Source of the DNA: Tritrichomonas foetus | Taxonomy: Eukaryota > Parabasalia > Tritrichomonadida > Tritrichomonadidae | DNA: 64,000 nt | NCBI GenBank assembly: GCA_001839685.1 | Contig: MLAK01000754.1 | Coordinates: 1 to 64,000 of the forward strand | Direction of reading: 5' to 3' | Part shown: positions 1 through 64,000 of the stretch, piece after piece | How positions within the stretch are numbered: position 1 is the first letter of the stretch | How the letters are laid out: each line of letters opens with the position of its first letter | Position numbers and translations under genes: made by a program | Notes under the pieces: model-generated | Seen by the model: the letters and a program-made list of their open reading frames with translations, nothing else | The model's database searches: none | What the model was told of the DNA's origin: nothing

Positions 1-260
1 GTTGGTTTCATTTCTGGATATTTATAGGGGGTCGTCATGACTCAAACATAATATATAAGTTCGTTCCAAGGCATTTTTCTTTGAAAAAGTCGATATAAAA
101 AAATAATGGGTAAGAAAACACAATTGAGAGCATTCGGTAAAACATTGTTATTCAATTCCTTTGAAATACCTCTTTCATTTTTTCTTTGAATTCAGAAAAT
201 TTTCTGAATCACAATTTCCATCGGTGAAATTTTTCAGTGAGATCACTTGTAGAAAACACA

Positions 261-1424
261 ATGGCAAAGCATCAAAGGACTCTCTGCGTTTACAAGAAAA
301 CTAATGGTGAAAAGAAAGATATACGCATGAGTGTGCATCGAAAATTTTTATTATTTAGGTATTTTAATAAAGCCCTAACTGATCAAGTTGAAATGCCAAA
401 AATTGAAATGACTTTGGAACCAAGTGATCTAACTATTGTATATAAGTGTGTTTTATTAAGTTATTTAAGTTACAAAGATCGAACAAAAATAGTTTTCTCA
501 GAAAAATCGAAAATTGAATTTGAATCTTTGATATCTGAAGTTGGAAAAATTCCATTTTTTGTTATGAATGATGAAAAGTTGGATGCTATTTTCATTGTTT
601 GTCGTGGATCAAGTTGCTTAGATGATTTTATCACAGATTCAATGGGAAGTGGTGTTTCATATGAAAATGGAAAAATTCATCAGGGTGTATTAAATACTGC
701 CAAATTTGTATATGAAGAAAGTTTAGAAATCATCAGAGATTTACACAAAATATATCCTAGTAGGAAAATTATATTCACAGGTCATTCACTGGGTGCTTCT
801 GTTGCTTCAGTTGTCACTTTTTTCCATTATACAGAAAACAAAGATTTTAATATTCGATGTTATTGTTTTGCTCCACCACCAACCATGACTTTTGATTTAT
901 GGAAACTCTCTGGTCACAGAATATCATCATTTATGATTGAAGGCGATTTTGTTCCGTTTTTATCTGTTCAAAATATTTTAAATTTAACTCAAATTCTTGT
1001 TCCTAATCAGCGAATTAAAAGTTTTATTACATCATTCGTTCATAAGTATTTAAGCAAAAAAATGTTGGAATTAAATAATGAGCAGATGCAGCATGAAGAT
1101 CATCCAACAATGTATCCACCAGGACAATTATATTTAATTAGGTTTGATGAAGCAAATGATGACATAAAAATTTGTCATTTATTAAATCCAAATTATTTTA
1201 CATGTTTTCCAAAAAATATTCAAGAGACTAATCATAAATGCAAAAACTACTTGAAATGTTTGATCACTTTGATTTATAAACAAAAGAAAGAAAAAAGAAA
1301 GCACTTTAAAGATGATGATGATAAAAACAAAGATAAGCACAAAAGTAAAAAAATGAAATCAGCCAAAAGAAAATCAAAAAAAGGAAAAGATAACAAAAAA
1401 TTACCAGAAAGACGAGGAAAATAA
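261..1424 (+). CDS. class-3 lipase family protein (alpha/beta hydrolase)
   Basis: The 387-residue protein is predicted to hydrolyse acylglycerols or phospholipids. It carries the lipase nucleophile elbow G-H-S-L-G-A with Ser at about residue 176, preceded by a typical K-I-H-Q-G-V segment and the F-x-G-H-S context of PF01764 (class 3) lipases. A candidate catalytic Asp lies in I-E-G-D-F-V-P-F. The catalytic His is less certain and may be in the C-H-L-L-N segment near residue 310. There is no signal peptide. The last 45 residues are an extremely Lys/Asp-rich tail, probably disordered. I chose the ATG at 261 rather than the in-frame GTG at 237, because trichomonad 5' leaders are short and an Inr-like TCACTT lies 18 bases upstream. 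Family assignment is firm; substrate and location are unknown. Confidence 0.85.
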   Translation: MAKHQRTLCVYKKTNGEKKDIRMSVHRKFLLFRYFNKALTDQVEMPKIEMTLEPSDLTIVYKCVLLSYLSYKDRTKIVFSEKSKIEFESLISEVGKIPFFVMNDEKLDAIFIVCRGSSCLDDFITDSMGSGVSYENGKIHQGVLNTAKFVYEESLEIIRDLHKIYPSRKIIFTGHSLGASVASVVTFFHYTENKDFNIRCYCFAPPPTMTFDLWKLSGHRISSFMIEGDFVPFLSVQNILNLTQILVPNQRIKSFITSFVHKYLSKKMLELNNEQMQHEDHPTMYPPGQLYLIRFDEANDDIKICHLLNPNYFTCFPKNIQETNHKCKNYLKCLITLIYKQKKEKRKHFKDDDDKNKDKHKSKKMKSAKRKSKKGKDNKKLPERRGK

Positions 1425-1900
1425 AAAACAATCACACATAAGAAAACTCTGTGAATTTTCTTTTCCAATGGAAATTCATGAAAAAAAAAATCATAATTTG
1501 TAGTTTGATATTTTGTATTACAATTAGATATAGACAGAAGAGTTGAATTGCTTAATTATATTTCATAAATCCATTTCAGTTCAAAATATACATTTTATGC
1601 ATTGAAAGAAGTCATTTTTACTTCTCCTGTAGTACAGCATTAATAAACAGTTCTCTTTTTGTCTATAAACAATATTTTTTTATCGTAAATACGATTCATT
1701 CAATGGTGGATTTTTGGAGACTTTATCTAAAATCTTAAACTCTAAAACCCTTTTATAACTGATTTTGAATAAGAACAATTCAAAAATGAATTTATTCAAT
1801 TTCCGTCCAAAGAATTTTACGATAAATAATTGAAAAAGTGTGATAGTGGCATGCTTTTCTCATTCAATATATTCACTTTTCATTTGGTGAAATATGAAAC
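1425..1900. other. intergenic spacer, no gene seen
   Basis: AT-rich spacer between the lipase and the decayed DUF4419 gene. No ORF with coding character and no GC-rich RNA-like block was seen. The only recognisable item is one AAAAAGT-type motif near 1832-1844. Confidence 0.5.
1832..1844 (+). promoter_or_regulatory. AAAAAGT-type upstream motif
   Basis: The sequence GAAAAAGTGTGAT lies about 60 bases upstream of the ATG at 1901. The same core recurs upstream of most genes in the window. Function is inferred from recurrence only. Confidence 0.3.
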
Positions 1901-3364
1901 ATGGAAACTAGTAAATGCCCTCTCACTTTGCAATTAGAAGATTTGACACCACCTAAGTTTTTCCTACCTGAGTTTTCACCAGAACAAATAGTTCAGAGTG
2001 ATAAACATTGGAAAAAAGGATTTTTATGTTCATCATTAGATAAAAAGCTATTTTTTACTTCGAAACAAAATCCAGTAATTTTAGATTTTGTAAAAGCTTA
2101 TAAAGATCACCGACCAATTATACTCTCTCCTGATATAATTTGGCTTTTAATTGTTCAAGGCTTTTCACATCATGTATATAATAATTCTGAAGAATTAAGA
2201 CATCATTTTGTGAATTTTGATGGCCGCAAGACGCTGTAAGTGGCTGAAATATCCACTAATCCTGATTTAACAGATATAAAACGATGGGAGAATACTTTTC
2301 CATGTTTTGTTGAACAAATGTCTCAATATCTTGACCTAAATTTAATTAACGTTTTATCACCTAACTTTTCTACAACAACACCAGTTTCACGAGTTGTTGG
2401 TCAAATTAGCATTATGACATCTTTTCAAAAATATTTTGAATATAAATTCGATATATTTGGCTGTGGAATCCCGTTCATCACAATTGAGGGAAGTAATGAA
2501 GATTGGAAAAAAATTCGAGAAAAATTAGAATTCATTCGTGCATTTGATCTCGAATGGTATCAAAGCTTGTTCCAATTATTGAAGAATTTATAAATGCAAA
2601 ACAAGGAATTGTAAACAAAGAATTTTGGCTTCGAATGGTTCGTTATAAAAATAAAAAGAGTATCTATGATGTGAATAAGATTGATGGATGGATTTGCGCA
2701 TTTTATCCATATGACACAGATGGCAATAGATTTTCATTAAATGAAATTTGTGATGAATCATGTTTTGATAATATTCCAGGTAACATTTTATCTGTTCCAA
2801 TAAATGTAACAATAAGTGGTGTTGGTAACATGCGACATTAAAGCCAGAAATTGGCTGGTTAATAGCAACCAAACCAACGTCAACAATATCAATAAATATG
2901 ACAGGAATTGATCGATTATATATGGAGAAAAAGTATGTGTTCAATTTGGCAAACTCGATTTCGGTATTAATCCTCATCCAATACCTGAAAAGTATATTGC
3001 TGATTATTTGGAAAGATTAGAAAGAGAGAGATTAGAAAGAGAAAGATTAGAAAGAGAAAGATTAGAAAGAGAAAGATTAGAAAGAGAAAGATTTGAAAAA
3101 ATAAGACAAGAAAGAAAAATCAAAATGCTTGAAAAAACAAACCCCCATATTTTCTTCAATGTTCAGGGAAAATCAATAAAAATTATCGCACCAAAGATAT
3201 CATCATCTCAAAGGAAGTCAATCAATAGTCACCCTTTAATTACTAACAAATCCAACAGCACAGATATTCAAACAAAACCCGAACCAAAGGAAATTGAACA
3301 AGAAAATTCAGAAAAAGGGGTATTAAAATATGAACACTTTCACATTTTCAGTGAAGATTTATAA
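1901..3364 (+). pseudogene. decayed DUF4419-family gene
   Basis: The translation reads as one DUF4419 (PF14388) protein only if several breaks are crossed. Segment 1 (1901-2236) has the typical N-terminal block around L-S-P-D-I-I-W-L-L-I-V-Q-G-F and E-E-L-R-H-H-F-V. An in-frame TAA at 2237-2239 is followed by segment 2 in the same frame (F-I-T-I-E-G-S-N-E-D-W). A frameshift near 2560 joins L-E-W-Y-Q to K-L-V-P-I-I-E-E-F. A second, near 2836, leads into L-K-P-E-I-G-W-L-I-A-T-K. A third, near 2940, leads into G-K-L-D-F-G-I-N-P and a tail containing a five-fold R-L-E-R-E repeat (3014-3091). One stop plus three frameshifts in 1.4 kb is too many for sequencing error, so the gene is a pseudogene. 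The family's biochemical function is unknown. Confidence 0.8.
3014..3091 (+). repeat. 15-bp tandem repeat encoding RLERE
   Basis: About five copies of a 15-bp purine-rich unit (agattagaaagagaa) lie in the last segment of the DUF4419 pseudogene. In frame they encode R-L-E-R-E, which would form a charged helix. Confidence 0.8.
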
Positions 3365-3413
3365 AACAAAAGTAAAACAAAATATTTCCTGATATTTGTT
3401 TGTTCTTTAAGGA

Positions 3414-3417
<4 letters not shown>

Positions 3418-3450
<33 letters not shown>
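3418..3450. repeat. (AT)n microsatellite
   Basis: An uninterrupted run of about 16 TA dinucleotides lies just downstream of the DUF4419 pseudogene. Confidence 0.9.
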
Positions 3451-3452
<2 letters not shown>

Positions 3453-3586
3453 AATGATATAGTTATATTATAAATCTTGACTTTTAACACGATAAAATAG
3501 TTTTAGGATATTATTAGGAATTATTGGATGAATTAAAATTCCATTAATGAACCTTGACACAATATTGTATTTTTCAATTTTTTTGA

Positions 3587-3902
3587 CCACTGTAGGCAGA
3601 GATTTATTTTCCTATGAGTTTTGTAAATGTGAAGTGAAAGGTCAAATAAAGGTCAAAAGTGGAAAAAACCTAATGGGTAAATGTGATGTGAACTTTGCTG
3701 GTTCTTTGGGTCACTTCGACATGGAGGAGGTGCGCCACGTGAACACAGCGGAGGGAGCGAAGCGATCCGAAGCTGTGGTCACGTGGCAGCACCTCTTCCA
3801 ATGGCCGAATGAGTCGAAGGGGCCCGCAAAGTCACATCACATTTACCCATTTTTAGTGTCAAAAAACAAAACTCATAGGAAAAAAAATCCTGCCCCACTG
3901 TA
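3587..3902. mobile_element. GC-rich long imperfect palindrome, possible MITE-like element
   Basis: Left and right arms pair over their whole length. The outer part 3588-3623 pairs with 3867-3900 (shared core CCTATGAGTTTTG). The middle part 3675-3698 pairs with 3826-3848 (GGGTAAATGTGATGTGA). The inner part 3727-3749 pairs with 3772-3795 (CACGTG-containing). A loop of about 22 bases, 3750-3771, remains. The centre is about half G+C in a strongly AT-rich region. An ORF runs through it (3547-3939), but its translation has no family character. I infer a non-autonomous palindromic insertion or a structured RNA. The ends and any target duplication are not clear, and no transposase belonging to it was seen. 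Confidence 0.5.
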
Positions 3903-4398
3903 TGTTTTCCCAATTTTGATTCATAGAAATGAAGTATAAATGTGGATAATATGTAATTCTCACCAAAATTAAAAAAGTGACCATTTTTATGATTTTAAAA
4001 AGCTATTTTAGAATAGTGATTTCATATGTAAATATGTATTTGACTATTATTATTCAATCATTAATGATTAAGATATACCGTAATTTTCCTCTTACAGTTG
4101 TAACTATTCCCCTCTACCTTAATAATTCCCCTTTTGGGATAAGTTTGTGATTAGTCAATTTTTAATTAATTGGCAAGAACGAAAAATGTTGATTTTGAGA
4201 TCTTGGAAGAGCTTATTAAAATATGAATGCATATTTTCATATCATTTACTCTTCGCATCAACACTGCTTTGAATGAAACATCATCGAATTAAGCGAATAT
4301 ATTTATCGTCTTGGTGAAAAAATTCACATAAAAAGTCATTGATTGGTTTAGAAAATAAAAATAAATTGGAGACCGTTAATAATTCTTGTCAATTGGAG
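3903..4398. other. intergenic spacer upstream of CK2 alpha
   Basis: AT-rich spacer with no coding segment recognised. It holds the likely promoter of the CK2 gene, including an AAAAAGT motif at 4331-4337 followed by an Inr-like TCATT. Confidence 0.5.
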
Positions 4399-5442
4399 AT
4401 GGCGAACAACGGTCGCGCTGTCCAAAGAGAAAACCCAGTTTACGCAGAAGAAACAGTTGCCTCAGTTTATGCTGATGCATGCAAAAAGTTCGGTCCTGAC
4501 TACTACGAAGTCGATGATTGGGAGCTTCCCACCGCATCGCCAGAACCATACGAAATTGTCGACTGGATTGGAACAGGTAAATATTCCGATGTTTTCACTG
4601 CATATCGTAACCACGATTATTCAAAGCTTGTCGCAATCAAAGTTCTTAAGCCCGTTCGACAGCAAAAATATAATCGCGAAGCCAAAATTTTGATGAACTT
4701 AAAAGGTGGCCCGAATATCGTAGAACTTCACGAAATTGTTCAAAACCCACGAACGCTTCAATACAGCTTTGTCTTTGAGTATCTCAAAGAAGATTCCGAT
4801 TATAACGCATTTTTCGATCACATCAGCCTCCAAGAAGCTCAAATTTACCTCTTTCAGCTTATGAGGGCACTTCAGTTTGCTCACTCGAAAGGTATCATGC
4901 ATCGCGATGTCAAGCCATTGAATATTTTATACGACCGTCAAACCAAAAAACTCAGGCTAATTGATTGGGGACTTGCTGAATTTTACCATCCCGGCCAACG
5001 ATATAATATTCATGTTGCATCTCGTAATTTTAAGCCGATTGAATTATTGGTCGATTACCAAGTTTACGACTATTCCCTCGATATTTGGAGTTTTGGTGTC
5101 ACAATGGCCGGTATAATTTTCAAGAAAACACCTTTCTTCCGCGGCCGTGATGATATGGATATGATATCCAAGATCGCCGCAGTTCTCGGAATGAATGGCC
5201 TCAAGGCATACCTGACCAAATATGGAATACCAACGCCAGCAGTCGTCTCACAGACAATCGCAAGAGGAAAGCCTAGGCCATGGAAAGCATTCGTCACAAA
5301 CGAAAACAAGTATTTGGCCACGGACGAGGCACTTGACCTCATCGACAAATGTATCAGATATGACCACACCGAGAGGATCACGGCGGACGAAGCATTGAAG
5401 CACCCGTTCTTCGACGCAGTCCGCGATATTCCTGTACAGTAA
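4399..5442 (+). CDS. casein kinase II alpha subunit-like Ser/Thr kinase
   Basis: The 347-residue protein is a CK2 catalytic subunit. It has the family signature D-W-G-L-A-E-F-Y-H-P-G in place of DFG, the catalytic loop H-R-D-V-K-P-L-N, the Lys of A-I-K-V-L-K, and the conserved Y-D-Y-S-L-D-I-W-S-F-G helix. CK2 phosphorylates acidic Ser/Thr sites and is normally cytosolic and nuclear. Two normally invariant regions differ. The basic cluster after KPV reads R-Q-Q-K rather than a run of Lys. The P+1 segment reads H-V-A-S-R-N-F-K-P-I-E rather than R-V-A-S-R-Y-F-K-G-P-E. Both changes should affect substrate recognition, so this may be a diverged paralog. The ATG at 4399 is the first in frame; upstream codons are TTG and other non-ATG triplets. 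It is convergent with the kinase at 5911-7149. Confidence 0.92.
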   Translation: MANNGRAVQRENPVYAEETVASVYADACKKFGPDYYEVDDWELPTASPEPYEIVDWIGTGKYSDVFTAYRNHDYSKLVAIKVLKPVRQQKYNREAKILMNLKGGPNIVELHEIVQNPRTLQYSFVFEYLKEDSDYNAFFDHISLQEAQIYLFQLMRALQFAHSKGIMHRDVKPLNILYDRQTKKLRLIDWGLAEFYHPGQRYNIHVASRNFKPIELLVDYQVYDYSLDIWSFGVTMAGIIFKKTPFFRGRDDMDMISKIAAVLGMNGLKAYLTKYGIPTPAVVSQTIARGKPRPWKAFVTNENKYLATDEALDLIDKCIRYDHTERITADEALKHPFFDAVRDIPVQ

Positions 5443-5504
5443 GTCTATTTTTTTATCAAAATCCATAAAAATTTTATAAATCACATGTTGACCACAATCT
5501 TATT

Positions 5505-5705
5505 ACTTGTTCTTTCTTTGTTGTTTCCTTATTGTTTCACTGCCGTTTCATTGTTGTTTCTTTGTTGCTTCATTGTTGATTCTTTGTTGCTTCATTGTTG
5601 ATTCTTTGTTGCTTCATTATTGTTTCTTTGTTGCTTCATTATTGTTTCTTTGTTGCTTCATTGTTGTTTCTTTGCTGTTTCTTTGCTGTTTCTTTGTTGT
5701 TTCTA
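5505..5705. repeat. T-rich tandem repeat (TTGTTGCTTCATTGTTGTTTC-like)
   Basis: A degenerate minisatellite built from TTGTTGYTTCATTRTTG and TTTCTTTGTTG units lies between two convergent kinase genes. It produces an artificial Phe/Leu/Cys-rich ORF (5507-5773) that I do not regard as a gene. It could mark the shared 3' ends of the two genes. Confidence 0.85.
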
Positions 5706-5910
5706 GATTTGTCATATTCTTGGATTTAGAAAGCTCTTTTAAAATCAAACACATTTTTCTAATCTCTTTTTGAACAGAATACCTATGATGAAACAATATT
5801 TCTTGAATAGAAAAGAAAATATTAAATCAGACAGAATAAATTTTACAAACAAAATACTATAAGTGGTCAATCAAATTGTACACATTGGCATCTATTAATT
5901 GTTAACCTTT

Positions 5911-7149
5911 TCAATGAAAAGAATATCTTACAAGGTTTCTTCGATTTGCGTGAGGATTGAAAGTCAATCTCGATCCTTGAGTGATTTTCATTACCTTCTT
6001 TTTCTTCTTCATATTATTCTTGTCATTTTCACTAATCTTATTCAATGTCGGCAAAGTGCATGTGCTTTCGGATTCTTTCATCAATTTCACCATTTGGTTC
6101 GACAAATGGCTTTTTTTGAGTGTTGGTGTGTGTGTCACATCTGGACTTTTATCAGCATTTTGATCAGCATTTTCATTATTTTGGTTAACAATTGGGCTCA
6201 CGTTTTGGGAATATTGAGTTGAATCAGCCAGTAAAGGCGAGCTTGTTTTTTCTTGGAAGATTTGATCAATATCTCTCATTGATGCTGCACCAGCAGTACT
6301 AATCTTTCTGCCGTATTGTTGGCCAACCAATCCACTCCTTAAATTATTGATCCAAGGATGATTGAAAGCTTCTTCAATTGAAATTCTTTTATTGAAATCA
6401 ACACACATCATTTTGGTGATCAAGTCACGACATTGGTCAGATAAAAAAGAAGGGGTTTTATAGTCACCTTCTTGAATTTGTTTGAAAAGTTGTGCAGAAT
6501 TTCTTTGTGTCCATGGAAGTTGTCCAGTCACCATTACATATAAAATTACACCACAACTCCAAATGTCACTTTTCATTGGGTCATAAGGCTGACCAGATAA
6601 GCATTCAGGTGATGCATAACAAGGTGATCCACATGGAGTTCTCACTAAATTGTTGGTTTCAACGTATCGCGAAAATCCAAAATCAGATAATTTGATGTGA
6701 TAGCAAGTGTCTAGCAATAAGTTTTCTGGCTTCAAATCGCGATGTGCAATTCCAAGTGAATGTATATAAGAAACAGCTTCGAGAATTTGTTTCATTTTTA
6801 ATTTCGATTCAGTTTCAGACAACTTTTTGTTAGTCGCTATGTATTCAAAAAGTTCACCTCTTGCACAAAATTCCATAATAGCGTAATAAAAATTCTCGTC
6901 TTCAAGGAGCTCAATTAGTTGGACGATGTGTGGATGGTGAATACTTCGCATCACCTTGATTTCTGTTTGAAATTTTTCTAGTCGGTTTCGAGTCGAAAGG
7001 TGGAGTTTTGAAACGACTTTACATGCAAAATATTGCATGCTTTTTGTGTGAAAAGCAAGTTTGACCACAGAAGTTGCGCCTTCTCCAAGGACTGCACGGA
7101 ATTGATATGGTCCAATAGATGTCGGGATTAGAGGAATTTCTACGAACAT
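5911..7149 (-). CDS. CAMK/SNF1-like Ser/Thr protein kinase
   Basis: The 412-residue protein has its kinase domain at about residues 15-270. It shows the glycine loop G-E-G-A-T-S-V-V, Lys44 in F-A-C-K-V, the catalytic loop H-R-D-L-K-P-E-N, D-F-G-F-S, a T-loop ending in C-G-S-P-C-Y-A-S-P-E-C, and D-I-W-S-C-G-V-I-L-Y. The CGSPxYxxPE pattern places it with AMPK/MARK/NIM1-type kinases. The 140-residue C-terminal tail is Asn/Ser/Lys-rich and low complexity, with a poly-Lys stretch, and has no recognised UBA or KA1 domain. The tail follows T. vaginalis-style CAMKL kinases. An AAAAAGT motif lies 65 bases upstream of the start. Substrates are unknown. Confidence 0.88.
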   Translation of the reverse strand: MFVEIPLIPTSIGPYQFRAVLGEGATSVVKLAFHTKSMQYFACKVVSKLHLSTRNRLEKFQTEIKVMRSIHHPHIVQLIELLEDENFYYAIMEFCARGELFEYIATNKKLSETESKLKMKQILEAVSYIHSLGIAHRDLKPENLLLDTCYHIKLSDFGFSRYVETNNLVRTPCGSPCYASPECLSGQPYDPMKSDIWSCGVILYVMVTGQLPWTQRNSAQLFKQIQEGDYKTPSFLSDQCRDLITKMMCVDFNKRISIEEAFNHPWINNLRSGLVGQQYGRKISTAGAASMRDIDQIFQEKTSSPLLADSTQYSQNVSPIVNQNNENADQNADKSPDVTHTPTLKKSHLSNQMVKLMKESESTCTLPTLNKISENDKNNMKKKKKVMKITQGSRLTFNPHANRRNLVRYSFH

Positions 7150-8578
7150 TAAACTTTTGTGAATCTATGAATTCGATTTTATTCAATTTAACTCAATATT
7201 TTGTGAAAGATTACTTTTTCATATAAATTCAATAACATTACATAATGCAAAAAGTGAAAAACTGAGCTTTTGGTAATTCAAATTGAAAGAAAAAAAAATC
7301 AATTGCCAAATGTAAAAACGCAATATTTTTTTTCTTTAAAACGCAATATTCATTTGTAATACAAATTAACTTTATGAGAAAAAAAACTTGATTTTGACAA
7401 AATCAATAGACTCAAAAATTCTTTTAAAAATCATATAAATTGAATATGTCATACGATTAATTTAAATGACTTTTAACAAAATTTTATTCGTTGAAAATTT
7501 TGTATGATATTTTTCCTCCTTACATTCAAATTAATAGAAAATTTCAATCGAATATTTAACGTTTTTTTGAGTAACAATTGGATATTGTTTTCAATCTTAT
7601 TAATTCTTCCCTTAATAACTACTTATATCTCATTAATGCACAAAATCAGGAAAAATTGAATGAAACGAATAATGACAAGAAGATAAATAACAAATATTAG
7701 TCAATTTGAATTCATAGAAATATCTTGGAAATGGTCAATATTTTCACATAAATTTATCTTTCTTTATTGAAAGATAATAGAACAATATAAGAAGTATATG
7801 GTATTATAGAATGATTTAGAAAAAAAATATTCCGTCAATTCCAATGATAACCTTCTTGTCAAAAACAAAAGTTGATTTTTTTACTTTGTGATGATACTTG
7901 GTCAATATAAGTAAATTTTCTATATGTGGCCGTTTAAAGTTTTAATACAATATTTTTTAAACATTTCTCCAAAGTGAGGCCCAGTTTCTTCACTAGTCAA
8001 ACGCTTACAGGAATGACAGATATATTCTAGAAATTATATCAGAAAGAAATTGTTTTCTTCAACATGTCGAATTTATCAATTAAAAAAGAAACAATTTAAA
8101 TTCCATTTAATATATAACTACGATCATGAAATTTCATTTTTATATTCAATCCTAGTTAAAATAGTTTTCCTTTCATGACTTTTTCTTGAATAATCCAAAT
8201 TTGATTTTTCACATGCGTTAAATTTGCTTGAAAATGCTTCAAAAGAAATTACTGCTATTCACAATAATATTAAATGAAGATATATTGATAATTAATCAAC
8301 AACATTCCGAAAGAATCCAATTATTAATATTTCTGATCATTCAATCGAAGGTCAGATTCTGAAACAAAACCATAGATGTGTTTGTTTTATATATTTCGTT
8401 CGAATACTTACTAAAACAAAACAGAAAAGAAACAACCAAAGAATCACTTTAGTCATGTTTTTTCGAATCTGGCTTATTTTTTTTGTTTTTGGTGAAAATT
8501 TTCCATTTCTTATTCAACTAATTTTTTCAATGGTTTATGTTTTTATTTGAATGGTTTATTGAGTCAATTTTTTTTTTA
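7150..8578. other. 1.4-kb intergenic region between divergent genes
   Basis: Strongly AT-rich and without any ORF of coding character or GC-rich RNA-like block. It must contain the promoters of both flanking genes, which diverge. AAAAAGT-type motifs lie at 7212-7222 (reverse orientation) and 7248-7255, both near the kinase. I see nothing else in it. Confidence 0.5.
7212..7222 (-). promoter_or_regulatory. AAAAAGT-type upstream motif
   Basis: Read on the minus strand this is TATGAAAAAGT, about 65 bases upstream of the kinase start at 7149. A second copy on the plus strand lies at 7248-7255. Role inferred from recurrence. Confidence 0.3.
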
Positions 8579-10780
8579 ATGCAACTCAACCTTCGGGTAG
8601 TTTCAGCCTCGAATTTACCTAACCCCGAAGAACTGAGTGCTGTCGACCCATATTGTATTATCAAAATTTCCGTCTCATCGAAAAGCGAGCAGACCAGGGT
8701 TATCGATAACACGCTCGACCCGGTCTGGAACCAAAATTTTCGATTTATTATTCCTGATGGCGTGACTAGATTTAATTTCGAAATATTACTCAGAAAAAGA
8801 GACGTTTTTGATGAAGATTCGGATATTGGTTTTCTGAAAGGCAAAATCGAGCAAATTGATCCTTATCAAATCATAGACAGATCCTACAGAATTTTGACAG
8901 TGACTGAAATGGATAGTTTTGGTGCCATTGAAGACGATAAAAGGCCCGAATATTTAGAGAGAGGCGATTTTGACGATTTTTTCGAACAAAACGGTTTCAA
9001 ATCAAATGAAAAAAGAAAAGAAATGCAATCATTGAATCAGCCTTCAAATATTCAAACAGAACAAATTGAAAATGAAAATAAAATTAATTCACCATCAAAT
9101 TCAGAACAACCAAAAAATCATCCAGAAATCAGATTGATGTTTCAGATCACAGAAAAAAATATCGTTCCATTCAAAGCTGACGGTTCGAAAGTTCCAAGCG
9201 AGCCTCATAAAATCAGCATTACGGGCCATCCCACGGCTTTTTCAACATTTGATTTCACGGATTTTGCAATTGAACATTTCCAGCGTAGTGGCAGAATTCC
9301 ACGCGGTCTTTTTATGAGCGGAGACAGGCCGCCCGGATCATCTTTTGGGTTTCCTCCACCATATTCTGCTTCTGGTGCAACAACTGGACGAGTTTCATCG
9401 AATTTTGGTAATTCTGGATTTGGTCCGCAAAATGGCGAAGGCTTTCATCGTTTCGAATCAGGTTTTGGATCAGGAAGAAGCCGCACAGGAAATGGGGCAC
9501 CAGGTTCTGGTCCTGGTCCTGGTTTTGGACTTGGTTTTAATTCAAGTGTAGGTCATGTAAATTCTGGATTTCTCTATTCAGCAAATCCATCTGATAATCA
9601 TGATCTTAGTTCTTCACACTGGATTCCCCGCAGAAATCATAATCAATCTACAGGTGCTTTATCTTCAACACATAGTATGTCCACAAGATCGAGAAGAAAT
9701 ATTGCTCATGATTACTTCGGAAAGCCCCCTCCTGGATATGCCAATGGTACCATTGGACTAACTCCGAATCCTGGTATTCAGCCACTACCACCACCACTAC
9801 CACAGCAGTATCAGAATCCTCCTTTACCGAAAGATCATCGTACGACCTATCCCCCACAAAACGATACTGATGAACCACCTTCACGCTATCGCTTTTCCCA
9901 ATACCGCCCAAAAACAATTCAATTTCCTGATTTTGCACCACCACCACCTGCCAACAATCGCCCGGCAACATCAACAGCAAATAATAGAAATAACTCAAAC
10001 ATCTCCAAATCATCTCGATATCCCTCTGATATTGTTGAAACATTCAATAATCTCCAAAGAATCATGAGAGGAGCAACAGATGATACTTCTAAACGGACCG
10101 CAACTACTACAGCTAATACGGCTAATACTACTGCCACTACTGCGGCCAATACAAGTAAAGCTGGAAATGGTTTATCCAGTCGTACAAACAGCATAAATTC
10201 AGCACCGAATGAGTTGTTTTCATTCGATGAAGTATCTGACATTCTCGAGAATTCCGAGGAGGGACTTAATACTAACATGTATAACAATTTAGGCATCAAT
10301 CAAGAATTTGATGATGCAATATATGATGGTAATTCATTCACTGAAGGAAATGACACCCATTATTCTCAAATTCTGCTGACTATGGAAAGTAGTGATATTT
10401 TAAATAGCAGCAATGATAGTAGCGGAATCAGTAGTGATTATGATGATGATGACGATGCTGACGTTAGTGATGATTCTTCAACAAGCAACGATGTCGTTGA
10501 AATTGCTTCTCCATACAAAAAAACTTCAACGAAACCACCAAATTCAAATTTTAACCAAAACTTTACATGGGGAATACCCCCAAACCAAAATCAAAGCCAA
10601 AGAAATGTTCGACCAAATAATTCAACACTTCCTCCTCCTCGTTCAGCAACAGGAACTACTACAAATGCGGGAGCAAACAACGAAAGAAACTTTACAAATA
10701 CTTCGCAAGTGATTCATCATGAGCCAATGTTTTATTATACAAGAGGAGGGAATCGAAAACCTCCATCAAAGAAAAAATAA
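8579..10780 (+). CDS. C2-domain protein with long low-complexity tail
   Basis: The first 115 residues (M-Q-L-N-L-R-V-V-S-A-S-N-L-P to about Y-R-I-L-T-V) form a C2 domain. It contains the calcium-loop Asp residues in S-A-V-D-P-Y and D-N-T-L-D-P-V-W-N-Q. D-V-F-D-E-D-S-D-I-G supplies the second loop, so Ca2+-dependent phospholipid binding is plausible. The rest is low complexity. It runs through a Gly/Ser/Phe-rich segment, a Pro-rich segment with P-P-P-L-P (potential SH3/EVH1/profilin ligands), a Thr/Ala-rich stretch, an acidic D-D-D-D run and a basic end. I use the ATG at 8579, which begins the C2 strand; the ATG at 8537 would add 14 hydrophobic residues. C2 proteins with such tails are common in trichomonads. 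Partners are unknown. Confidence 0.85.
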   Translation: MQLNLRVVSASNLPNPEELSAVDPYCIIKISVSSKSEQTRVIDNTLDPVWNQNFRFIIPDGVTRFNFEILLRKRDVFDEDSDIGFLKGKIEQIDPYQIIDRSYRILTVTEMDSFGAIEDDKRPEYLERGDFDDFFEQNGFKSNEKRKEMQSLNQPSNIQTEQIENENKINSPSNSEQPKNHPEIRLMFQITEKNIVPFKADGSKVPSEPHKISITGHPTAFSTFDFTDFAIEHFQRSGRIPRGLFMSGDRPPGSSFGFPPPYSASGATTGRVSSNFGNSGFGPQNGEGFHRFESGFGSGRSRTGNGAPGSGPGPGFGLGFNSSVGHVNSGFLYSANPSDNHDLSSSHWIPRRNHNQSTGALSSTHSMSTRSRRNIAHDYFGKPPPGYANGTIGLTPNPGIQPLPPPLPQQYQNPPLPKDHRTTYPPQNDTDEPPSRYRFSQYRPKTIQFPDFAPPPPANNRPATSTANNRNNSNISKSSRYPSDIVETFNNLQRIMRGATDDTSKRTATTTANTANTTATTAANTSKAGNGLSSRTNSINSAPNELFSFDEVSDILENSEEGLNTNMYNNLGINQEFDDAIYDGNSFTEGNDTHYSQILLTMESSDILNSSNDSSGISSDYDDDDDADVSDDSSTSNDVVEIASPYKKTSTKPPNSNFNQNFTWGIPPNQNQSQRNVRPNNSTLPPPRSATGTTTNAGANNERNFTNTSQVIHHEPMFYYTRGGNRKPPSKKK

Positions 10781-11051
10781 TTGTTAATTAAATAAATCAA
10801 TAGTAAATGTAATAAATAATATATAATCTATCATTAATCCTGACATTTATTTTTTAAATAAAATATTTCTCTTTCTTTTGAAACGTTTCTTTATCTTTCA
10901 TTATGATCTAAAAAAACCGATGTAATTATGTGTAGGACATACTATTTGGCCTCATCAATGTATTTCTCTAAGAGTACATTGAATTAATTCTCAGTGACAA
11001 TATTAACAAAATCATTATAAATGAAAACTGATTTAATTTTTTAATTGATCT

Positions 11052-13649
11052 TTATTTTTTGGTTTTATTTGTCTGAGTTAAAATTTCATAGATATCATTT
11101 AGATCATTTTCTCTTGAATACCTCACAAGTTCAACAATAAGTTTTGATGGATATATGCTTAATATGGTTTTAATGACTTCAAAATTATTAGTCTTAACAG
11201 CGATTTGGAAATGACGCCACATTGTATGTTCGGTAGAAAACCCAAGTAAAGAACTAACATTTTTAATCATATCTTTATCATTTGTTAAGCAAACTTGATC
11301 AAAGATTTCAACAGGAGTTAATTTATCATAATCTATATTTTCAACATTATTTAATGGAGAAGCATCATTTTCCTCATTCATTGTTTGTGGATTATCTTTA
11401 TTTTCATTTTCCTTACTTTCTTCTTCCTTTTTCTTTCCAAAAGAAAATAATTTGCGTTTTTTGTTTTCAGGCCTCTTTGATTTCGTACTTTTACGGAGGA
11501 ATTCCCTGACTGGTTGAAGCTGATGGTACAAATTCAAAATATAGGAATAGATTCCATCTTGTTCATTCTTTAATTTTTTCTTTGCTTCATCAAATCGTTC
11601 ATAATTGGCATTTATAACCTGCTTTACTATCTCAGATGGCATTGTATTATTTAATTGTTTCATTCTCATTTTTTCATCACCTGTTGACATTTTTTCCCAA
11701 ATAAATCTTGCACTATAGTTTTTATCCAGGACCCTTATCAATGCCTCTTTATTTTCTTTAAAAGCTGATTCAAAGGCATAAAGCATTAATGAAACATCAC
11801 ATGAATCAATTGAAGCCTGTAATGCTTCATCCCAATGACCTCTTTTTAATAATAATGGAACACCTCTTGCTTTGGCTGGGTTAATCTCTAACAATGATAT
11901 TGCAAGTTCATTTTTATTGACCTCAAAGGCAGTTGAAGCAAGATCAATAAAATCTAATGGTTGATCCATCATCTCAATCCTTTTTATTGCTAGTTCTTTG
12001 CTAATGTTATTGCTTCTTACCATGCAATTTCCCCAATGTGCAGAAATAAATTCTGTATCAACTCTCAGGAAATTGGCAATTTCGTATGCTTGCTTATGAA
12101 GAGATCTATTACATAATCTTTTCAAAAGCATTGCTGATGACATTGATTTAAATTGAGTGTATGTTATTGGCATATTGTATGGTGGATGGAACATTTGTTC
12201 GCATACTCGCAGAACTGATAGATGTTCAGATATCTCATCATTATAATTTTCAAAATCATCATTATCATGATATTTATCGAATGTCTTCATTTTAATATTA
12301 TTGGATAAATGTACTAATGCTCTAGCAACAGCTTTCATTAAATAATATTTTTGTTTGGAGTTCATATAAAAAGATGCAGCCTCTAAGCAACCTCTAATTC
12401 CACTATCAAATTCTTCTTGAGAAAATAAAGCTGATACATCAGTTAAAGCAAGCTCTTCATCATCAAGAACTTTGGTAAAAAGTTTTAAAGCTTGAGATTT
12501 TGTATCCCAAACTGCAAAAGATAATGCAGAATCAGGAACTGCACGTAATAAAAATACTGATGTTTTTGATAAAAGTCGCGCACCATCAACTTCAGTAACA
12601 ATTGCAAAAGATTCATCTATATCCCAATGTAAAACAGAGTCTGTTGCTCCAATCATATATAGAGATGACCCACGGATTAGTAAAATGGTATCATTTCCAC
12701 ACCATACTATTTTTCTTGGATGAATATCATCAAATGTAGCACAAAATAAAATATTCTCTAAATTTGCATCAAAGAAAAAATAATTAGAATCACATTGAAC
12801 TAAAGCATATGTATATGATGGTGAGAATAAGATATTAGACACTTGATATTCAAAGTCTTGAATGATTGGCTCTTCACCTCTTTGTATTAATATAATTCTA
12901 CCATCAGTATCATATGCATATAATAAATGGTCATATCCAAGAATTGGATCGGCTGGTTTCGCATATCCACCAAGTAAAGCAGACCCTTCATATTTTGCAA
13001 ATAGTTTTGGCTGCAATGTGAGAAAATCATCAACTATATATATGATACCTCCATTTAAAATTGCAAAGAAACCATGAGGCCAAAATATGATTTCATTAAT
13101 AAACAATAATTTTCGACATGAATTTGAACTTTGATTTACATCAGTATCTGTATTATTATCAGTATTTGGTTCATTCTTTTGTTCATTATTCTGTTCATCT
13201 TGTTGGGTATGACTTATATCTTGTGATATATCATTTTGAATTAGTAAAGCTCCTCTCAAATTATATACTCGCATAATTCCATCTGCATATATTAGAAGTA
13301 CACATTCTTCTGGAGTAATAAATAATGATCGAATTCGTGAATTATAATCTAAGGGGATTTTACAAAGTATTCTTCCATTTCCATTGTAAATATGAAGATG
13401 TGTAAAATAGCCCTCCTGATTCTTAAACTTATCATGAAGAACTGCAATAGCACCACCATATTGTGCAAAAGAATATGTATCTTTTATATAATCAATATTT
13501 TCAAGATATTCATCGCTTACATCTAAATCATTATGAATGTACTCAATTGCAAATGTTGTGTTTCCAAGTGTGCGACTTTTCGTCAATGTTTGAGCAAAGG
13601 AAGCTTTAAATTCATCAATTATTGATAAGTCTATATAATCCTTTTCCAT
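11052..13649 (-). CDS. VPS16: Vps16-like HOPS/CORVET subunit
   Basis: The 865-residue protein has the length and architecture of Vps16: an N-terminal beta-propeller (about residues 1-400) followed by an alpha-solenoid. Recognisable Vps16 features are the L-L-K-R-L-C-N-R-S-L-H-K-Q-A-Y-E-I-A helix, the A-H-W-x-N-C segment just after F-L-R-V, and R-G-H-W-D-E-A-L-Q-A-S. Vps16 is a core subunit of the class C tethering complexes that mediate fusion with late endosomes and lysosomes. Insertions rich in Asn/Gln/Asp (around residues 150-170) and Lys/Glu (around 735-775) are typical low-complexity expansions of this genome. The assignment rests on pattern recognition; a profile search against PF04840/PF04841 would settle it. 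Confidence 0.75.
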   Translation of the reverse strand: MEKDYIDLSIIDEFKASFAQTLTKSRTLGNTTFAIEYIHNDLDVSDEYLENIDYIKDTYSFAQYGGAIAVLHDKFKNQEGYFTHLHIYNGNGRILCKIPLDYNSRIRSLFITPEECVLLIYADGIMRVYNLRGALLIQNDISQDISHTQQDEQNNEQKNEPNTDNNTDTDVNQSSNSCRKLLFINEIIFWPHGFFAILNGGIIYIVDDFLTLQPKLFAKYEGSALLGGYAKPADPILGYDHLLYAYDTDGRIILIQRGEEPIIQDFEYQVSNILFSPSYTYALVQCDSNYFFFDANLENILFCATFDDIHPRKIVWCGNDTILLIRGSSLYMIGATDSVLHWDIDESFAIVTEVDGARLLSKTSVFLLRAVPDSALSFAVWDTKSQALKLFTKVLDDEELALTDVSALFSQEEFDSGIRGCLEAASFYMNSKQKYYLMKAVARALVHLSNNIKMKTFDKYHDNDDFENYNDEISEHLSVLRVCEQMFHPPYNMPITYTQFKSMSSAMLLKRLCNRSLHKQAYEIANFLRVDTEFISAHWGNCMVRSNNISKELAIKRIEMMDQPLDFIDLASTAFEVNKNELAISLLEINPAKARGVPLLLKRGHWDEALQASIDSCDVSLMLYAFESAFKENKEALIRVLDKNYSARFIWEKMSTGDEKMRMKQLNNTMPSEIVKQVINANYERFDEAKKKLKNEQDGIYSYILNLYHQLQPVREFLRKSTKSKRPENKKRKLFSFGKKKEEESKENENKDNPQTMNEENDASPLNNVENIDYDKLTPVEIFDQVCLTNDKDMIKNVSSLLGFSTEHTMWRHFQIAVKTNNFEVIKTILSIYPSKLIVELVRYSRENDLNDIYEILTQTNKTKK

Positions 13650-15145
13650 TAAATGATTTTTAATACACTTCTTGAATACTTATCGGTACACCGATAAAAA
13701 ATGAAATCACTATTTTTCTATGACTATTTGGCCTGAATTGTTAGGTATCAAAGTTGATATTTCCCAGAACATTAAAGACTAATCTGATGTTCATAATACT
13801 AGTAATTTATTATGTTCAAACAGTTTCACTAATGATCAATGAATCTGATGAATGGAGGACCAAAAAGTTAACTTTTCATTATTCTTAGAACTTGAGGACC
13901 CCTGCCCATAAAAAAACTTATGTAACTGAATGATTTTTCAATTATGGATGAAAGTAACCCATTATATTTCAGGATTCACGAAATGATTTATCCAATGCTT
14001 CTAATGGTTTGTTTACATGATGAAGTCGGTCTTTTTAAAAAATAATATGAGGAAACAGATGAACAATGATCAAAAATCTTTATCGAAGTATTTCAATTTT
14101 GTATTTTGTAAAGATTTCCATCTTTCTTTCATTACTTACTCGAAAGCGAGAACATAATTCATCATATCTGATAACAATTTACAATAAGATGAATATTTTG
14201 ATGAATACTTTCATTTTTTAGAAATCTGAAGTTGGTAAGAAATATGAAACATTAGAATGTACCCTCACCATTATTAATGATAAACAAATATTATTCGTTT
14301 TTAACACTGGAGAGAATTTCAATAGTCTTCTGGCTCAAGATAACAATTCATTTGAAGCTATTTGAAAAATTAAATCATCGATTGATATTGTTAATGTCGA
14401 AACAATTGGAGTATTCTTTTGTCTAATTATTCTAATTAGTCCAGAAAGATAATGAAGTTCCTTTTGTATAGAAAACTTCAATTTTTCGATTCTGAAATGA
14501 AATGGTTTAATTCAAATTTTTATAAGCAATTCAAAAATAGAATGACATTCAAATTATACATAAAAAATATTCAAAAAATAATCAATCCTATTGAAAAGGA
14601 CGCCTCACTCAATTTTTTGAATTGATTATTTTGAAATTCTGAATATTTTATGTTTCTTCCTTCATTTCAATTTTTTTTTTTAACCTCTTCAACTTTAACT
14701 TGATTACCTTTTTCTCAATGCTGACCATCAAAATAACCAATTCAAAAAATTTCTTCTTGAATACATTGTCTTATTCTTATTCATGATTATTTTCTTATTT
14801 GGCACTTTCGGGAAATTGAAAACTATCAAAACTGGGAAGTAAGTGCCACAATTTCATAAAACTTAAATGGAGTATTTGTATCAATAAATATGTTTTTCAT
14901 CATATTACTCATAATACCTTTTAAAAATATTCCTATTTTCTGGATTATTCAATATGAAAAAGTTTAATTCTCAGATCAAAATAATTAATTGAAATATTTC
15001 GAGTATTTCAATATATCTTCTCTCAATAGATCGGGAAATTATTACGTTCTCAAAATTCGATATTACTTTTGTGAGCATAATGCAATATTGAAAGTCACCC
15101 ATTATATTTCTGTATAGCAAATCATATCGATTATTTACCAGACGA
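13650..15145. other. 1.5-kb intergenic region between divergent genes
   Basis: AT-rich, with no clear gene. It contains one weak coding-like remnant (14222-14454, listed separately) and an AAAAAGT motif at 14957-14963 upstream of the kinase at 15146. Nothing else was recognised. Confidence 0.4.
14222..14454 (+). pseudogene. possible coding remnant, unidentified
   Basis: One frame is open for 47 codons, has a single TGA at 14363-14365, then continues for about 29 more codons. Amino-acid composition is protein-like (E-T-L-E-C-T-L-T-I-I-N-D, F-N-T-G-E-N-F). No ATG and no recognised family. In DNA this AT-rich a frame this long can occur by chance, so this is only a candidate. Confidence 0.2.
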
Positions 15146-16492
15146 ATGATTGAATCCACTGAGATTTATCCAGGATGCATCATTGGGGGATTTGTCCTTG
15201 AAGAACAGATCGGAAGTGGATCATTTTCTACTGTTTGGAGGGCTTGCCATCTGATCACGAATAAGTTTGCTGCAATCAAAGTTGTTAAGAAAGAAACAAT
15301 TTCGAATGATTTAATTCAAACGCGGTTTCAAAGAGAAATAGCACTACTCAAAAAGATGGATCATCCATTCATTACTGCTTTCTTTCAAGTCATTGAAGAT
15401 CATGATAATTATTTTTTAGTTATGGAATATGCAGAAAATGGAACACTACGTGAATTTTTTCAATCTATTGGACGATTCACAGAATTACAAGCAAGGAGAT
15501 ATTTCGTTCAAATTATATCTGCTCTAGAATATTTACACTCAAAAAGAAAAGTGGTTCATCGCGATCTGAAATTGGAAAATGTTTTATTAGATCGTTACAA
15601 CAATATTCACATCACTGATTTTGGTCTTTCAAATACATTCAGTGATGTATCTCCTGAATTAAAAAGTGCATGTGGAAGTCCAGCATATGCGGCACCAGAA
15701 ATGATAAAAGGAGAGCCTTACACGCAAGCAACAGATATTTGGAGTGCTGGAATATTATTATATGCGATGGTTGCTGGATCACTTCCATTTTTTGATGACG
15801 ATGTTCAAAAACTTTTAGCCAAAATAGTATTCACTGATGTGATTTATCCATCACATTTATCTACATCACTCGTTGATTTATTAAAGAAAATGATATGTAA
15901 AAATATCGAAGAACGAATTACAATAGCCAAAATTAAAGAACACCCTTGGTTTTCACAAGTTGAATATGAAGTGATGACAGAAAAATCTATGGCCAATATT
16001 TTCAACTTAGGCGACATTCACACAAATTTAGACAGTGGTGAAGCTTTGTTTGATAAAGAAATAATTGATAATATTGCTTCTTTCAATATCAACACACATG
16101 ATATACACAATTCTCTCCTTAATGGGGAATTCACACCTAACACAGCTTTATACAAGCTTTTTCTAAGGGAAAAATTAACAGAAAGAATGAGAGATATAAT
16201 GAATCAATACTTTCAGCCTGATGGTGTGGCGAAATTGGCGACTCAGCCTTTAGGAAAATTTAGTGGATTCAGGGATATTGACCAAATAAAGCCATTAATA
16301 ATCACAACTGGCAGAAGACAATCAATTCCAATGACAAAGGCAGGAAGCCCAGGACTAAATACATTCAGACCACTTCCAACAAAAATCGGAGCTTTTGTAA
16401 TAAACATGAAAAGGAATTCGAGACCGATCGCAATAAGGAAAACAGCAAGGGCTCCATCAATAGAACAAAAAGGTGCACGCTGCAATTATTAG
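15146..16492 (+). CDS. CAMK/SNF1-like Ser/Thr protein kinase
   Basis: The 448-residue protein has its kinase domain at about residues 14-272. It shows the glycine loop G-S-G-S-F-S-T-V, A-A-I-K-V-V, the catalytic loop H-R-D-L-K-L-E-N, D-F-G-L-S, the T-loop C-G-S-P-A-Y-A-A-P-E, and D-I-W-S-A-G-I-L-L-Y. All catalytic residues are present. The H-R-D-L-K-L-E-N variant is common in trichomonad CAMK-like kinases. The C-terminal 175 residues are basic and unlike any regulatory domain I recognise, though R-D-I-D-Q-I resembles the R-D-I-D-Q-I in the tail of the kinase at 5911-7149, suggesting a shared ancestral tail. Start is the first ATG. Confidence 0.88.
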   Translation: MIESTEIYPGCIIGGFVLEEQIGSGSFSTVWRACHLITNKFAAIKVVKKETISNDLIQTRFQREIALLKKMDHPFITAFFQVIEDHDNYFLVMEYAENGTLREFFQSIGRFTELQARRYFVQIISALEYLHSKRKVVHRDLKLENVLLDRYNNIHITDFGLSNTFSDVSPELKSACGSPAYAAPEMIKGEPYTQATDIWSAGILLYAMVAGSLPFFDDDVQKLLAKIVFTDVIYPSHLSTSLVDLLKKMICKNIEERITIAKIKEHPWFSQVEYEVMTEKSMANIFNLGDIHTNLDSGEALFDKEIIDNIASFNINTHDIHNSLLNGEFTPNTALYKLFLREKLTERMRDIMNQYFQPDGVAKLATQPLGKFSGFRDIDQIKPLIITTGRRQSIPMTKAGSPGLNTFRPLPTKIGAFVINMKRNSRPIAIRKTARAPSIEQKGARCNY

Positions 16493-17108
16493 AATGTTTT
16501 GTTTTGTTCCATTTTTGTAGATTTATAGAAATTATTGTAAATATTTTGTTCACAAAATGTTTTTTCTTTCTTTTTTTCTCGTTTTGATGAAAAATATAAA
16601 TTGTTGGTAAAGCTGATGAAATAAAATTTTAACATAACTATTGGAGAAGCTTTATGTGTTTGTAAAATCCAATTTTTCAGAAAATGAAGATCCAGAATAC
16701 AGATTCAAGAATGGAAAAGCTCACAGTGAATGACTCTATTATGGAATCCCAATCTTCTTGATCAGTTTGAAATGAAGTACCAATGCTATTCACTAATAAG
16801 CATTAAACACTTCGGGAAAATCATGAATGAAGTGAAGATTCATATCAACGAATCAAAAATATGATAATAAACAATATAATTAGTATAGTTTAAATTAATT
16901 GAGAAAAAATTCTTCTGATTATTGACTTTTTATCAAGATAAAAGCAATTTATTTTGCGATGCGAATTTTGTTCGTCACATTCAATTTATCAACCAAAAAT
17001 ATTCAATTTTTACACTTTACCCATTGAATTTACTTATTCAATAGAATCAGTACTGGCATGTTAGCATTTTGAAATATATTGTTCAAGTGCCATTCTCGAT
17101 CAAAGAAA
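16493..17108. other. intergenic spacer
   Basis: AT-rich, no gene recognised. A reverse-orientation AAAAAGT motif lies near 16924-16930, upstream of the Rab-like gene. Confidence 0.45.
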
Positions 17109-17723
17109 ATGAATGTGAACAAATTTGTTCTTTCAAGTGGTGACAAAGTCCGCGAAACCAAAGTTGTCATGCTCGGTTCATCACAAGCAGGTAAATCATC
17201 AATTGTTAATCGTTTAATTCGTGATATGTTCACCGATGATTTAACATCAACAGTTGGAACAGTTTTTTTCTCAAAAACTCTTCAGGTCGACAATACGTAC
17301 GTTAAACTTCAAATATGGGATACTGGCGGCTCAGAAAGATACCGCGCAATCACTCCTCTTTATTTTCACGACGCAGACGCAGCCATCATCGTATATGACA
17401 TCACCAACGATAGGTCTTTCCAAGAGGTAGATTTATGGTACAGAGCTTTGAGGGAAAAGGGGCCCGAAAATATGGTCATCGCTCTTGCCGGCAATAAATG
17501 CGACTTAAATTATCGGGCGGTTACAACAAACACCGGAAAAATGTTTGCTGAAAAACATGGAATTCCAATTTTCATGGAAACTTCAGCAAAATCGGGTGAA
17601 AATATTTATCCGATTTTCACCCAAATGGTTTCACATATAATAAGTGATGTTCCAAAAGGAAATAAGCCAGGACAGCTCCAACCACGAGAAACAAACACTG
17701 AGGATGACGAAAAGTGCTGCTAA
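17109..17723 (+). CDS. Rab-family small GTPase, catalytic Gln replaced
   Basis: The 204-residue protein has the full Rab layout. It shows the P-loop G-S-S-Q-A-G-K-S-S (residues 23-31), switch I Thr in S-T-V-G-T, switch II W-D-T-G-G-S-E-R-Y-R (70-79), G-N-K-C-D-L and E-T-S-A-K. It ends in a Cys-Cys prenylation signal. It is closest in pattern to Rab5/Rab21-type endocytic Rabs. The invariant W-D-T-A-G-Q is W-D-T-G-G-S: the catalytic Gln is Ser75 and the preceding Ala is Gly. Such a Rab should hydrolyse GTP slowly and may be regulated unusually. The first ATG in frame is 17109. No promoter beyond a weak Inr-like TCAA was seen. Confidence 0.9.
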   Translation: MNVNKFVLSSGDKVRETKVVMLGSSQAGKSSIVNRLIRDMFTDDLTSTVGTVFFSKTLQVDNTYVKLQIWDTGGSERYRAITPLYFHDADAAIIVYDITNDRSFQEVDLWYRALREKGPENMVIALAGNKCDLNYRAVTTNTGKMFAEKHGIPIFMETSAKSGENIYPIFTQMVSHIISDVPKGNKPGQLQPRETNTEDDEKCC

Positions 17724-18247
17724 TTTTTATTTTTTTGTAATTTTTTTTGTTTTCTGTGATTTGGAGTCAACAAAGAAGTGGTGAATGATTTTCTATCATA
17801 GAAAATTATCAGCGAGTTTTGAATGTGGCATTAAATATAAATGCGTACAAATTAATAATAGGATTAATCCTTCGTTGGATTGATGATTGTTTGAACTATG
17901 TTCTATAAATGTGAAATAAGCTTCTTTATTATACTATTATTTATTATTATTTTTATTATGATGAATGCTTTTAAGATTGATCAGAAAATATGTCAATATT
18001 TTAATGGGTTTTGTAAAGAGTTAATTTTTCTACAGCATTGTTTTATAATTTGTTGGAGGATGTTATTATGTTGATTACAAATGATTAAAAATGATGGATA
18101 ATGGAAAGAAAGAGGCTGAATAATCGACCATATTATGCCATAAAAAGTTTATCACTTTTCTGAAGCATTCAATAGACCGTATTTTTGAAAAGGTTAATCA
18201 TGGGCAGTTTTTGTCAAAAAATTCAAAACAATTCACTCAATTGAAAG
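17724..18247. other. intergenic spacer
   Basis: AT-rich, no gene recognised. An AAAAAGT motif lies at 18142-18148 with CACTTTT shortly after it, and an Inr-like TTCACTCAATTG lies just before the next ATG. Confidence 0.45.
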
Positions 18248-20140
18248 ATGACACGAGCTCACGTTCTCCAACTTTTCGACAAATGTAAAGAGCTAATTCA
18301 AGAAGAAAAGTACGATGACGCTTATAAATATCTCATTAAATGCATCAATAGAGTTCTGAAATTTAATTATTACCCAATGCTCGATTTAATTCTCAAAGAA
18401 CACCTCACAGTGATTCAAAAGCTCGGATACGTATTCGAAATATATACGGTTTACTTCATTCGGTTGTCTCCACAAGTCAGATCTTCAAATTCAGCAGAAA
18501 TTTTTAGTGAACTGAAAAATATTCTGGAAGAAAATGAAGTGTCAAAATACACATTAGGAGATACATTGAAAAATCTTTTCCCTTTAAAATTTGAAGTCAA
18601 ATATATTGATGATAAAATTACATCTCGAGAAGTTCCTAAAATCACTGTTTTCATCACTTCATACATGCCTGAAGAGATTACAATTAATGATGTCACTTTA
18701 GTTTTAATGCATAATAAAAACAACTATGAAAGTCAAAATAATGAAGTTGAAGAAAAAGAAAAACTTGAAAAAGAAAGGAAAATTAATATTGCCAACATTT
18801 TAAACAATCTGGAAAAATATTATGATAATGTTGAATTACTGAATATTCTTGAAACTGTAACTTTGGAAACCAGGCGTACTCAGCGATTCACACTTGAAAG
18901 AAATTTGCCACCAGCAATTTCTTCTGAAAGCGTAATTGCTGTCATATTTAACCTAAATCATTTGAAAGTTCATTTACCAATCAACATATCGACCATTAAT
19001 GTTACTCCTGATGAATCTGCTTGTAAATTAGATATCATAGCTCCAAAAAGGTGCGTCATTGGGTCCAAACTTCCATTAAAAATAGTATTAACTGCATCTG
19101 AACAAAAAATCGAGCATTTAAGCATTTGCATGACTACTGAAAATTCCAGTATTCCATTCACGATTGATGGAACATGTAGAAATGTGTCCATTAAAGGTGA
19201 AACTCTAATTCATTTACCTAATATTAATCCATTTGAAAATCTGACATTAAATATAAACTTATTTACAATGACACCAATATATAACCCAATAACATTCAAA
19301 TACCGCTTTGGCACAGAACTTTCTGGAATTGGTGAATTAACAAAAATTATTCCACTTAACTTTATAGCACCATTTGATACAATATTCAAACTTTATGATG
19401 AAAATTTCATTGAAACTCCACCAACTGTCACACCAACTTTGGCAAGAGGCAGGTTTTTAACTTACGAAGTTTCTATAACAAACAACTTAAATACAAAAAT
19501 TGACATATTAAATATTCAATCTCCAAACATACTTACCATTCCTGACACCAACACTACATCAAACAGTCTTCTTTTGAACAACAACAATGACGATACTATA
19601 GATAATAATTCAGATCATAATCATGATGTTGATAATCGTGTTAATGATAAGGCTTTTCCAATTTCGATTGATGAGAAAGAGACTTATGTGTTCATGGGTT
19701 CAATCGTTAAACCTGGTTCATTTAATATAAATATTGAATATGAAGCTGATGGAATTAAGAAAAGCAATTTTACAATAAAAACACCATCGATTTTGAATTC
19801 GACAGCCAATGTTTCTTTCCAAGTGATTTCGCCTCCTTCTGCTGTAGTTAATCGAGAATTCACTGCTACTATCATTATTGAATGCTTGAATAAGGAAAAT
19901 TGCCCAAGTGTCATTCCAGTTGTAATGGAAATACTTCAATCATCGACATTTTTCATTTTCGCGAACATGAACAGGCATACTATTTATCTTTTCAAGGGAC
20001 AAAGAAAAGAAATTCCAATTAAGTTTGTTCCACTTGAAGCTGGATCAACTTTTCTCCCGCAAATTACTCTCGTTGATGAAACCATTAAGAATGCTAATGA
20101 AAAAATATTTCAAATTCCAATTGTTGTATCTTTTCAATGA
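18248..20140 (+). CDS. possible TRAPP-II (TRAPPC10/Trs130-like) subunit
   Basis: The 630-residue protein starts with a helical region (residues 1-110, solenoid-like) and continues as beta-rich segments of Ig-like character. These end in I-P-I-K-F-V-P-L-E-A-G-S-T-F-L-P, which resembles the C-terminal beta-sandwich of TRAPPC10/TRAPPC11-type tethering subunits. An Asn/Asp-rich low-complexity insert lies near residues 440-470. If correct, it would serve Rab11-type GTPase activation at the late Golgi. It is about half the usual length of TRAPPC10, so it is either a reduced version or another Ig-repeat trafficking protein. I hold the call weakly; the gene itself is certain. Confidence 0.45.
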   Translation: MTRAHVLQLFDKCKELIQEEKYDDAYKYLIKCINRVLKFNYYPMLDLILKEHLTVIQKLGYVFEIYTVYFIRLSPQVRSSNSAEIFSELKNILEENEVSKYTLGDTLKNLFPLKFEVKYIDDKITSREVPKITVFITSYMPEEITINDVTLVLMHNKNNYESQNNEVEEKEKLEKERKINIANILNNLEKYYDNVELLNILETVTLETRRTQRFTLERNLPPAISSESVIAVIFNLNHLKVHLPINISTINVTPDESACKLDIIAPKRCVIGSKLPLKIVLTASEQKIEHLSICMTTENSSIPFTIDGTCRNVSIKGETLIHLPNINPFENLTLNINLFTMTPIYNPITFKYRFGTELSGIGELTKIIPLNFIAPFDTIFKLYDENFIETPPTVTPTLARGRFLTYEVSITNNLNTKIDILNIQSPNILTIPDTNTTSNSLLLNNNNDDTIDNNSDHNHDVDNRVNDKAFPISIDEKETYVFMGSIVKPGSFNINIEYEADGIKKSNFTIKTPSILNSTANVSFQVISPPSAVVNREFTATIIIECLNKENCPSVIPVVMEILQSSTFFIFANMNRHTIYLFKGQRKEIPIKFVPLEAGSTFLPQITLVDETIKNANEKIFQIPIVVSFQ

Positions 20141-20190
20141 GACAATGTCCTAATGATTTATATTATTGTAAACAACGCGTTGAAAAATAT

Positions 20191-20230
<40 letters not shown>
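20191..20230. repeat. poly-T tract
   Basis: About 39 consecutive T lie 50 bases past the stop of the gene ending at 20140, in a convergent 3' intergenic region. It is the longest homopolymer in the window. Confidence 0.9.
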
Positions 20231-20231
<1 letters not shown>

Positions 20232-20389
20232 TATTTTTAATTTTTATAACAACATATCGAATAAACATAACTTCCTTTATCTCTTTTATGCATATATGTA
20301 TCAACTTTTTGTTATTTTATTCTAGAAAGATAAATATATATAAATGGTATTTATGTTTATTTAAATAAAATGATCTGTACTCAAGACAT

Positions 20390-21259
20390 TTAAGCGTTCC
20401 TCTTCTTGATAATGCAGAAGACAGTAACACCAATGATGACACCAACGACAACAACTGCAGCAATAACAATACCAATGATGGCACCTGTTGATAATCCATT
20501 ATTTTTTTCGCCATAAATATACATGAAATTGTTGTTGTGGAATCTGCTAACAAAGAGAGTCGTTGGATCTGCTTTTGGGGCTGTCATATAAATATCCATT
20601 TCTTTGATTGAATCTTTTCCACCGAACCAAGATAAATAAAGTGGATTTGTAGCTGTTGATTTATAATTAGTTAATGGTTGTACGTTTGGTTTGCATTGAG
20701 TATCTTTGTTAGCATGTTGGCAAAGTTGAGCAATACCAGTTCCTTCAAATTGGACTTGGAAATTGACATCAACTGTAGATGCTTGGAAATAACATTTTCT
20801 ACCAGTTTCACTACATAAAGCCTTTTCGTCCTCATCATCATCTTTGTCTTCACAATCTTCCTTATCAACACCAACGTTTAATTTTGATCGACTGGAAATT
20901 ACTTTATAAGTGCAATCAACTGGAAATGAAATAGCACCAAAACTTACATCGGTATCCTTTAGAGCATTAATCATTACAAGATTAGCATTGTTAAAGCCAG
21001 TAATTTTTCCATCTTCTTGATGCCATCCAGTTAATTTTTCACTACCTGTATCATCTGCGTATTTTGCCTGTATTTGGCAGTTAGAGCATCCAATCATTCC
21101 GACAGAGATTTTTGTGACTGCTGAATTTTGAATACAAATTGTTTTTCCTTTTTTCAAACTTTTTTCGTAGATTTGGGACTCGCCTTCGGACAACGTGAGT
21201 GTCTCGTCACATTCTACAGAAAAAACTGATCTTGCTAGTAAGAAAAATATTCCAATCAT
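20390..21259 (-). CDS. type I single-pass membrane protein, unknown function
   Basis: The 289-residue protein has an N-terminal signal peptide (M-I-G-I-F-F-L-L-A-R-S-V-F-S, cleavage likely before V-E-C-D-E), a 235-residue Cys-containing ectodomain, and one transmembrane helix near residues 258-283 (A-I-I-G-I-V-I-A-A-V-V-V-V-G). It ends in a very short basic tail K-K-R-N-A. The ectodomain has an acidic D-D-D-E-D-E insert and about ten Cys. This layout (signal, ectodomain, small-residue-rich TM with Gly/Ala/Val, minimal tail) is common among trichomonad surface proteins, but I recognise no domain. Surface or lysosomal location is inferred. Confidence 0.75.
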   Translation of the reverse strand: MIGIFFLLARSVFSVECDETLTLSEGESQIYEKSLKKGKTICIQNSAVTKISVGMIGCSNCQIQAKYADDTGSEKLTGWHQEDGKITGFNNANLVMINALKDTDVSFGAISFPVDCTYKVISSRSKLNVGVDKEDCEDKDDDEDEKALCSETGRKCYFQASTVDVNFQVQFEGTGIAQLCQHANKDTQCKPNVQPLTNYKSTATNPLYLSWFGGKDSIKEMDIYMTAPKADPTTLFVSRFHNNNFMYIYGEKNNGLSTGAIIGIVIAAVVVVGVIIGVTVFCIIKKRNA

Positions 21260-22482
21260 GTAGCCCTTGGGTCCTTAAACCTAATTGATTGTGAAGTGAA
21301 ATAAACTAATTCAAAAGTTAGAGGATAATTGAATGAATTATTTTCTTAAACATTGAAATTGAGAAGGATTACCAATTTTATTAATTATTGATAAATGATT
21401 TGAAAGAGATTTTTTTAACTTTCTGAAATTGATAAGGAGAAGTTAGAACTTTTTGAATGAACTCATTGAAAAGCATCATTGATATAAAATTTCGTCGTTA
21501 ATTTTCTTTTCAATTATTCTAAACTCTTTTCGAAAAGGAGGTGATTCAAAAAACCTATTGATTTAAACTTATATCAATAATGTGTCACTATCAATGCTAT
21601 TTTAAATGATATTGCGGAAAAAAGAAAGATATTCGGATTTGTTAAGTCGGAAAATGGTTATGAATCAGTTCATCCAATTCCACTTTCAATTTTTTTCAAT
21701 AACTCTCAGAAAATTATGCATTCTTCTTGAAAAAATTCATGATCAAATTTCTCTATTTTACGTCATTTTAATCCAATGCATAGTTTCTGAATCAAGAATC
21801 AACAACAACATAAAATAACCCAGTTATTGTGGCGTTCAAGTATCTCTACAGAATAAGCATTTCAATGTCAATGGTTACCTCAAAAGTTGTTCAAAATCAA
21901 ATCCATATTAAAAATTTAAACTTAAAAATACTTGGCTTAATTATTCCTTTCATTGTTGATAAATAAAAAAGAGTTGAAGGAATGGGATTATTTTGATAAC
22001 TAAAAAGAAACTATTCATTTAGACATAAAATTACTTTTTATTGTGATAAAAGATATCATATGAAAGGAGACTAAATTTAGGAAACAATTTTCTGCAATCA
22101 AATTTATCTTTATTTCTTTGAAATTGATATTTATAACTTTTATTTTAAAGCAAATGTAATCATTAATAGTGAGATTAAATGAAATTTATTTTAATCAAAC
22201 ATAAACTTGAACATAATCATAACAATTTTTTTAACAGCTTTTATAATCAAAGAAAAAGTGACTAAATAGGTAGTGAGTACCAATTATTCTTTGGAGAGAC
22301 CGAATTGACAATTGTATAGTGAAAATCACAAAGTAAAATTGAAGACTTTTTTCGGTGAACAATAAAAAAATAAATTATTCAAAAAGTGATAATACTTTCA
22401 GAATTCGGTGAAACTCTTTTCTCTACAAATTTTGCATACAATTCAAAATTCTCTCAATCATCACAATTCACTTCCACATCCA
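21260..22482. other. 1.2-kb intergenic region between divergent genes
   Basis: AT-rich with no gene recognised; a short ORF at 21606-21818 has no coding character. A TTCAAAAGTTAG motif at 21310-21321 lies upstream of the membrane-protein gene on its left, and TTCAAAAAGTGATAA lies at 22378-22392 upstream of the gene on its right. Confidence 0.45.
22378..22392 (+). promoter_or_regulatory. AAAAAGT-type upstream motif
   Basis: TTCAAAAAGTGATAA lies about 100 bases upstream of the ATG at 22483. One of the longest matches to the recurrent motif. Role inferred. Confidence 0.35.
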
Positions 22483-22812
22483 ATGGGAAGAAGAGGAAAA
22501 AAGTGGAATTTGATTGCAGGATTTATTATCAGGGTTGATGACTCAAGTGTATACCTACAACTTGATAAATCAGAAAAATTCAGCGATAAGCAAGAGGCAA
22601 GCAAACTCCTAAAATTTCTGAAAAAGAGATCCAAAAAATTAAACTATTGTATGGCAATATACAATCAGCAAAGTATTAATGGTAACGAAAGACACAATTC
22701 TTTTCCAGAAATTAGATCTCTGAATGCCATTCAGAATGAAAAAGTTGACTTTCATTCATTTTCTAGAGTTCATATAAATATATGTGATATTCCATCTAAC
22801 AGCTCGATCTAA
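22483..22812 (+). CDS. small basic protein, unknown
   Basis: A 109-residue ORF begins M-G-R-R-G-K-K-W-N-L. I prefer the ATG at 22483 to the in-frame GTG at 22408, because an Inr-like TTCACTTCC lies 16 bases upstream and an AAAAAGT motif about 100 bases upstream. Composition is protein-like and the N-terminal half is strongly basic (K-F-L-K-K-R-S-K-K). No family recognised; it could be a gene or a decayed fragment of one. Confidence 0.45.
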   Translation: MGRRGKKWNLIAGFIIRVDDSSVYLQLDKSEKFSDKQEASKLLKFLKKRSKKLNYCMAIYNQQSINGNERHNSFPEIRSLNAIQNEKVDFHSFSRVHINICDIPSNSSI

Positions 22813-23308
22813 TTGATCATATATCTTATTATTCTTTTTTAGTAGACATTTCTTCGAGCTTTAAACCTATCGAAATTATCCTCTTTCCAAAAAAATGTAA
22901 AACATAAAAGTGTTATCTTTTTCTTTCTTTTTTTTTATCTAAGTAAAACTTCATAAATCAACAGATAGTATTGTTTTTACAAATAGTGGTTTTTTATCTG
23001 AGATAAATCAAGCTCAAATCATTCGTAACTTCATTGTTAAAAAGAAACATTAACTAGAAAAATTTATTTGTCATCGTGAAAAAGTTGATTTGTTTGAATT
23101 TATTCATCAACAAATGAAGCATTATCTCAAAATTTGTATTGAAGATCACTCTTTTAAAGATTTTAAATAGAGATTTACTGACTATAATAATATATTATGA
23201 ATAATAAGCAGAATAGATTCCTAAAACAAAAAAGAAGACCACTAAAATAACCACTAGTTTATAAAATAATCCACTCATTTTAAAATATCATACGAATCAG
23301 ATTTTAAA
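22813..23308. other. convergent intergenic spacer
   Basis: AT-rich spacer between two convergent genes, with no coding segment, repeat or RNA-like block seen. Confidence 0.45.
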
Positions 23309-24682
23309 TTATTTCTTCCCTAAAGACTGAACAGCTTCGAGAAGACTTCTAATTTCCGCTCGAATTTGTTGGTTTTCTTCTGATAGCTTGACAACTTTTT
23401 CTGTAAGGGAAGCAACAACCGCTTCGAGGCCAGCTGTGCTGCTTTCTGTGGTCACGTTCGATGGCAAAGAAGCGGATTGTGGAATCTGCTGGTTCTGTTG
23501 CTGAACTGGATTTGAAGGTTGCTTAGTCACTTTAAATCGACCTTTCCTGACACCTTCATCATTCTCTTTCTGATCATTTTGAACAGGTTTCTGCTGAACC
23601 TGCTGTTGTTGTAAACCTTGTTGTTGCTGTTGTTGTTGTTGTTGAGGTTGAGGCTTTTGTTGATTTTGAGGTAAATTAAAAGTCAAAATATCAATTTGTG
23701 GTTTGCTATCACCGAAATCCCAATCAGTATTTGGTTTTGGTGCACTCTGAACGAAATTATTTGGAGAATTCGAGTTAGTTTTGCCATATCTTTTCTCTAA
23801 AGATGGTAATTTGTTCACAATGGCATCTTTTATATAGTCTGGCGATTGAACCTTCTTGAAGAATGGCAGTTGAAGCAACTCTTGAGCACTCGGCCTTTTT
23901 GTTGGATCATGATTAAGACACAGCTTCACCAAATTACACAATTCTGGGGAAAATCCTTGATCAACTGTTAAATGTGGCGGCGGAGCCTTCAAAATTTTCT
24001 GTACGACGGCCAGAGGCTGCAGATTCGAATATGGAGCCGATCCAGTCGCCAATTCAATGGCTGTGATTCCAAACGACCAAATATCAGCTTTTTGGGTATA
24101 TCCGAGCTCCTCCTGAAGAATTTCAGGTGCCATGTAGCAAGGAGTTCCTATGACTGTATACCTAGCCCTTCTTCTTTGCCCGTTTTCGAGCAGGGTTGCG
24201 GCCACACCGAAATCTCCTATTTTTACTTTGCCGTCGGACCCGATTAAAGCATTTCCGGGCTTTACGTCTCTGTGAAGTTCGTTGTGCGAGTGGATGTAGT
24301 CGAGCGCTTTCAAAATTGCTAATAAAATTGTGGCGATGACGCTTTCATCCGGAAAACCTTTGGGATAAGAAAATCGCATGATGTCGGAGACTGAACCTCC
24401 GGCCATATACTCCATCAAAATGTAGAGCATGGGGCCAGATACGAATGACCCATAGTATTGGACAACCTGTTCGTGCTGGGTGGAAGACCAAAAAGCAACT
24501 TCCTGTCTGAGGAATTCGATTTCGAGTGGATAAGCTTCGAGATTGACGAGCTTGATGGCGACCATTGAATTATTTGCGAGGCATTGAGCGGCGTAGACTT
24601 CTGAAGTGGCACCTCGGCCGATACAATCGAGGAGTTTGTATTGCGAGGCGTCAAGCGGGTAATTAAAATGTTCGGTTGTCAT
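23309..24682 (-). CDS. STE20-family (OSR1/SPAK/Fray-like) Ser/Thr kinase
   Basis: The 457-residue protein has its kinase domain at about residues 13-275. It shows G-R-G-A-T-S-E-V, V-A-I-K-L-V, H-R-D-V-K-P-G-N, D-F-G-V-A, the STE20 signature G-T-P-C-Y-M-A-P-E and A-D-I-W-S-F-G-I-T-A-I-E-L. The whole pattern fits germinal-centre/OSR1-type kinases, which control stress and ion homeostasis. After the kinase come an Asn/Pro-rich linker, a poly-Gln tract near residues 345-370 (CAA/CAG, 23590-23660) and a short K-G-R-F-K-V segment. A C-terminal coiled coil (A-V-V-A-S-L-T-E-K-V-V-K-L) follows. K-G-R-F-x-V resembles the start of the OSR1 PF1 extension. The OSR1-C domain is not evident. Confidence 0.88.
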   Translation of the reverse strand: MTTEHFNYPLDASQYKLLDCIGRGATSEVYAAQCLANNSMVAIKLVNLEAYPLEIEFLRQEVAFWSSTQHEQVVQYYGSFVSGPMLYILMEYMAGGSVSDIMRFSYPKGFPDESVIATILLAILKALDYIHSHNELHRDVKPGNALIGSDGKVKIGDFGVAATLLENGQRRRARYTVIGTPCYMAPEILQEELGYTQKADIWSFGITAIELATGSAPYSNLQPLAVVQKILKAPPPHLTVDQGFSPELCNLVKLCLNHDPTKRPSAQELLQLPFFKKVQSPDYIKDAIVNKLPSLEKRYGKTNSNSPNNFVQSAPKPNTDWDFGDSKPQIDILTFNLPQNQQKPQPQQQQQQQQQGLQQQQVQQKPVQNDQKENDEGVRKGRFKVTKQPSNPVQQQNQQIPQSASLPSNVTTESSTAGLEAVVASLTEKVVKLSEENQQIRAEIRSLLEAVQSLGKK

Positions 24683-25085
24683 TTTCGAATTTAGTATATT
24701 TTTTGATTTTTTTGTTAATAAAAACGATTAAAAATTATTGAAAATGGTTTAGATTTCTGAACTTTATGACGTAAATACGATCACTTTTGATTGAATTTTC
24801 AGTGTTTCACATGAAGCATGATCATGCCTTTAAATGACAAAGTACAAGCTAGATCATTATTTCATCGGCAAACATCATTCAATTATCTTTTTTTAAAAAA
24901 TTAAATGCTATTTACCATTTTTCAGTTTAAATCAGATTCACATCGTAAGACAAACATTGTATAAACATTTTATAAACGTATAAAAAATCGCAAATACTAT
25001 GTTTTAGTCATAAAATACAAACAAAAATTAATTATTATGTTTCTATACTCAACTGGAACATATCCAATGATCTTCTGTGGCAAAT
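24683..25085. other. intergenic spacer
   Basis: AT-rich with no gene recognised. A GATCACTTTTGATTG motif at 24779-24793 (reverse complement contains AAAAGTGATC) lies 100 bases upstream of the STE20 kinase start. Confidence 0.45.
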
Positions 25086-28007
25086 TTATTGGAGCTTATC
25101 TTTTGCAGGCGTGGTTTTTCTTGGCGAATTCAAAGGTTTCGTTCTTGCCCCATGTGGCGATGTCGAAGGTTTTGTAAAAGTTTTATTCCTGGGCGAATTT
25201 GGAGCAGTTATGGTAATTTTCCTATTCAATGGCGGCACCACAGGTCTTGCCGTTTTACTTAAATTACCGTGCTGATAATTTTGCTGATAGTTTTGTTGCT
25301 GTTGTTGAGGTGGTGATAAATTGAGTTTGCTTGGTGAGAAGCAGTCTTTTGGACTTTTTCTGCAATAGAGTGGGGTTGACCTTACTGGAAATGATGTCCA
25401 TCTTAATGCAATGTTATTAATTGTATCAATTGTAACAGGTTTAGCATTTTGACCCGTTTCCATCAAACCAACAACGGTTGGTTGCTTATATTTGGATAGT
25501 TGTTGATCAAAATTAGGAATATGCAAAAGTGTTCCTCGAATTGGTTGCAACGCCAAATTCAGTTTTCGATTTCTTCCTTCACAGCCAAAACAATCAGTAA
25601 AACCATCAATGACTCTGAATTGTTCAGCACCACGATCAAGTACAAAAGTACCTCCACAATAATGTGAAACATTCGCACTGATAATTACAGCATCATTTTT
25701 ATCTTTGAACACAATTCGAATTTTGTCATCTTTATGTGTGATTGAAATAGGAATGATTCTTTCATTCTTTTCCATTCTCTGTATTTCTTTTCCTCGAATT
25801 CTATTCAATATATGATCATCTTTATCATCATTATCATGTTCATCATCAAAGTTATTATTTTGTCCATTATTATATGTATTATTACTAACAGTATTATATT
25901 CATTGTTTTGCTCCTGATTGACAAGAGCGTTTGGAAATAATGGAGTTTCGTCGTTTTCGACTATAATTTTTCCAGTTTCTCCAAATCTCAAAGCTTTTTC
26001 TGAACTTTGATCTTCAAAAATTCCATGAGGGCGACCTTGTTTGAAGATCACTGGAATTTTTCGTCCACTAGTGGATCGAATATGAACATTTCCATTTTCA
26101 TCAATATATAAAGGAATGTATCGACCTTCATGATTTATATAAAACAGTTCATGATCTTCATTCATTGAAATTTTGATCTTTTTATCTAAAACAAACCCTA
26201 AACTTTTTTCATCAATTCCATTTGATCCACCTATATCAGCATTACTTGGTGAATTGCTTTTTATATTTACATTTGGATTCAGGTAGTGAAGATGATTCTC
26301 GAAAATATCAACAAAAATGTTTCTATTATCTTCATTGACAAGATAAATTTCTCCTTTTTCATTCATATTGATTGGAATTCTATCACCATTTGCATTAATG
26401 TAATACATTTGATCATTGCCATCAATGTTTATTGGAATTTTTTGACCATTTTTCAATTGAATAAAATTGTTTCCGTTTTCATCATTTTGAAAATCATCTA
26501 TTTGACCATCAGAGCTAACAAATGAAGGATTTCCATTTTTATTCAAAATAACTTTTGTTTTTTCCCCTGAAGAAGAAAGAATTAATTTTTCGCCTTTATC
26601 ATTCACCAAAGTTTTTGATTCACTATTTCTTTTAATTGAATTTTTCGATGAATTATTTGAATTGGTGGCATTTGTTGAAGAAGGTGTTTGGGATTTAATT
26701 TGATTACTTTCGGGATTTTTTTCTGAAGTTTTTGAATCGATTCCTAACTGTTTTTCAGAAAAAAGAGATTCTTCTCCATCTTTTCGAATGTAATCTTCGA
26801 TTCCTGAAGTTGAAATGAAACTTCCATCTTTAGTATACATTGGAACATCATTTGGATCACCTTTCATATTGCTTTTTAATTCAAATTTTTGGGAATCTTT
26901 TGAATTATTCGAATCTAAAATTTTCAAGTTTTCCAGATTTGATTGACCTTCAATTTCTTTTTCAAGTGCAATAACTTTATTTACAACATCAGGAATACCA
27001 ACAACATCCTTTCGATATAAAATTGTAAAATTATTCTCTTTAGTTGATATATTCGATCGGCAAGATGATTCACTGATTTGAGACACACCATTCTCATCAG
27101 GTGGTCCAATGTCCAATGCGTAGTTATACATATAGAAAACAACTTCAGGAACTCTTTGTTCATTTGAAATAAACTGCGGTTTCATTTGACTTTCAATCTG
27201 GGGAATCTCTTTAGAAAATGCATATGATAAACTTTTTTCAACAAAATTATAGTAAAATATTTGTGAAATTTCGAGTTTTGGAATTCGTGAATCACGAGAT
27301 GATTCACGAAAGTTTACTTTTTTTTCGAGTTTTTGAACTAGAGATTTTAAATCATGAGTCATTTCCAATTCATCATTCAGTTTATTTTGAAGTAAATGAT
27401 TTTTCATCGTCAGTGAATTAATCACTTGCAATAAATGACTTTCTTTAGTTTTTGCTTGCTTTAATAATTCAATCAAATCATCACGTGAGGAGCTCTCATT
27501 ATCTTCATTATTCATATCGTTTTCATCAAAACGACGAAGTGAATTATTTGAAATTGGAGACTCTAATTTAAAAACTGGAATTGTAGATTCTTTCATAGAA
27601 TTTGAATAATCATTGGCCTCTTTCAAAGTAGAATTGGCAAATTTCATTAATGCATCACCATAAGATGAAATTGTTGTTTTTACATTAATCAGTTTTTGAT
27701 CAAATTCATTTATTTTGCTTTCTAGATCTATTGTTTCTTCTTCCATCATCATGTCAGAATCTTCATATGCTTTTAAAAGTGGCTGTTCAAAAGATGCGTA
27801 GTTATCCTTCCTTCGATCACCCCATTTTGAAACATCGCTCAAAAGCCGCTCACTTTTGAGAGCTTGTTCTTCATCAATTTTTCGAATGAATTCTTTACTT
27901 TCTTGAATATCATTTTCATTAATTTCGTCGGAAGTTTCAAAGCAATCAATTTGTTGTTTTAGCCTCCGAGCAGCCTGGATTATTTCATCCCGAATGCTGG
28001 ATTGCAT
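25086..28007 (-). CDS. large protein with coiled coil and about 20-residue repeats, unknown
   Basis: The 973-residue protein is not recognised. Residues 1-235 are helical and charged (coiled coil likely). Residues about 390-450 are Ser/Asn-rich. Residues about 450-680 contain at least seven imperfect repeats of roughly 20 residues built on the pattern G-x-x-I-P-I-x-x-x-x-x-x-x-x-Y-x-I-N-x-x-G (for example Q-K-I-P-I-N-I-D, D-R-I-P-I-N-M-N, R-Y-I-P-L-Y-I-D). These suggest a beta-hairpin solenoid. A short beta-rich region follows (about 755-880). The end is a Pro/Gln/Ser-rich basic tail with several S-P and T-P sites. Start is the first ATG. No membrane segment or signal. A structural role is a guess. 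Confidence 0.6.
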   Translation of the reverse strand: MQSSIRDEIIQAARRLKQQIDCFETSDEINENDIQESKEFIRKIDEEQALKSERLLSDVSKWGDRRKDNYASFEQPLLKAYEDSDMMMEEETIDLESKINEFDQKLINVKTTISSYGDALMKFANSTLKEANDYSNSMKESTIPVFKLESPISNNSLRRFDENDMNNEDNESSSRDDLIELLKQAKTKESHLLQVINSLTMKNHLLQNKLNDELEMTHDLKSLVQKLEKKVNFRESSRDSRIPKLEISQIFYYNFVEKSLSYAFSKEIPQIESQMKPQFISNEQRVPEVVFYMYNYALDIGPPDENGVSQISESSCRSNISTKENNFTILYRKDVVGIPDVVNKVIALEKEIEGQSNLENLKILDSNNSKDSQKFELKSNMKGDPNDVPMYTKDGSFISTSGIEDYIRKDGEESLFSEKQLGIDSKTSEKNPESNQIKSQTPSSTNATNSNNSSKNSIKRNSESKTLVNDKGEKLILSSSGEKTKVILNKNGNPSFVSSDGQIDDFQNDENGNNFIQLKNGQKIPINIDGNDQMYYINANGDRIPINMNEKGEIYLVNEDNRNIFVDIFENHLHYLNPNVNIKSNSPSNADIGGSNGIDEKSLGFVLDKKIKISMNEDHELFYINHEGRYIPLYIDENGNVHIRSTSGRKIPVIFKQGRPHGIFEDQSSEKALRFGETGKIIVENDETPLFPNALVNQEQNNEYNTVSNNTYNNGQNNNFDDEHDNDDKDDHILNRIRGKEIQRMEKNERIIPISITHKDDKIRIVFKDKNDAVIISANVSHYCGGTFVLDRGAEQFRVIDGFTDCFGCEGRNRKLNLALQPIRGTLLHIPNFDQQLSKYKQPTVVGLMETGQNAKPVTIDTINNIALRWTSFPVRSTPLYCRKSPKDCFSPSKLNLSPPQQQQQNYQQNYQHGNLSKTARPVVPPLNRKITITAPNSPRNKTFTKPSTSPHGARTKPLNSPRKTTPAKDKLQ

Positions 28008-28458
28008 AAATTCACTAATTTTTCAATGTATATTAACAGAAAAAATTCCCACTTTTTGTTAACCAAAATAAATTTTCATCAATTCAAAAAGTTAGATATC
28101 GGCTCCTGGGTTTGAAAAAGTTTTATGGAAGAAAGATTCGATTTTCAGTTCTGAGAGGTGATTAGATAATTCCAAATTAAGCAAATTTTTGCAAAAATTC
28201 AGGACGATCACTTTTTGAGCTTTCCTTTTCATGAGATCTCAAAATGATATCATTTCTGCAACAATTTTTGAGAATATATTTGATGCGAATAGAATTTTTG
28301 AAATGTGGTTTCACAGTTAAATGGCTCGAATTCTCAATTATTTTCCTTAAACTTCCACAATTCTTCTTTTAATATTAAGTACATTTATCAAAAAGTTGTT
28401 AATCACGTTTTTTTTTGATCACTTTTTTATTGAATAAATTGTTAGCATTGAATAAAAA
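28008..28458. other. divergent promoter region
   Basis: AT-rich spacer with no coding segment. It has the highest density of the recurrent motif in the window: at 28051-28057, 28088-28094, 28123-28131, 28387-28398 and 28417-28428, in both orientations, between two divergent genes. Confidence 0.45.
28387..28428 (+). promoter_or_regulatory. paired AAAAAGT-type motifs in opposite orientation
   Basis: ATCAAAAAGTTG at 28387-28398 and GATCACTTTTTT at 28417-28428 lie 30-70 bases upstream of the ATG at 28459. The second overlaps an Inr-like TCACTT. Role inferred. Confidence 0.35.
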
Positions 28459-29889
28459 ATGCTCACTCGCTCACCAACTTCGCGCCGGATTCGACTGACA
28501 ATATCATTATCGATCACATTTATACTTCTTCTCTGCCTAACTTTTAGCATACTCGAGCGCTATAAAAGTTATCACGAACACGGTGGAATTGTTTCGTCAG
28601 CAAATATGACAGATGTTCGAATGAAACCAACCAAAGCTTTTGAACGACCACTAACAGACGAAGAACTTCTCCCAGTGCCTCCTTATTGGGTAAATATCAC
28701 TGCAGCTGGATCAAAGTGGCTTAACTTCAAACAAGTAAGATTCATTGAAAAACTTGATTATTCGTCAGAAAAAGTCAAATTTAAGAGGTTTAATGGCGAA
28801 ACATCAAACCGAAAAAATCTTGATAATTCTAATAATTTACAGAACAACCAGAAACATTTCAACAACAAACAACCAAAAATAGGATTTCTAAACGGAAAAA
28901 CAGCTCTCAAATCCAAAAAAAAATCCGTTCATAATTTTGACTATTTTGACATCAGAAAATGTCCTTTATGCTTACATAAAAATGGTGATAATACTTTTGT
29001 GAGTAGCCCAAATGACCCTCAATCAAACAGCACACCCCGAGATTTGATCCTGACTATGATGACTTTAATGTCAATGAATGCTATCACATATATAAGGACT
29101 TTAAGGTCAACTGGATGTAAGGCGACTGTTGTTGTCCTAGTTGACGACATTTTTCATGAGAAATTAACAGAATATGAAGAAGATGTGATGAAAAATTGTG
29201 GAATGATCATGATTAATATTGGCAAACTGCTTCCGCCATATGATAAACACATATATGAAAGTAGACATGTTTTATTCTATGCATTCCTACGAAAGTATCG
29301 GTACAGTTTTGACAGAGTTATGATGATTGACATGGCTGACACTGTGTTTCAATTAGATCCATTTACAACTGACTTTGATTCTACCACAATGGTTTTTACA
29401 ACCGAAGGCTATTTCAACAATAATGATCCACACAATAACACAAAATGGATTAAAATTGCTGATCCTATGTATAACGTGCATCCTTCTTTTTATGATGATA
29501 AAATTGTCATCAATGGTGGATGTTTCTATGGCTCAATGGATGGAATCTTATATTTCTATAGTATTTATCTCAAATTGCCATGTTATAATAATTTCGAGAT
29601 CGAGACAATAGACCAAGGTTATATGAATTATTTATATCATAATGGATTTTTTTCACATAATGGACTAAATATTTCTCTTACTTTTCCAGGTGATTATATT
29701 GTCTCGGCACGCGGCCACAGATTTGATCCGTCTCCAAACCAAGACGGTCGATTTTTCATGCAAGATACAATCAACCCGCCAGGCCTAATTCACCAATACA
29801 ATCGAGACAGAAATGTACTTGAAGGTGTTAAAAAGATATGTCCAGCACTTCCAGGCGACCAGCACCCTTTTCCATTCTTTAAAGCCTGA
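28459..29889 (+). CDS. type II membrane protein, putative glycosyltransferase
   Basis: The 476-residue protein has a short basic N-terminus and one signal anchor near residues 12-33 (L-T-I-S-L-S-I-T-F-I-L-L-L-C-L). An Asn/Lys-rich stem and a luminal domain (about 180-476) follow. Features of GT-A nucleotide-sugar transferases are visible. A Rossmann-like start D-L-I-L-T-M-M-T is followed by T-V-V-V-L-V-D-D. Then Y-S-F-D-R-V-M-M-I-D-M-A-D-T-V-F-Q contains a D-x-A-D metal-site-like motif, and N-G-G-C-F-Y-G comes later. Golgi glycan synthesis is the likely setting. The family is not identified, so donor and acceptor are unknown. Confidence 0.65.
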   Translation: MLTRSPTSRRIRLTISLSITFILLLCLTFSILERYKSYHEHGGIVSSANMTDVRMKPTKAFERPLTDEELLPVPPYWVNITAAGSKWLNFKQVRFIEKLDYSSEKVKFKRFNGETSNRKNLDNSNNLQNNQKHFNNKQPKIGFLNGKTALKSKKKSVHNFDYFDIRKCPLCLHKNGDNTFVSSPNDPQSNSTPRDLILTMMTLMSMNAITYIRTLRSTGCKATVVVLVDDIFHEKLTEYEEDVMKNCGMIMINIGKLLPPYDKHIYESRHVLFYAFLRKYRYSFDRVMMIDMADTVFQLDPFTTDFDSTTMVFTTEGYFNNNDPHNNTKWIKIADPMYNVHPSFYDDKIVINGGCFYGSMDGILYFYSIYLKLPCYNNFEIETIDQGYMNYLYHNGFFSHNGLNISLTFPGDYIVSARGHRFDPSPNQDGRFFMQDTINPPGLIHQYNRDRNVLEGVKKICPALPGDQHPFPFFKA

Positions 29890-30267
29890 ATTGTTATTTG
29901 CTGCTTTTTTGTTTTGATGTGATGTATGAAACATCATCAAAAGAAAACAAAATGAAAACCCGATAGAATGAATATTTAATGATTTGTATGTTATATTTTA
30001 TGATAGATATAGAAATAGTTCTTGTAAATTCTTTCTTCTATATAATCCCTTTATCTTGTTTTTTTATCCATACATATTTATTCCCTTAATCATGCATATT
30101 TCTCCTCGTTTATATATTGATTGAGAAATTGATATGAGTAATATTTTTTCATAGTTAACAAGAACAATGATAGAGAGGATTATTTCTCAAATAGAGAAAA
30201 TTGTGCTCATTTTACGTGAGTGAATAGAACAAAAAAATAAGAATGAGATAAATCGAAAAGTATTTAC
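29890..30267. other. convergent intergenic spacer
   Basis: AT-rich spacer between convergent genes; no coding segment or repeat seen. Confidence 0.45.
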
Positions 30268-31326
30268 TTAAAAGACGAGACAAAGTGGTCCAACCACATC
30301 AATCTTCAAATCAATTGGAACCATATTGCAGTTAGCTTCGTCGTAAGTAAAGAATGTGATAGAATTTCCAAGCTGGTTCATTGAGGTGAAATGTTTTCCA
30401 TCAGGCAAAAATGAAATATCACGCGGGAAGGAGCCGTTAGTTGGAACAATGTTTTTCACAGTCATTCCGCCTTTTCCGTCGAGAGAGAAGCACGCAATAG
30501 AATCATATCCACGATTCGACACAAAAAGTGCGTCTTCTTTTGGTGAAAACTTGATCGCTGCTGCATATGATTCAGTTTTGCAATTTTCAGGTAAGGTTGA
30601 AACGGTTTGCATTCGTTGGTATTTTCCATCTTCATGTTTAAATGAGGTCACACTATTTCCAAGCTCATTTACCACATACGCATACTGCATATTTTTGTCG
30701 AAGATGATATGTCTTGGCCCAAGTCCATCTTCAAGTTTCAGTGTCGTATTTTCATAGGAATTTGAATCAGAAGTGGATTCAATAAGTCCTTTTCCACCAG
30801 CGATGCGGTAAAGTTTAACAGAATCAATTCCTAAATCAACAGCACAAACATTTTTTCCATCAGATGTGACATAGGAGCAGTGAATATGCGAGCATTCCTG
30901 CCTTTCAGCATTTGGTCCTTTTCCGGCGTGCTTGATGATTTTTGTGACAGATTGTAATGTGCCATCAGAATTGAGTGGGATTTCTGATAAGCAGGCATTC
31001 CCATCTTCGCCGTAGTTTGCGCAGTAAATAAATTTGGAATCAGGGGTGCACCCCAAGTAGCAGGGACAATTTGCACCACTATCGACTGAATTCAAAAGTG
31101 TAAGTGACTTATCGGCATTAACTTTATAAGAGTGAACTTTTCCGATGCCTTCACCTTGCGTTGAGGCGTAGAGAATGCTGTGGTCGTGTGAAAATGCAAG
31201 CCAGATGCATTGCGGGAGCGAGTAGAAGTATTTTTGAGTAATCGATTTATTTTCGTCAAAGTCGTAAACGTAAATTCCACCCTTTTCATCGGTTGAAAGT
31301 GCGGCAATATAGAAAGTCTGCGTCAT
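30268..31326 (-). CDS. lactonase-family seven-bladed beta-propeller (6-phosphogluconolactonase-like)
   Basis: The 352-residue protein has the repeated propeller blades of the PF10282 lactonase family (bacterial YbhE/Pgl type and fungal cyclases). Recognisable elements are G-G-I-Y-V-Y near the N-terminus, H-A-G-K-G-P-N-A-E-R-Q-E-C-S-H-I-H (typical H-x-H site with the preceding G-P-N), D-L-G-I-D-S-V-K, G-L-G-P-R-H-I-I-F and F-V-S-N-R-G-Y-D-S-I. Members open sugar lactones such as 6-phosphogluconolactone. The family is mainly bacterial and fungal, so acquisition by lateral transfer is possible. Codon use here looks slightly less AT-rich than neighbours by eye. No signal peptide, so cytosolic. 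Confidence 0.85.
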   Translation of the reverse strand: MTQTFYIAALSTDEKGGIYVYDFDENKSITQKYFYSLPQCIWLAFSHDHSILYASTQGEGIGKVHSYKVNADKSLTLLNSVDSGANCPCYLGCTPDSKFIYCANYGEDGNACLSEIPLNSDGTLQSVTKIIKHAGKGPNAERQECSHIHCSYVTSDGKNVCAVDLGIDSVKLYRIAGGKGLIESTSDSNSYENTTLKLEDGLGPRHIIFDKNMQYAYVVNELGNSVTSFKHEDGKYQRMQTVSTLPENCKTESYAAAIKFSPKEDALFVSNRGYDSIACFSLDGKGGMTVKNIVPTNGSFPRDISFLPDGKHFTSMNQLGNSITFFTYDEANCNMVPIDLKIDVVGPLCLVF

Positions 31327-31584
31327 GAAATGAGAATTAGTTAGTTTTCATATAAGATGTCATTTTTGCATAGAAAAAGTGATCAATCGATTTATCTGAT
31401 ATTTCAAAAAGTGAAGATAAATTACATCCACCGTTTTTCACCTGATCAAAAACTATTTTTCCTTCAACATCGTGAATAAAGGTGAATAATCATGATGATG
31501 AACATATATTAATCAGCTCAAATATCTAAATTAGTAATTTAAAATTATAATAAAATTCTAGCAAAATAAAAACAATTTATTAAA
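31327..31584. other. short spacer with two AAAAAGT motifs
   Basis: Contains the promoter of the lactonase gene and the 3' end of the long gene to the right. Motif copies lie at 31373-31384 and 31402-31417. No BEACH-coding sequence is present here, which matters for the neighbouring gene. Confidence 0.5.
31373..31417 (+). promoter_or_regulatory. two AAAAAGT-type motifs
   Basis: GAAAAAGTGATC (31373-31384) and TTTCAAAAAGTGAAGA (31402-31417) lie 47-90 bases upstream of the lactonase start at 31326. Role inferred. Confidence 0.35.
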
Positions 31585-34500
31585 TCACTTGGATTCAAAT
31601 AACACTTTCCAGTAATTTTCATACTCTTCACTATACATAAGCTCTTTCGAATGAAATTCAATCACTTTACTTTCAATGAAATATGCCGAGCTGTTTCCAT
31701 TCTTTCTAATTGAAAATGCATCTTGAATTTGGTAGTCAATTTTTCGGTTGGCTTCTGAGAAATCCATTGCTAATTTTTGTCCATATTTTTCTTTTGCAAT
31801 TGACCTTCGATTTTCCATTTCTTCATATGCTTGAAAAACTGCACTATCATTATAGTCTTGATCTATCCAGCTTATCATGTTATTTAGTTGCTTTTTGGTA
31901 TATTTTGATAATAAGTGAATTGAGTTAATGTTGGCCTTAAGTTGCCTTGGCGTTAAATTTAGCTTTTGTAAATGCTTTTCAACTTGTATTCTATTTTTCT
32001 TGAATAAAAATGCAGAAATCATTAGATCATAAGGAATAAAATATGGTGGAAGGTTAATTTCTGAAATCATTAATGATTTCAAAGCAATATCTCGATCAAT
32101 CCAATTTCCATTTTTATCAAACTTGAGTCCAAGTGCACGAGAATGAGTTTGCGAAGCGTATTTGAAGATCTGAATGTAGAACTGACGCGTTGGAAACATT
32201 ATTTTTTCACTATTATCACTACTTGAATCACTTTTATCATCAATCATAAGCATCAGCTTATGGAATGACCCACTTCTTGAAACAGGCTCATTTGCAAGTT
32301 TTGAATTTGGTTTAAGCATCATAGAAAGACTTTTCATATCACCAAATACTGGCTTCAAGTGTGAATTGGTTATTTTTGTTGTTGGAGCTTTTGGTTTCGC
32401 CAAACTCTTGGCATTTACATTACTTTGCGACTTCTTTAATGCAACCTTGTTTTCATGATGGAAAATAGACAATTCAAACTCTTTAGTTAGCATTGCAGAT
32501 TGAGATTGTCTTCTAAATAATAAGAAATGTGATGCTAATTGATAGAAAATATCAATATGAGCACTTTTTAGTTCATTTTCACTATCTGTACTTGTGGAAT
32601 TTTCATCATTACTTTCTTCATGATTACTTCCTTTTGAATTGTCATTAGGTGTATTATTACCATGAGTTTGAGCTTGAGCTTGATCTAAAATATTTAATGC
32701 AATTAAATTTAAGTGTTCTCTTAAAAGTGAGCCTGTATTATCTTCTAAAACAAGACTAACTATTTCAATTATAAAAGCGGTTTCTGTATCATCTTTTCCT
32801 GTACACAACATTAAATATCTTAATAAATTATGTTGAACGTCGCGTGATGCTTTAATTGCAACAACAATTGCCCAAAATTTAGCGCGTAATGAAACTGGAT
32901 TTTGTACTGTTGGTTTTAATATCTTAAAAAGCTCATCTGCAGCAGAATCTCCACTATTAGTGACAAGAAAGAAGCAAAGTGGCATCAATTCTTCCATTCC
33001 TTGGTTAATTAGTTGAGCAATTCCATTAATTACACTAGATTGAGCATAGAATGAACGTACTTCTCTCATAATCATTTCTATATGTGCATCAAGAGTCATA
33101 ACATCTTTAAGAAGCTTTGTTCTATGCATTAAAACAATTAAACGAAGAAGAGATATCATTACATCGGTTTCTGCAGTTTGCAAATAAAGATTAGTCAAAG
33201 TTAGATATCTAAGTGAATCCTCATCTAATTTATATATAGCACCATTAGTATTTTCAATTAATTCTGTTAAAATACCAAGAATTTCATATGTAATAATGCT
33301 TTGATATTCTATTGGAGCTGATAGTGGAAGAGAAATTAAGCATCTGAGATCTGTTTGATCAATATTTGTTGAAGCAATCTTTTTCACCATTTCATTTAAG
33401 TATTGTCTAATTCTAGTAACCAATGGATCATCAGAAATGAACTGTTCAAATATTAATACAAGAAGTGGCGTTATCGATTTAATCAATTTGGGATATCCAG
33501 CAGTTAAAACTCTTGACCAATGTTTTGCAAGTCGTAGTTGGAATTTCATTGGAGAATTAATCATATTTTTGAAGTCTAGTAAAAACAACGAAATCACACT
33601 TTCTTGAAGGGGTTTGATGAATGATGGTAAGTTTGAATAAATTCGCATATATGTGTTGTATGATGGTTCATATGCATTGCTGCTATTTAATAAGTATGAA
33701 AGTATTTCCATACCATGTTGCTTATCAAATTTATATTGTTGTTCTTCATCAACTTGAAGTGCAGCACTTAAAAGATCGAAAAGCAATTCAGGGAATTCTT
33801 TCACAAATTCTTTATTCGTTGTTTGGTAATCCATTAAAGTAAACAAAGGTAAAAACAAACGAGCGATATCATTCTTTCTCAAAACATTACAGAAATTCTC
33901 AGCACATTCAATAAGTTCACCTTTGTATTCTGCATTGATGTTAAACTTTGATTCTGTTTTGAATGAAAGGTGACCATTTTTAGAAATCATTGAAAGATAT
34001 AAAAATGGATTCAAAGATTTCAATGGAACATGTCTTGGTCCTTTTTCTATGAACATTGTAATATTTGTTACTTTATTAACATCATATAATGTAAGTGAAG
34101 ATAAAAAGGCTGCAGGTGTTTCTTCATGCATTTCAGGTGGAATCGAAGTACCTGCAACTACCGAAATATTATCGTGGTACATGTCCCAGCTGAATTCAAT
34201 TCTACGTGCGCTTTGTGCACCTATATATGCAGTAATACGTGATTTGCCACCAGGTGTAGCCGAAAGTTGGACAAAAACAGAAATTGGTGACCAGACTCCA
34301 GGCGGAATTGGAATATCAATTTTAGCAGTTGACTCATATTCGGTATTGAAGTTTGAAATCAAAAAGTTCCCTGAACTAATAAAACCAATAAATCCACATT
34401 GATGTGAATCTATAATCTCAAAAATATGAACATGATCTTGAGAACTTGGTTGATCAAGATAAATCCATGATACAATTAAAAAGGATTTCGGAATATTTGA

Positions 34501-37269
34501 TTCAGTTAGCCCACTAACTGATACATACGAGGAAACGTTATGAATAACACCAAGAGGAAGCCAAGCATCAGGTTGCGTTGATGATTTTCGAATAATGTGA
34601 GTCAATTTTTGTGTAAGTTGAAGCTCAAATGGTGACAGCCACTTTTTCCGAATTGGACTTAATAAGTTCAAGAAGCGAAGTGGTGTATTTTTTGAACTTG
34701 TTGTTGTACAAATATGTTCAAGAATGTCTAAAAAGCAATTAATAATTGCTTCATTTTGAATATCATTCTTCAATAAATTAATTTGATCTAAAAGCAAACA
34801 GTCAAATCCAGCAACCGTTGATGAATTTGCATTGTAAAATGAGTATTCTAGCAATTGTTTAATGAATGTAAAAACTTGCTCAAATTGGCTTGAATGAATG
34901 TAGCACATTAACAATAAATTTAAAACACCCGGTTGCCGAATTAAGAATGTTGGATTCGTTGAAGATAATTTCTCACCAGCAAGCAACTGTGTCAATTTAG
35001 GGAAAAATTCAGAGTTTGGTGATTCTCCTTCGACTCTTAAAATAGAAACAGAAAGGAGATCAAGTTGAGCTTGATTTAGTGGCTTATTTATTGTTGATAA
35101 AAATGATATTGAACTAGCTAGATAACGTGAGCAACATGGTGAATTTGTTAAAAAAGGTAAAGAGCTACAAATAGCATCAGACAGATTTAAAAAGAAATTC
35201 AATTTTTGCCTTCGACGATGCAGTTGAAATTCGCAAATAATTTCTAAAAGATCACATGCTAAATCAGTTGCATCTTCATTTGGTACCTGACTGACCATTA
35301 AAGAAACTATTTCTTCTATTTTTTCTATTGTTCCATAGAAAAAGTGTGTTTTTGTATTGATGATATAATTCTTAATAAATATTAAAATAATTGGTCTGAC
35401 TGGCTTCTCAAACAAGAAAGAAAAGAAAGTTGATAGAAAGAGTATATTAGAAAGCCATAAGCGAATGTCATACGAATTATTTTCAAATATTCTAATTAAA
35501 AAGAGGAAAATACTTGCTCTTGTATTTTCAATAATTGGAATTAAAGATTCATCACATTGAATATTTAATGATTGGAAATAGATCATTAATGAAGAAATAA
35601 TCTGGATTAATTTAGGATTCGTTAAAGATTCAGAAGACACAGAATTCAATATACATAAAATTCTTTGAATAGTTTCATCAATAAGTGTTAGTTTTGTTGT
35701 AAATGATTGAAGAACATCTGCAAGAAATGAAAATTTATCGAAGGTTAAACAATTGAAAATTAATGATCTTAGCTGATCAAATAATAAGAAATTTTGATTT
35801 AAGTTATATACATTAATTCTTTCATCAAAAATAATTGTATCAAAGATAGTATTCCAAAATAAAGTTAATAAAGTTGGATTTCTTATTCCTTGAAAAACTT
35901 TGATCATCACAGCAGTATAATCAAAAAAGTATGGGCTTTCATTTTGCATGTTCTGTGCAAAACTTGAAATTAGTGCAATTTGTGATGGTTCTCTATTTTG
36001 TAAAGATTTGATGATATGATCAAGAACATAATTAACATCTTTTCGAATCAATGTTGAAATATCAGGTTTATCGCTAAAATGCATAACTTTTCGAACATCC
36101 ACACCATTTTGAAAAGTGTTTGCAGCAACAAATTTATAACCAGTTTCCATTTTTGCATGAGAAAATGCAACTGGAAACTTAGCAGGCGGTGGTAATTCAT
36201 TCACAGATTGATAAATATTTTCAATTTTTTGACCATTTTCGTCAGTTGGATAAACAAAAGGAGGTTTTGATTCTATTAATTCCGAAAGTGGTTTTAATAA
36301 TAAATATGAAATTGATGAATGCATATTATCTGTAATTAATGATGAATAATTCGAGAAAAACTTTAAAATCACATGGTCAAATCGTGGTAAATAAGGAACT
36401 AATAAATTTATTAAACTTGTGGCAGTTTCTCGATAAATTTCAAATCCACAATTTTCATATATTTGATTTAAAAATCGAACATATTCAATCATTTCACTTG
36501 TTATTATTTCATTTTTTGAATCACCTTTCGAATCATCTTTCGTACTCTTTTTGGAATCAGAATTCTGGTTTTCACTTTTTGTATTTCTTATAATCATGTG
36601 CAAAAATTCTGGAACAAGGTGTTGGATTTTATAGGCACTTTCAGGATGACGAATAAAATAAGTATGGAAATAAGTAAAAACTCTTGAAAATAAGTCGAAT
36701 CGGTTTGTTGAAAAATAAAATTGAAAACAAGATTCGATTGCAAAAACCATTGAAATCGAATTTGTCTTTGAGAATGATGAAGAAAGTGAAGACAAAGAAG
36801 AAATCGTGTTTGATGTTGGAATTGATGATACTGAAGATCCAGTTGAAGATAGAGAAGGTGTGGAAGCCGATTTGGGAAACAGATTTGGTGGGTAATTAGA
36901 ATCTTCTAATATGAAAAGTGATCTCAAAACGGTTTCAAAGTAATCGATTGTTGGATTTAAATTCCATGATATGTATAATAAAATTATTAGTTTACAATGA
37001 GTGTACTTTAAATCATTAATATCTATCATATCACTAATTTTTTGAAGGAGTTCGCCGTCGAAATTAACGTTAAAGTCCATCGACATCAGAGATGACAAGT
37101 ATGAGGAATCTGCTTGGAAAATATTCATTGCGTTTTTAATTTGGGTAGAATTTGGAATTTGTGGCCATTTAAACCCAAATTTCTCTGAAATTCGGTCCAT
37201 TTCATCTTCGTCAGATTTTTCATCAGACTGAACAAGAAAAGAAAGCAAACTGAAGATTGGGTCATCCAT
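31585..37269 (-). CDS. giant BEACH-family-like scaffold lacking the BEACH domain
   Basis: The 1,894-residue protein is alpha-solenoid (armadillo-like) over most of its length. It has a beta-sandwich near residues 915-1065 (S-F-L-I-V-S-W-I-Y-L-D ... F-I-G-F-I ... P-P-G-V-W-S-P-I) that matches the ConA-like lectin insert of BEACH proteins (LYST, LRBA, neurobeachin). Those continue with a PH-BEACH-WD40 cassette; this one stops at E-Y-E-N-Y-W-K-V-L-F-E-S-K, just where the PH domain would begin. No such cassette follows in the 258 bases before the next gene. It is either a truncated paralog or a BEACH-less scaffold. A Ser-rich linker lies near residues 125-155 and an acidic Ser/Asn linker near 1530. 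Membrane-trafficking role inferred. Confidence 0.65.
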   Translation of the reverse strand: MDDPIFSLLSFLVQSDEKSDEDEMDRISEKFGFKWPQIPNSTQIKNAMNIFQADSSYLSSLMSMDFNVNFDGELLQKISDMIDINDLKYTHCKLIILLYISWNLNPTIDYFETVLRSLFILEDSNYPPNLFPKSASTPSLSSTGSSVSSIPTSNTISSLSSLSSSFSKTNSISMVFAIESCFQFYFSTNRFDLFSRVFTYFHTYFIRHPESAYKIQHLVPEFLHMIIRNTKSENQNSDSKKSTKDDSKGDSKNEIITSEMIEYVRFLNQIYENCGFEIYRETATSLINLLVPYLPRFDHVILKFFSNYSSLITDNMHSSISYLLLKPLSELIESKPPFVYPTDENGQKIENIYQSVNELPPPAKFPVAFSHAKMETGYKFVAANTFQNGVDVRKVMHFSDKPDISTLIRKDVNYVLDHIIKSLQNREPSQIALISSFAQNMQNESPYFFDYTAVMIKVFQGIRNPTLLTLFWNTIFDTIIFDERINVYNLNQNFLLFDQLRSLIFNCLTFDKFSFLADVLQSFTTKLTLIDETIQRILCILNSVSSESLTNPKLIQIISSLMIYFQSLNIQCDESLIPIIENTRASIFLFLIRIFENNSYDIRLWLSNILFLSTFFSFLFEKPVRPIILIFIKNYIINTKTHFFYGTIEKIEEIVSLMVSQVPNEDATDLACDLLEIICEFQLHRRRQKLNFFLNLSDAICSSLPFLTNSPCCSRYLASSISFLSTINKPLNQAQLDLLSVSILRVEGESPNSEFFPKLTQLLAGEKLSSTNPTFLIRQPGVLNLLLMCYIHSSQFEQVFTFIKQLLEYSFYNANSSTVAGFDCLLLDQINLLKNDIQNEAIINCFLDILEHICTTTSSKNTPLRFLNLLSPIRKKWLSPFELQLTQKLTHIIRKSSTQPDAWLPLGVIHNVSSYVSVSGLTESNIPKSFLIVSWIYLDQPSSQDHVHIFEIIDSHQCGFIGFISSGNFLISNFNTEYESTAKIDIPIPPGVWSPISVFVQLSATPGGKSRITAYIGAQSARRIEFSWDMYHDNISVVAGTSIPPEMHEETPAAFLSSLTLYDVNKVTNITMFIEKGPRHVPLKSLNPFLYLSMISKNGHLSFKTESKFNINAEYKGELIECAENFCNVLRKNDIARLFLPLFTLMDYQTTNKEFVKEFPELLFDLLSAALQVDEEQQYKFDKQHGMEILSYLLNSSNAYEPSYNTYMRIYSNLPSFIKPLQESVISLFLLDFKNMINSPMKFQLRLAKHWSRVLTAGYPKLIKSITPLLVLIFEQFISDDPLVTRIRQYLNEMVKKIASTNIDQTDLRCLISLPLSAPIEYQSIITYEILGILTELIENTNGAIYKLDEDSLRYLTLTNLYLQTAETDVMISLLRLIVLMHRTKLLKDVMTLDAHIEMIMREVRSFYAQSSVINGIAQLINQGMEELMPLCFFLVTNSGDSAADELFKILKPTVQNPVSLRAKFWAIVVAIKASRDVQHNLLRYLMLCTGKDDTETAFIIEIVSLVLEDNTGSLLREHLNLIALNILDQAQAQTHGNNTPNDNSKGSNHEESNDENSTSTDSENELKSAHIDIFYQLASHFLLFRRQSQSAMLTKEFELSIFHHENKVALKKSQSNVNAKSLAKPKAPTTKITNSHLKPVFGDMKSLSMMLKPNSKLANEPVSRSGSFHKLMLMIDDKSDSSSDNSEKIMFPTRQFYIQIFKYASQTHSRALGLKFDKNGNWIDRDIALKSLMISEINLPPYFIPYDLMISAFLFKKNRIQVEKHLQKLNLTPRQLKANINSIHLLSKYTKKQLNNMISWIDQDYNDSAVFQAYEEMENRRSIAKEKYGQKLAMDFSEANRKIDYQIQDAFSIRKNGNSSAYFIESKVIEFHSKELMYSEEYENYWKVLFESK

Positions 37270-37857
37270 TCAGAAGCTTCTTTCCTGAACAACTTTTTTG
37301 AAAATGATTGAATCATTCAATATTAAATATTATAATTTGTCTCAAACATATCCACATCATCTCTCAATTTTTTAACAAATGTGTGTCCATTTCTAATGAA
37401 AAATGGACTCAATTATCTCAAAAAAAATTTTCGTTAATAAAGGAAACTTTTTGATTAGAAGAGTTTAACTCTTTGAATCAGCATTGAATTTCCTTTTTAT
37501 ATTTCAGAAAATGTTGTTCCTTTATTGAATCATTTATAAATTTATCAGAATTTTTTGTGAATGTAATGAAAATTCGCCAAGACCATTTTTTGTGAATTTA
37601 CGTGGCCATTAGAAAATGATTATATTGAAAAAGTTAAAGTCATGGAAACTTTTTTACTGTTTACCAGGTCGTCTGGTCATATCTATTTTTAAGAATCATT
37701 GAATTCGCTTCAAATATTTCAATTAATAAAAAATAATACTCGGCAAAATCTTTTATGATTATTTTCTTTTTTGTTTGAATGATCAAAATTATAGTCCAAA
37801 ATTAGTGAATTAAAATATAAAACAAATTTAATAATACAATAGTAAAAAAAAATTTTC
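37270..37857. other. intergenic spacer
   Basis: AT-rich; no gene recognised. Reverse-orientation AAAAAGT motifs at 37293-37299 and 37446-37452 lie upstream of the BEACH-like gene. Confidence 0.45.
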
Positions 37858-39300
37858 TTATTTGAACAATCTTGAAGATGGAAAGTGTGCAACAGGTTCA
37901 TTTTGCCAATGGCCAATATTACTTTCAAAATTATCCATTCTTTTTTCAAGTAATAAATGCTCATACTCGATGTCTTGAATGCGTTTCCGATTATTCTTTA
38001 GATCTTCCAGTTGTTGGCGCATCATTTCCAATGAGCGTTTTGTCTCATCTTGGCTCTGTGTCTTTCGATAGGCATCATTAGATTTGAATTGGGATGGTAT
38101 CGGCTTTTCAATTAATAATCTTTCTCTTTTGAGATCCCTTGCCGCATTTTCTATCGAATTTACTCTTCCTTTTAATTCATTAGCGATATTTTGTACTTTT
38201 TTAAGTTGTTTTTTCAAATCTTTTTTCTTATTTTTCAATTTGTTGATTTCTCTCACAGATTGGTCAACTTTACAAGAAAATTGATCTGTATTAATCACAC
38301 ATGACATATGTAAATTCTTCGTTTGATCAATTGATTTCTTCTCCTTTTGAATTAATGTTTCGATTTTAGAAATCGATTTTTTCAATTCTTGAATTTTTAG
38401 CTGTTGTTTTTTCAAATCTTTTTCTTTGTGTCTAACATCAGATGATTTTGCTTTATAAATCTCTTTTTCACGTTCTAATTGTGTTTCTTTCTGTCCAAGT
38501 GATGCTTTAGCAAGTTCAAAGTCATGATATTGTTTTTGCTTATTTTGAATTTGATAATCAATTTCAGTTTTCATTTTTTGGTATTCTTCTGATTTTTTAG
38601 TTTCATCATAAATTGCCATTTCCAAGTCTAAGTTCTGCCCTTGAAGTTCTTGGATTGTTTCTTCGGTTTTCATAAGATATTCTTTCATTTGCTTTTGTCT
38701 TTCTAACAATTGACCAATTCTGGAATTTTCGGTTTTTAATTCATTTTGCATTTTGTTCAGATGATCTTTTGATAAAGCTGTGCTGATATTATCATTTTTC
38801 ATTATGCCAATTTCATTTGAAAGAAGCATACATGAAGTTTCAAGTGTTTTGATATGTTCTTCAATATCATTTTTGTGATTATTTGTTTGTTCAAAAAATG
38901 CTCTCATTTCATTCTGCTTTTGGGCAGCTTGAAGAAGTTCTTGTTCTGTATTTCTTAAAACTGCATAATTATCATCTTCATGTGATGTATATTGATTCAT
39001 TTCATGTTGTAGTAATTGAAAGCGATTTTGTAAGGCAACGTTCTCTTCTTGTAATCCTTCAATTTTTTTTTCTTCAAGAGGAATTGATTGATCAAGCTTG
39101 TTAATAATTTCCACATCCTTAGTAAGACTTGCTTTTAATTCGGAAATCTGAGTACTTTGACTTTGAGCTAAATGCGTTTTTTGATTTAATAGCGTCGTTA
39201 AATAAGCGGTATTATCTACTGTCGTCTGAATAAAACTTGGCGATGGAGCAAAACTTTGATTGAGAATTGAACTGCTATTTAGAATACTCGAGTTTTCCAT
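37858..39300 (-). CDS. long coiled-coil protein, unknown
   Basis: The 480-residue protein starts with a short Ser/Asn-rich head and then is almost wholly heptad-patterned coiled coil from about residue 40 to 460, rich in Lys, Glu and Gln. The ATG at 39300 is preferred to the in-frame GTG at 39327. It is divergent from the membrane-protein gene at 39442 with only about 140 bases between starts, so the two may share a promoter. Proteins of this look are often cytoskeletal, flagellar or spindle components; no specific family is recognised. Confidence 0.65.
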   Translation of the reverse strand: MENSSILNSSSILNQSFAPSPSFIQTTVDNTAYLTTLLNQKTHLAQSQSTQISELKASLTKDVEIINKLDQSIPLEEKKIEGLQEENVALQNRFQLLQHEMNQYTSHEDDNYAVLRNTEQELLQAAQKQNEMRAFFEQTNNHKNDIEEHIKTLETSCMLLSNEIGIMKNDNISTALSKDHLNKMQNELKTENSRIGQLLERQKQMKEYLMKTEETIQELQGQNLDLEMAIYDETKKSEEYQKMKTEIDYQIQNKQKQYHDFELAKASLGQKETQLEREKEIYKAKSSDVRHKEKDLKKQQLKIQELKKSISKIETLIQKEKKSIDQTKNLHMSCVINTDQFSCKVDQSVREINKLKNKKKDLKKQLKKVQNIANELKGRVNSIENAARDLKRERLLIEKPIPSQFKSNDAYRKTQSQDETKRSLEMMRQQLEDLKNNRKRIQDIEYEHLLLEKRMDNFESNIGHWQNEPVAHFPSSRLFK

Positions 39301-39441
39301 TGGAAGAATTTGCTGCTTAACGTACACATCACCATGCGAAATTTTAATTCATAAATGGTCGATGATTCATTTTGAGAGAAGGAGACCAATTAAAGTAAGA
39401 AAAAAAAGTGGATGATTATTTAAATAAACGTTCTCTCCCTG
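39301..39441. promoter_or_regulatory. compact divergent promoter
   Basis: Only 141 bases separate two divergent ATGs. An AAAAAAAGTG motif at 39401-39410 lies 32-41 bases before the plus-strand start. A single element may serve both genes. Confidence 0.35.
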
Positions 39442-40515
39442 ATGGCGAAAAAGCAAAAGTGGTACGATAAAGAAATCCCAGGAGAAATCATATTCCAGAT
39501 TCTTTGCTTTACTGTCCTATTTTTATATACAGTAATTGTTTCAAATATTCCTCAATTCATTATTCAAATCTACAAATATCCGCTGAAGGTCGATCAACCA
39601 TTCTCAGAATTAATTGAACGGAATCTCCCAATATCAACGACTATTATTGCCGGTACATTTGTTGGTGTTTTTGGCCTATATTTATTGTATGCACCAATCG
39701 ATTTCTTTACAGCAACATTTTATGGATTGATTCTATTATTTGACATTTCTGCATTATCTAACATTACTATTTCATCAGCAGCTGCACTCCAAAATCTTTT
39801 AATTATTCTATCATTGCTTTGTAATCATCATGTCGTTTTTTACCACTTGTTCACAGTTAAATGGTTTTCTGCTATATTTGTAATGTGGATTTCACTTGTA
39901 TTAGCATGTTTAATGAATCTTGATTGTGGTGGTATTTTTATTTCAGTTATCATTCATCAAATATTCTTTATTTTCACTGAATCAACAACTTTAGAAAAAA
40001 GACAAAAGAAGACTTTTAGCAATTACCTGATCAAATTCTTGAAACTGTTTTCATCCATATGTATACCAATGGTATTCTCAATAGCAGCTGGTATTTATTT
40101 GTACAGAAATGTTGCTGCAACACCATATAAGATTGACGTAACTGACTTTAAAGAACTTTTTAATGTTATTAAATCGAATGAAAGCGTTTCGATTTTAATA
40201 ATGACTTTAATTTCATTTGTTCTTCCTTTTGTCTTTAAGTTCCGGTATGAAATGCTGTTTCCATTTGCTGGATTAATAATTGGAGCAATAATAACCATAT
40301 CTTTACCAATTCAAACAAAAGGAGACACTATTCCACGAAAAATACATTTTGCAAAGCTTCAATTGATTCTTGCAACAGGACTTTTAACTGGTGGAGTTCA
40401 AAATGAATGGTATGGGCGTGGATTTTTGGCTATATACGTTATTCTTTCATTTTTGGTAAGAATTTACTATCAAAAGAATGAGGCATTAAATCCAAGACAA
40501 CCGTTTCCTTTTTAA
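39442..40515 (+). CDS. polytopic membrane protein, unknown
   Basis: The 357-residue protein is hydrophobic, with about nine predicted transmembrane helices (for example residues 13-35, 58-80, 84-105, 110-130, 136-156, 160-178, 200-220, 252-272 and 276-296). A charged loop E-K-R-Q-K-K-T-F and a lumenal/exposed segment near 225-250 interrupt them. It has no cleavable signal; the first helix begins after a short basic N-terminus. No transporter motif was recognised. It could be a transporter or an ER/Golgi membrane protein. Confidence 0.65.
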   Translation: MAKKQKWYDKEIPGEIIFQILCFTVLFLYTVIVSNIPQFIIQIYKYPLKVDQPFSELIERNLPISTTIIAGTFVGVFGLYLLYAPIDFFTATFYGLILLFDISALSNITISSAAALQNLLIILSLLCNHHVVFYHLFTVKWFSAIFVMWISLVLACLMNLDCGGIFISVIIHQIFFIFTESTTLEKRQKKTFSNYLIKFLKLFSSICIPMVFSIAAGIYLYRNVAATPYKIDVTDFKELFNVIKSNESVSILIMTLISFVLPFVFKFRYEMLFPFAGLIIGAIITISLPIQTKGDTIPRKIHFAKLQLILATGLLTGGVQNEWYGRGFLAIYVILSFLVRIYYQKNEALNPRQPFPF

Positions 40516-40752
40516 AAAAATGTTTTCACATTGATAATAAAGCTAAACATATCATATTTGCTTTTCTCTTTTATTACTTAATCTTTTCCATATTGACAAT
40601 AGCGAATTTGTTTACATCACTTATATCTTTATTGCTGGTAGACTGACAATTTCAATTTTTTATAAGATATCATGACCGACTGATATGAAATATGTTAAAA
40701 GTAAAAATATGATGAATACGTTGGCAAACAAAGTTTTAATAAAAAATTTAAG

Positions 40753-41919
40753 TTACAACACCATTTTTCTAAGCATATGAAGTTCATCAAGAAGAAGTTG
40801 TTTTCTCGTTTCATTTTGAGCAATATCTTCATCAAGCTTCATAACTGCTGTTGCATCTTCTTTGAATTGACCAATTTGCTCGAATGAATTATCAATCTGT
40901 GCGAGTTTCTTTTGGAGTTTTACAGTAAAATTCTTTTCTACTTCAAGTGCATCTTTCATGAATTCTGGCATTTCTGTAGGGAAACTCCTTATTTCACTAA
41001 GCAGAGCCAGTTTAACTTCTTCTGAGTTATAGTTCAGGCTTTCAATTTGATTTTGTTTCCTTTCTGTGCTTCTTGCCACACCACGCTCGGTAGCATCCAA
41101 CATTTTCACATCTTTTCTTGCTTTTTTAACTTTTGCAAGTAAAGTTGATCTTTCACTTAACCAATTAAATGTTGATGCTTTATTTTTCATGCTATTTGTT
41201 CTTCTATTTCGTTTCACTGCAGTTAGAGTTTGGATGTTCTTTTCTTCGCTTTTAATGATTTCTAAATATTTTGTTTTTTCATTAACTTCTTTTTGAAGGA
41301 AATTCTTTTGTGCAAGAAGCATGGCTGCTTCTTGGGGATTAATTTCTTTCAATCCATGAGCAGAAGATTTAATTTTTTCTTTTAAGCTTTCAACAATATC
41401 TTTCAGGTTATCTCTTTCCGTTGTTTGCATGAATAACTTATCGCTATGAGCTTTTAATTCCCCTTTTTTGTGGAGTTCAACAGTTTCTGCACTATTATAA
41501 GCATCATAAAGTTCGTCTACTTGTTTTCTCAATCTTTGATTCTTTGCAGATGCGTTCGAGACCTCTCCCTGTAAATTGTGAACAACTGCAGTTAATCCTT
41601 CTTTTGTTGCTTCCCATCGTTCAAGTTCAGCTTCAACGTGACGGAGCTGAATGAAAAATGATCCTTGTTTATTTCCTGATGGAGGCATATCTTTCTCGTG
41701 GCTTTTAACTTTGTCCCATAATGACTTATTTACATTGTTAGATTGGTCTAATTTTTCCTGTAAGGATTCATATTCTTTATCTAATTGACTTTCTTTCTTT
41801 TGAAGAGCTCGGAGTTGTTTTTCTGCTTTTTCAATTTGCGCGTCTATGATAAGGGAATCTGCGTTTTCTTGATCTTCTGCTTGGATTTCGTCAATAATTT
41901 CAAACTCGATTGCAGTCAT
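40753..41919 (-). CDS. coiled-coil protein, unknown
   Basis: The 388-residue protein is acidic at the N-terminus and then nearly all coiled coil (A-E-K-Q-L-R-A-L-Q-K-K-E onward). A basic break near residues 235-250 (K-R-N-R-R-T-N) interrupts it. Heptad spacing of Leu/Ile is clear. The general layout resembles flagellar or basal-body CCDC proteins, but no family is identified. Confidence 0.6.
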   Translation of the reverse strand: MTAIEFEIIDEIQAEDQENADSLIIDAQIEKAEKQLRALQKKESQLDKEYESLQEKLDQSNNVNKSLWDKVKSHEKDMPPSGNKQGSFFIQLRHVEAELERWEATKEGLTAVVHNLQGEVSNASAKNQRLRKQVDELYDAYNSAETVELHKKGELKAHSDKLFMQTTERDNLKDIVESLKEKIKSSAHGLKEINPQEAAMLLAQKNFLQKEVNEKTKYLEIIKSEEKNIQTLTAVKRNRRTNSMKNKASTFNWLSERSTLLAKVKKARKDVKMLDATERGVARSTERKQNQIESLNYNSEEVKLALLSEIRSFPTEMPEFMKDALEVEKNFTVKLQKKLAQIDNSFEQIGQFKEDATAVMKLDEDIAQNETRKQLLLDELHMLRKMVL

Positions 41920-42566
41920 GATTTTGAGTTTTGTTTCTAAACGTACAATGATTTTCTTTCAAATTTCAAAATCACTTCTCGATGGAATTTAATAAAAGTT
42001 ATGATTACATCAGAATTGAGAATATGCTTATCAATGATTTTTTCCAAAATAAAAAATGAATATCAATATTGTAAATTTAATTTTCTTCATCACTGAAATT
42101 TATGTGATGCGTTTAGGATTTTATCACATTAGTTTGCAGAAAATGCAAATTTTGTGTCTATGCCGCGAATGAAGCAATTTTAAAAAATAATTTTTTTTTT
42201 AAAAAGTTGCGTCTGTTTTATTTGAAAGAGTTAATTGATTCGATAGAAATAACCCAAAGCTGGTTGATTCCTTTTCTATTTGAATATATATACTTTCTGA
42301 TTATACTTTGAGTCATTGGACAATCTCCGTGAAACGGAAATATGTCTGAAGATAATTAAAAATGCAATCGCGATCATTAAAAATTTTATTCAATTCAGTA
42401 TAATCTTTCTAACTTTATGACTTTTTATTTAACATGCCAAACCGTAGAACTCATTATTATCATATGATTTTTTATAGAAAACATGAATAGATCCGCTGTA
42501 TTTTTCTGAAATTCAACAAAAGAATAATTATAACATTTGATGAATGATAGCAGAGATGAGCATATA
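41920..42566. other. intergenic spacer left of the pogo element
   Basis: AT-rich, no gene recognised. It ends at the TA (42565-42566) duplicated at the far end of the transposon. Confidence 0.45.
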
Positions 42567-44634
42567 CAGTCACTTCAAAAACTGTGTCCCACTTAAAAAA
42601 GTATGTCCCACTTTTAGAAAAGTAATTTTTTTTTTGATGTCTGAAAAGCTTTCAATTTTCACTCCATTGTTGTTTTAAACTATTTTACATGGCATAACTA
42701 TTTTATTTATATTCTAACTTCATGTATATAAGGTAAATCTTGGAAAAAAAAAATGAAAGTTAAGAATATGTAATTTTACAATTTTTTAAAATTTTTTAAT
42801 TTCATTATTTAAATATAGCCATAATACTTTATTTTATGATTACATTAATTTTATTTCATTAAAAGGATACTAAAAATATTAAAAGGTGGTAATTTGGCCA
42901 TTTATTAAAAAAAAATGTCGCAGCATCGTTCAAATCTATAATTAAAGCATAAATAAATAAAAGTTGATAAATTAATTTTAAGTTCACAAAGAAAGAACCA
43001 TTCCCACTATATTAAATGCACTGTGGCATGTTAGTAAAGTTAAAGGTTTCATCATTTTTTATCAAGTTTAGGTATTTTTGGTTTTATGCGATATTTCATG
43101 CATGTTGACTTTTTCATTCTGGCTTTTTCACGTGCTATCTGCCTTTTTTGAAATTCTATTTCATAGTATTCTTTGTTTATAAAGCCAAATTCAACTGTTT
43201 TGTTATTGGCTTCTGGTAATTCTGAATCTTCAAATTTTTTAAAAATCTCTTTAACACTTTTTGATTCAAGGAGTACTTTTTCGTCAATAATTGCAACATA
43301 TGGATATTTAGTAGTTGATGGTCTTATTCCAGCCCTCGAGAAAGCTTTACGATTGGTGTTTCCTGTTGTTGCTTGTTCAAAAGCCTGAATGAGTTTATTT
43401 ATTATATCAGCTTGAGAATTTTGTTTGAATTCTGTTTTAATACCTTTTTTACGTCGTTTTAAAATACCAAATGTTACTAAATCTAACATTTGAAAGAGTC
43501 CAGTGGAATTACTCGGGAATGTTATTAATTTTACCAAATTTTCTGCANCAAAAATCTGCTTTATTCTTTCTGTCGTATGAGCGGAGCAATTGTCAGAAAA
43601 CATTATGGCGGGAAGATCCATATCGTTTAAACATTCCCTTGAAGCGTTAATATGTTTAAAAACACTTTTGTTTAGCCATTCAATAATTAGCTCCTCGTTG
43701 ACAAAACCCGATTCTGAACTTCTAATCATGACATCTTCATCAAGCCGGAGACCAGATGAAGTAACTTCAGGTTGAATTTTTAATCTGTGATCAACTATAA
43801 GTGGCATTACGGTATCCCCGCCTCCATTAATGCATGCCACAAGCGTTATGTTTTTTTGGTTTCTTTTAATGGAGTAATGAATGGTTTGACCTTTCATATC
43901 GGCTGGAATTAAAACATCTTTGACTTTTGATTCATGCCTTTCGGATGTTCCCATTTCATCAAAATTGTATATCAGGTCCATGCAAATACCTGCCACTTCT
44001 TTCTTTAATATATCAATATAATCAGTTATTGTAGAAGGTCTTATTAATAAGCGAGCAGAGTCTTGTGGTGAAGCTGTAGCTTTTATCACTTCACTTTTGT
44101 GCCTTTTGATAAAAGAATGTAACCATGAATAGGATAGCGCTATTTCAAAATTTTCTAAAGCAAAGTCTAAAACTTCACATTGAGATAAAGGATGTGACGA
44201 TACTGCATTTGTTCGAATTTGGTTAATAATTGCATTTTCCTGATCTGAAGTTAAAATTTTAGGTCTTCCATCTTTTTTCATGTCTTTTTGGGACTGTTGA
44301 AGACTTCGAGAAAAAATTTTTCTGCTAATTCCAAATAATGTGATGACATGCCTTTTGGCTGAAATAATGTCTTCGAAATTATTAAATATCTCAAAAATTT
44401 GTGATATTTGTTGATATCGATGATCACAATTCCGAAGCTCGTTATGTCCTTTGAGGGTGCTTGCATACCGTGGTCCAAGAAGCTCATGGGCTGCTCTTGC
44501 TAAATCATCAATTGAAAGAGAGTCAGCATATTTTCTCGTCATCAAAACTAGAGAGAAAAAAATAAAAAATTCTAAACGTACATAAAAAAGTGGGACATAC
44601 TTTTTTTAGTAAGACACAGTTTTTGAAGTGACTG
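42567..44634 (-). mobile_element. complete pogo-like (Tc1/mariner superfamily) DNA transposon
   Basis: The 2,068-bp element is bounded by 49-bp terminal inverted repeats, 42567-42615 and 44586-44634, which match at 46 of 49 positions when read by eye. They begin CAGTCACTTCAAAAACTGTG. The element is flanked by TA on both sides (42565-42566 and 44635-44636). The left repeat contains GTCCCACTT twice, a likely transposase-binding subrepeat. The single gene encodes a DDD transposase. The element sits between genes and disrupts none that I can see. Confidence 0.92.
43052..44542 (-). CDS. pogo-like transposase (DDE_1 type)
   Basis: The 496-residue transposase has an N-terminal helix-turn-helix region, a CENP-B-like second HTH (R-P-K-I-L-T-S-D-Q-E-N-A-I-I) and a DDE_1 catalytic core. 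The first Asp is in Y-N-F-D-E-M-G-T-S, the second in M-F-S-D-N-C-S-A-H-T and the third in F-Q-M-L-D-L. The spacing between the last two is about 36 residues, as in pogo/Tigger elements. A basic C-terminal tail follows. The frame is open throughout apart from one ambiguous base (N at 43548) that leaves one residue undefined, so the enzyme is probably intact. I start at the ATG at 44542; the preceding codon is TTG. Confidence 0.92.
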   Translation of the reverse strand: MTRKYADSLSIDDLARAAHELLGPRYASTLKGHNELRNCDHRYQQISQIFEIFNNFEDIISAKRHVITLFGISRKIFSRSLQQSQKDMKKDGRPKILTSDQENAIINQIRTNAVSSHPLSQCEVLDFALENFEIALSYSWLHSFIKRHKSEVIKATASPQDSARLLIRPSTITDYIDILKKEVAGICMDLIYNFDEMGTSERHESKVKDVLIPADMKGQTIHYSIKRNQKNITLVACINGGGDTVMPLIVDHRLKIQPEVTSSGLRLDEDVMIRSSESGFVNEELIIEWLNKSVFKHINASRECLNDMDLPAIMFSDNCSAHTTERIKQIFXAENLVKLITFPSNSTGLFQMLDLVTFGILKRRKKGIKTEFKQNSQADIINKLIQAFEQATTGNTNRKAFSRAGIRPSTTKYPYVAIIDEKVLLESKSVKEIFKKFEDSELPEANNKTVEFGFINKEYYEIEFQKRQIAREKARMKKSTCMKYRIKPKIPKLDKK

Positions 44635-44906
44635 TATATATGACTATAAATGGGTTTTTAAGTGAATTACCTAAGTAATCACAGAATTAAATAGATAAAA
44701 TCATTTAATTTATAATCACACTAAATAAATGATCAACCTAATCAAGTAATCAAAATGAGATCATTGATATCAAAAGAAAAATGTGATTCATTTTGGATAA
44801 ACACACTTAAACAGGATCAGAATTAGAAACCAATATAAAAGAAATACCTTTATAAATCATATATAATAAAAAATATCATTTCAAAATCGCGAATCTGTGA
44901 ATTTTT

Positions 44907-45860
44907 CTAGCTCATCACATTTGTAAATCCATGTTCTACTGCTTTTGATAAAAGCATTAAATGTTTGTCAAACAAAGAAAGGTGAGGTGGGGAAAATTTT
45001 TTCGTCGCCTTCGCTTTTTCAATTACTTGGTCGACTTGGTATAATAAATGACCTTTTGTGTATGTAACTAATTCTTTAAAAATATCTGCAACATCTGCAT
45101 CAAGATTTTCTTGAGCATACTTAATACATTGGTCATGATTGAATGTCATGAGAAGAAGAATAGCATGATAAAGAAGTAAATCATGGTATTGTCTTTTCAT
45201 GAGTGGAGAAGGAGAAACCCAAGCCGACTCATTATCAAAAAAGTGTTCTTGAGCTTTCAATAAAACCGCCAAAGCAAGGTCAAATCTTTCCACCTTGTTA
45301 TAGGAGCAAATTGCAGCAGTCACAGCATTGAAGAGAAGTGGGAGTGGGGCGTGTCCATTAATGATTACGTTTGTGGCCTCTTCAAATGTGTTTGCAGCAT
45401 TATGAGCGAAATCGAATTTCTGTTCGACATTTCCTAATTCCATTAAAACTTGCGTAGCGAGATAAGGTTTATTGTTGTTTTTGAGAAGATCAGCAGCAAC
45501 TCTGTAGCAGTGAAGTCCGTCTGTGAGAGATTCAGCCCATGTTTCGCGAATGCAGCGTGAAATTATGAAATTATATTCGGCTGTTTTAATAAAAAGCCTG
45601 GCAGCACTGATGGCGGTCTGAACTGTTTTGGCTGTATCTTGGACCTTCATAAAGCACTGCAATGCCCCGAACTGGGCAAGAGCGGCGATGGCGCTTTCGA
45701 AAGGATTATCTCTATCCTGCGTCAAAGAGAGCTGGTCGAAAAGAGTGGCTGTTTCGTAGACATTGCGTTTCGTTCGAAAGTATTTGGTCAAGTTTGATGC
45801 TGTTTCATCATATTCTTTGAAAAACATTTCCTGAGATTTTTTGAACGATAAGATTGACAT
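44907..45860 (-). CDS. TPR-like alpha-solenoid protein (SNAP/HAP40-like), tentative
   Basis: The 317-residue protein is all helical, with TPR-like pairs: S-A-I-A-A-L-A-Q-F-G-A-L-Q-C-F, H-C-Y-R-V-A-A-D-L-L, A-A-N-T-F-E-E-A-T-N-V and D-L-A-L-A-V-L-L-K-A-Q. The pattern resembles alpha-SNAP or the 40-kDa huntingtin-associated protein (F8A/HAP40), both of which act in membrane traffic. It lacks an obvious SNAP C-terminal signature, so I keep the call general. Start is the first ATG. Confidence 0.5.
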   Translation of the reverse strand: MSILSFKKSQEMFFKEYDETASNLTKYFRTKRNVYETATLFDQLSLTQDRDNPFESAIAALAQFGALQCFMKVQDTAKTVQTAISAARLFIKTAEYNFIISRCIRETWAESLTDGLHCYRVAADLLKNNNKPYLATQVLMELGNVEQKFDFAHNAANTFEEATNVIINGHAPLPLLFNAVTAAICSYNKVERFDLALAVLLKAQEHFFDNESAWVSPSPLMKRQYHDLLLYHAILLLMTFNHDQCIKYAQENLDADVADIFKELVTYTKGHLLYQVDQVIEKAKATKKFSPPHLSLFDKHLMLLSKAVEHGFTNVMS

Positions 45861-46252
45861 GACTCAATAATTGAATGATTTACATTCAAAGATACTTTTT
45901 TATCATGACTTTATCTTGTTTAATAAAATTAAAAGATCCAATATTTTCATTATTTGTTATCATCCAATAAATTTTGTATATTTTAAGTGAAATAAAAAAG
46001 CAAAATATACTTCAAAAAATTGACAGATATAATTTTCTGTTACCTTTCTCGATTCTTATGTAATATTATGCATACTCAAATTATTTAAATTTATACTTCA
46101 GAAGTAAAGAAACATAATGAAGAATGAAAATGAAATTGGATTATTACCAACAGGATAGTTAAACGAAAAAATTGAAACACCAAAAGGTTATACCGAAATT
46201 AATTTTAACAAACACATAACAAAGCTTATTTATCCTCTATATTCTATTTTAT
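45861..46252. other. intergenic spacer
   Basis: AT-rich; no gene recognised. A reverse AAAAAGT motif lies at 45894-45900 with an Inr-like ATCATTCAATTA next to the start of the TPR-like gene. Confidence 0.45.
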
Positions 46253-47167
46253 TTACATGAAAAAACAATCGTTAGCGACTGAGTCTATGCTCCAAAAGTT
46301 ATTTTGTGTATCTGCTTCTTCATTGTAGTTTCTCAATGCTTGATTTAAGATAGCGTCTTCTTTCGAAAAATCGATATCATCAAAGTTTAATTCGCTGAGT
46401 AGTTGATTATTCTGGAGTTGTTGAGAATTCGGAGTTTGTTGATTTGGCTGTGCTAGCGAGACTGGCTGCGCTTTAATCAGCTGCGAATTTGTGAGGTCAA
46501 ATTTCGGGTCAAAAATTGTATCGAAAGTGAAATCGTCAACTTTTTCAGAAGCAGTCTTTTCGAAGGTAAGATGGTCAGTTATCTTTTCTATATTTTTGGT
46601 TGATACCTTTCTTTCATTATTCTTGCGTGAATTCAATTTATTGCTTTCAGTGGAAAGATCATTTGAATCATGATTGATTGCCTGTGGCAAGATTTGGGAT
46701 TCGCTGATTGCTGGTAAATCAAGTATTGAATCGTCGAGACACCTGACAGTCCATTTTCGAAGCTCGCTTCGATCATCCCTGATTGCAGTTAATGAATTGG
46801 CGACAAGATCGGAAGCCGTTTTCCGTGTTATCTTTTCCTTATATCCAAGAATTTGCAAGGACCCGTTGATTGAGCTTTTGCACTTCGACAAAAGGAAGCC
46901 AAGTTGATGAGTATTAATTGCGATTGCACCAGGCAACCATAAAATTCCGCATACTAAACATCGATTATTGTCGCCGCTGTCACCTCTGATTGCATAAGAA
47001 CGCACAACGTTCAGCATTTCTGTAAATGATGATAATCGCTTATTTCGTTGGTTTGATTCTGGGTTGTTTTTAATAAAAGCTCTTACATATGAGTAGCTGA
47101 CTCTATCTGCTTCGCTGATCATCCACCAAAACTTCGGCATGTTCTGCGACTGTTGATTAAAAGACAT
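46253..47167 (-). CDS. initiator-binding-domain (IBP39-type) transcription factor
   Basis: The 304-residue protein carries the trichomonad initiator-binding domain (PF10416) in residues about 10-150. It begins with the F-W-W-M-I-S-E-A-D-R-V-S-Y-S-Y-V-R helix and has the core C-L-V-C-G-I-L-W-L followed by I-A-I-N-T-H-Q-L and K-C-K-S-S-I-N-G-S-L-Q. In T. vaginalis IBP39 this winged-helix domain binds the Inr core promoter and a separate C-domain contacts RNA polymerase II. Here the C-terminal half is a low-complexity Gln/Asn-rich, acidic tail (F-D-D-I-D-F-S-K-E-D) with no visible C-domain. It may bind Inr or related elements and act through an acidic tail. Two AAAAAGT motifs precede it. Confidence 0.88.
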   Translation of the reverse strand: MSFNQQSQNMPKFWWMISEADRVSYSYVRAFIKNNPESNQRNKRLSSFTEMLNVVRSYAIRGDSGDNNRCLVCGILWLPGAIAINTHQLGFLLSKCKSSINGSLQILGYKEKITRKTASDLVANSLTAIRDDRSELRKWTVRCLDDSILDLPAISESQILPQAINHDSNDLSTESNKLNSRKNNERKVSTKNIEKITDHLTFEKTASEKVDDFTFDTIFDPKFDLTNSQLIKAQPVSLAQPNQQTPNSQQLQNNQLLSELNFDDIDFSKEDAILNQALRNYNEEADTQNNFWSIDSVANDCFFM

Positions 47168-47223
47168 GAGATGAATTTAAATAAAAATTTTATTTGGGAT
47201 TTCATTCAATTAATAGAAATTGA

Positions 47224-47270
47224 ACTTTTTGAATAAATTAACTCATTATTCGTCTACTTTTTGAATGATT
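47224..47270 (-). promoter_or_regulatory. two AAAAAGT-type motifs before the IBP gene
   Basis: ACTTTTTGAA at 47224-47233 and ACTTTTTGAATGATT at 47256-47270, read on the minus strand as TTCAAAAAGT, lie about 57 and 90 bases upstream of the start at 47167. Role inferred. Confidence 0.35.
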
Positions 47271-48093
47271 AAATGGTGATTATTATTGTGCGAAGTGGAT
47301 CCGGTTTGTTGCATATATATGAATTTTGTGTTTTGAATGACAAATATTTCGAACTAATTTGTCAGATGATTTTTTGAAATAAAATATGACCAGTCATGCT
47401 AACAAATATTGAATGATATGCTTCAATACATTTTTTTCCTTTTCAAATTTTCTGAATATCTGGTGGATATTAACTTTTTCTGAGAGTATTGCCATGAAGT
47501 TATCAAATTTAAATTTCTCGAATTTGATAAAATAAAAATGGTGAATAGTTCACTCATTAATGTTTTTAATGATCATTCTATATAAATGAAAACTTGTGAA
47601 TTTCAGACTAATATTTCCCATAAAATGAAGAGAAAATCTAACAATTTTCTTTTAAAATTGATGGTTAACTAAAAAAATCTTAACTCTTTACTATCTTTCT
47701 TAAAAATTGTAATCACATATAATATATATAAAAACAAAGATAATATATCATTTGTAAGAATTAATAAGAGATTTTTATTATGAATTTTCAATAAAATGGC
47801 TAACTGTTTTGAATTAAATAAATTTGAATGGCTTCATTTGTGACAATCTAGTGAAAATATTGGGGTTCATATTGGTGGAACAACAAATGACTGGTTTTGA
47901 TCATTGAGGTATGAGGCTTTTCTCAATCAATCATTGGTTGCAATGGAAAATCAATTCACAAAAACAGTCATTGAAAAAGTTTTAATATCAGAAAAAACTT
48001 TGATGGCCATTTAGCATCAGAAAAAAACTTCTAAATTGTATGAATTATTGAATTATTGAAAGAACATCAAATGTCAAATTGATCAATTTGTCT

Positions 48094-48414
48094 ATGACCT
48101 CACTAGATGATGATGATGTCTATCTCAATCCTTATTTCTTAAGCCCACGTGATTTCACAGATGGTAGAGAATTTATCAGCGAAGGGACGCATGAAAGTTT
48201 TTATAGAAGGATGCTTAAACGAAGCATTAATTAAACACTTGATTTTGAAAGTGCTGGGAAAATCAAGAAAGTTTGATCAAAAAATTATCTCGAAATTGAA
48301 AAAACTTCAAGTTTTTTCATTGAATATATAGATGAATACTTCCCTAAAGAATTTGCTAAGAGATATGTCCTTGATGATTGCATTGTCATGGTAATTAAAG
48401 ATACAGAGTTATGA
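48094..48414 (+). pseudogene. decayed coding remnant, unidentified
   Basis: One frame reads as protein for about 106 codons from an ATG at 48094 to a TGA at 48412-48414, interrupted by two stops: TAA at 48232-48234 and a TGA about 16 codons later. The translation has coding-like composition (D-D-D-D-V-Y-L-N-P-Y-F-L-S-P-R-D-F; F-I-E-Y-I-D-E-Y-F-P-K-E-F-A-K-R). The same frame holds through both stops, which fits point-mutation decay. I do not recognise the family. Confidence 0.45.
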
Positions 48415-48595
48415 TCGCAACCATGATGATGATCATGATATCATTGATATTTGCAAGAGTATTAAATAAATAATTATTATCCTGATACTACTTAAAGAGC
48501 ATAAAAAATATTTTATTTTAACGATATTTAATTAGGAAAATAGATGATTATGAATATTTTTTAACTAATTAAAAGTATACTGAAAATAGCTAACT

Positions 48596-51500
48596 TTAAT
48601 GAATATCAGCTAAGATTTGTTCACTCTTTGCAAGAACTATTCGGGATTTAATAACTTTTGATTCAAGCTCTAACCTTTTCAGCAATCTATCTTTTGAGGC
48701 AGTAGATTGTAATAACCTTTGTTGATCAGATGCTATTCTTTTTCTTTCTTGAGCAGCATTTTTGGCATTTGATGCCATCATCACCATATCAGCGACACTA
48801 TTTGCTGCTCGACATATGATCAGAATTCCATTTTTCATTGCCAATTCCTCTTTAGATGAAGCCTTCCAATTTCCATATTCATTTGCTGATGATGCAATTG
48901 ATAACATCACTTTATTAATATCGCCTTCAATTGATCTGTCATTATTGTTAATAGTATTAGCAATAATTTTTGATATTTCGCTAATATTAGTACACATTGA
49001 ATCTGACAATGATAAAATAGTTTGATAATCTTTCTTTGCATTTTCTTTTGCATGTAATAGAACCTTCTCAAAGGAATTTGATAAACTTAGCCCAATATTT
49101 AGTATTTGAATGGACCATTCTTTTTGGTTCGATGATATGATATTTTCAATAGGATTTTTTTGAGCTATTGGAATGGCCTCTGTATCTTTAATTAACTTTA
49201 AAGATTTATTTATTTTAATTACATTCATATCGCGGGTTTTTTCTTCTGCTTCAGCAACTTTATATGCTTCTTCACATTTCATAATAATATCATTAATGGG
49301 ATTATCAATAATTAGAAAGTATTTTGGATAGCTTGATGACCAATCACCGATTAACAGAAGTTTATTTCGAAAAGATTTAACAATGGTGCTAAAATTTGAA
49401 GATATACCAGATGCATTATTGGCAAGTGATGTTTGGTATTTAAGTGACATTGTTGTTGCTGTGACTCTCAGCAGATTTTCAAGGAGACTATCCATAATTT
49501 TGATTAATGAAATCATAATATCTGTTAATTTTGTATTATTGGATGATGTTTGAGCAATAGTAAATTCATTAGATTTTCCTTTATATTTATCTAAATCTAG
49601 CTTTAACTTTGAAATATTTTCTTGGAGTTTAAACTGTAATGAGTCATTTGGTACTTTTGGCATAAAATAATGATTTGGAATTCTAGCTGCATTATCAAAG
49701 TCAGGAGATTCTGCCTGTATATCAGTTAATAAAAGGGATTTTCGAAATGATTTCATTAAAAATAATGCTAAATCTGTAAATGATTCGATCATTTTATCAC
49801 TACTAATTTGTTTCTGGGAAGAAATAATAGAATTAAATTTGTATAACTCATCTGAAAGATGAGTCATTTCTGAATGAAATTCTGATTCTGCTGCTTTATC
49901 AACATTTAATTTAATTAAGCATTTTCCAATATTCTGTATATTTAATATTGATTGATGATATTTTTCCGATTGATTTCCAGTTTTCAGAAATTCAGTAAAT
50001 GTATCAGGTATAATAGATGATGAATTTGTGGCCACAGTTAAAAGAGACTTCATGAGGATATCTGAAACATTTTTCGCATATTCCAATTTTTCACAAGTTA
50101 TATCATTATTTTTTCTATAATCTTGGGGAATCCTATCATTTAAATCATCAATTTGGTCAAGAAGGGAGTTAATTACCCGTTTCAATGGCCTGATTAATCT
50201 TCTAGTTGACGTATGTGTCGGAGACGAATCATTTTTAATTTCCATAAGCTGTTTCAAAGAATTAATTGCAGTTGGTAATATTTCATAGAAATCGGTGTAA
50301 TTAGAAATTTTTTCATCTTTGATCATTTCCAAATTTTTTATGGACGATGCTATTGCAGATGTAAAATGAACGACGATATCATTTATTGCCTGTGATATAG
50401 AAAATTTAGAATCATCAAATTGGGTACCAATCAATTTGACAAGAGTTTTTTCGCCATTGATGATGTTATTGAGACATTCTTTTAATAGTAAGCTGATGTT
50501 GTGAGATGATGTAAGTTTTTCATTTTCAGTGAATGGATTATTTATTCTTTTATTTAATATATCTATCAAAATTGGTCTCAGTTTTGATACTTTTTCTTTC
50601 ATCTCTGTATCAAATAAAAAGCTTTTCCCATATGAAGAGATAGCAATTGGTGAAATCAAATGCAGTTCTTTCCAAATAGGCTCTAATATTGCATTTGGTA
50701 TACCTGTTTTAACAGAATTTGTTTTAATTGCCTCAAGCTCAATAAGAATGGAATTAAATGCTTTCAAATCCATTTTATCAATCGAAATAATTAATCCCAC
50801 AACACAATCTATACATCTTTTGTCATTACTGAAGAATTCAGGATCAGTAATTGCTTGAAGATTTGAAAATTTGGATTGAAGTCTTAAAAGTGATTTTCGG
50901 AAATCATATAGCTTATCATCACCTAATGAAGATTCCAAAAGTGTTTCAATATCAGAAAACAATGAAAGAGGTTTCAATGTATCGTTAGTTTGTTTTTGAT
51001 CAAAAACCACTATCAAAGAAGCAATCATTTGTGGTAATATATCGCATATTTTATGAATCGACGGGAGTATTTGCTCAGAATTTATCTGAGATTTCATTAA
51101 TTCTATGGCTGATTTATTTTCAGAATTTAGAATTAGCATGCATTCCTTATCAGGAAGTTGTGAATATGTGGAAAACAGATGTATCAATGAATGAATAGAA
51201 TGAGCATACTTAGAAAGCAAAGTATAATATGTGGGAATTGGGGTAATATTTAAATAAGAAGATATAGAAAATGATGGTACAGTTATATGAGATGATAATA
51301 TATCATAATCAGAGCATAATATTTTGATTGCATGTTTCAAAAATTCTAAATATTTGAAATTAATGTCTATATTTGAGTTTGGATTTCCAATCAAAATTCG
51401 CGTTATTTTATAAAATTCATGCAATTCATTTTGAGAAAATGTTAATAATATATCTTGATTATGATGGTTGTCAAGTATGTTTCCTTTCATTGTTTTATCT

Positions 51501-54500
51501 AGAATAATTTGTAACTTTTGAGCTAATAAATATTGATGATATTGAGTTTGAGATACAGTAATTTCACATGATTCAATATTTAAATCGAGTTTAGATATGA
51601 GCTTTTGCAAATTAACTCTGACAAAATTTGTATCCTCTTTTATATTTTTTATTAATAATATTAAAACGAATTTTTCATTTGATCTTTCATTAGGAGTCAT
51701 TTTTTTCATCATTGTGTACAATTGCTGAGATTTAGTAGATTCGATTATTTTTAATTGTTTTTCTATTGTTTCAACTATGAAATCTTTATTTATTTCGATA
51801 TTTTCCGAATGATTTGGTTTCACATCAAATCTGTCTAATATTTCGGAAATTGATGACAATTTATAGAGAAGCAGGTATTTGTCAACTAAGTTTCCAATAT
51901 CATCTTTGTTAAAGAATTTTGAAAAGGAATGATCAATATATTGTTGAAAACAAATTACAATTTTATTCAATATATTGGATTGATTTGCAACTAATGTAAT
52001 ATTGTCAGTTAGTTGATTAGAATTACAGGAAATAATTTCTTGATTAATAGATGTATAAAGAGAATTTGATAAATAAGCGTCAATAAATTCATTAATTTTG
52101 GATGGAGTATTGTTTAAAATAGACAGAAATTCATCAAGCAAAATTGAATTCTCTTTTTGAATGTCATTTTTGGTATATTTTGAATGAAATGATAGCATTA
52201 GCAAAGAATCTTCAATATGTGAAAAAACCTGTAAAAGTGAATCAAATAATATTATATTGTTAATACTTTTTGGTACAAGATGCATTTTTGGATGAGTCAT
52301 ACTTTTATATGGTACATAGATATTTTCACTGTTGGTAAATAAAAGCTTGTGATTTAATAATAAACAAAGTAAATGTAAAGACACATTGGCATATTTTTCT
52401 TTTTCATCGGGTGTCAATAATGAATTGACTCCAATATTCAATGAAGATATATTCTTAATAATCAAATCAATTTCAATTTTGATATCAGTATCTGTTGGTT
52501 CTTTAGTATCATTGGAAGCTTTATTATGAAACCATATTGAGAATAGAGAAGTAGATATTATAAATCTTTTCATTAAATCTAGCAATATTTGATGAGAGTC
52601 GTTAATTGCTTGAATACTTATATATTCACTGGACAGTAATTCCTCTGGATTTTCTTTGAACAATTTTTGTTGCTGTATATTTAATGCTCTAAAAATGGTA
52701 ATAGAATCGGGTGCATTTTCGAATTTCCCATTCTGAATCATAGCTATTGAGTGAATTATTAATTTTATTATTAACAATATTTGTTCATGTGAAAGTTGAT
52801 TGATAGTGAGAGCAATTACATTTGGAAATGATGATACAATTATGAGTTGTTGAATAATTTGCTGACATTTAAGAATATCATGTGAAGATGCATGCGAAAA
52901 GGTATGTCTTTGGCCTTCTGATGTATTGATATATCTTAAGAAAGAATCATTTGGTAATAAAAGTAACAGTGAAAGTAATTGTGAAAGAAGTCTTATCACA
53001 GATATTTGATAATTTAAATATTTTGAAATAGATATTTTCTTTATAGGTTTTCCATTTTTGATTTGGGTAAACAAAGTCAAAAGGTATTGATTTGATATAT
53101 TTATATTATCTTCACCAAAAGATGAGTATGAATTTATACAACAGGAAATAATGTATTGTTGAATTAGAACATCATTATGAGTGAATCTTGATTGAAGTTC
53201 ATTTAATGCTTTTTTATCAAATACGAGATCAAATTGCTGCTCAGTATACATGAATGCAAAATCAAAATCATCGGATTTTATACTTTTTGAGTCAATATAT
53301 TTTGATTTTATAGTGTCATGGAACATATCAGATAAAACTAGTTTTAATAATTGGTATTTTTGAACACTAAATAAATTAACCATGGTTCCATAGAGTATAG
53401 AATTCAAAGTAGCAAAATCATAACTTAATATATTATTTGTTTGATCTTTTTCATTAGTATTAATAATGCTCATCATTCCATATGAAAGAATTGGAACATA
53501 TCTTGTTTCAATATAATGTTTCTTCTCTGTGCTATTTATGCTGTTTTTCGCCTCAATACGTGATATTAACTCTTTCAAATAGTTCAAAATTTCATTTGCA
53601 ATATCAACATATTTTTTCTTTGTAATTAGGTCAATATCCCTATTTGCTTGATTAACAATTGATGATAAATTATATTTTGATATTTGATTTCGAAGCATTG
53701 ATTGTGACTGCGATAGTATTTGGTTAATGCATTTCTGAATAGAGTCAATTTGAGTTAGTGTTAAATTCATTTTTAATAGTTTCTCAATTTCCTTTATTAT
53801 TTCGGAAATTATGTTTGTTTTGTCATTTTCGGCAATTATCCTTGTGATTTTTGATTTTGGAATGCTGAATGAGGCTATTAGTTGTGTTGGTGCAGTTTTA
53901 GCAAGATATTTGCAGCGATCTAGCATTCCATTAATTGACATTGAATTCGAGATGAAAATATTTAAAGAGTTTTCATTATTAGATAAATTGGACCACCATT
54001 TTATTATTGGTAGTAGTTTTTCGAAAATTGATAATGTTTCATTTGGATACATGTTTGGATATTGTAAGAATAGTTTAGATAATTCACGTAATTCGACCTT
54101 ATGAGCAACAAATAATCTTTCTTTAGATAATAAGAATTGAGTAGCTCTTCTAAAAAATGGCATCATTCCTGTTTCATTCTTTTCTTCACTTTGGCATACT
54201 AGGAAATCCATACATGATAAAAATATTGATGAAATCGATAATTCTGTTTCATTAAGCCAAAAACAAAAATCAGATAAGCTGTCATTAAGTGGTAATATTA
54301 TTGATCGCAGAGATAATAAATCCTTTGCAGAGTTCAAAAATAGTAATAAGTCGGATTCAAAATCTTGCATTGGCAAAAATGAAAGAACAGTAGTTGCAAG
54401 TGATTTGCATTGAGTTAGCATCTTGGTGTCAATATATGAAAGAGATCGCATAAGCTGATTAAATTGATTCAGAGCAACTTCGTTAAATAGATGTGGTGAC

Positions 54501-56884
54501 GATAAAATTTGCTGATCAATATATTGTAAAGTATTTTTAATATTATTCACAATTTTGCCAGTTCTAATTGATATATTTATAGATATTTCAATTAGATGAT
54601 CAAGTTTTAAAGAAAAATTACGTTGAAGAGATGTGATGCACCGAACAGCAGTCATAATCATTGGATACTTAATTGAGGAGATTGTAGGTAGAATACAAAA
54701 AGATGAATTATAGATATATTCTGGGATAATTTCTTGATGATCATTAATGAATGCTAAATTATCAATTATTAATTCCGATAATTCAGGAGAAAACTTCCCA
54801 TTACAATAATTTATGCCTTGCTGTACAACATTACTTATTGTTTCATCGGATAAAAGAGTACTATTTAGATGTAATCCACTTGTGAATTTGATTTCAATGG
54901 TTTGAACAGATTTATATCGTCCAGTTATTTCGTATAATTTTAATAGTTCATCTATTATTTCATCTGAGTCAATTGCATTGAATATTTTAGGTAGTATGGT
55001 TGTAACATGCATGTAAAGGGTATCACATAAAATTTGTCTTTTTCTTAATCCAATTGTATCAATATTAGAAATCCCAAAGATAATAGTATTTAAATCCTTA
55101 ATATGTGATTGAACACTTTGATTGCATTTAGGAATTAAATTCAAAAGAGATGAAAAACATATTTTAAATTCATTAATAAATGCATTACTTTCATTTTCCT
55201 TCATGTGAGGAGATATCAACAATCGATGAAGTAAAATTGCATTTTGTGATAAAATCAAACAAATATCAGGAAGATTAGGAGAACCAAGAATTGGTGAAAT
55301 TAAGTTAATAGAATTTTCCATAAATTGCATTTGGTCTTTGAAAAAGCCCAAAAATTTTATCATCTCATTTTCATTCGAATATTTCATGTCCAATATATTT
55401 TTTAATGTAGAGACAATTTTTGATAATAGATTTTGTGTGTGTATCTGTGTAGCAATTTGTGGCATATTAGAGCACTCATTTACAATACTATTTAAATAAT
55501 TAACCTGCTCTCGCCAAATTAAAAATGAATCGTCCAATTCATCATCATTTTGTATTAATCGAAACTTATGAATATCTATTTTAACTACACTCGAAGTAGG
55601 TAAATTCCTTACACAATTAATAATTTTATTGCCATGTGCATGAGCTTTACCTAACTTGGTTGCGAGATTTTCAAAGATTTGCATGTCAATAATATCTCGT
55701 AAAGAATTTGGGATGTATGGTAATTGAGTCTTTATATTCATGAATGCTTCTTTGACTAATAATGATGACTGGTAATTAAATTGCTCAGAAGAAGTATTAT
55801 TGATGATTGTGAGAATAGAGTTAATTTGATTTTGAATTGTTACTTCCCAAGATTTATAGCATGGTTGATCATTCCTGCTTTTAATATTATGAATAAAATC
55901 ATCATATGCAGCAATAGCTGCCAATGATAGTGCTTTAACATCTGCTAAAGTTGGTTTCTTATAATTCAAAAATAATTTTAATTCATTAATAGTTTTTGAC
56001 AGTAATTCTTGATTGTGTGAACTTGGTATTTTAGATATTTTATTCAAAATTCTTTGAACAATCCGAAAGAAGTTATCAGATGGGAGCAGTTTTTCATTTT
56101 GTAGTTTGGATATCTGCTTCTTTAAAGAATGCTTCATTTGGGAATTATCATCATAGGAGCTTTCTAATTCATGAATTATTTTAATCAGGCTTTCAACATC
56201 TTTACTTGAAGGTGGAACACGGAAAATGCATGCTGGTGCATTGTTTAGATCATCAATAGTATTTTTTATATTTCTTAATGTGACTGATGTGCATCGCTGC
56301 AATTCCATGTCTAAAGTTTTCTCAGAATACTGGCGTGAGTAGTCAATAAAATATTCAAGCATATTATGTACCTTAGTAAGCTGAATCATAGCTTGTTTAA
56401 TTGTGTCAGAGTCATAAGGAGTCTCATTAAGTTCTCTTCGTATTTTAATCATTTCAATATAGGAATTTTGTGATATTTTTAGGGATTGTTGCATATTAGA
56501 TCTAATATGTGAATTAATATTGGGATTATTCATTGATTTGTAAATAGAATTAATAAGAATACCTAGGTCGTGTTGGGTTTGGATAAAAGATGCAAGATGT
56601 CTGGATGTATCAATAGATGGCATTTGTTCACACATTGTTGAATTTAATGACATGATTAATCGCTCCAATAGCACTGAGCATGTAGGATCATTAGTACATT
56701 TTTCGATAGCTTTTAAGGAGGTTTTGAGTTTGAAAATCAAACCACGTAGTTTTAATAGCTGAGATTGCACAAGTCTAATGATATTGCTATCTAAAAAGTT
56801 CTGGTCCAATTCATTCTGATGTTGTTGGATATTATAGGGTGTCCGGAGGCGTGATGTCACTACCCACATTAGAAGTGAAATCAA
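48596..56884 (-). CDS. talin-like giant cytoskeletal protein, C-terminal part (gene disrupted)
   Basis: Continuous helical-bundle sequence of about 2,745 residues from the insertion point to the stop. It matches the rod of talin: runs of amphipathic helices with no domain breaks. The last 60 residues (A-A-Q-E-R-K-R-I-A-S ... L-E-L-E-S-K-V-I-K-S-R) resemble the I/LWEQ (THATCH) actin-binding end of talin and Hip1R. It is not an independent gene: its apparent start (56884) lies inside the mariner, and its first true codons follow directly on the ORF at 58105. Talins link membrane receptors to actin. The rod here is larger than in animal talin (about 2,100 residues), even without counting the part upstream of the transposon. 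Family call is by pattern. Confidence 0.7.
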   Translation of the reverse strand: MISLLMWVVTSRLRTPYNIQQHQNELDQNFLDSNIIRLVQSQLLKLRGLIFKLKTSLKAIEKCTNDPTCSVLLERLIMSLNSTMCEQMPSIDTSRHLASFIQTQHDLGILINSIYKSMNNPNINSHIRSNMQQSLKISQNSYIEMIKIRRELNETPYDSDTIKQAMIQLTKVHNMLEYFIDYSRQYSEKTLDMELQRCTSVTLRNIKNTIDDLNNAPACIFRVPPSSKDVESLIKIIHELESSYDDNSQMKHSLKKQISKLQNEKLLPSDNFFRIVQRILNKISKIPSSHNQELLSKTINELKLFLNYKKPTLADVKALSLAAIAAYDDFIHNIKSRNDQPCYKSWEVTIQNQINSILTIINNTSSEQFNYQSSLLVKEAFMNIKTQLPYIPNSLRDIIDMQIFENLATKLGKAHAHGNKIINCVRNLPTSSVVKIDIHKFRLIQNDDELDDSFLIWREQVNYLNSIVNECSNMPQIATQIHTQNLLSKIVSTLKNILDMKYSNENEMIKFLGFFKDQMQFMENSINLISPILGSPNLPDICLILSQNAILLHRLLISPHMKENESNAFINEFKICFSSLLNLIPKCNQSVQSHIKDLNTIIFGISNIDTIGLRKRQILCDTLYMHVTTILPKIFNAIDSDEIIDELLKLYEITGRYKSVQTIEIKFTSGLHLNSTLLSDETISNVVQQGINYCNGKFSPELSELIIDNLAFINDHQEIIPEYIYNSSFCILPTISSIKYPMIMTAVRCITSLQRNFSLKLDHLIEISINISIRTGKIVNNIKNTLQYIDQQILSSPHLFNEVALNQFNQLMRSLSYIDTKMLTQCKSLATTVLSFLPMQDFESDLLLFLNSAKDLLSLRSIILPLNDSLSDFCFWLNETELSISSIFLSCMDFLVCQSEEKNETGMMPFFRRATQFLLSKERLFVAHKVELRELSKLFLQYPNMYPNETLSIFEKLLPIIKWWSNLSNNENSLNIFISNSMSINGMLDRCKYLAKTAPTQLIASFSIPKSKITRIIAENDKTNIISEIIKEIEKLLKMNLTLTQIDSIQKCINQILSQSQSMLRNQISKYNLSSIVNQANRDIDLITKKKYVDIANEILNYLKELISRIEAKNSINSTEKKHYIETRYVPILSYGMMSIINTNEKDQTNNILSYDFATLNSILYGTMVNLFSVQKYQLLKLVLSDMFHDTIKSKYIDSKSIKSDDFDFAFMYTEQQFDLVFDKKALNELQSRFTHNDVLIQQYIISCCINSYSSFGEDNINISNQYLLTLFTQIKNGKPIKKISISKYLNYQISVIRLLSQLLSLLLLLPNDSFLRYINTSEGQRHTFSHASSHDILKCQQIIQQLIIVSSFPNVIALTINQLSHEQILLIIKLIIHSIAMIQNGKFENAPDSITIFRALNIQQQKLFKENPEELLSSEYISIQAINDSHQILLDLMKRFIISTSLFSIWFHNKASNDTKEPTDTDIKIEIDLIIKNISSLNIGVNSLLTPDEKEKYANVSLHLLCLLLNHKLLFTNSENIYVPYKSMTHPKMHLVPKSINNIILFDSLLQVFSHIEDSLLMLSFHSKYTKNDIQKENSILLDEFLSILNNTPSKINEFIDAYLSNSLYTSINQEIISCNSNQLTDNITLVANQSNILNKIVICFQQYIDHSFSKFFNKDDIGNLVDKYLLLYKLSSISEILDRFDVKPNHSENIEINKDFIVETIEKQLKIIESTKSQQLYTMMKKMTPNERSNEKFVLILLIKNIKEDTNFVRVNLQKLISKLDLNIESCEITVSQTQYHQYLLAQKLQIILDKTMKGNILDNHHNQDILLTFSQNELHEFYKITRILIGNPNSNIDINFKYLEFLKHAIKILCSDYDILSSHITVPSFSISSYLNITPIPTYYTLLSKYAHSIHSLIHLFSTYSQLPDKECMLILNSENKSAIELMKSQINSEQILPSIHKICDILPQMIASLIVVFDQKQTNDTLKPLSLFSDIETLLESSLGDDKLYDFRKSLLRLQSKFSNLQAITDPEFFSNDKRCIDCVVGLIISIDKMDLKAFNSILIELEAIKTNSVKTGIPNAILEPIWKELHLISPIAISSYGKSFLFDTEMKEKVSKLRPILIDILNKRINNPFTENEKLTSSHNISLLLKECLNNIINGEKTLVKLIGTQFDDSKFSISQAINDIVVHFTSAIASSIKNLEMIKDEKISNYTDFYEILPTAINSLKQLMEIKNDSSPTHTSTRRLIRPLKRVINSLLDQIDDLNDRIPQDYRKNNDITCEKLEYAKNVSDILMKSLLTVATNSSSIIPDTFTEFLKTGNQSEKYHQSILNIQNIGKCLIKLNVDKAAESEFHSEMTHLSDELYKFNSIISSQKQISSDKMIESFTDLALFLMKSFRKSLLLTDIQAESPDFDNAARIPNHYFMPKVPNDSLQFKLQENISKLKLDLDKYKGKSNEFTIAQTSSNNTKLTDIMISLIKIMDSLLENLLRVTATTMSLKYQTSLANNASGISSNFSTIVKSFRNKLLLIGDWSSSYPKYFLIIDNPINDIIMKCEEAYKVAEAEEKTRDMNVIKINKSLKLIKDTEAIPIAQKNPIENIISSNQKEWSIQILNIGLSLSNSFEKVLLHAKENAKKDYQTILSLSDSMCTNISEISKIIANTINNNDRSIEGDINKVMLSIASSANEYGNWKASSKEELAMKNGILIICRAANSVADMVMMASNAKNAAQERKRIASDQQRLLQSTASKDRLLKRLELESKVIKSRIVLAKSEQILADIH

Positions 56885-58124
56885 TACATTATATTTATAA
56901 ATAATAAACTATGCAATGTTAACATAAAAATTTTGAAAACAATTTTTTTTTTCTCTTGACTGAAAATAGAGATAAAGAATCTTTTTCATAAAAAAAAGAA
57001 TAATTTATAAACGTACACGATGCACGTTTATTAAAAAATGATTGATCAACATTCAATCATAACTTTTCTGCAGCTTGAAGGAAAAAGGGGCAAAGAAATA
57101 TATGAAGAAATGAAGAGTGTCTTGAAAGAAAAATGTTTGTCTCAAAGACAAATCTACCGAGTCATGGCAGAACTGAACAGAAGTCAAAACACACAGCCTG
57201 TGAAAAAAGAGAAAAAGTGCCAAAGTTATGATATTCTTGACTGGAAAATTTTAGATGTTTTAACCGAATTTCCACATTCACCGTGTCGATATATTGCTAA
57301 TGTTTTAGGTGAACCAAAATCGACAATTTATGATCGTTTAACATCAAAATTAATGTATAAACATGTGCATCTTCGATGGGTGCCACATATTCTAACAGAA
57401 AATCAAAAGGCCAATAGAGTTTTATTGGCAAAAAAACTTCTTAAAATTTTGAATGCAGAACAAAAAACTAATTTCACCTTTTTAATAACAGGAGATGAGT
57501 CTTGGTTTTATTCCAAGACTGATTTCAATACACAATGGATTCCTGAAAACTCAGTAATCCCAACTATTCAAAATCCAGGGTTTCAGATCACTAAATTTAT
57601 GGTGACTGTATTTTGGAACCCTCATGGGATAATTCATATTGATGTTTTGCCGCCAAATGAAAAGTTTAATGCTGCATATTATATTACAGCCATTATGTCA
57701 AAAATTGTTGAGTTTAAAAACTCGAATAATTATAAAAAATTATTTGTTCATTATGACAATGCAAAGCCTCATGTGGCAAAAATTGTCAAAAAATATATAA
57801 ATGAAAACTCACTAGAATCAGTTCCACATCCGGCATATTCACCTGATTTGGCGCCTAGCGACTTTTTTTTATTTGGAACTATTAAAGAAAAAGTTAAAGG
57901 AATTGTTTTTGAATCACCAAGCCATTTGATTCAAACAATAGTCCAAATTTTCAATGAAATTCCATCGGAAACTTTGTTTTCAGTTTTTGCAGAATGGCAA
58001 AATAGACTGAAAAAAGTTATTGATGCCAATGGAGACTACATATTTTGAAATACTTATCAATAAAAAATGACTTATTAGAAATGACTTTATTATACNTAGT
58101 GACATCACATTACCGGACACCCTA
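56835..58124 (+). mobile_element. complete mariner DNA transposon inserted in the talin-like gene
   Basis: The 1,290-bp element has 28-bp terminal inverted repeats (56835-56862 and 58097-58124) starting TAGGGTGTCCGG and ending GTGATGTCACTA, identical at 24 positions and differing only in a central block of four. It is flanked by the TA duplication at 56833-56834 and 58125-58126. Length, ends and transposase are those of an autonomous mariner. It is oriented opposite to the host gene. One ambiguous base (N at 58096) lies just inside the right repeat. Confidence 0.95.
57038..58048 (+). CDS. mariner transposase (DD34D)
   Basis: The 336-residue enzyme is uninterrupted and has every mariner hallmark. 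These are two N-terminal helix-turn-helix motifs, the W-V-P-H-x-L-T linker motif (R-W-V-P-H-I-L-T), and the first Asp in T-G-D-E-S-W. The second is in V-H-Y-D-N-A-K-P-H, then Y-S-P-D-L-A-P-S-D-F-F-L-F with the third Asp exactly 34 residues after the second. It cuts and pastes the element into TA dinucleotides. An intact frame suggests the copy is young and potentially active. Codon use is AT-rich like the host. Confidence 0.97.
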   Translation: MIDQHSIITFLQLEGKRGKEIYEEMKSVLKEKCLSQRQIYRVMAELNRSQNTQPVKKEKKCQSYDILDWKILDVLTEFPHSPCRYIANVLGEPKSTIYDRLTSKLMYKHVHLRWVPHILTENQKANRVLLAKKLLKILNAEQKTNFTFLITGDESWFYSKTDFNTQWIPENSVIPTIQNPGFQITKFMVTVFWNPHGIIHIDVLPPNEKFNAAYYITAIMSKIVEFKNSNNYKKLFVHYDNAKPHVAKIVKKYINENSLESVPHPAYSPDLAPSDFFLFGTIKEKVKGIVFESPSHLIQTIVQIFNEIPSETLFSVFAEWQNRLKKVIDANGDYIF

Positions 58125-61100
58125 TAAAATGAATTTCTTTTAACACAGCAATAGTTTCTGCAATTATTATGCATTCTATATTAGATAACTGCTTCTCAAG
58201 AATACCTGGCTTAATTTTTGTATGGTACGTCAAAATTAAATCGATATTTTGAAGAATTAATCCAATATTACTTGGAATCATGTTAATGGTTGTGATTGCT
58301 TTGATTGAAGTGTCTAAATAATTTAATATATTTTCTTCTTTTGAGACTTGAGCTTGATTGTCAGAAAGATGCTCTATCAATTGTTTTGATAACTTTTCTG
58401 CACTCAAAATTGCGTATAGTGAACGATATCTAAATGTGGCATTAGAAAAATCATTTTTCATCAATTTCATTTGATTTGACACGACTTGTTTAGCTTCAAA
58501 AATTCTTATTCTTGTTGTAGAAATAAGTTGTGCTGTTAAAATATTTGTTTTATGCAATGGAGATTCAATATATTTCTCTACTGCACTAGAAACCATTAGA
58601 AGTGCTGATATTGAAGTATGAATAGCTTTATTATCACCACAATACATAAGATTAGCTGTTTTATTTCTTGACTCAGCAGTATTTGCTATCATTTTCTCAA
58701 TGGAAACTATCATTCTAATAATATTGTCTGAAAGTGGATTGCTTATTCCCAATGATGGAAGTTTTTCCAGTAATTTAATGGTTTCTTGAAGAGCTGGAAC
58801 TATGCTTCCTTCCACAAAATTTGGATCTTTAGTATCAGAGAGTGATGATGCAAGTGCAGTTAATCTTTCTGACATTACATGAATTGTATTTATATAAGAT
58901 TTTGGATCGATTCCATTGAAATTTCTCAGACTTCTCGAAAGGGATGCAGCAAGTTCTTCTAACGCCTCAGAAACATCAATTACATTCCTAACCAAAGGAT
59001 CAGTAATATTTTCCATTGTAATCTTCAATTGTCTTTCACCAATAATTAATTTTTTCATTGGTATTACATCGTTCATCATTGCAGTGAATTTTTCGGTTAA
59101 CACGCCAACGTAAAATCTCATATCACCCTCATTACCATCAAATTTATCGATTGTTTCTCTAATTTCATTTATTAAACTGTCCATTTTATCAACTTTTTGT
59201 TTAAATTTATCTGAAATATCAGACTCTCTTAATGTATTGACAAGATTTTCAATAACAGCAAACTTATCAATCAATGTATCATAGTTCATTTCATTTAGTT
59301 TATCAATAACATCATGTAGTTCATCATCCAAGGCATCTAACATTCTTCCAACTCGATCAATTTTCAGTCCATCTTGATCCATTCTCCATTTATAATTATC
59401 ATCATTACCATACATATCCACAGGCCTATCAATGTAATGATATTCATCGTTATCATCATCGTTTATATCTGGAATTGAATAACAACAATCATATGATTCA
59501 GCATTAACATCAAGTGATAAATCTTGGTAATCTTGTGAGTAATCATCTTCCTGAGTATATGAGATTCGATAATTACTATTTTCTGTTGTATGGACTTGCG
59601 AAGCCTTTTTCGCGAGTTTGAAATTAATTTCATTTATTATTTCGGATGGTGATCGTAAATAATAATCGTCCGCAAAATATACAAACATTTGTTTTACATA
59701 TTCATGTGCTTCTTCTACATGATCTATTTCGAGCATTATGTGATTTTCGTTTTTTTCATCATCAAAATATTTGAAATGAAGATTTCCATTTTCAATAAAG
59801 TAGGAAATAATTGATGAATAGTCAAAATAAGCATATTTTCGATGACTTTGGAAATCTATAACTTCAATTAAAAATGGCCCTAAATACAATTTTGATATTC
59901 GATGTTGTCTTTTATTTGAATTGATTACATCATTATAAAAGCATTCATATATCTCACACCCAAATCCATGTAATACAACGCATTGTTCAATGTAATGATA
60001 TGCAGCTTCAAGTTCTGACATCGGCGGAAACTGCTTAATAAGTGTTTTGAACTTATTAATTAGATTAGAACTGGATATAATAGAAGGTGGAATAAAAGGA
60101 GAAAGGTCTTCAAATATTGTTGGTGAAAGGAAGAAACTTTTCTCGTTTAGATCTGCATAAATAGTGAAATATGCAAGATCTAAAGCCTTTTCTTCATTTA
60201 ATTCCACTTCCTCATTCATTACCATTCTTTTACAATCATCATAAAGCATAAATACCGAATTGTTGTCATCAAATAAAAGTGATGGAAAAACATAAAACCT
60301 TCTTCTAATATAGAGTTCTGTAAATGAGGTTGTTTGTTCAGGAAGAGATTTATTCAAACTTAAAGGAATTAATCTTTCTGGAGCAAGAGGATATAGTGTG
60401 AATCCTTCGAAAAATTTATTGTTTAAATCACTGATAATAACTTGGACATTTTTTGAAATAAACTCTTGAATAGAAATAATGGATTGAATAATTAAGTTAT
60501 TGGATATTATCACTTTTACGGGGGTATTTAACTGAGTGAAGAATATTCTCGAACCTATAGTTGGATTCAAAGATCTAAATTTACCATTGTCAGGTAGCCA
60601 TGATAATTCGCCCTCTGGACTTCGATGCAAAATTTGGTTTTTTGTAGAATTAATTAATAGGAAAACATTAATTAGCTGATTCGAAATTATAATTCCAGTT
60701 TCATCTAAATCAAAAGCATAGTGTAAAGGATGTGGATGACCCATTTGTCTTGATACCTCAAGCAAAATTGTATTCGGATCAAGAATATCGGTATTAATAC
60801 TTTCTGATCCTTTTTGTAATTGTTTTCTGGCTTTAAGTTGTGGAATAATTATGTTTCTATAAGCATCAATCAGGTTATAAATTCTTTCAGCAGTGTTTGC
60901 CATGAAAAGAAAATCAACGACTTTATCCTTATCACCATTTCCATCAGCAACTACTTTAAGTAAAATTATATCTTTCATAATATTAATTTCTAAAATTTGT
61001 TTGTATTTAATATCATTTTCTTCATGAGTTGCATAATGATAAATTTTTACGCCTTTTGGACCAATTAAAATATTAACTTCACGATTTTTCTTATTTTGTG

Positions 61101-64000
61101 TTAAAACTGATACTCGTAAAAACTGTTCATATCCAAAATATTTGATATTTTTTGTATCATGGATAAATTTTATCATCGCTTCAGTTTTATTAAATAATTT
61201 ATCACTTTTAATCTTCTCAATTTTTCGTATTAAATCTGATCTAGGATTATAACCTTGTGGTAAAATATACTCGATATCATGCATATTTTTAGATAACTGA
61301 TTTTTTTGAACTTCTTCAGGAGATTTTCCATCTGCATATAGAAGTAGTGTTGCCATAGCAATAACTTGATTCTCTGTTGGTTTACATATATTTGACAGTG
61401 CGTTTTTTCGAAAGTCTGAAAAAAGTCTCAGAGCTATGTTTGGAGTTTCAATATCATATTTTGTAACCCTAAATAACCTTCTTTTAAAAATTAAATTGGA
61501 AAAATCATTTATTTGCTCTGGAACAGATTTTTGATAATCAAGAGGCTCACCATTACTCGAGTATAAGCAATACCCAATCCAGTTATCCACATACAGGCGA
61601 TCTGCGATAAATGAAATTAAATCAGATACAGTTTGTGTGATATCAATAATTACCTTTCTAGAAATTCCATCATCTGGTGTAATACTTACAAGCATATTAT
61701 TTTCAAATAAATGAAGCTTTGCATGCTTAAAAGGATGAAGCATTCCCAAAATTTGAGTTGGTTTAACCCATATTTTGTCTTCAGGTGAGAGTTCAAGGAG
61801 ACAAGTATATTGCCCATTTGGATTTTTCTTTAAATTATGTGAAACTTTTTGAGCAAGTTGTAATCCATTTAATCTTTTATCATAAGGACAATGTATTGTT
61901 TCCCCAGAATTGCGATACTCAATCTGTAATTCAATTCTGTCGAGATTACTAATGTATAATGATTCTGTGATATTCCCTGCTGAAGGAATTCTTGAAAGTA
62001 GTACCTCATCAGAAATTTCGACATAAGTTCTTTGAACATCCAGAAATTCTTGACTTTTTTCACACTCAAATTCAAAATAAGTAAATTGATTTAATGATTC
62101 ATCATGATATTTGATAAGTATTTGTTTATTTATTGATGATATTTTAATGATATGATCATATCCAATTGTTAAAAAATATTTTCCATTTGTTTTCCTTCCA
62201 AATAACTTTGTTGGACCAACTAATAGAGTGATTTTTACGATTTTATTCTTTTTATCCTGCATTGTTGCTTGGAATGGCTCACATCCAAAAGTTGGAATTG
62301 ATCGAGAAATATCTAAATATTTTCTAATTGCCATTTCTCTACTATTAACAATATTGTCAATTGGAGTTGTACAATAGTTTTTCAGAATTTTTATGTAACT
62401 ACTTTTACTGGAAATGTTGATTGGAAGAAGGGATTGAATATCTTTTGGAATATCTTCAGGTGATGGTATTCTAGGAAGATCGATATATAAGGCATAATAT
62501 GCTAATTTTAATGCATCACCAACAGGGACATCCATTTTACCAGAAAGTATAAGATCTCTCACATCATTAAAAGTTGTAAGCATTGATCCCATATGAGCAT
62601 AATCTTTGGTTGTAATTACAAAAAACCTTCTCTTTAACAGAATTATCTGAAATTCACTCATTTGTTCAGGGATTGTCAAATAGAGTTCCAGTGGTTTTTG
62701 AGAGTTGTTGTCAGTACTAAATAGTGTATAACCAATACAATTTGTTAATGCAAATTTTTCTGCTATTATTGGTATCAATTCTTTAATGTTCTTTTCGATG
62801 GGAATCAAAATAGATTTAACTTGATGGAGTAGGGTGGTAATTTTGAGAATTAAATTTGATTCAATAATAAACATCAAAAAATCACGTGTTGGATTAATGT
62901 CACTAATTTTTTCACCTTTTTTAAGAAATCGAAACTTTGGATTTCTGTTAATCATTTTTGCGAGTAAAGAGTATGATTTTTTAGGATCTAATTTACGGTT
63001 ATTGCGTACCAATAATTCGATTAATTCTTCTTTTGTTAGTTCAACTTCAAACCAATAAAGTGGTAAATTGGTTTCTTTAGTTAAACTTAAGCTTAATCTC
63101 ATATCAATCATTTTTCTGCGAACCCTTCCATTTTCATCAACCCATCCACCATCTAATCTTTGTTTAATTGCCAAATTTTCAGCGGCTTTTTCGTTTTGTC
63201 TATCAATTATTGACTTTCGTAAAATCCCTATTGTTTCGGATATTAGCATTAATATTGTATCAAGATTTTCAGATTTAAATCCATATGTTGTAGAATTAAC
63301 ACCTTTTGAGTCGATAAAAGTCAATGTCATTGCTTTATCTGCTGATTTATAAGAAATTATTTGATGATAATATATTTTAAAAACTTCTTTTTTGGATGTA
63401 ATATCTTCTAGAATTAAGAAAAGTGGACAAACAATGATTTGACCTTCAAAAAACTTTGATTTCTTATTTTTTCCTAGGAGTTTGTAATTAGTTTTAACGG
63501 TTTCTGACCCAAATTTTGGTAAATCACGAGCTAACTTAATATATCTCCTCATAGCTGCACATTCATCTATTGTAATATCAAATGATTTGAAAACAGAATG
63601 AAATTTAGTCGTGAATTTTTGGGTGATTTTTATTTGCTTAGGGAAAAGTCCTTCAAAATCGGTATGTCCAAAAGTTTGTCTTACATCACCATTTACTGGA
63701 GTGTCTATAATTACTGATAAAATCCCTAAGTCAATTGCTTGATCTTCATTAATTTCAACATCTTGATTTAAAACATAATACTTGGTATCATGATAAGTTT
63801 GTCTTAATACTGGTAAATTAATTAAATCACTTACAGTGAGAATAAAAAATCTTCTTTTGAAAATTAAATCACTATACTCTGTGCATTGTTCAGGAATAGA
63901 AAACCTTGTGTCTAAAGCTTTTTGAGGATTATTTTTAAAGAAAAATGTGTATCCTACGATTTCACTCATATGCAATTTTTCAAAAGTTAGTTTAACTAAT
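58105..64000 (-). CDS. talin-like giant protein, N-terminal part with four FERM-like modules (partial, disrupted)
   Basis: The frame is open from the right window edge through 58127 and ends at a TGA inside the mariner repeat, so the true start is beyond the window; the codon at 63975 is TTG, not a start. At least four FERM-like modules follow each other. Each contains an F1-like segment (for example L-I-P-I-I-A-E-K-F-A ... C-I-G-Y-T-L-F-S) and an F2 block with P-E-Q-x-x-x-F and K-R-R-F-F. These blocks lie near 63890, 62670, 61520 and 60340. F3-like beta segments follow each. An acidic Asp/Tyr-rich linker (about 59390-59600) leads into the helical rod. Normal talins have a single FERM region. 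Cortical actin/adhesion linker inferred. Confidence 0.75.
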   Translation of the reverse strand, partial: LVKLTFEKLHMSEIVGYTFFFKNNPQKALDTRFSIPEQCTEYSDLIFKRRFFILTVSDLINLPVLRQTYHDTKYYVLNQDVEINEDQAIDLGILSVIIDTPVNGDVRQTFGHTDFEGLFPKQIKITQKFTTKFHSVFKSFDITIDECAAMRRYIKLARDLPKFGSETVKTNYKLLGKNKKSKFFEGQIIVCPLFLILEDITSKKEVFKIYYHQIISYKSADKAMTLTFIDSKGVNSTTYGFKSENLDTILMLISETIGILRKSIIDRQNEKAAENLAIKQRLDGGWVDENGRVRRKMIDMRLSLSLTKETNLPLYWFEVELTKEELIELLVRNNRKLDPKKSYSLLAKMINRNPKFRFLKKGEKISDINPTRDFLMFIIESNLILKITTLLHQVKSILIPIEKNIKELIPIIAEKFALTNCIGYTLFSTDNNSQKPLELYLTIPEQMSEFQIILLKRRFFVITTKDYAHMGSMLTTFNDVRDLILSGKMDVPVGDALKLAYYALYIDLPRIPSPEDIPKDIQSLLPINISSKSSYIKILKNYCTTPIDNIVNSREMAIRKYLDISRSIPTFGCEPFQATMQDKKNKIVKITLLVGPTKLFGRKTNGKYFLTIGYDHIIKISSINKQILIKYHDESLNQFTYFEFECEKSQEFLDVQRTYVEISDEVLLSRIPSAGNITESLYISNLDRIELQIEYRNSGETIHCPYDKRLNGLQLAQKVSHNLKKNPNGQYTCLLELSPEDKIWVKPTQILGMLHPFKHAKLHLFENNMLVSITPDDGISRKVIIDITQTVSDLISFIADRLYVDNWIGYCLYSSNGEPLDYQKSVPEQINDFSNLIFKRRLFRVTKYDIETPNIALRLFSDFRKNALSNICKPTENQVIAMATLLLYADGKSPEEVQKNQLSKNMHDIEYILPQGYNPRSDLIRKIEKIKSDKLFNKTEAMIKFIHDTKNIKYFGYEQFLRVSVLTQNKKNREVNILIGPKGVKIYHYATHEENDIKYKQILEINIMKDIILLKVVADGNGDKDKVVDFLFMANTAERIYNLIDAYRNIIIPQLKARKQLQKGSESINTDILDPNTILLEVSRQMGHPHPLHYAFDLDETGIIISNQLINVFLLINSTKNQILHRSPEGELSWLPDNGKFRSLNPTIGSRIFFTQLNTPVKVIISNNLIIQSIISIQEFISKNVQVIISDLNNKFFEGFTLYPLAPERLIPLSLNKSLPEQTTSFTELYIRRRFYVFPSLLFDDNNSVFMLYDDCKRMVMNEEVELNEEKALDLAYFTIYADLNEKSFFLSPTIFEDLSPFIPPSIISSSNLINKFKTLIKQFPPMSELEAAYHYIEQCVVLHGFGCEIYECFYNDVINSNKRQHRISKLYLGPFLIEVIDFQSHRKYAYFDYSSIISYFIENGNLHFKYFDDEKNENHIMLEIDHVEEAHEYVKQMFVYFADDYYLRSPSEIINEINFKLAKKASQVHTTENSNYRISYTQEDDYSQDYQDLSLDVNAESYDCCYSIPDINDDDNDEYHYIDRPVDMYGNDDNYKWRMDQDGLKIDRVGRMLDALDDELHDVIDKLNEMNYDTLIDKFAVIENLVNTLRESDISDKFKQKVDKMDSLINEIRETIDKFDGNEGDMRFYVGVLTEKFTAMMNDVIPMKKLIIGERQLKITMENITDPLVRNVIDVSEALEELAASLSRSLRNFNGIDPKSYINTIHVMSERLTALASSLSDTKDPNFVEGSIVPALQETIKLLEKLPSLGISNPLSDNIIRMIVSIEKMIANTAESRNKTANLMYCGDNKAIHTSISALLMVSSAVEKYIESPLHKTNILTAQLISTTRIRIFEAKQVVSNQMKLMKNDFSNATFRYRSLYAILSAEKLSKQLIEHLSDNQAQVSKEENILNYLDTSIKAITTINMIPSNIGLILQNIDLILTYHTKIKPGILEKQLSNIECIIIAETIAVLKEIHFIGCPVM

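What the first reader, a model, noticed from the sequence alone, without database searches (positions are those of the whole stretch)
48596..64000. Talin-like giant gene split by an intact mariner, with frame restored on removal
The ORFs at 58105-64000 and 48596-56884 are two halves of one gene. The left half ends in V-L-K-E-I-H-F and then runs into the transposon's inverted repeat. The right half resumes as N-I-Q-Q-H-Q-N-E-L. Taking out 56835-58124 plus one TA leaves these joined in frame with no stop; the alternative placement of the element ends would create a stop, which also fixes the boundaries. So the insertion is recent, the host frame has not decayed, and the annotated right-hand ORF start is artificial. 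The disrupted allele would give a FERM-only protein and lose the actin-binding end.
Basis: partly seen in the sequence, partly recalled or inferred. Interest (0 to 1): 0.85.

Follow-up and report, generated by a model that had tools for sequence, protein, structure and literature searches.

The report
Mariner splits a giant talin-like gene
In a sequenced strain of a cattle and cat parasite, a jumping-gene copy has cut a very large cytoskeletal gene into two still-readable halves; the event is ordinary, but the gene itself is an unusual many-headed relative of animal talin.

Summary
The window is from Tritrichomonas foetus. A 1,290-bp mariner (56835-58124) with a TA target duplication interrupts one minus-strand gene. 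Three tests agree. (1) The 40 copies all have the same TATA-flanked ends. (2) 14 of 14 copies that interrupt an open frame (60 codons or more each side; 55 copies examined) are in phase only if one TA is kept. (3) Relatives are uninterrupted and collinear across the break: a Histomonas protein (4,697 aa) and a paralogue on contig C348; two unnamed proteins also carry both halves, but their stretch before the break is too diverged to score. The gene runs past the window to contig position 66018: 2,631 + 2,745 residues.

Corrections. The truncated product is not FERM-only: five FERM modules, about 600 residues after the last FERM central domain, then six element-encoded residues. Loss of an actin-binding end is inferred from a fold resemblance that unrelated helical bundles nearly equal. 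Youth is likely, not shown: the assembly was gap-filled and no second isolate was seen. Paralogues may soften the loss.

By-product: giant multi-FERM talin-like proteins in Parabasalia, although passages read place talin's origin in Amorphea.

The parts
56835..58124 (+). complete mariner element, 1,290 bp, ends TAGGG...CCCTA; antisense to the host gene
   Evidence: 40 of 40 copies share these ends; exact 46-bp left end occurs 132 times in the genome
56835..56862 (+). left terminal inverted repeat, 28 nt
   Evidence: within inverted repeat I1 (34 nt, 85%); 24 of 28 positions pair, counted by eye
58097..58124 (-). right terminal inverted repeat, 28 nt
56833..56834 (.). TA target duplication, left copy
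58125..58126 (.). TA target duplication, right copy
57038..58048 (+). transposase ORF, 336 aa, DD34D spacing, one residue change (S82P) against the family consensus
   Evidence: Transposase_1 above cut-off, Mos1 and SETMAR structures, catalytic spacing, comparison of copies
58126..64000 (-). 5' half of the talin-like gene (continues outside the window to contig position 66018); FERM modules then rod
59947..60273 (-). FERM central domain 5 (residues 1916-2024)
61120..61455 (-). FERM central domain 4 (residues about 1522-1633), below Pfam's cut-off on its own
   Evidence: E 2.8e-4 when scanned apart
62272..62583 (-). FERM central domain 3 (residues 1146-1249)
63502..63807 (-). FERM central domain 2 (residues 738-839)
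58105..58125 (-). element-derived tail of the truncated left ORF (I-G-C-P-V-M and stop; first base is from the TA duplication)
48596..56833 (-). 3' half of the talin-like gene, 2,745 native residues, no in-frame stop
   Evidence: collinear with relatives
56834..56884 (-). element-derived artificial start of the right-hand ORF (TTG at 56884; catalogued protein P0001 starts at an ATG five codons later)
48599..49276 (-). C-terminal helical bundle with a long last helix; fold resembles talin R13/THATCH
   Evidence: model pLDDT 84.9; structural matches

Best explanation
A mariner of a family with at least 132 exact copies of its left end inserted at a TA inside one talin-like gene of about 5,376 codons in Tritrichomonas foetus and duplicated the TA. 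The gene now encodes a truncated protein that keeps five FERM modules and about 600 residues after the last FERM central domain, gains six residues from the element and stops; the remaining 2,745 codons are cut off from their own start. Shown: the element, its ends, the TA rule, the collinearity of both halves with uninterrupted relatives. Inferred: that the insertion is young, that the lost half carries an actin-binding end, and that paralogues soften the loss.
For: Ends and duplication: 40 of 40 copies; of 30 loci, some of them the same copies, 30 of 30 have TATA on the left and 27 of the 27 with a right end have it there. Phase: 14 of 14 ORF-interrupting copies among 55 distinct complete copies need two bases kept. 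Relatives in one piece: in P0124 (Histomonas meleagridis) left-tail residue 299 of 300 aligns to 1643 and right residue 11 to 1655, so 11 residues lie between on both sides; scores 150 and 252 against maxima of 64 and 83 in 100 shuffles. BLAST without composition correction finds the right half also in P0123 and P0125 (E 3e-82, 5e-42). Paralogue on C348: left 197-2609 to 4-2461, right 2-2744 to 2484-5496 in one open frame; phmmer gives E 9e-75 for the right half there. 435 bp of left flank occur once in the genome.
Against: No empty allele was seen. phmmer with default filters reported the right half only in P0124, not in P0123 or P0125. For these two the last 300 residues before the junction do not score above shuffled sequence (50 and 52 against maxima 66 and 67), so collinearity at the junction rests on P0124 and C348, by extrapolating over the few unaligned residues. 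Ungapped windows of 12 and 20 residues do not locate the junction; at 30 and 60 they do for P0124 and, at 30, for P0125. The strain K assembly was gap-filled, so element-internal identity may be partly assembly-made.
Confidence: 0.95

Rival explanations
1. Assembly artefact: a repeat wrongly placed, or two unrelated contigs joined at a mariner by gap filling.
For: The strain K draft is an Illumina/454 assembly closed with GapFiller; several copies show N or short deletions; this copy has an N at 58096.
Against: The two flanks are halves of one gene, collinear with an uninterrupted Histomonas protein and, within one residue, with a paralogue; a chance join would not do this nor duplicate the TA.
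Confidence: 0.03
2. Old fixed split: two separate genes now, each under selection, the right half started from element sequence (transposon-driven gene fission).
For: Both halves are fully open; the element's left end gives an in-frame ATG with an initiator-like TCACTT nine bases upstream; no transcript data exclude it.
Against: Relatives and a paralogue are single genes; absence of stops in 2,745 codons is also expected if the split is young (neutral divergence under about 0.0064-0.0094 per site from stops alone); the motif TCAYWW precedes 16 of 53 ORF starts (this one among them) against 19% of random 40-mers, so its presence is weak evidence.
Confidence: 0.07
3. Two separate ancestral genes that happen to flank a mariner.
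For: Only the gene calls themselves (P0001 and P0122 are separate predicted proteins).
Against:: single proteins in relatives and one frame in the paralogue.
Confidence: 0.01

Closest known systems
Tvmar1 mariner of Trichomonas vaginalis (PMC4021607, passages read)
   Same: Tc1/mariner element of about 1.3 kb with a DD34D transposase in a parabasalid, many near-identical copies (408 there, at least 132 exact left ends here), known to interrupt a gene whose expression is abolished in carriers
   Different: Another species; 1,290 bp against 1,304 bp; no Tvmar1 sequence was in hand, so relatedness was not measured
Talin (animals, Amoebozoa)
   Same: Talin FERM head is the best match among solved structures; helical C-terminus modelled as a bundle with a long last helix
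   Different: About 5,400 residues instead of about 2,540, five FERM modules instead of one, no recognisable I/LWEQ sequence signature, no known receptor
Histomonas meleagridis uncharacterised protein GO595_010015 (P0124)
   Same: Uninterrupted protein collinear with the rod part of both halves
   Different: Shorter at the N-terminus (4,697 aa); two FERM_M stretches at E up to 1

Membership tests
mariner (Tc1/mariner superfamily) | terminal inverted repeats | tested here: met
   28-nt repeats at both ends, within I1
mariner (Tc1/mariner superfamily) | TA target duplication | tested here: met
   TATA at both ends of every complete copy examined; one TA kept in 14 of 14 interrupted frames
mariner (Tc1/mariner superfamily) | DD34D transposase | tested here: met
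   D153, D240, D275 with 34 residues between the last two; Transposase_1 above cut-off; Mos1 E 2.6e-22
Tvmar1 | sequence membership of the Tvmar1 family | not tested
   no Tvmar1 sequence was fetched
talin | talin-type FERM head | tested here: met
   14 of 14 PDB sequences listed and 15 of 15 (E up to 0.01) are talin; profile of four relatives: talin-1 E 3e-13 first of 40 listed, then PTPN21 5e-11, kindlin-2 9e-6, radixin 0.03
talin | single FERM head | tested here: not met
   five FERM_M stretches about 390 residues apart: residues 350-447, 738-839, 1146-1249, 1522-1633, 1916-2024; in the whole protein two pass E 0.001 on their own, four pass 0.01, five pass 1
talin | I/LWEQ (THATCH) actin-binding end, by sequence | tested here: not met
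   no PF01608 match in the last 300 residues at a limit of E 10, though HMMER's filters drop most above 0.1; PF01608 in the genome finds three other genes over cut-off, not this one; PDB profile search without match
talin | I/LWEQ (THATCH) end, by fold | tested here: inconclusive
talin | binding of F-actin and of an adhesion receptor | not testable with these tools
   needs protein assays

The most novel reading that the evidence does not exclude
Parabasalids (Metamonada) carry a family of giant talin homologues with several FERM heads in tandem on one long rod ending in a THATCH-like, dimerising, actin-binding bundle. That would place talin-type force linkers outside Amorphea, and this T. foetus strain would be a natural truncation mutant of one of at least three paralogues.
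Probability: 0.4. Interest if true: 0.65.

Novelty: new member of a known kind. Interest (0 to 1): 0.42.

Why it matters
The insertion is a clean example of how a mariner family makes natural loss-of-function alleles in a parabasalid: 14 of 55 distinct complete copies examined sit inside frames open for 60 codons or more on both sides, so gene calls from this assembly need checking against the element. The host gene matters more. [quoted passage not shown] A talin-like family in Tritrichomonas and Histomonas makes that directly testable.

Full report
What the window is. The window is contig C364:1-64000 of a 63.7-Mb, 1,064-contig genome. Its transposase cluster carries an NCBI name from Tritrichomonas foetus. 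Size and gaps fit the strain K draft of 68.5 Mb (PMC5399258, read whole except the end of the reference list); that it is strain K is my inference. T. foetus infects cattle and cats.

The element. A 1,290-bp mariner lies at 56835-58124. Its 336-aa transposase matches Transposase_1 and the Mos1 and SETMAR structures, with D153, D240 and D275 in DD34D spacing. A genome search scored 40 of 162 candidates, all 40 printed as 100% identical after rounding. The exact 46-bp left end occurs 132 times, 69 forward and 63 reverse, with no match to the backward control. Of 55 distinct complete copies 49 have a 336-aa frame; the window copy differs from the consensus at one residue, S82P, plus a small compensated indel and an N. 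Most copies differ from the consensus by a few bases or none, but several differences are N or short deletions, some ending at an N, which looks like gap filling, and the strain K authors used GapFiller. Identity between copies is therefore partly uncertain.

The ends and the TA rule. In one search all 40 copies read TATA|GGG...CCC|TATA. In one search, partly the same copies, 30 of 30 left ends and 27 of 27 right ends read the same; three loci had no right end. This leaves three registers. They can be told apart without this gene: where a copy sits in an open frame, the frames on the two sides must match with 2, 4 or 6 bases kept. With at least 60 codons open on both sides, 14 of 14 copies need 2 mod 3 (the first 40 copies alone gave 11 of 11). 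At 40 codons it is 15 of 15; at 30 codons, where chance frames enter, 19 of 27.

The two halves are one gene. The left half starts at contig position 66018, outside the window, and has 2,631 native residues; the right half has 2,745. BLAST without composition correction finds the right half in all three; phmmer with default filters reports it only in the Histomonas protein (E 8e-150). In that protein the left tail reaches residue 1643 with its residue 299 of 300 and the right half picks up at 1655 with its residue 11, so 11 residues lie between on both sides and nothing is missing; scores are 150 and 252 against maxima of 64 and 83 in 100 shuffles. For the other two, the right head scores 113 and 224 (maxima 77 and 70), but the left tail does not exceed shuffled sequence (50 and 52 against 66 and 67). 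In the same genome, contig C348 has an uninterrupted 5,764-aa frame. In the 5,498 residues read, the left half aligns 197-2609 to 4-2461 and the right half 2-2744 to 2484-5496, which by extrapolation is collinear to within one residue. A second paralogue on C218 has one TAG in its frame.

Age. The right half has no stop in 2,745 codons; if it decays neutrally, divergence since insertion is below about 0.0064-0.0094 per site from stops alone, and below about 0.0023-0.0026 if indels are added at an assumed tenth of substitutions. This agrees with a young insertion but cannot show it, since the half might still be used. The element's left end offers an in-frame ATG with an initiator-like TCACTT nine bases upstream; that motif precedes 16 of 53 ORF starts, this one among them, against 19% of random 40-mers, so the evidence for expression is weak.

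Against the literature. Tvmar1 of T. vaginalis is the same kind of event: 408 elements, 1,304 bp, and one gene interrupted at its 3' end whose expression is abolished in carriers (PMC4021607, passages). The insertion is therefore a new instance of a known kind. The host gene is more unusual. [quoted passage not shown] The searches listed under Tried and rejected showed no report of a parabasalid talin; annotation databases were not searched for one.

Noticed in passing
G000 contig C348, L075-L078: Uninterrupted paralogue of the split gene, frame of 5,764 aa with at least three FERM central domains
   Followed up: yes
G000 contig C218:67720-75285: Second paralogue; a frame of 5,729 aa with one internal TAG
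   Followed up: no
G000 contigs C200:89492, C255:9945, C570:123959: Three genes with a clear I/LWEQ domain (PF01608) in frames of 1,688, 1,850 and 1,675 aa, possibly Sla2/HIP1-like (label recalled, not tested)
   Followed up: no
55 distinct complete mariner copies in fetched loci: 14 copies lie inside frames open for 60 codons or more on both sides, so a sizeable share of the copies examined interrupts genes
   Followed up: partly
window 56834-56890, minus strand: Outward-facing TTCACTTCTAATG at the element's left end: an initiator-like motif with an ATG in frame with the right half
   Followed up: partly
loci L047, L054, L063, L070, L074: Element copies with short internal deletions (3 to about 37 bases), some ending at an N, likely gap-filling artefacts
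   Followed up: no
L010:2702-3256: 184-aa plus-strand ORF beyond the gene's 5' end, GAF-like by eye (recalled, not tested)
   Followed up: no
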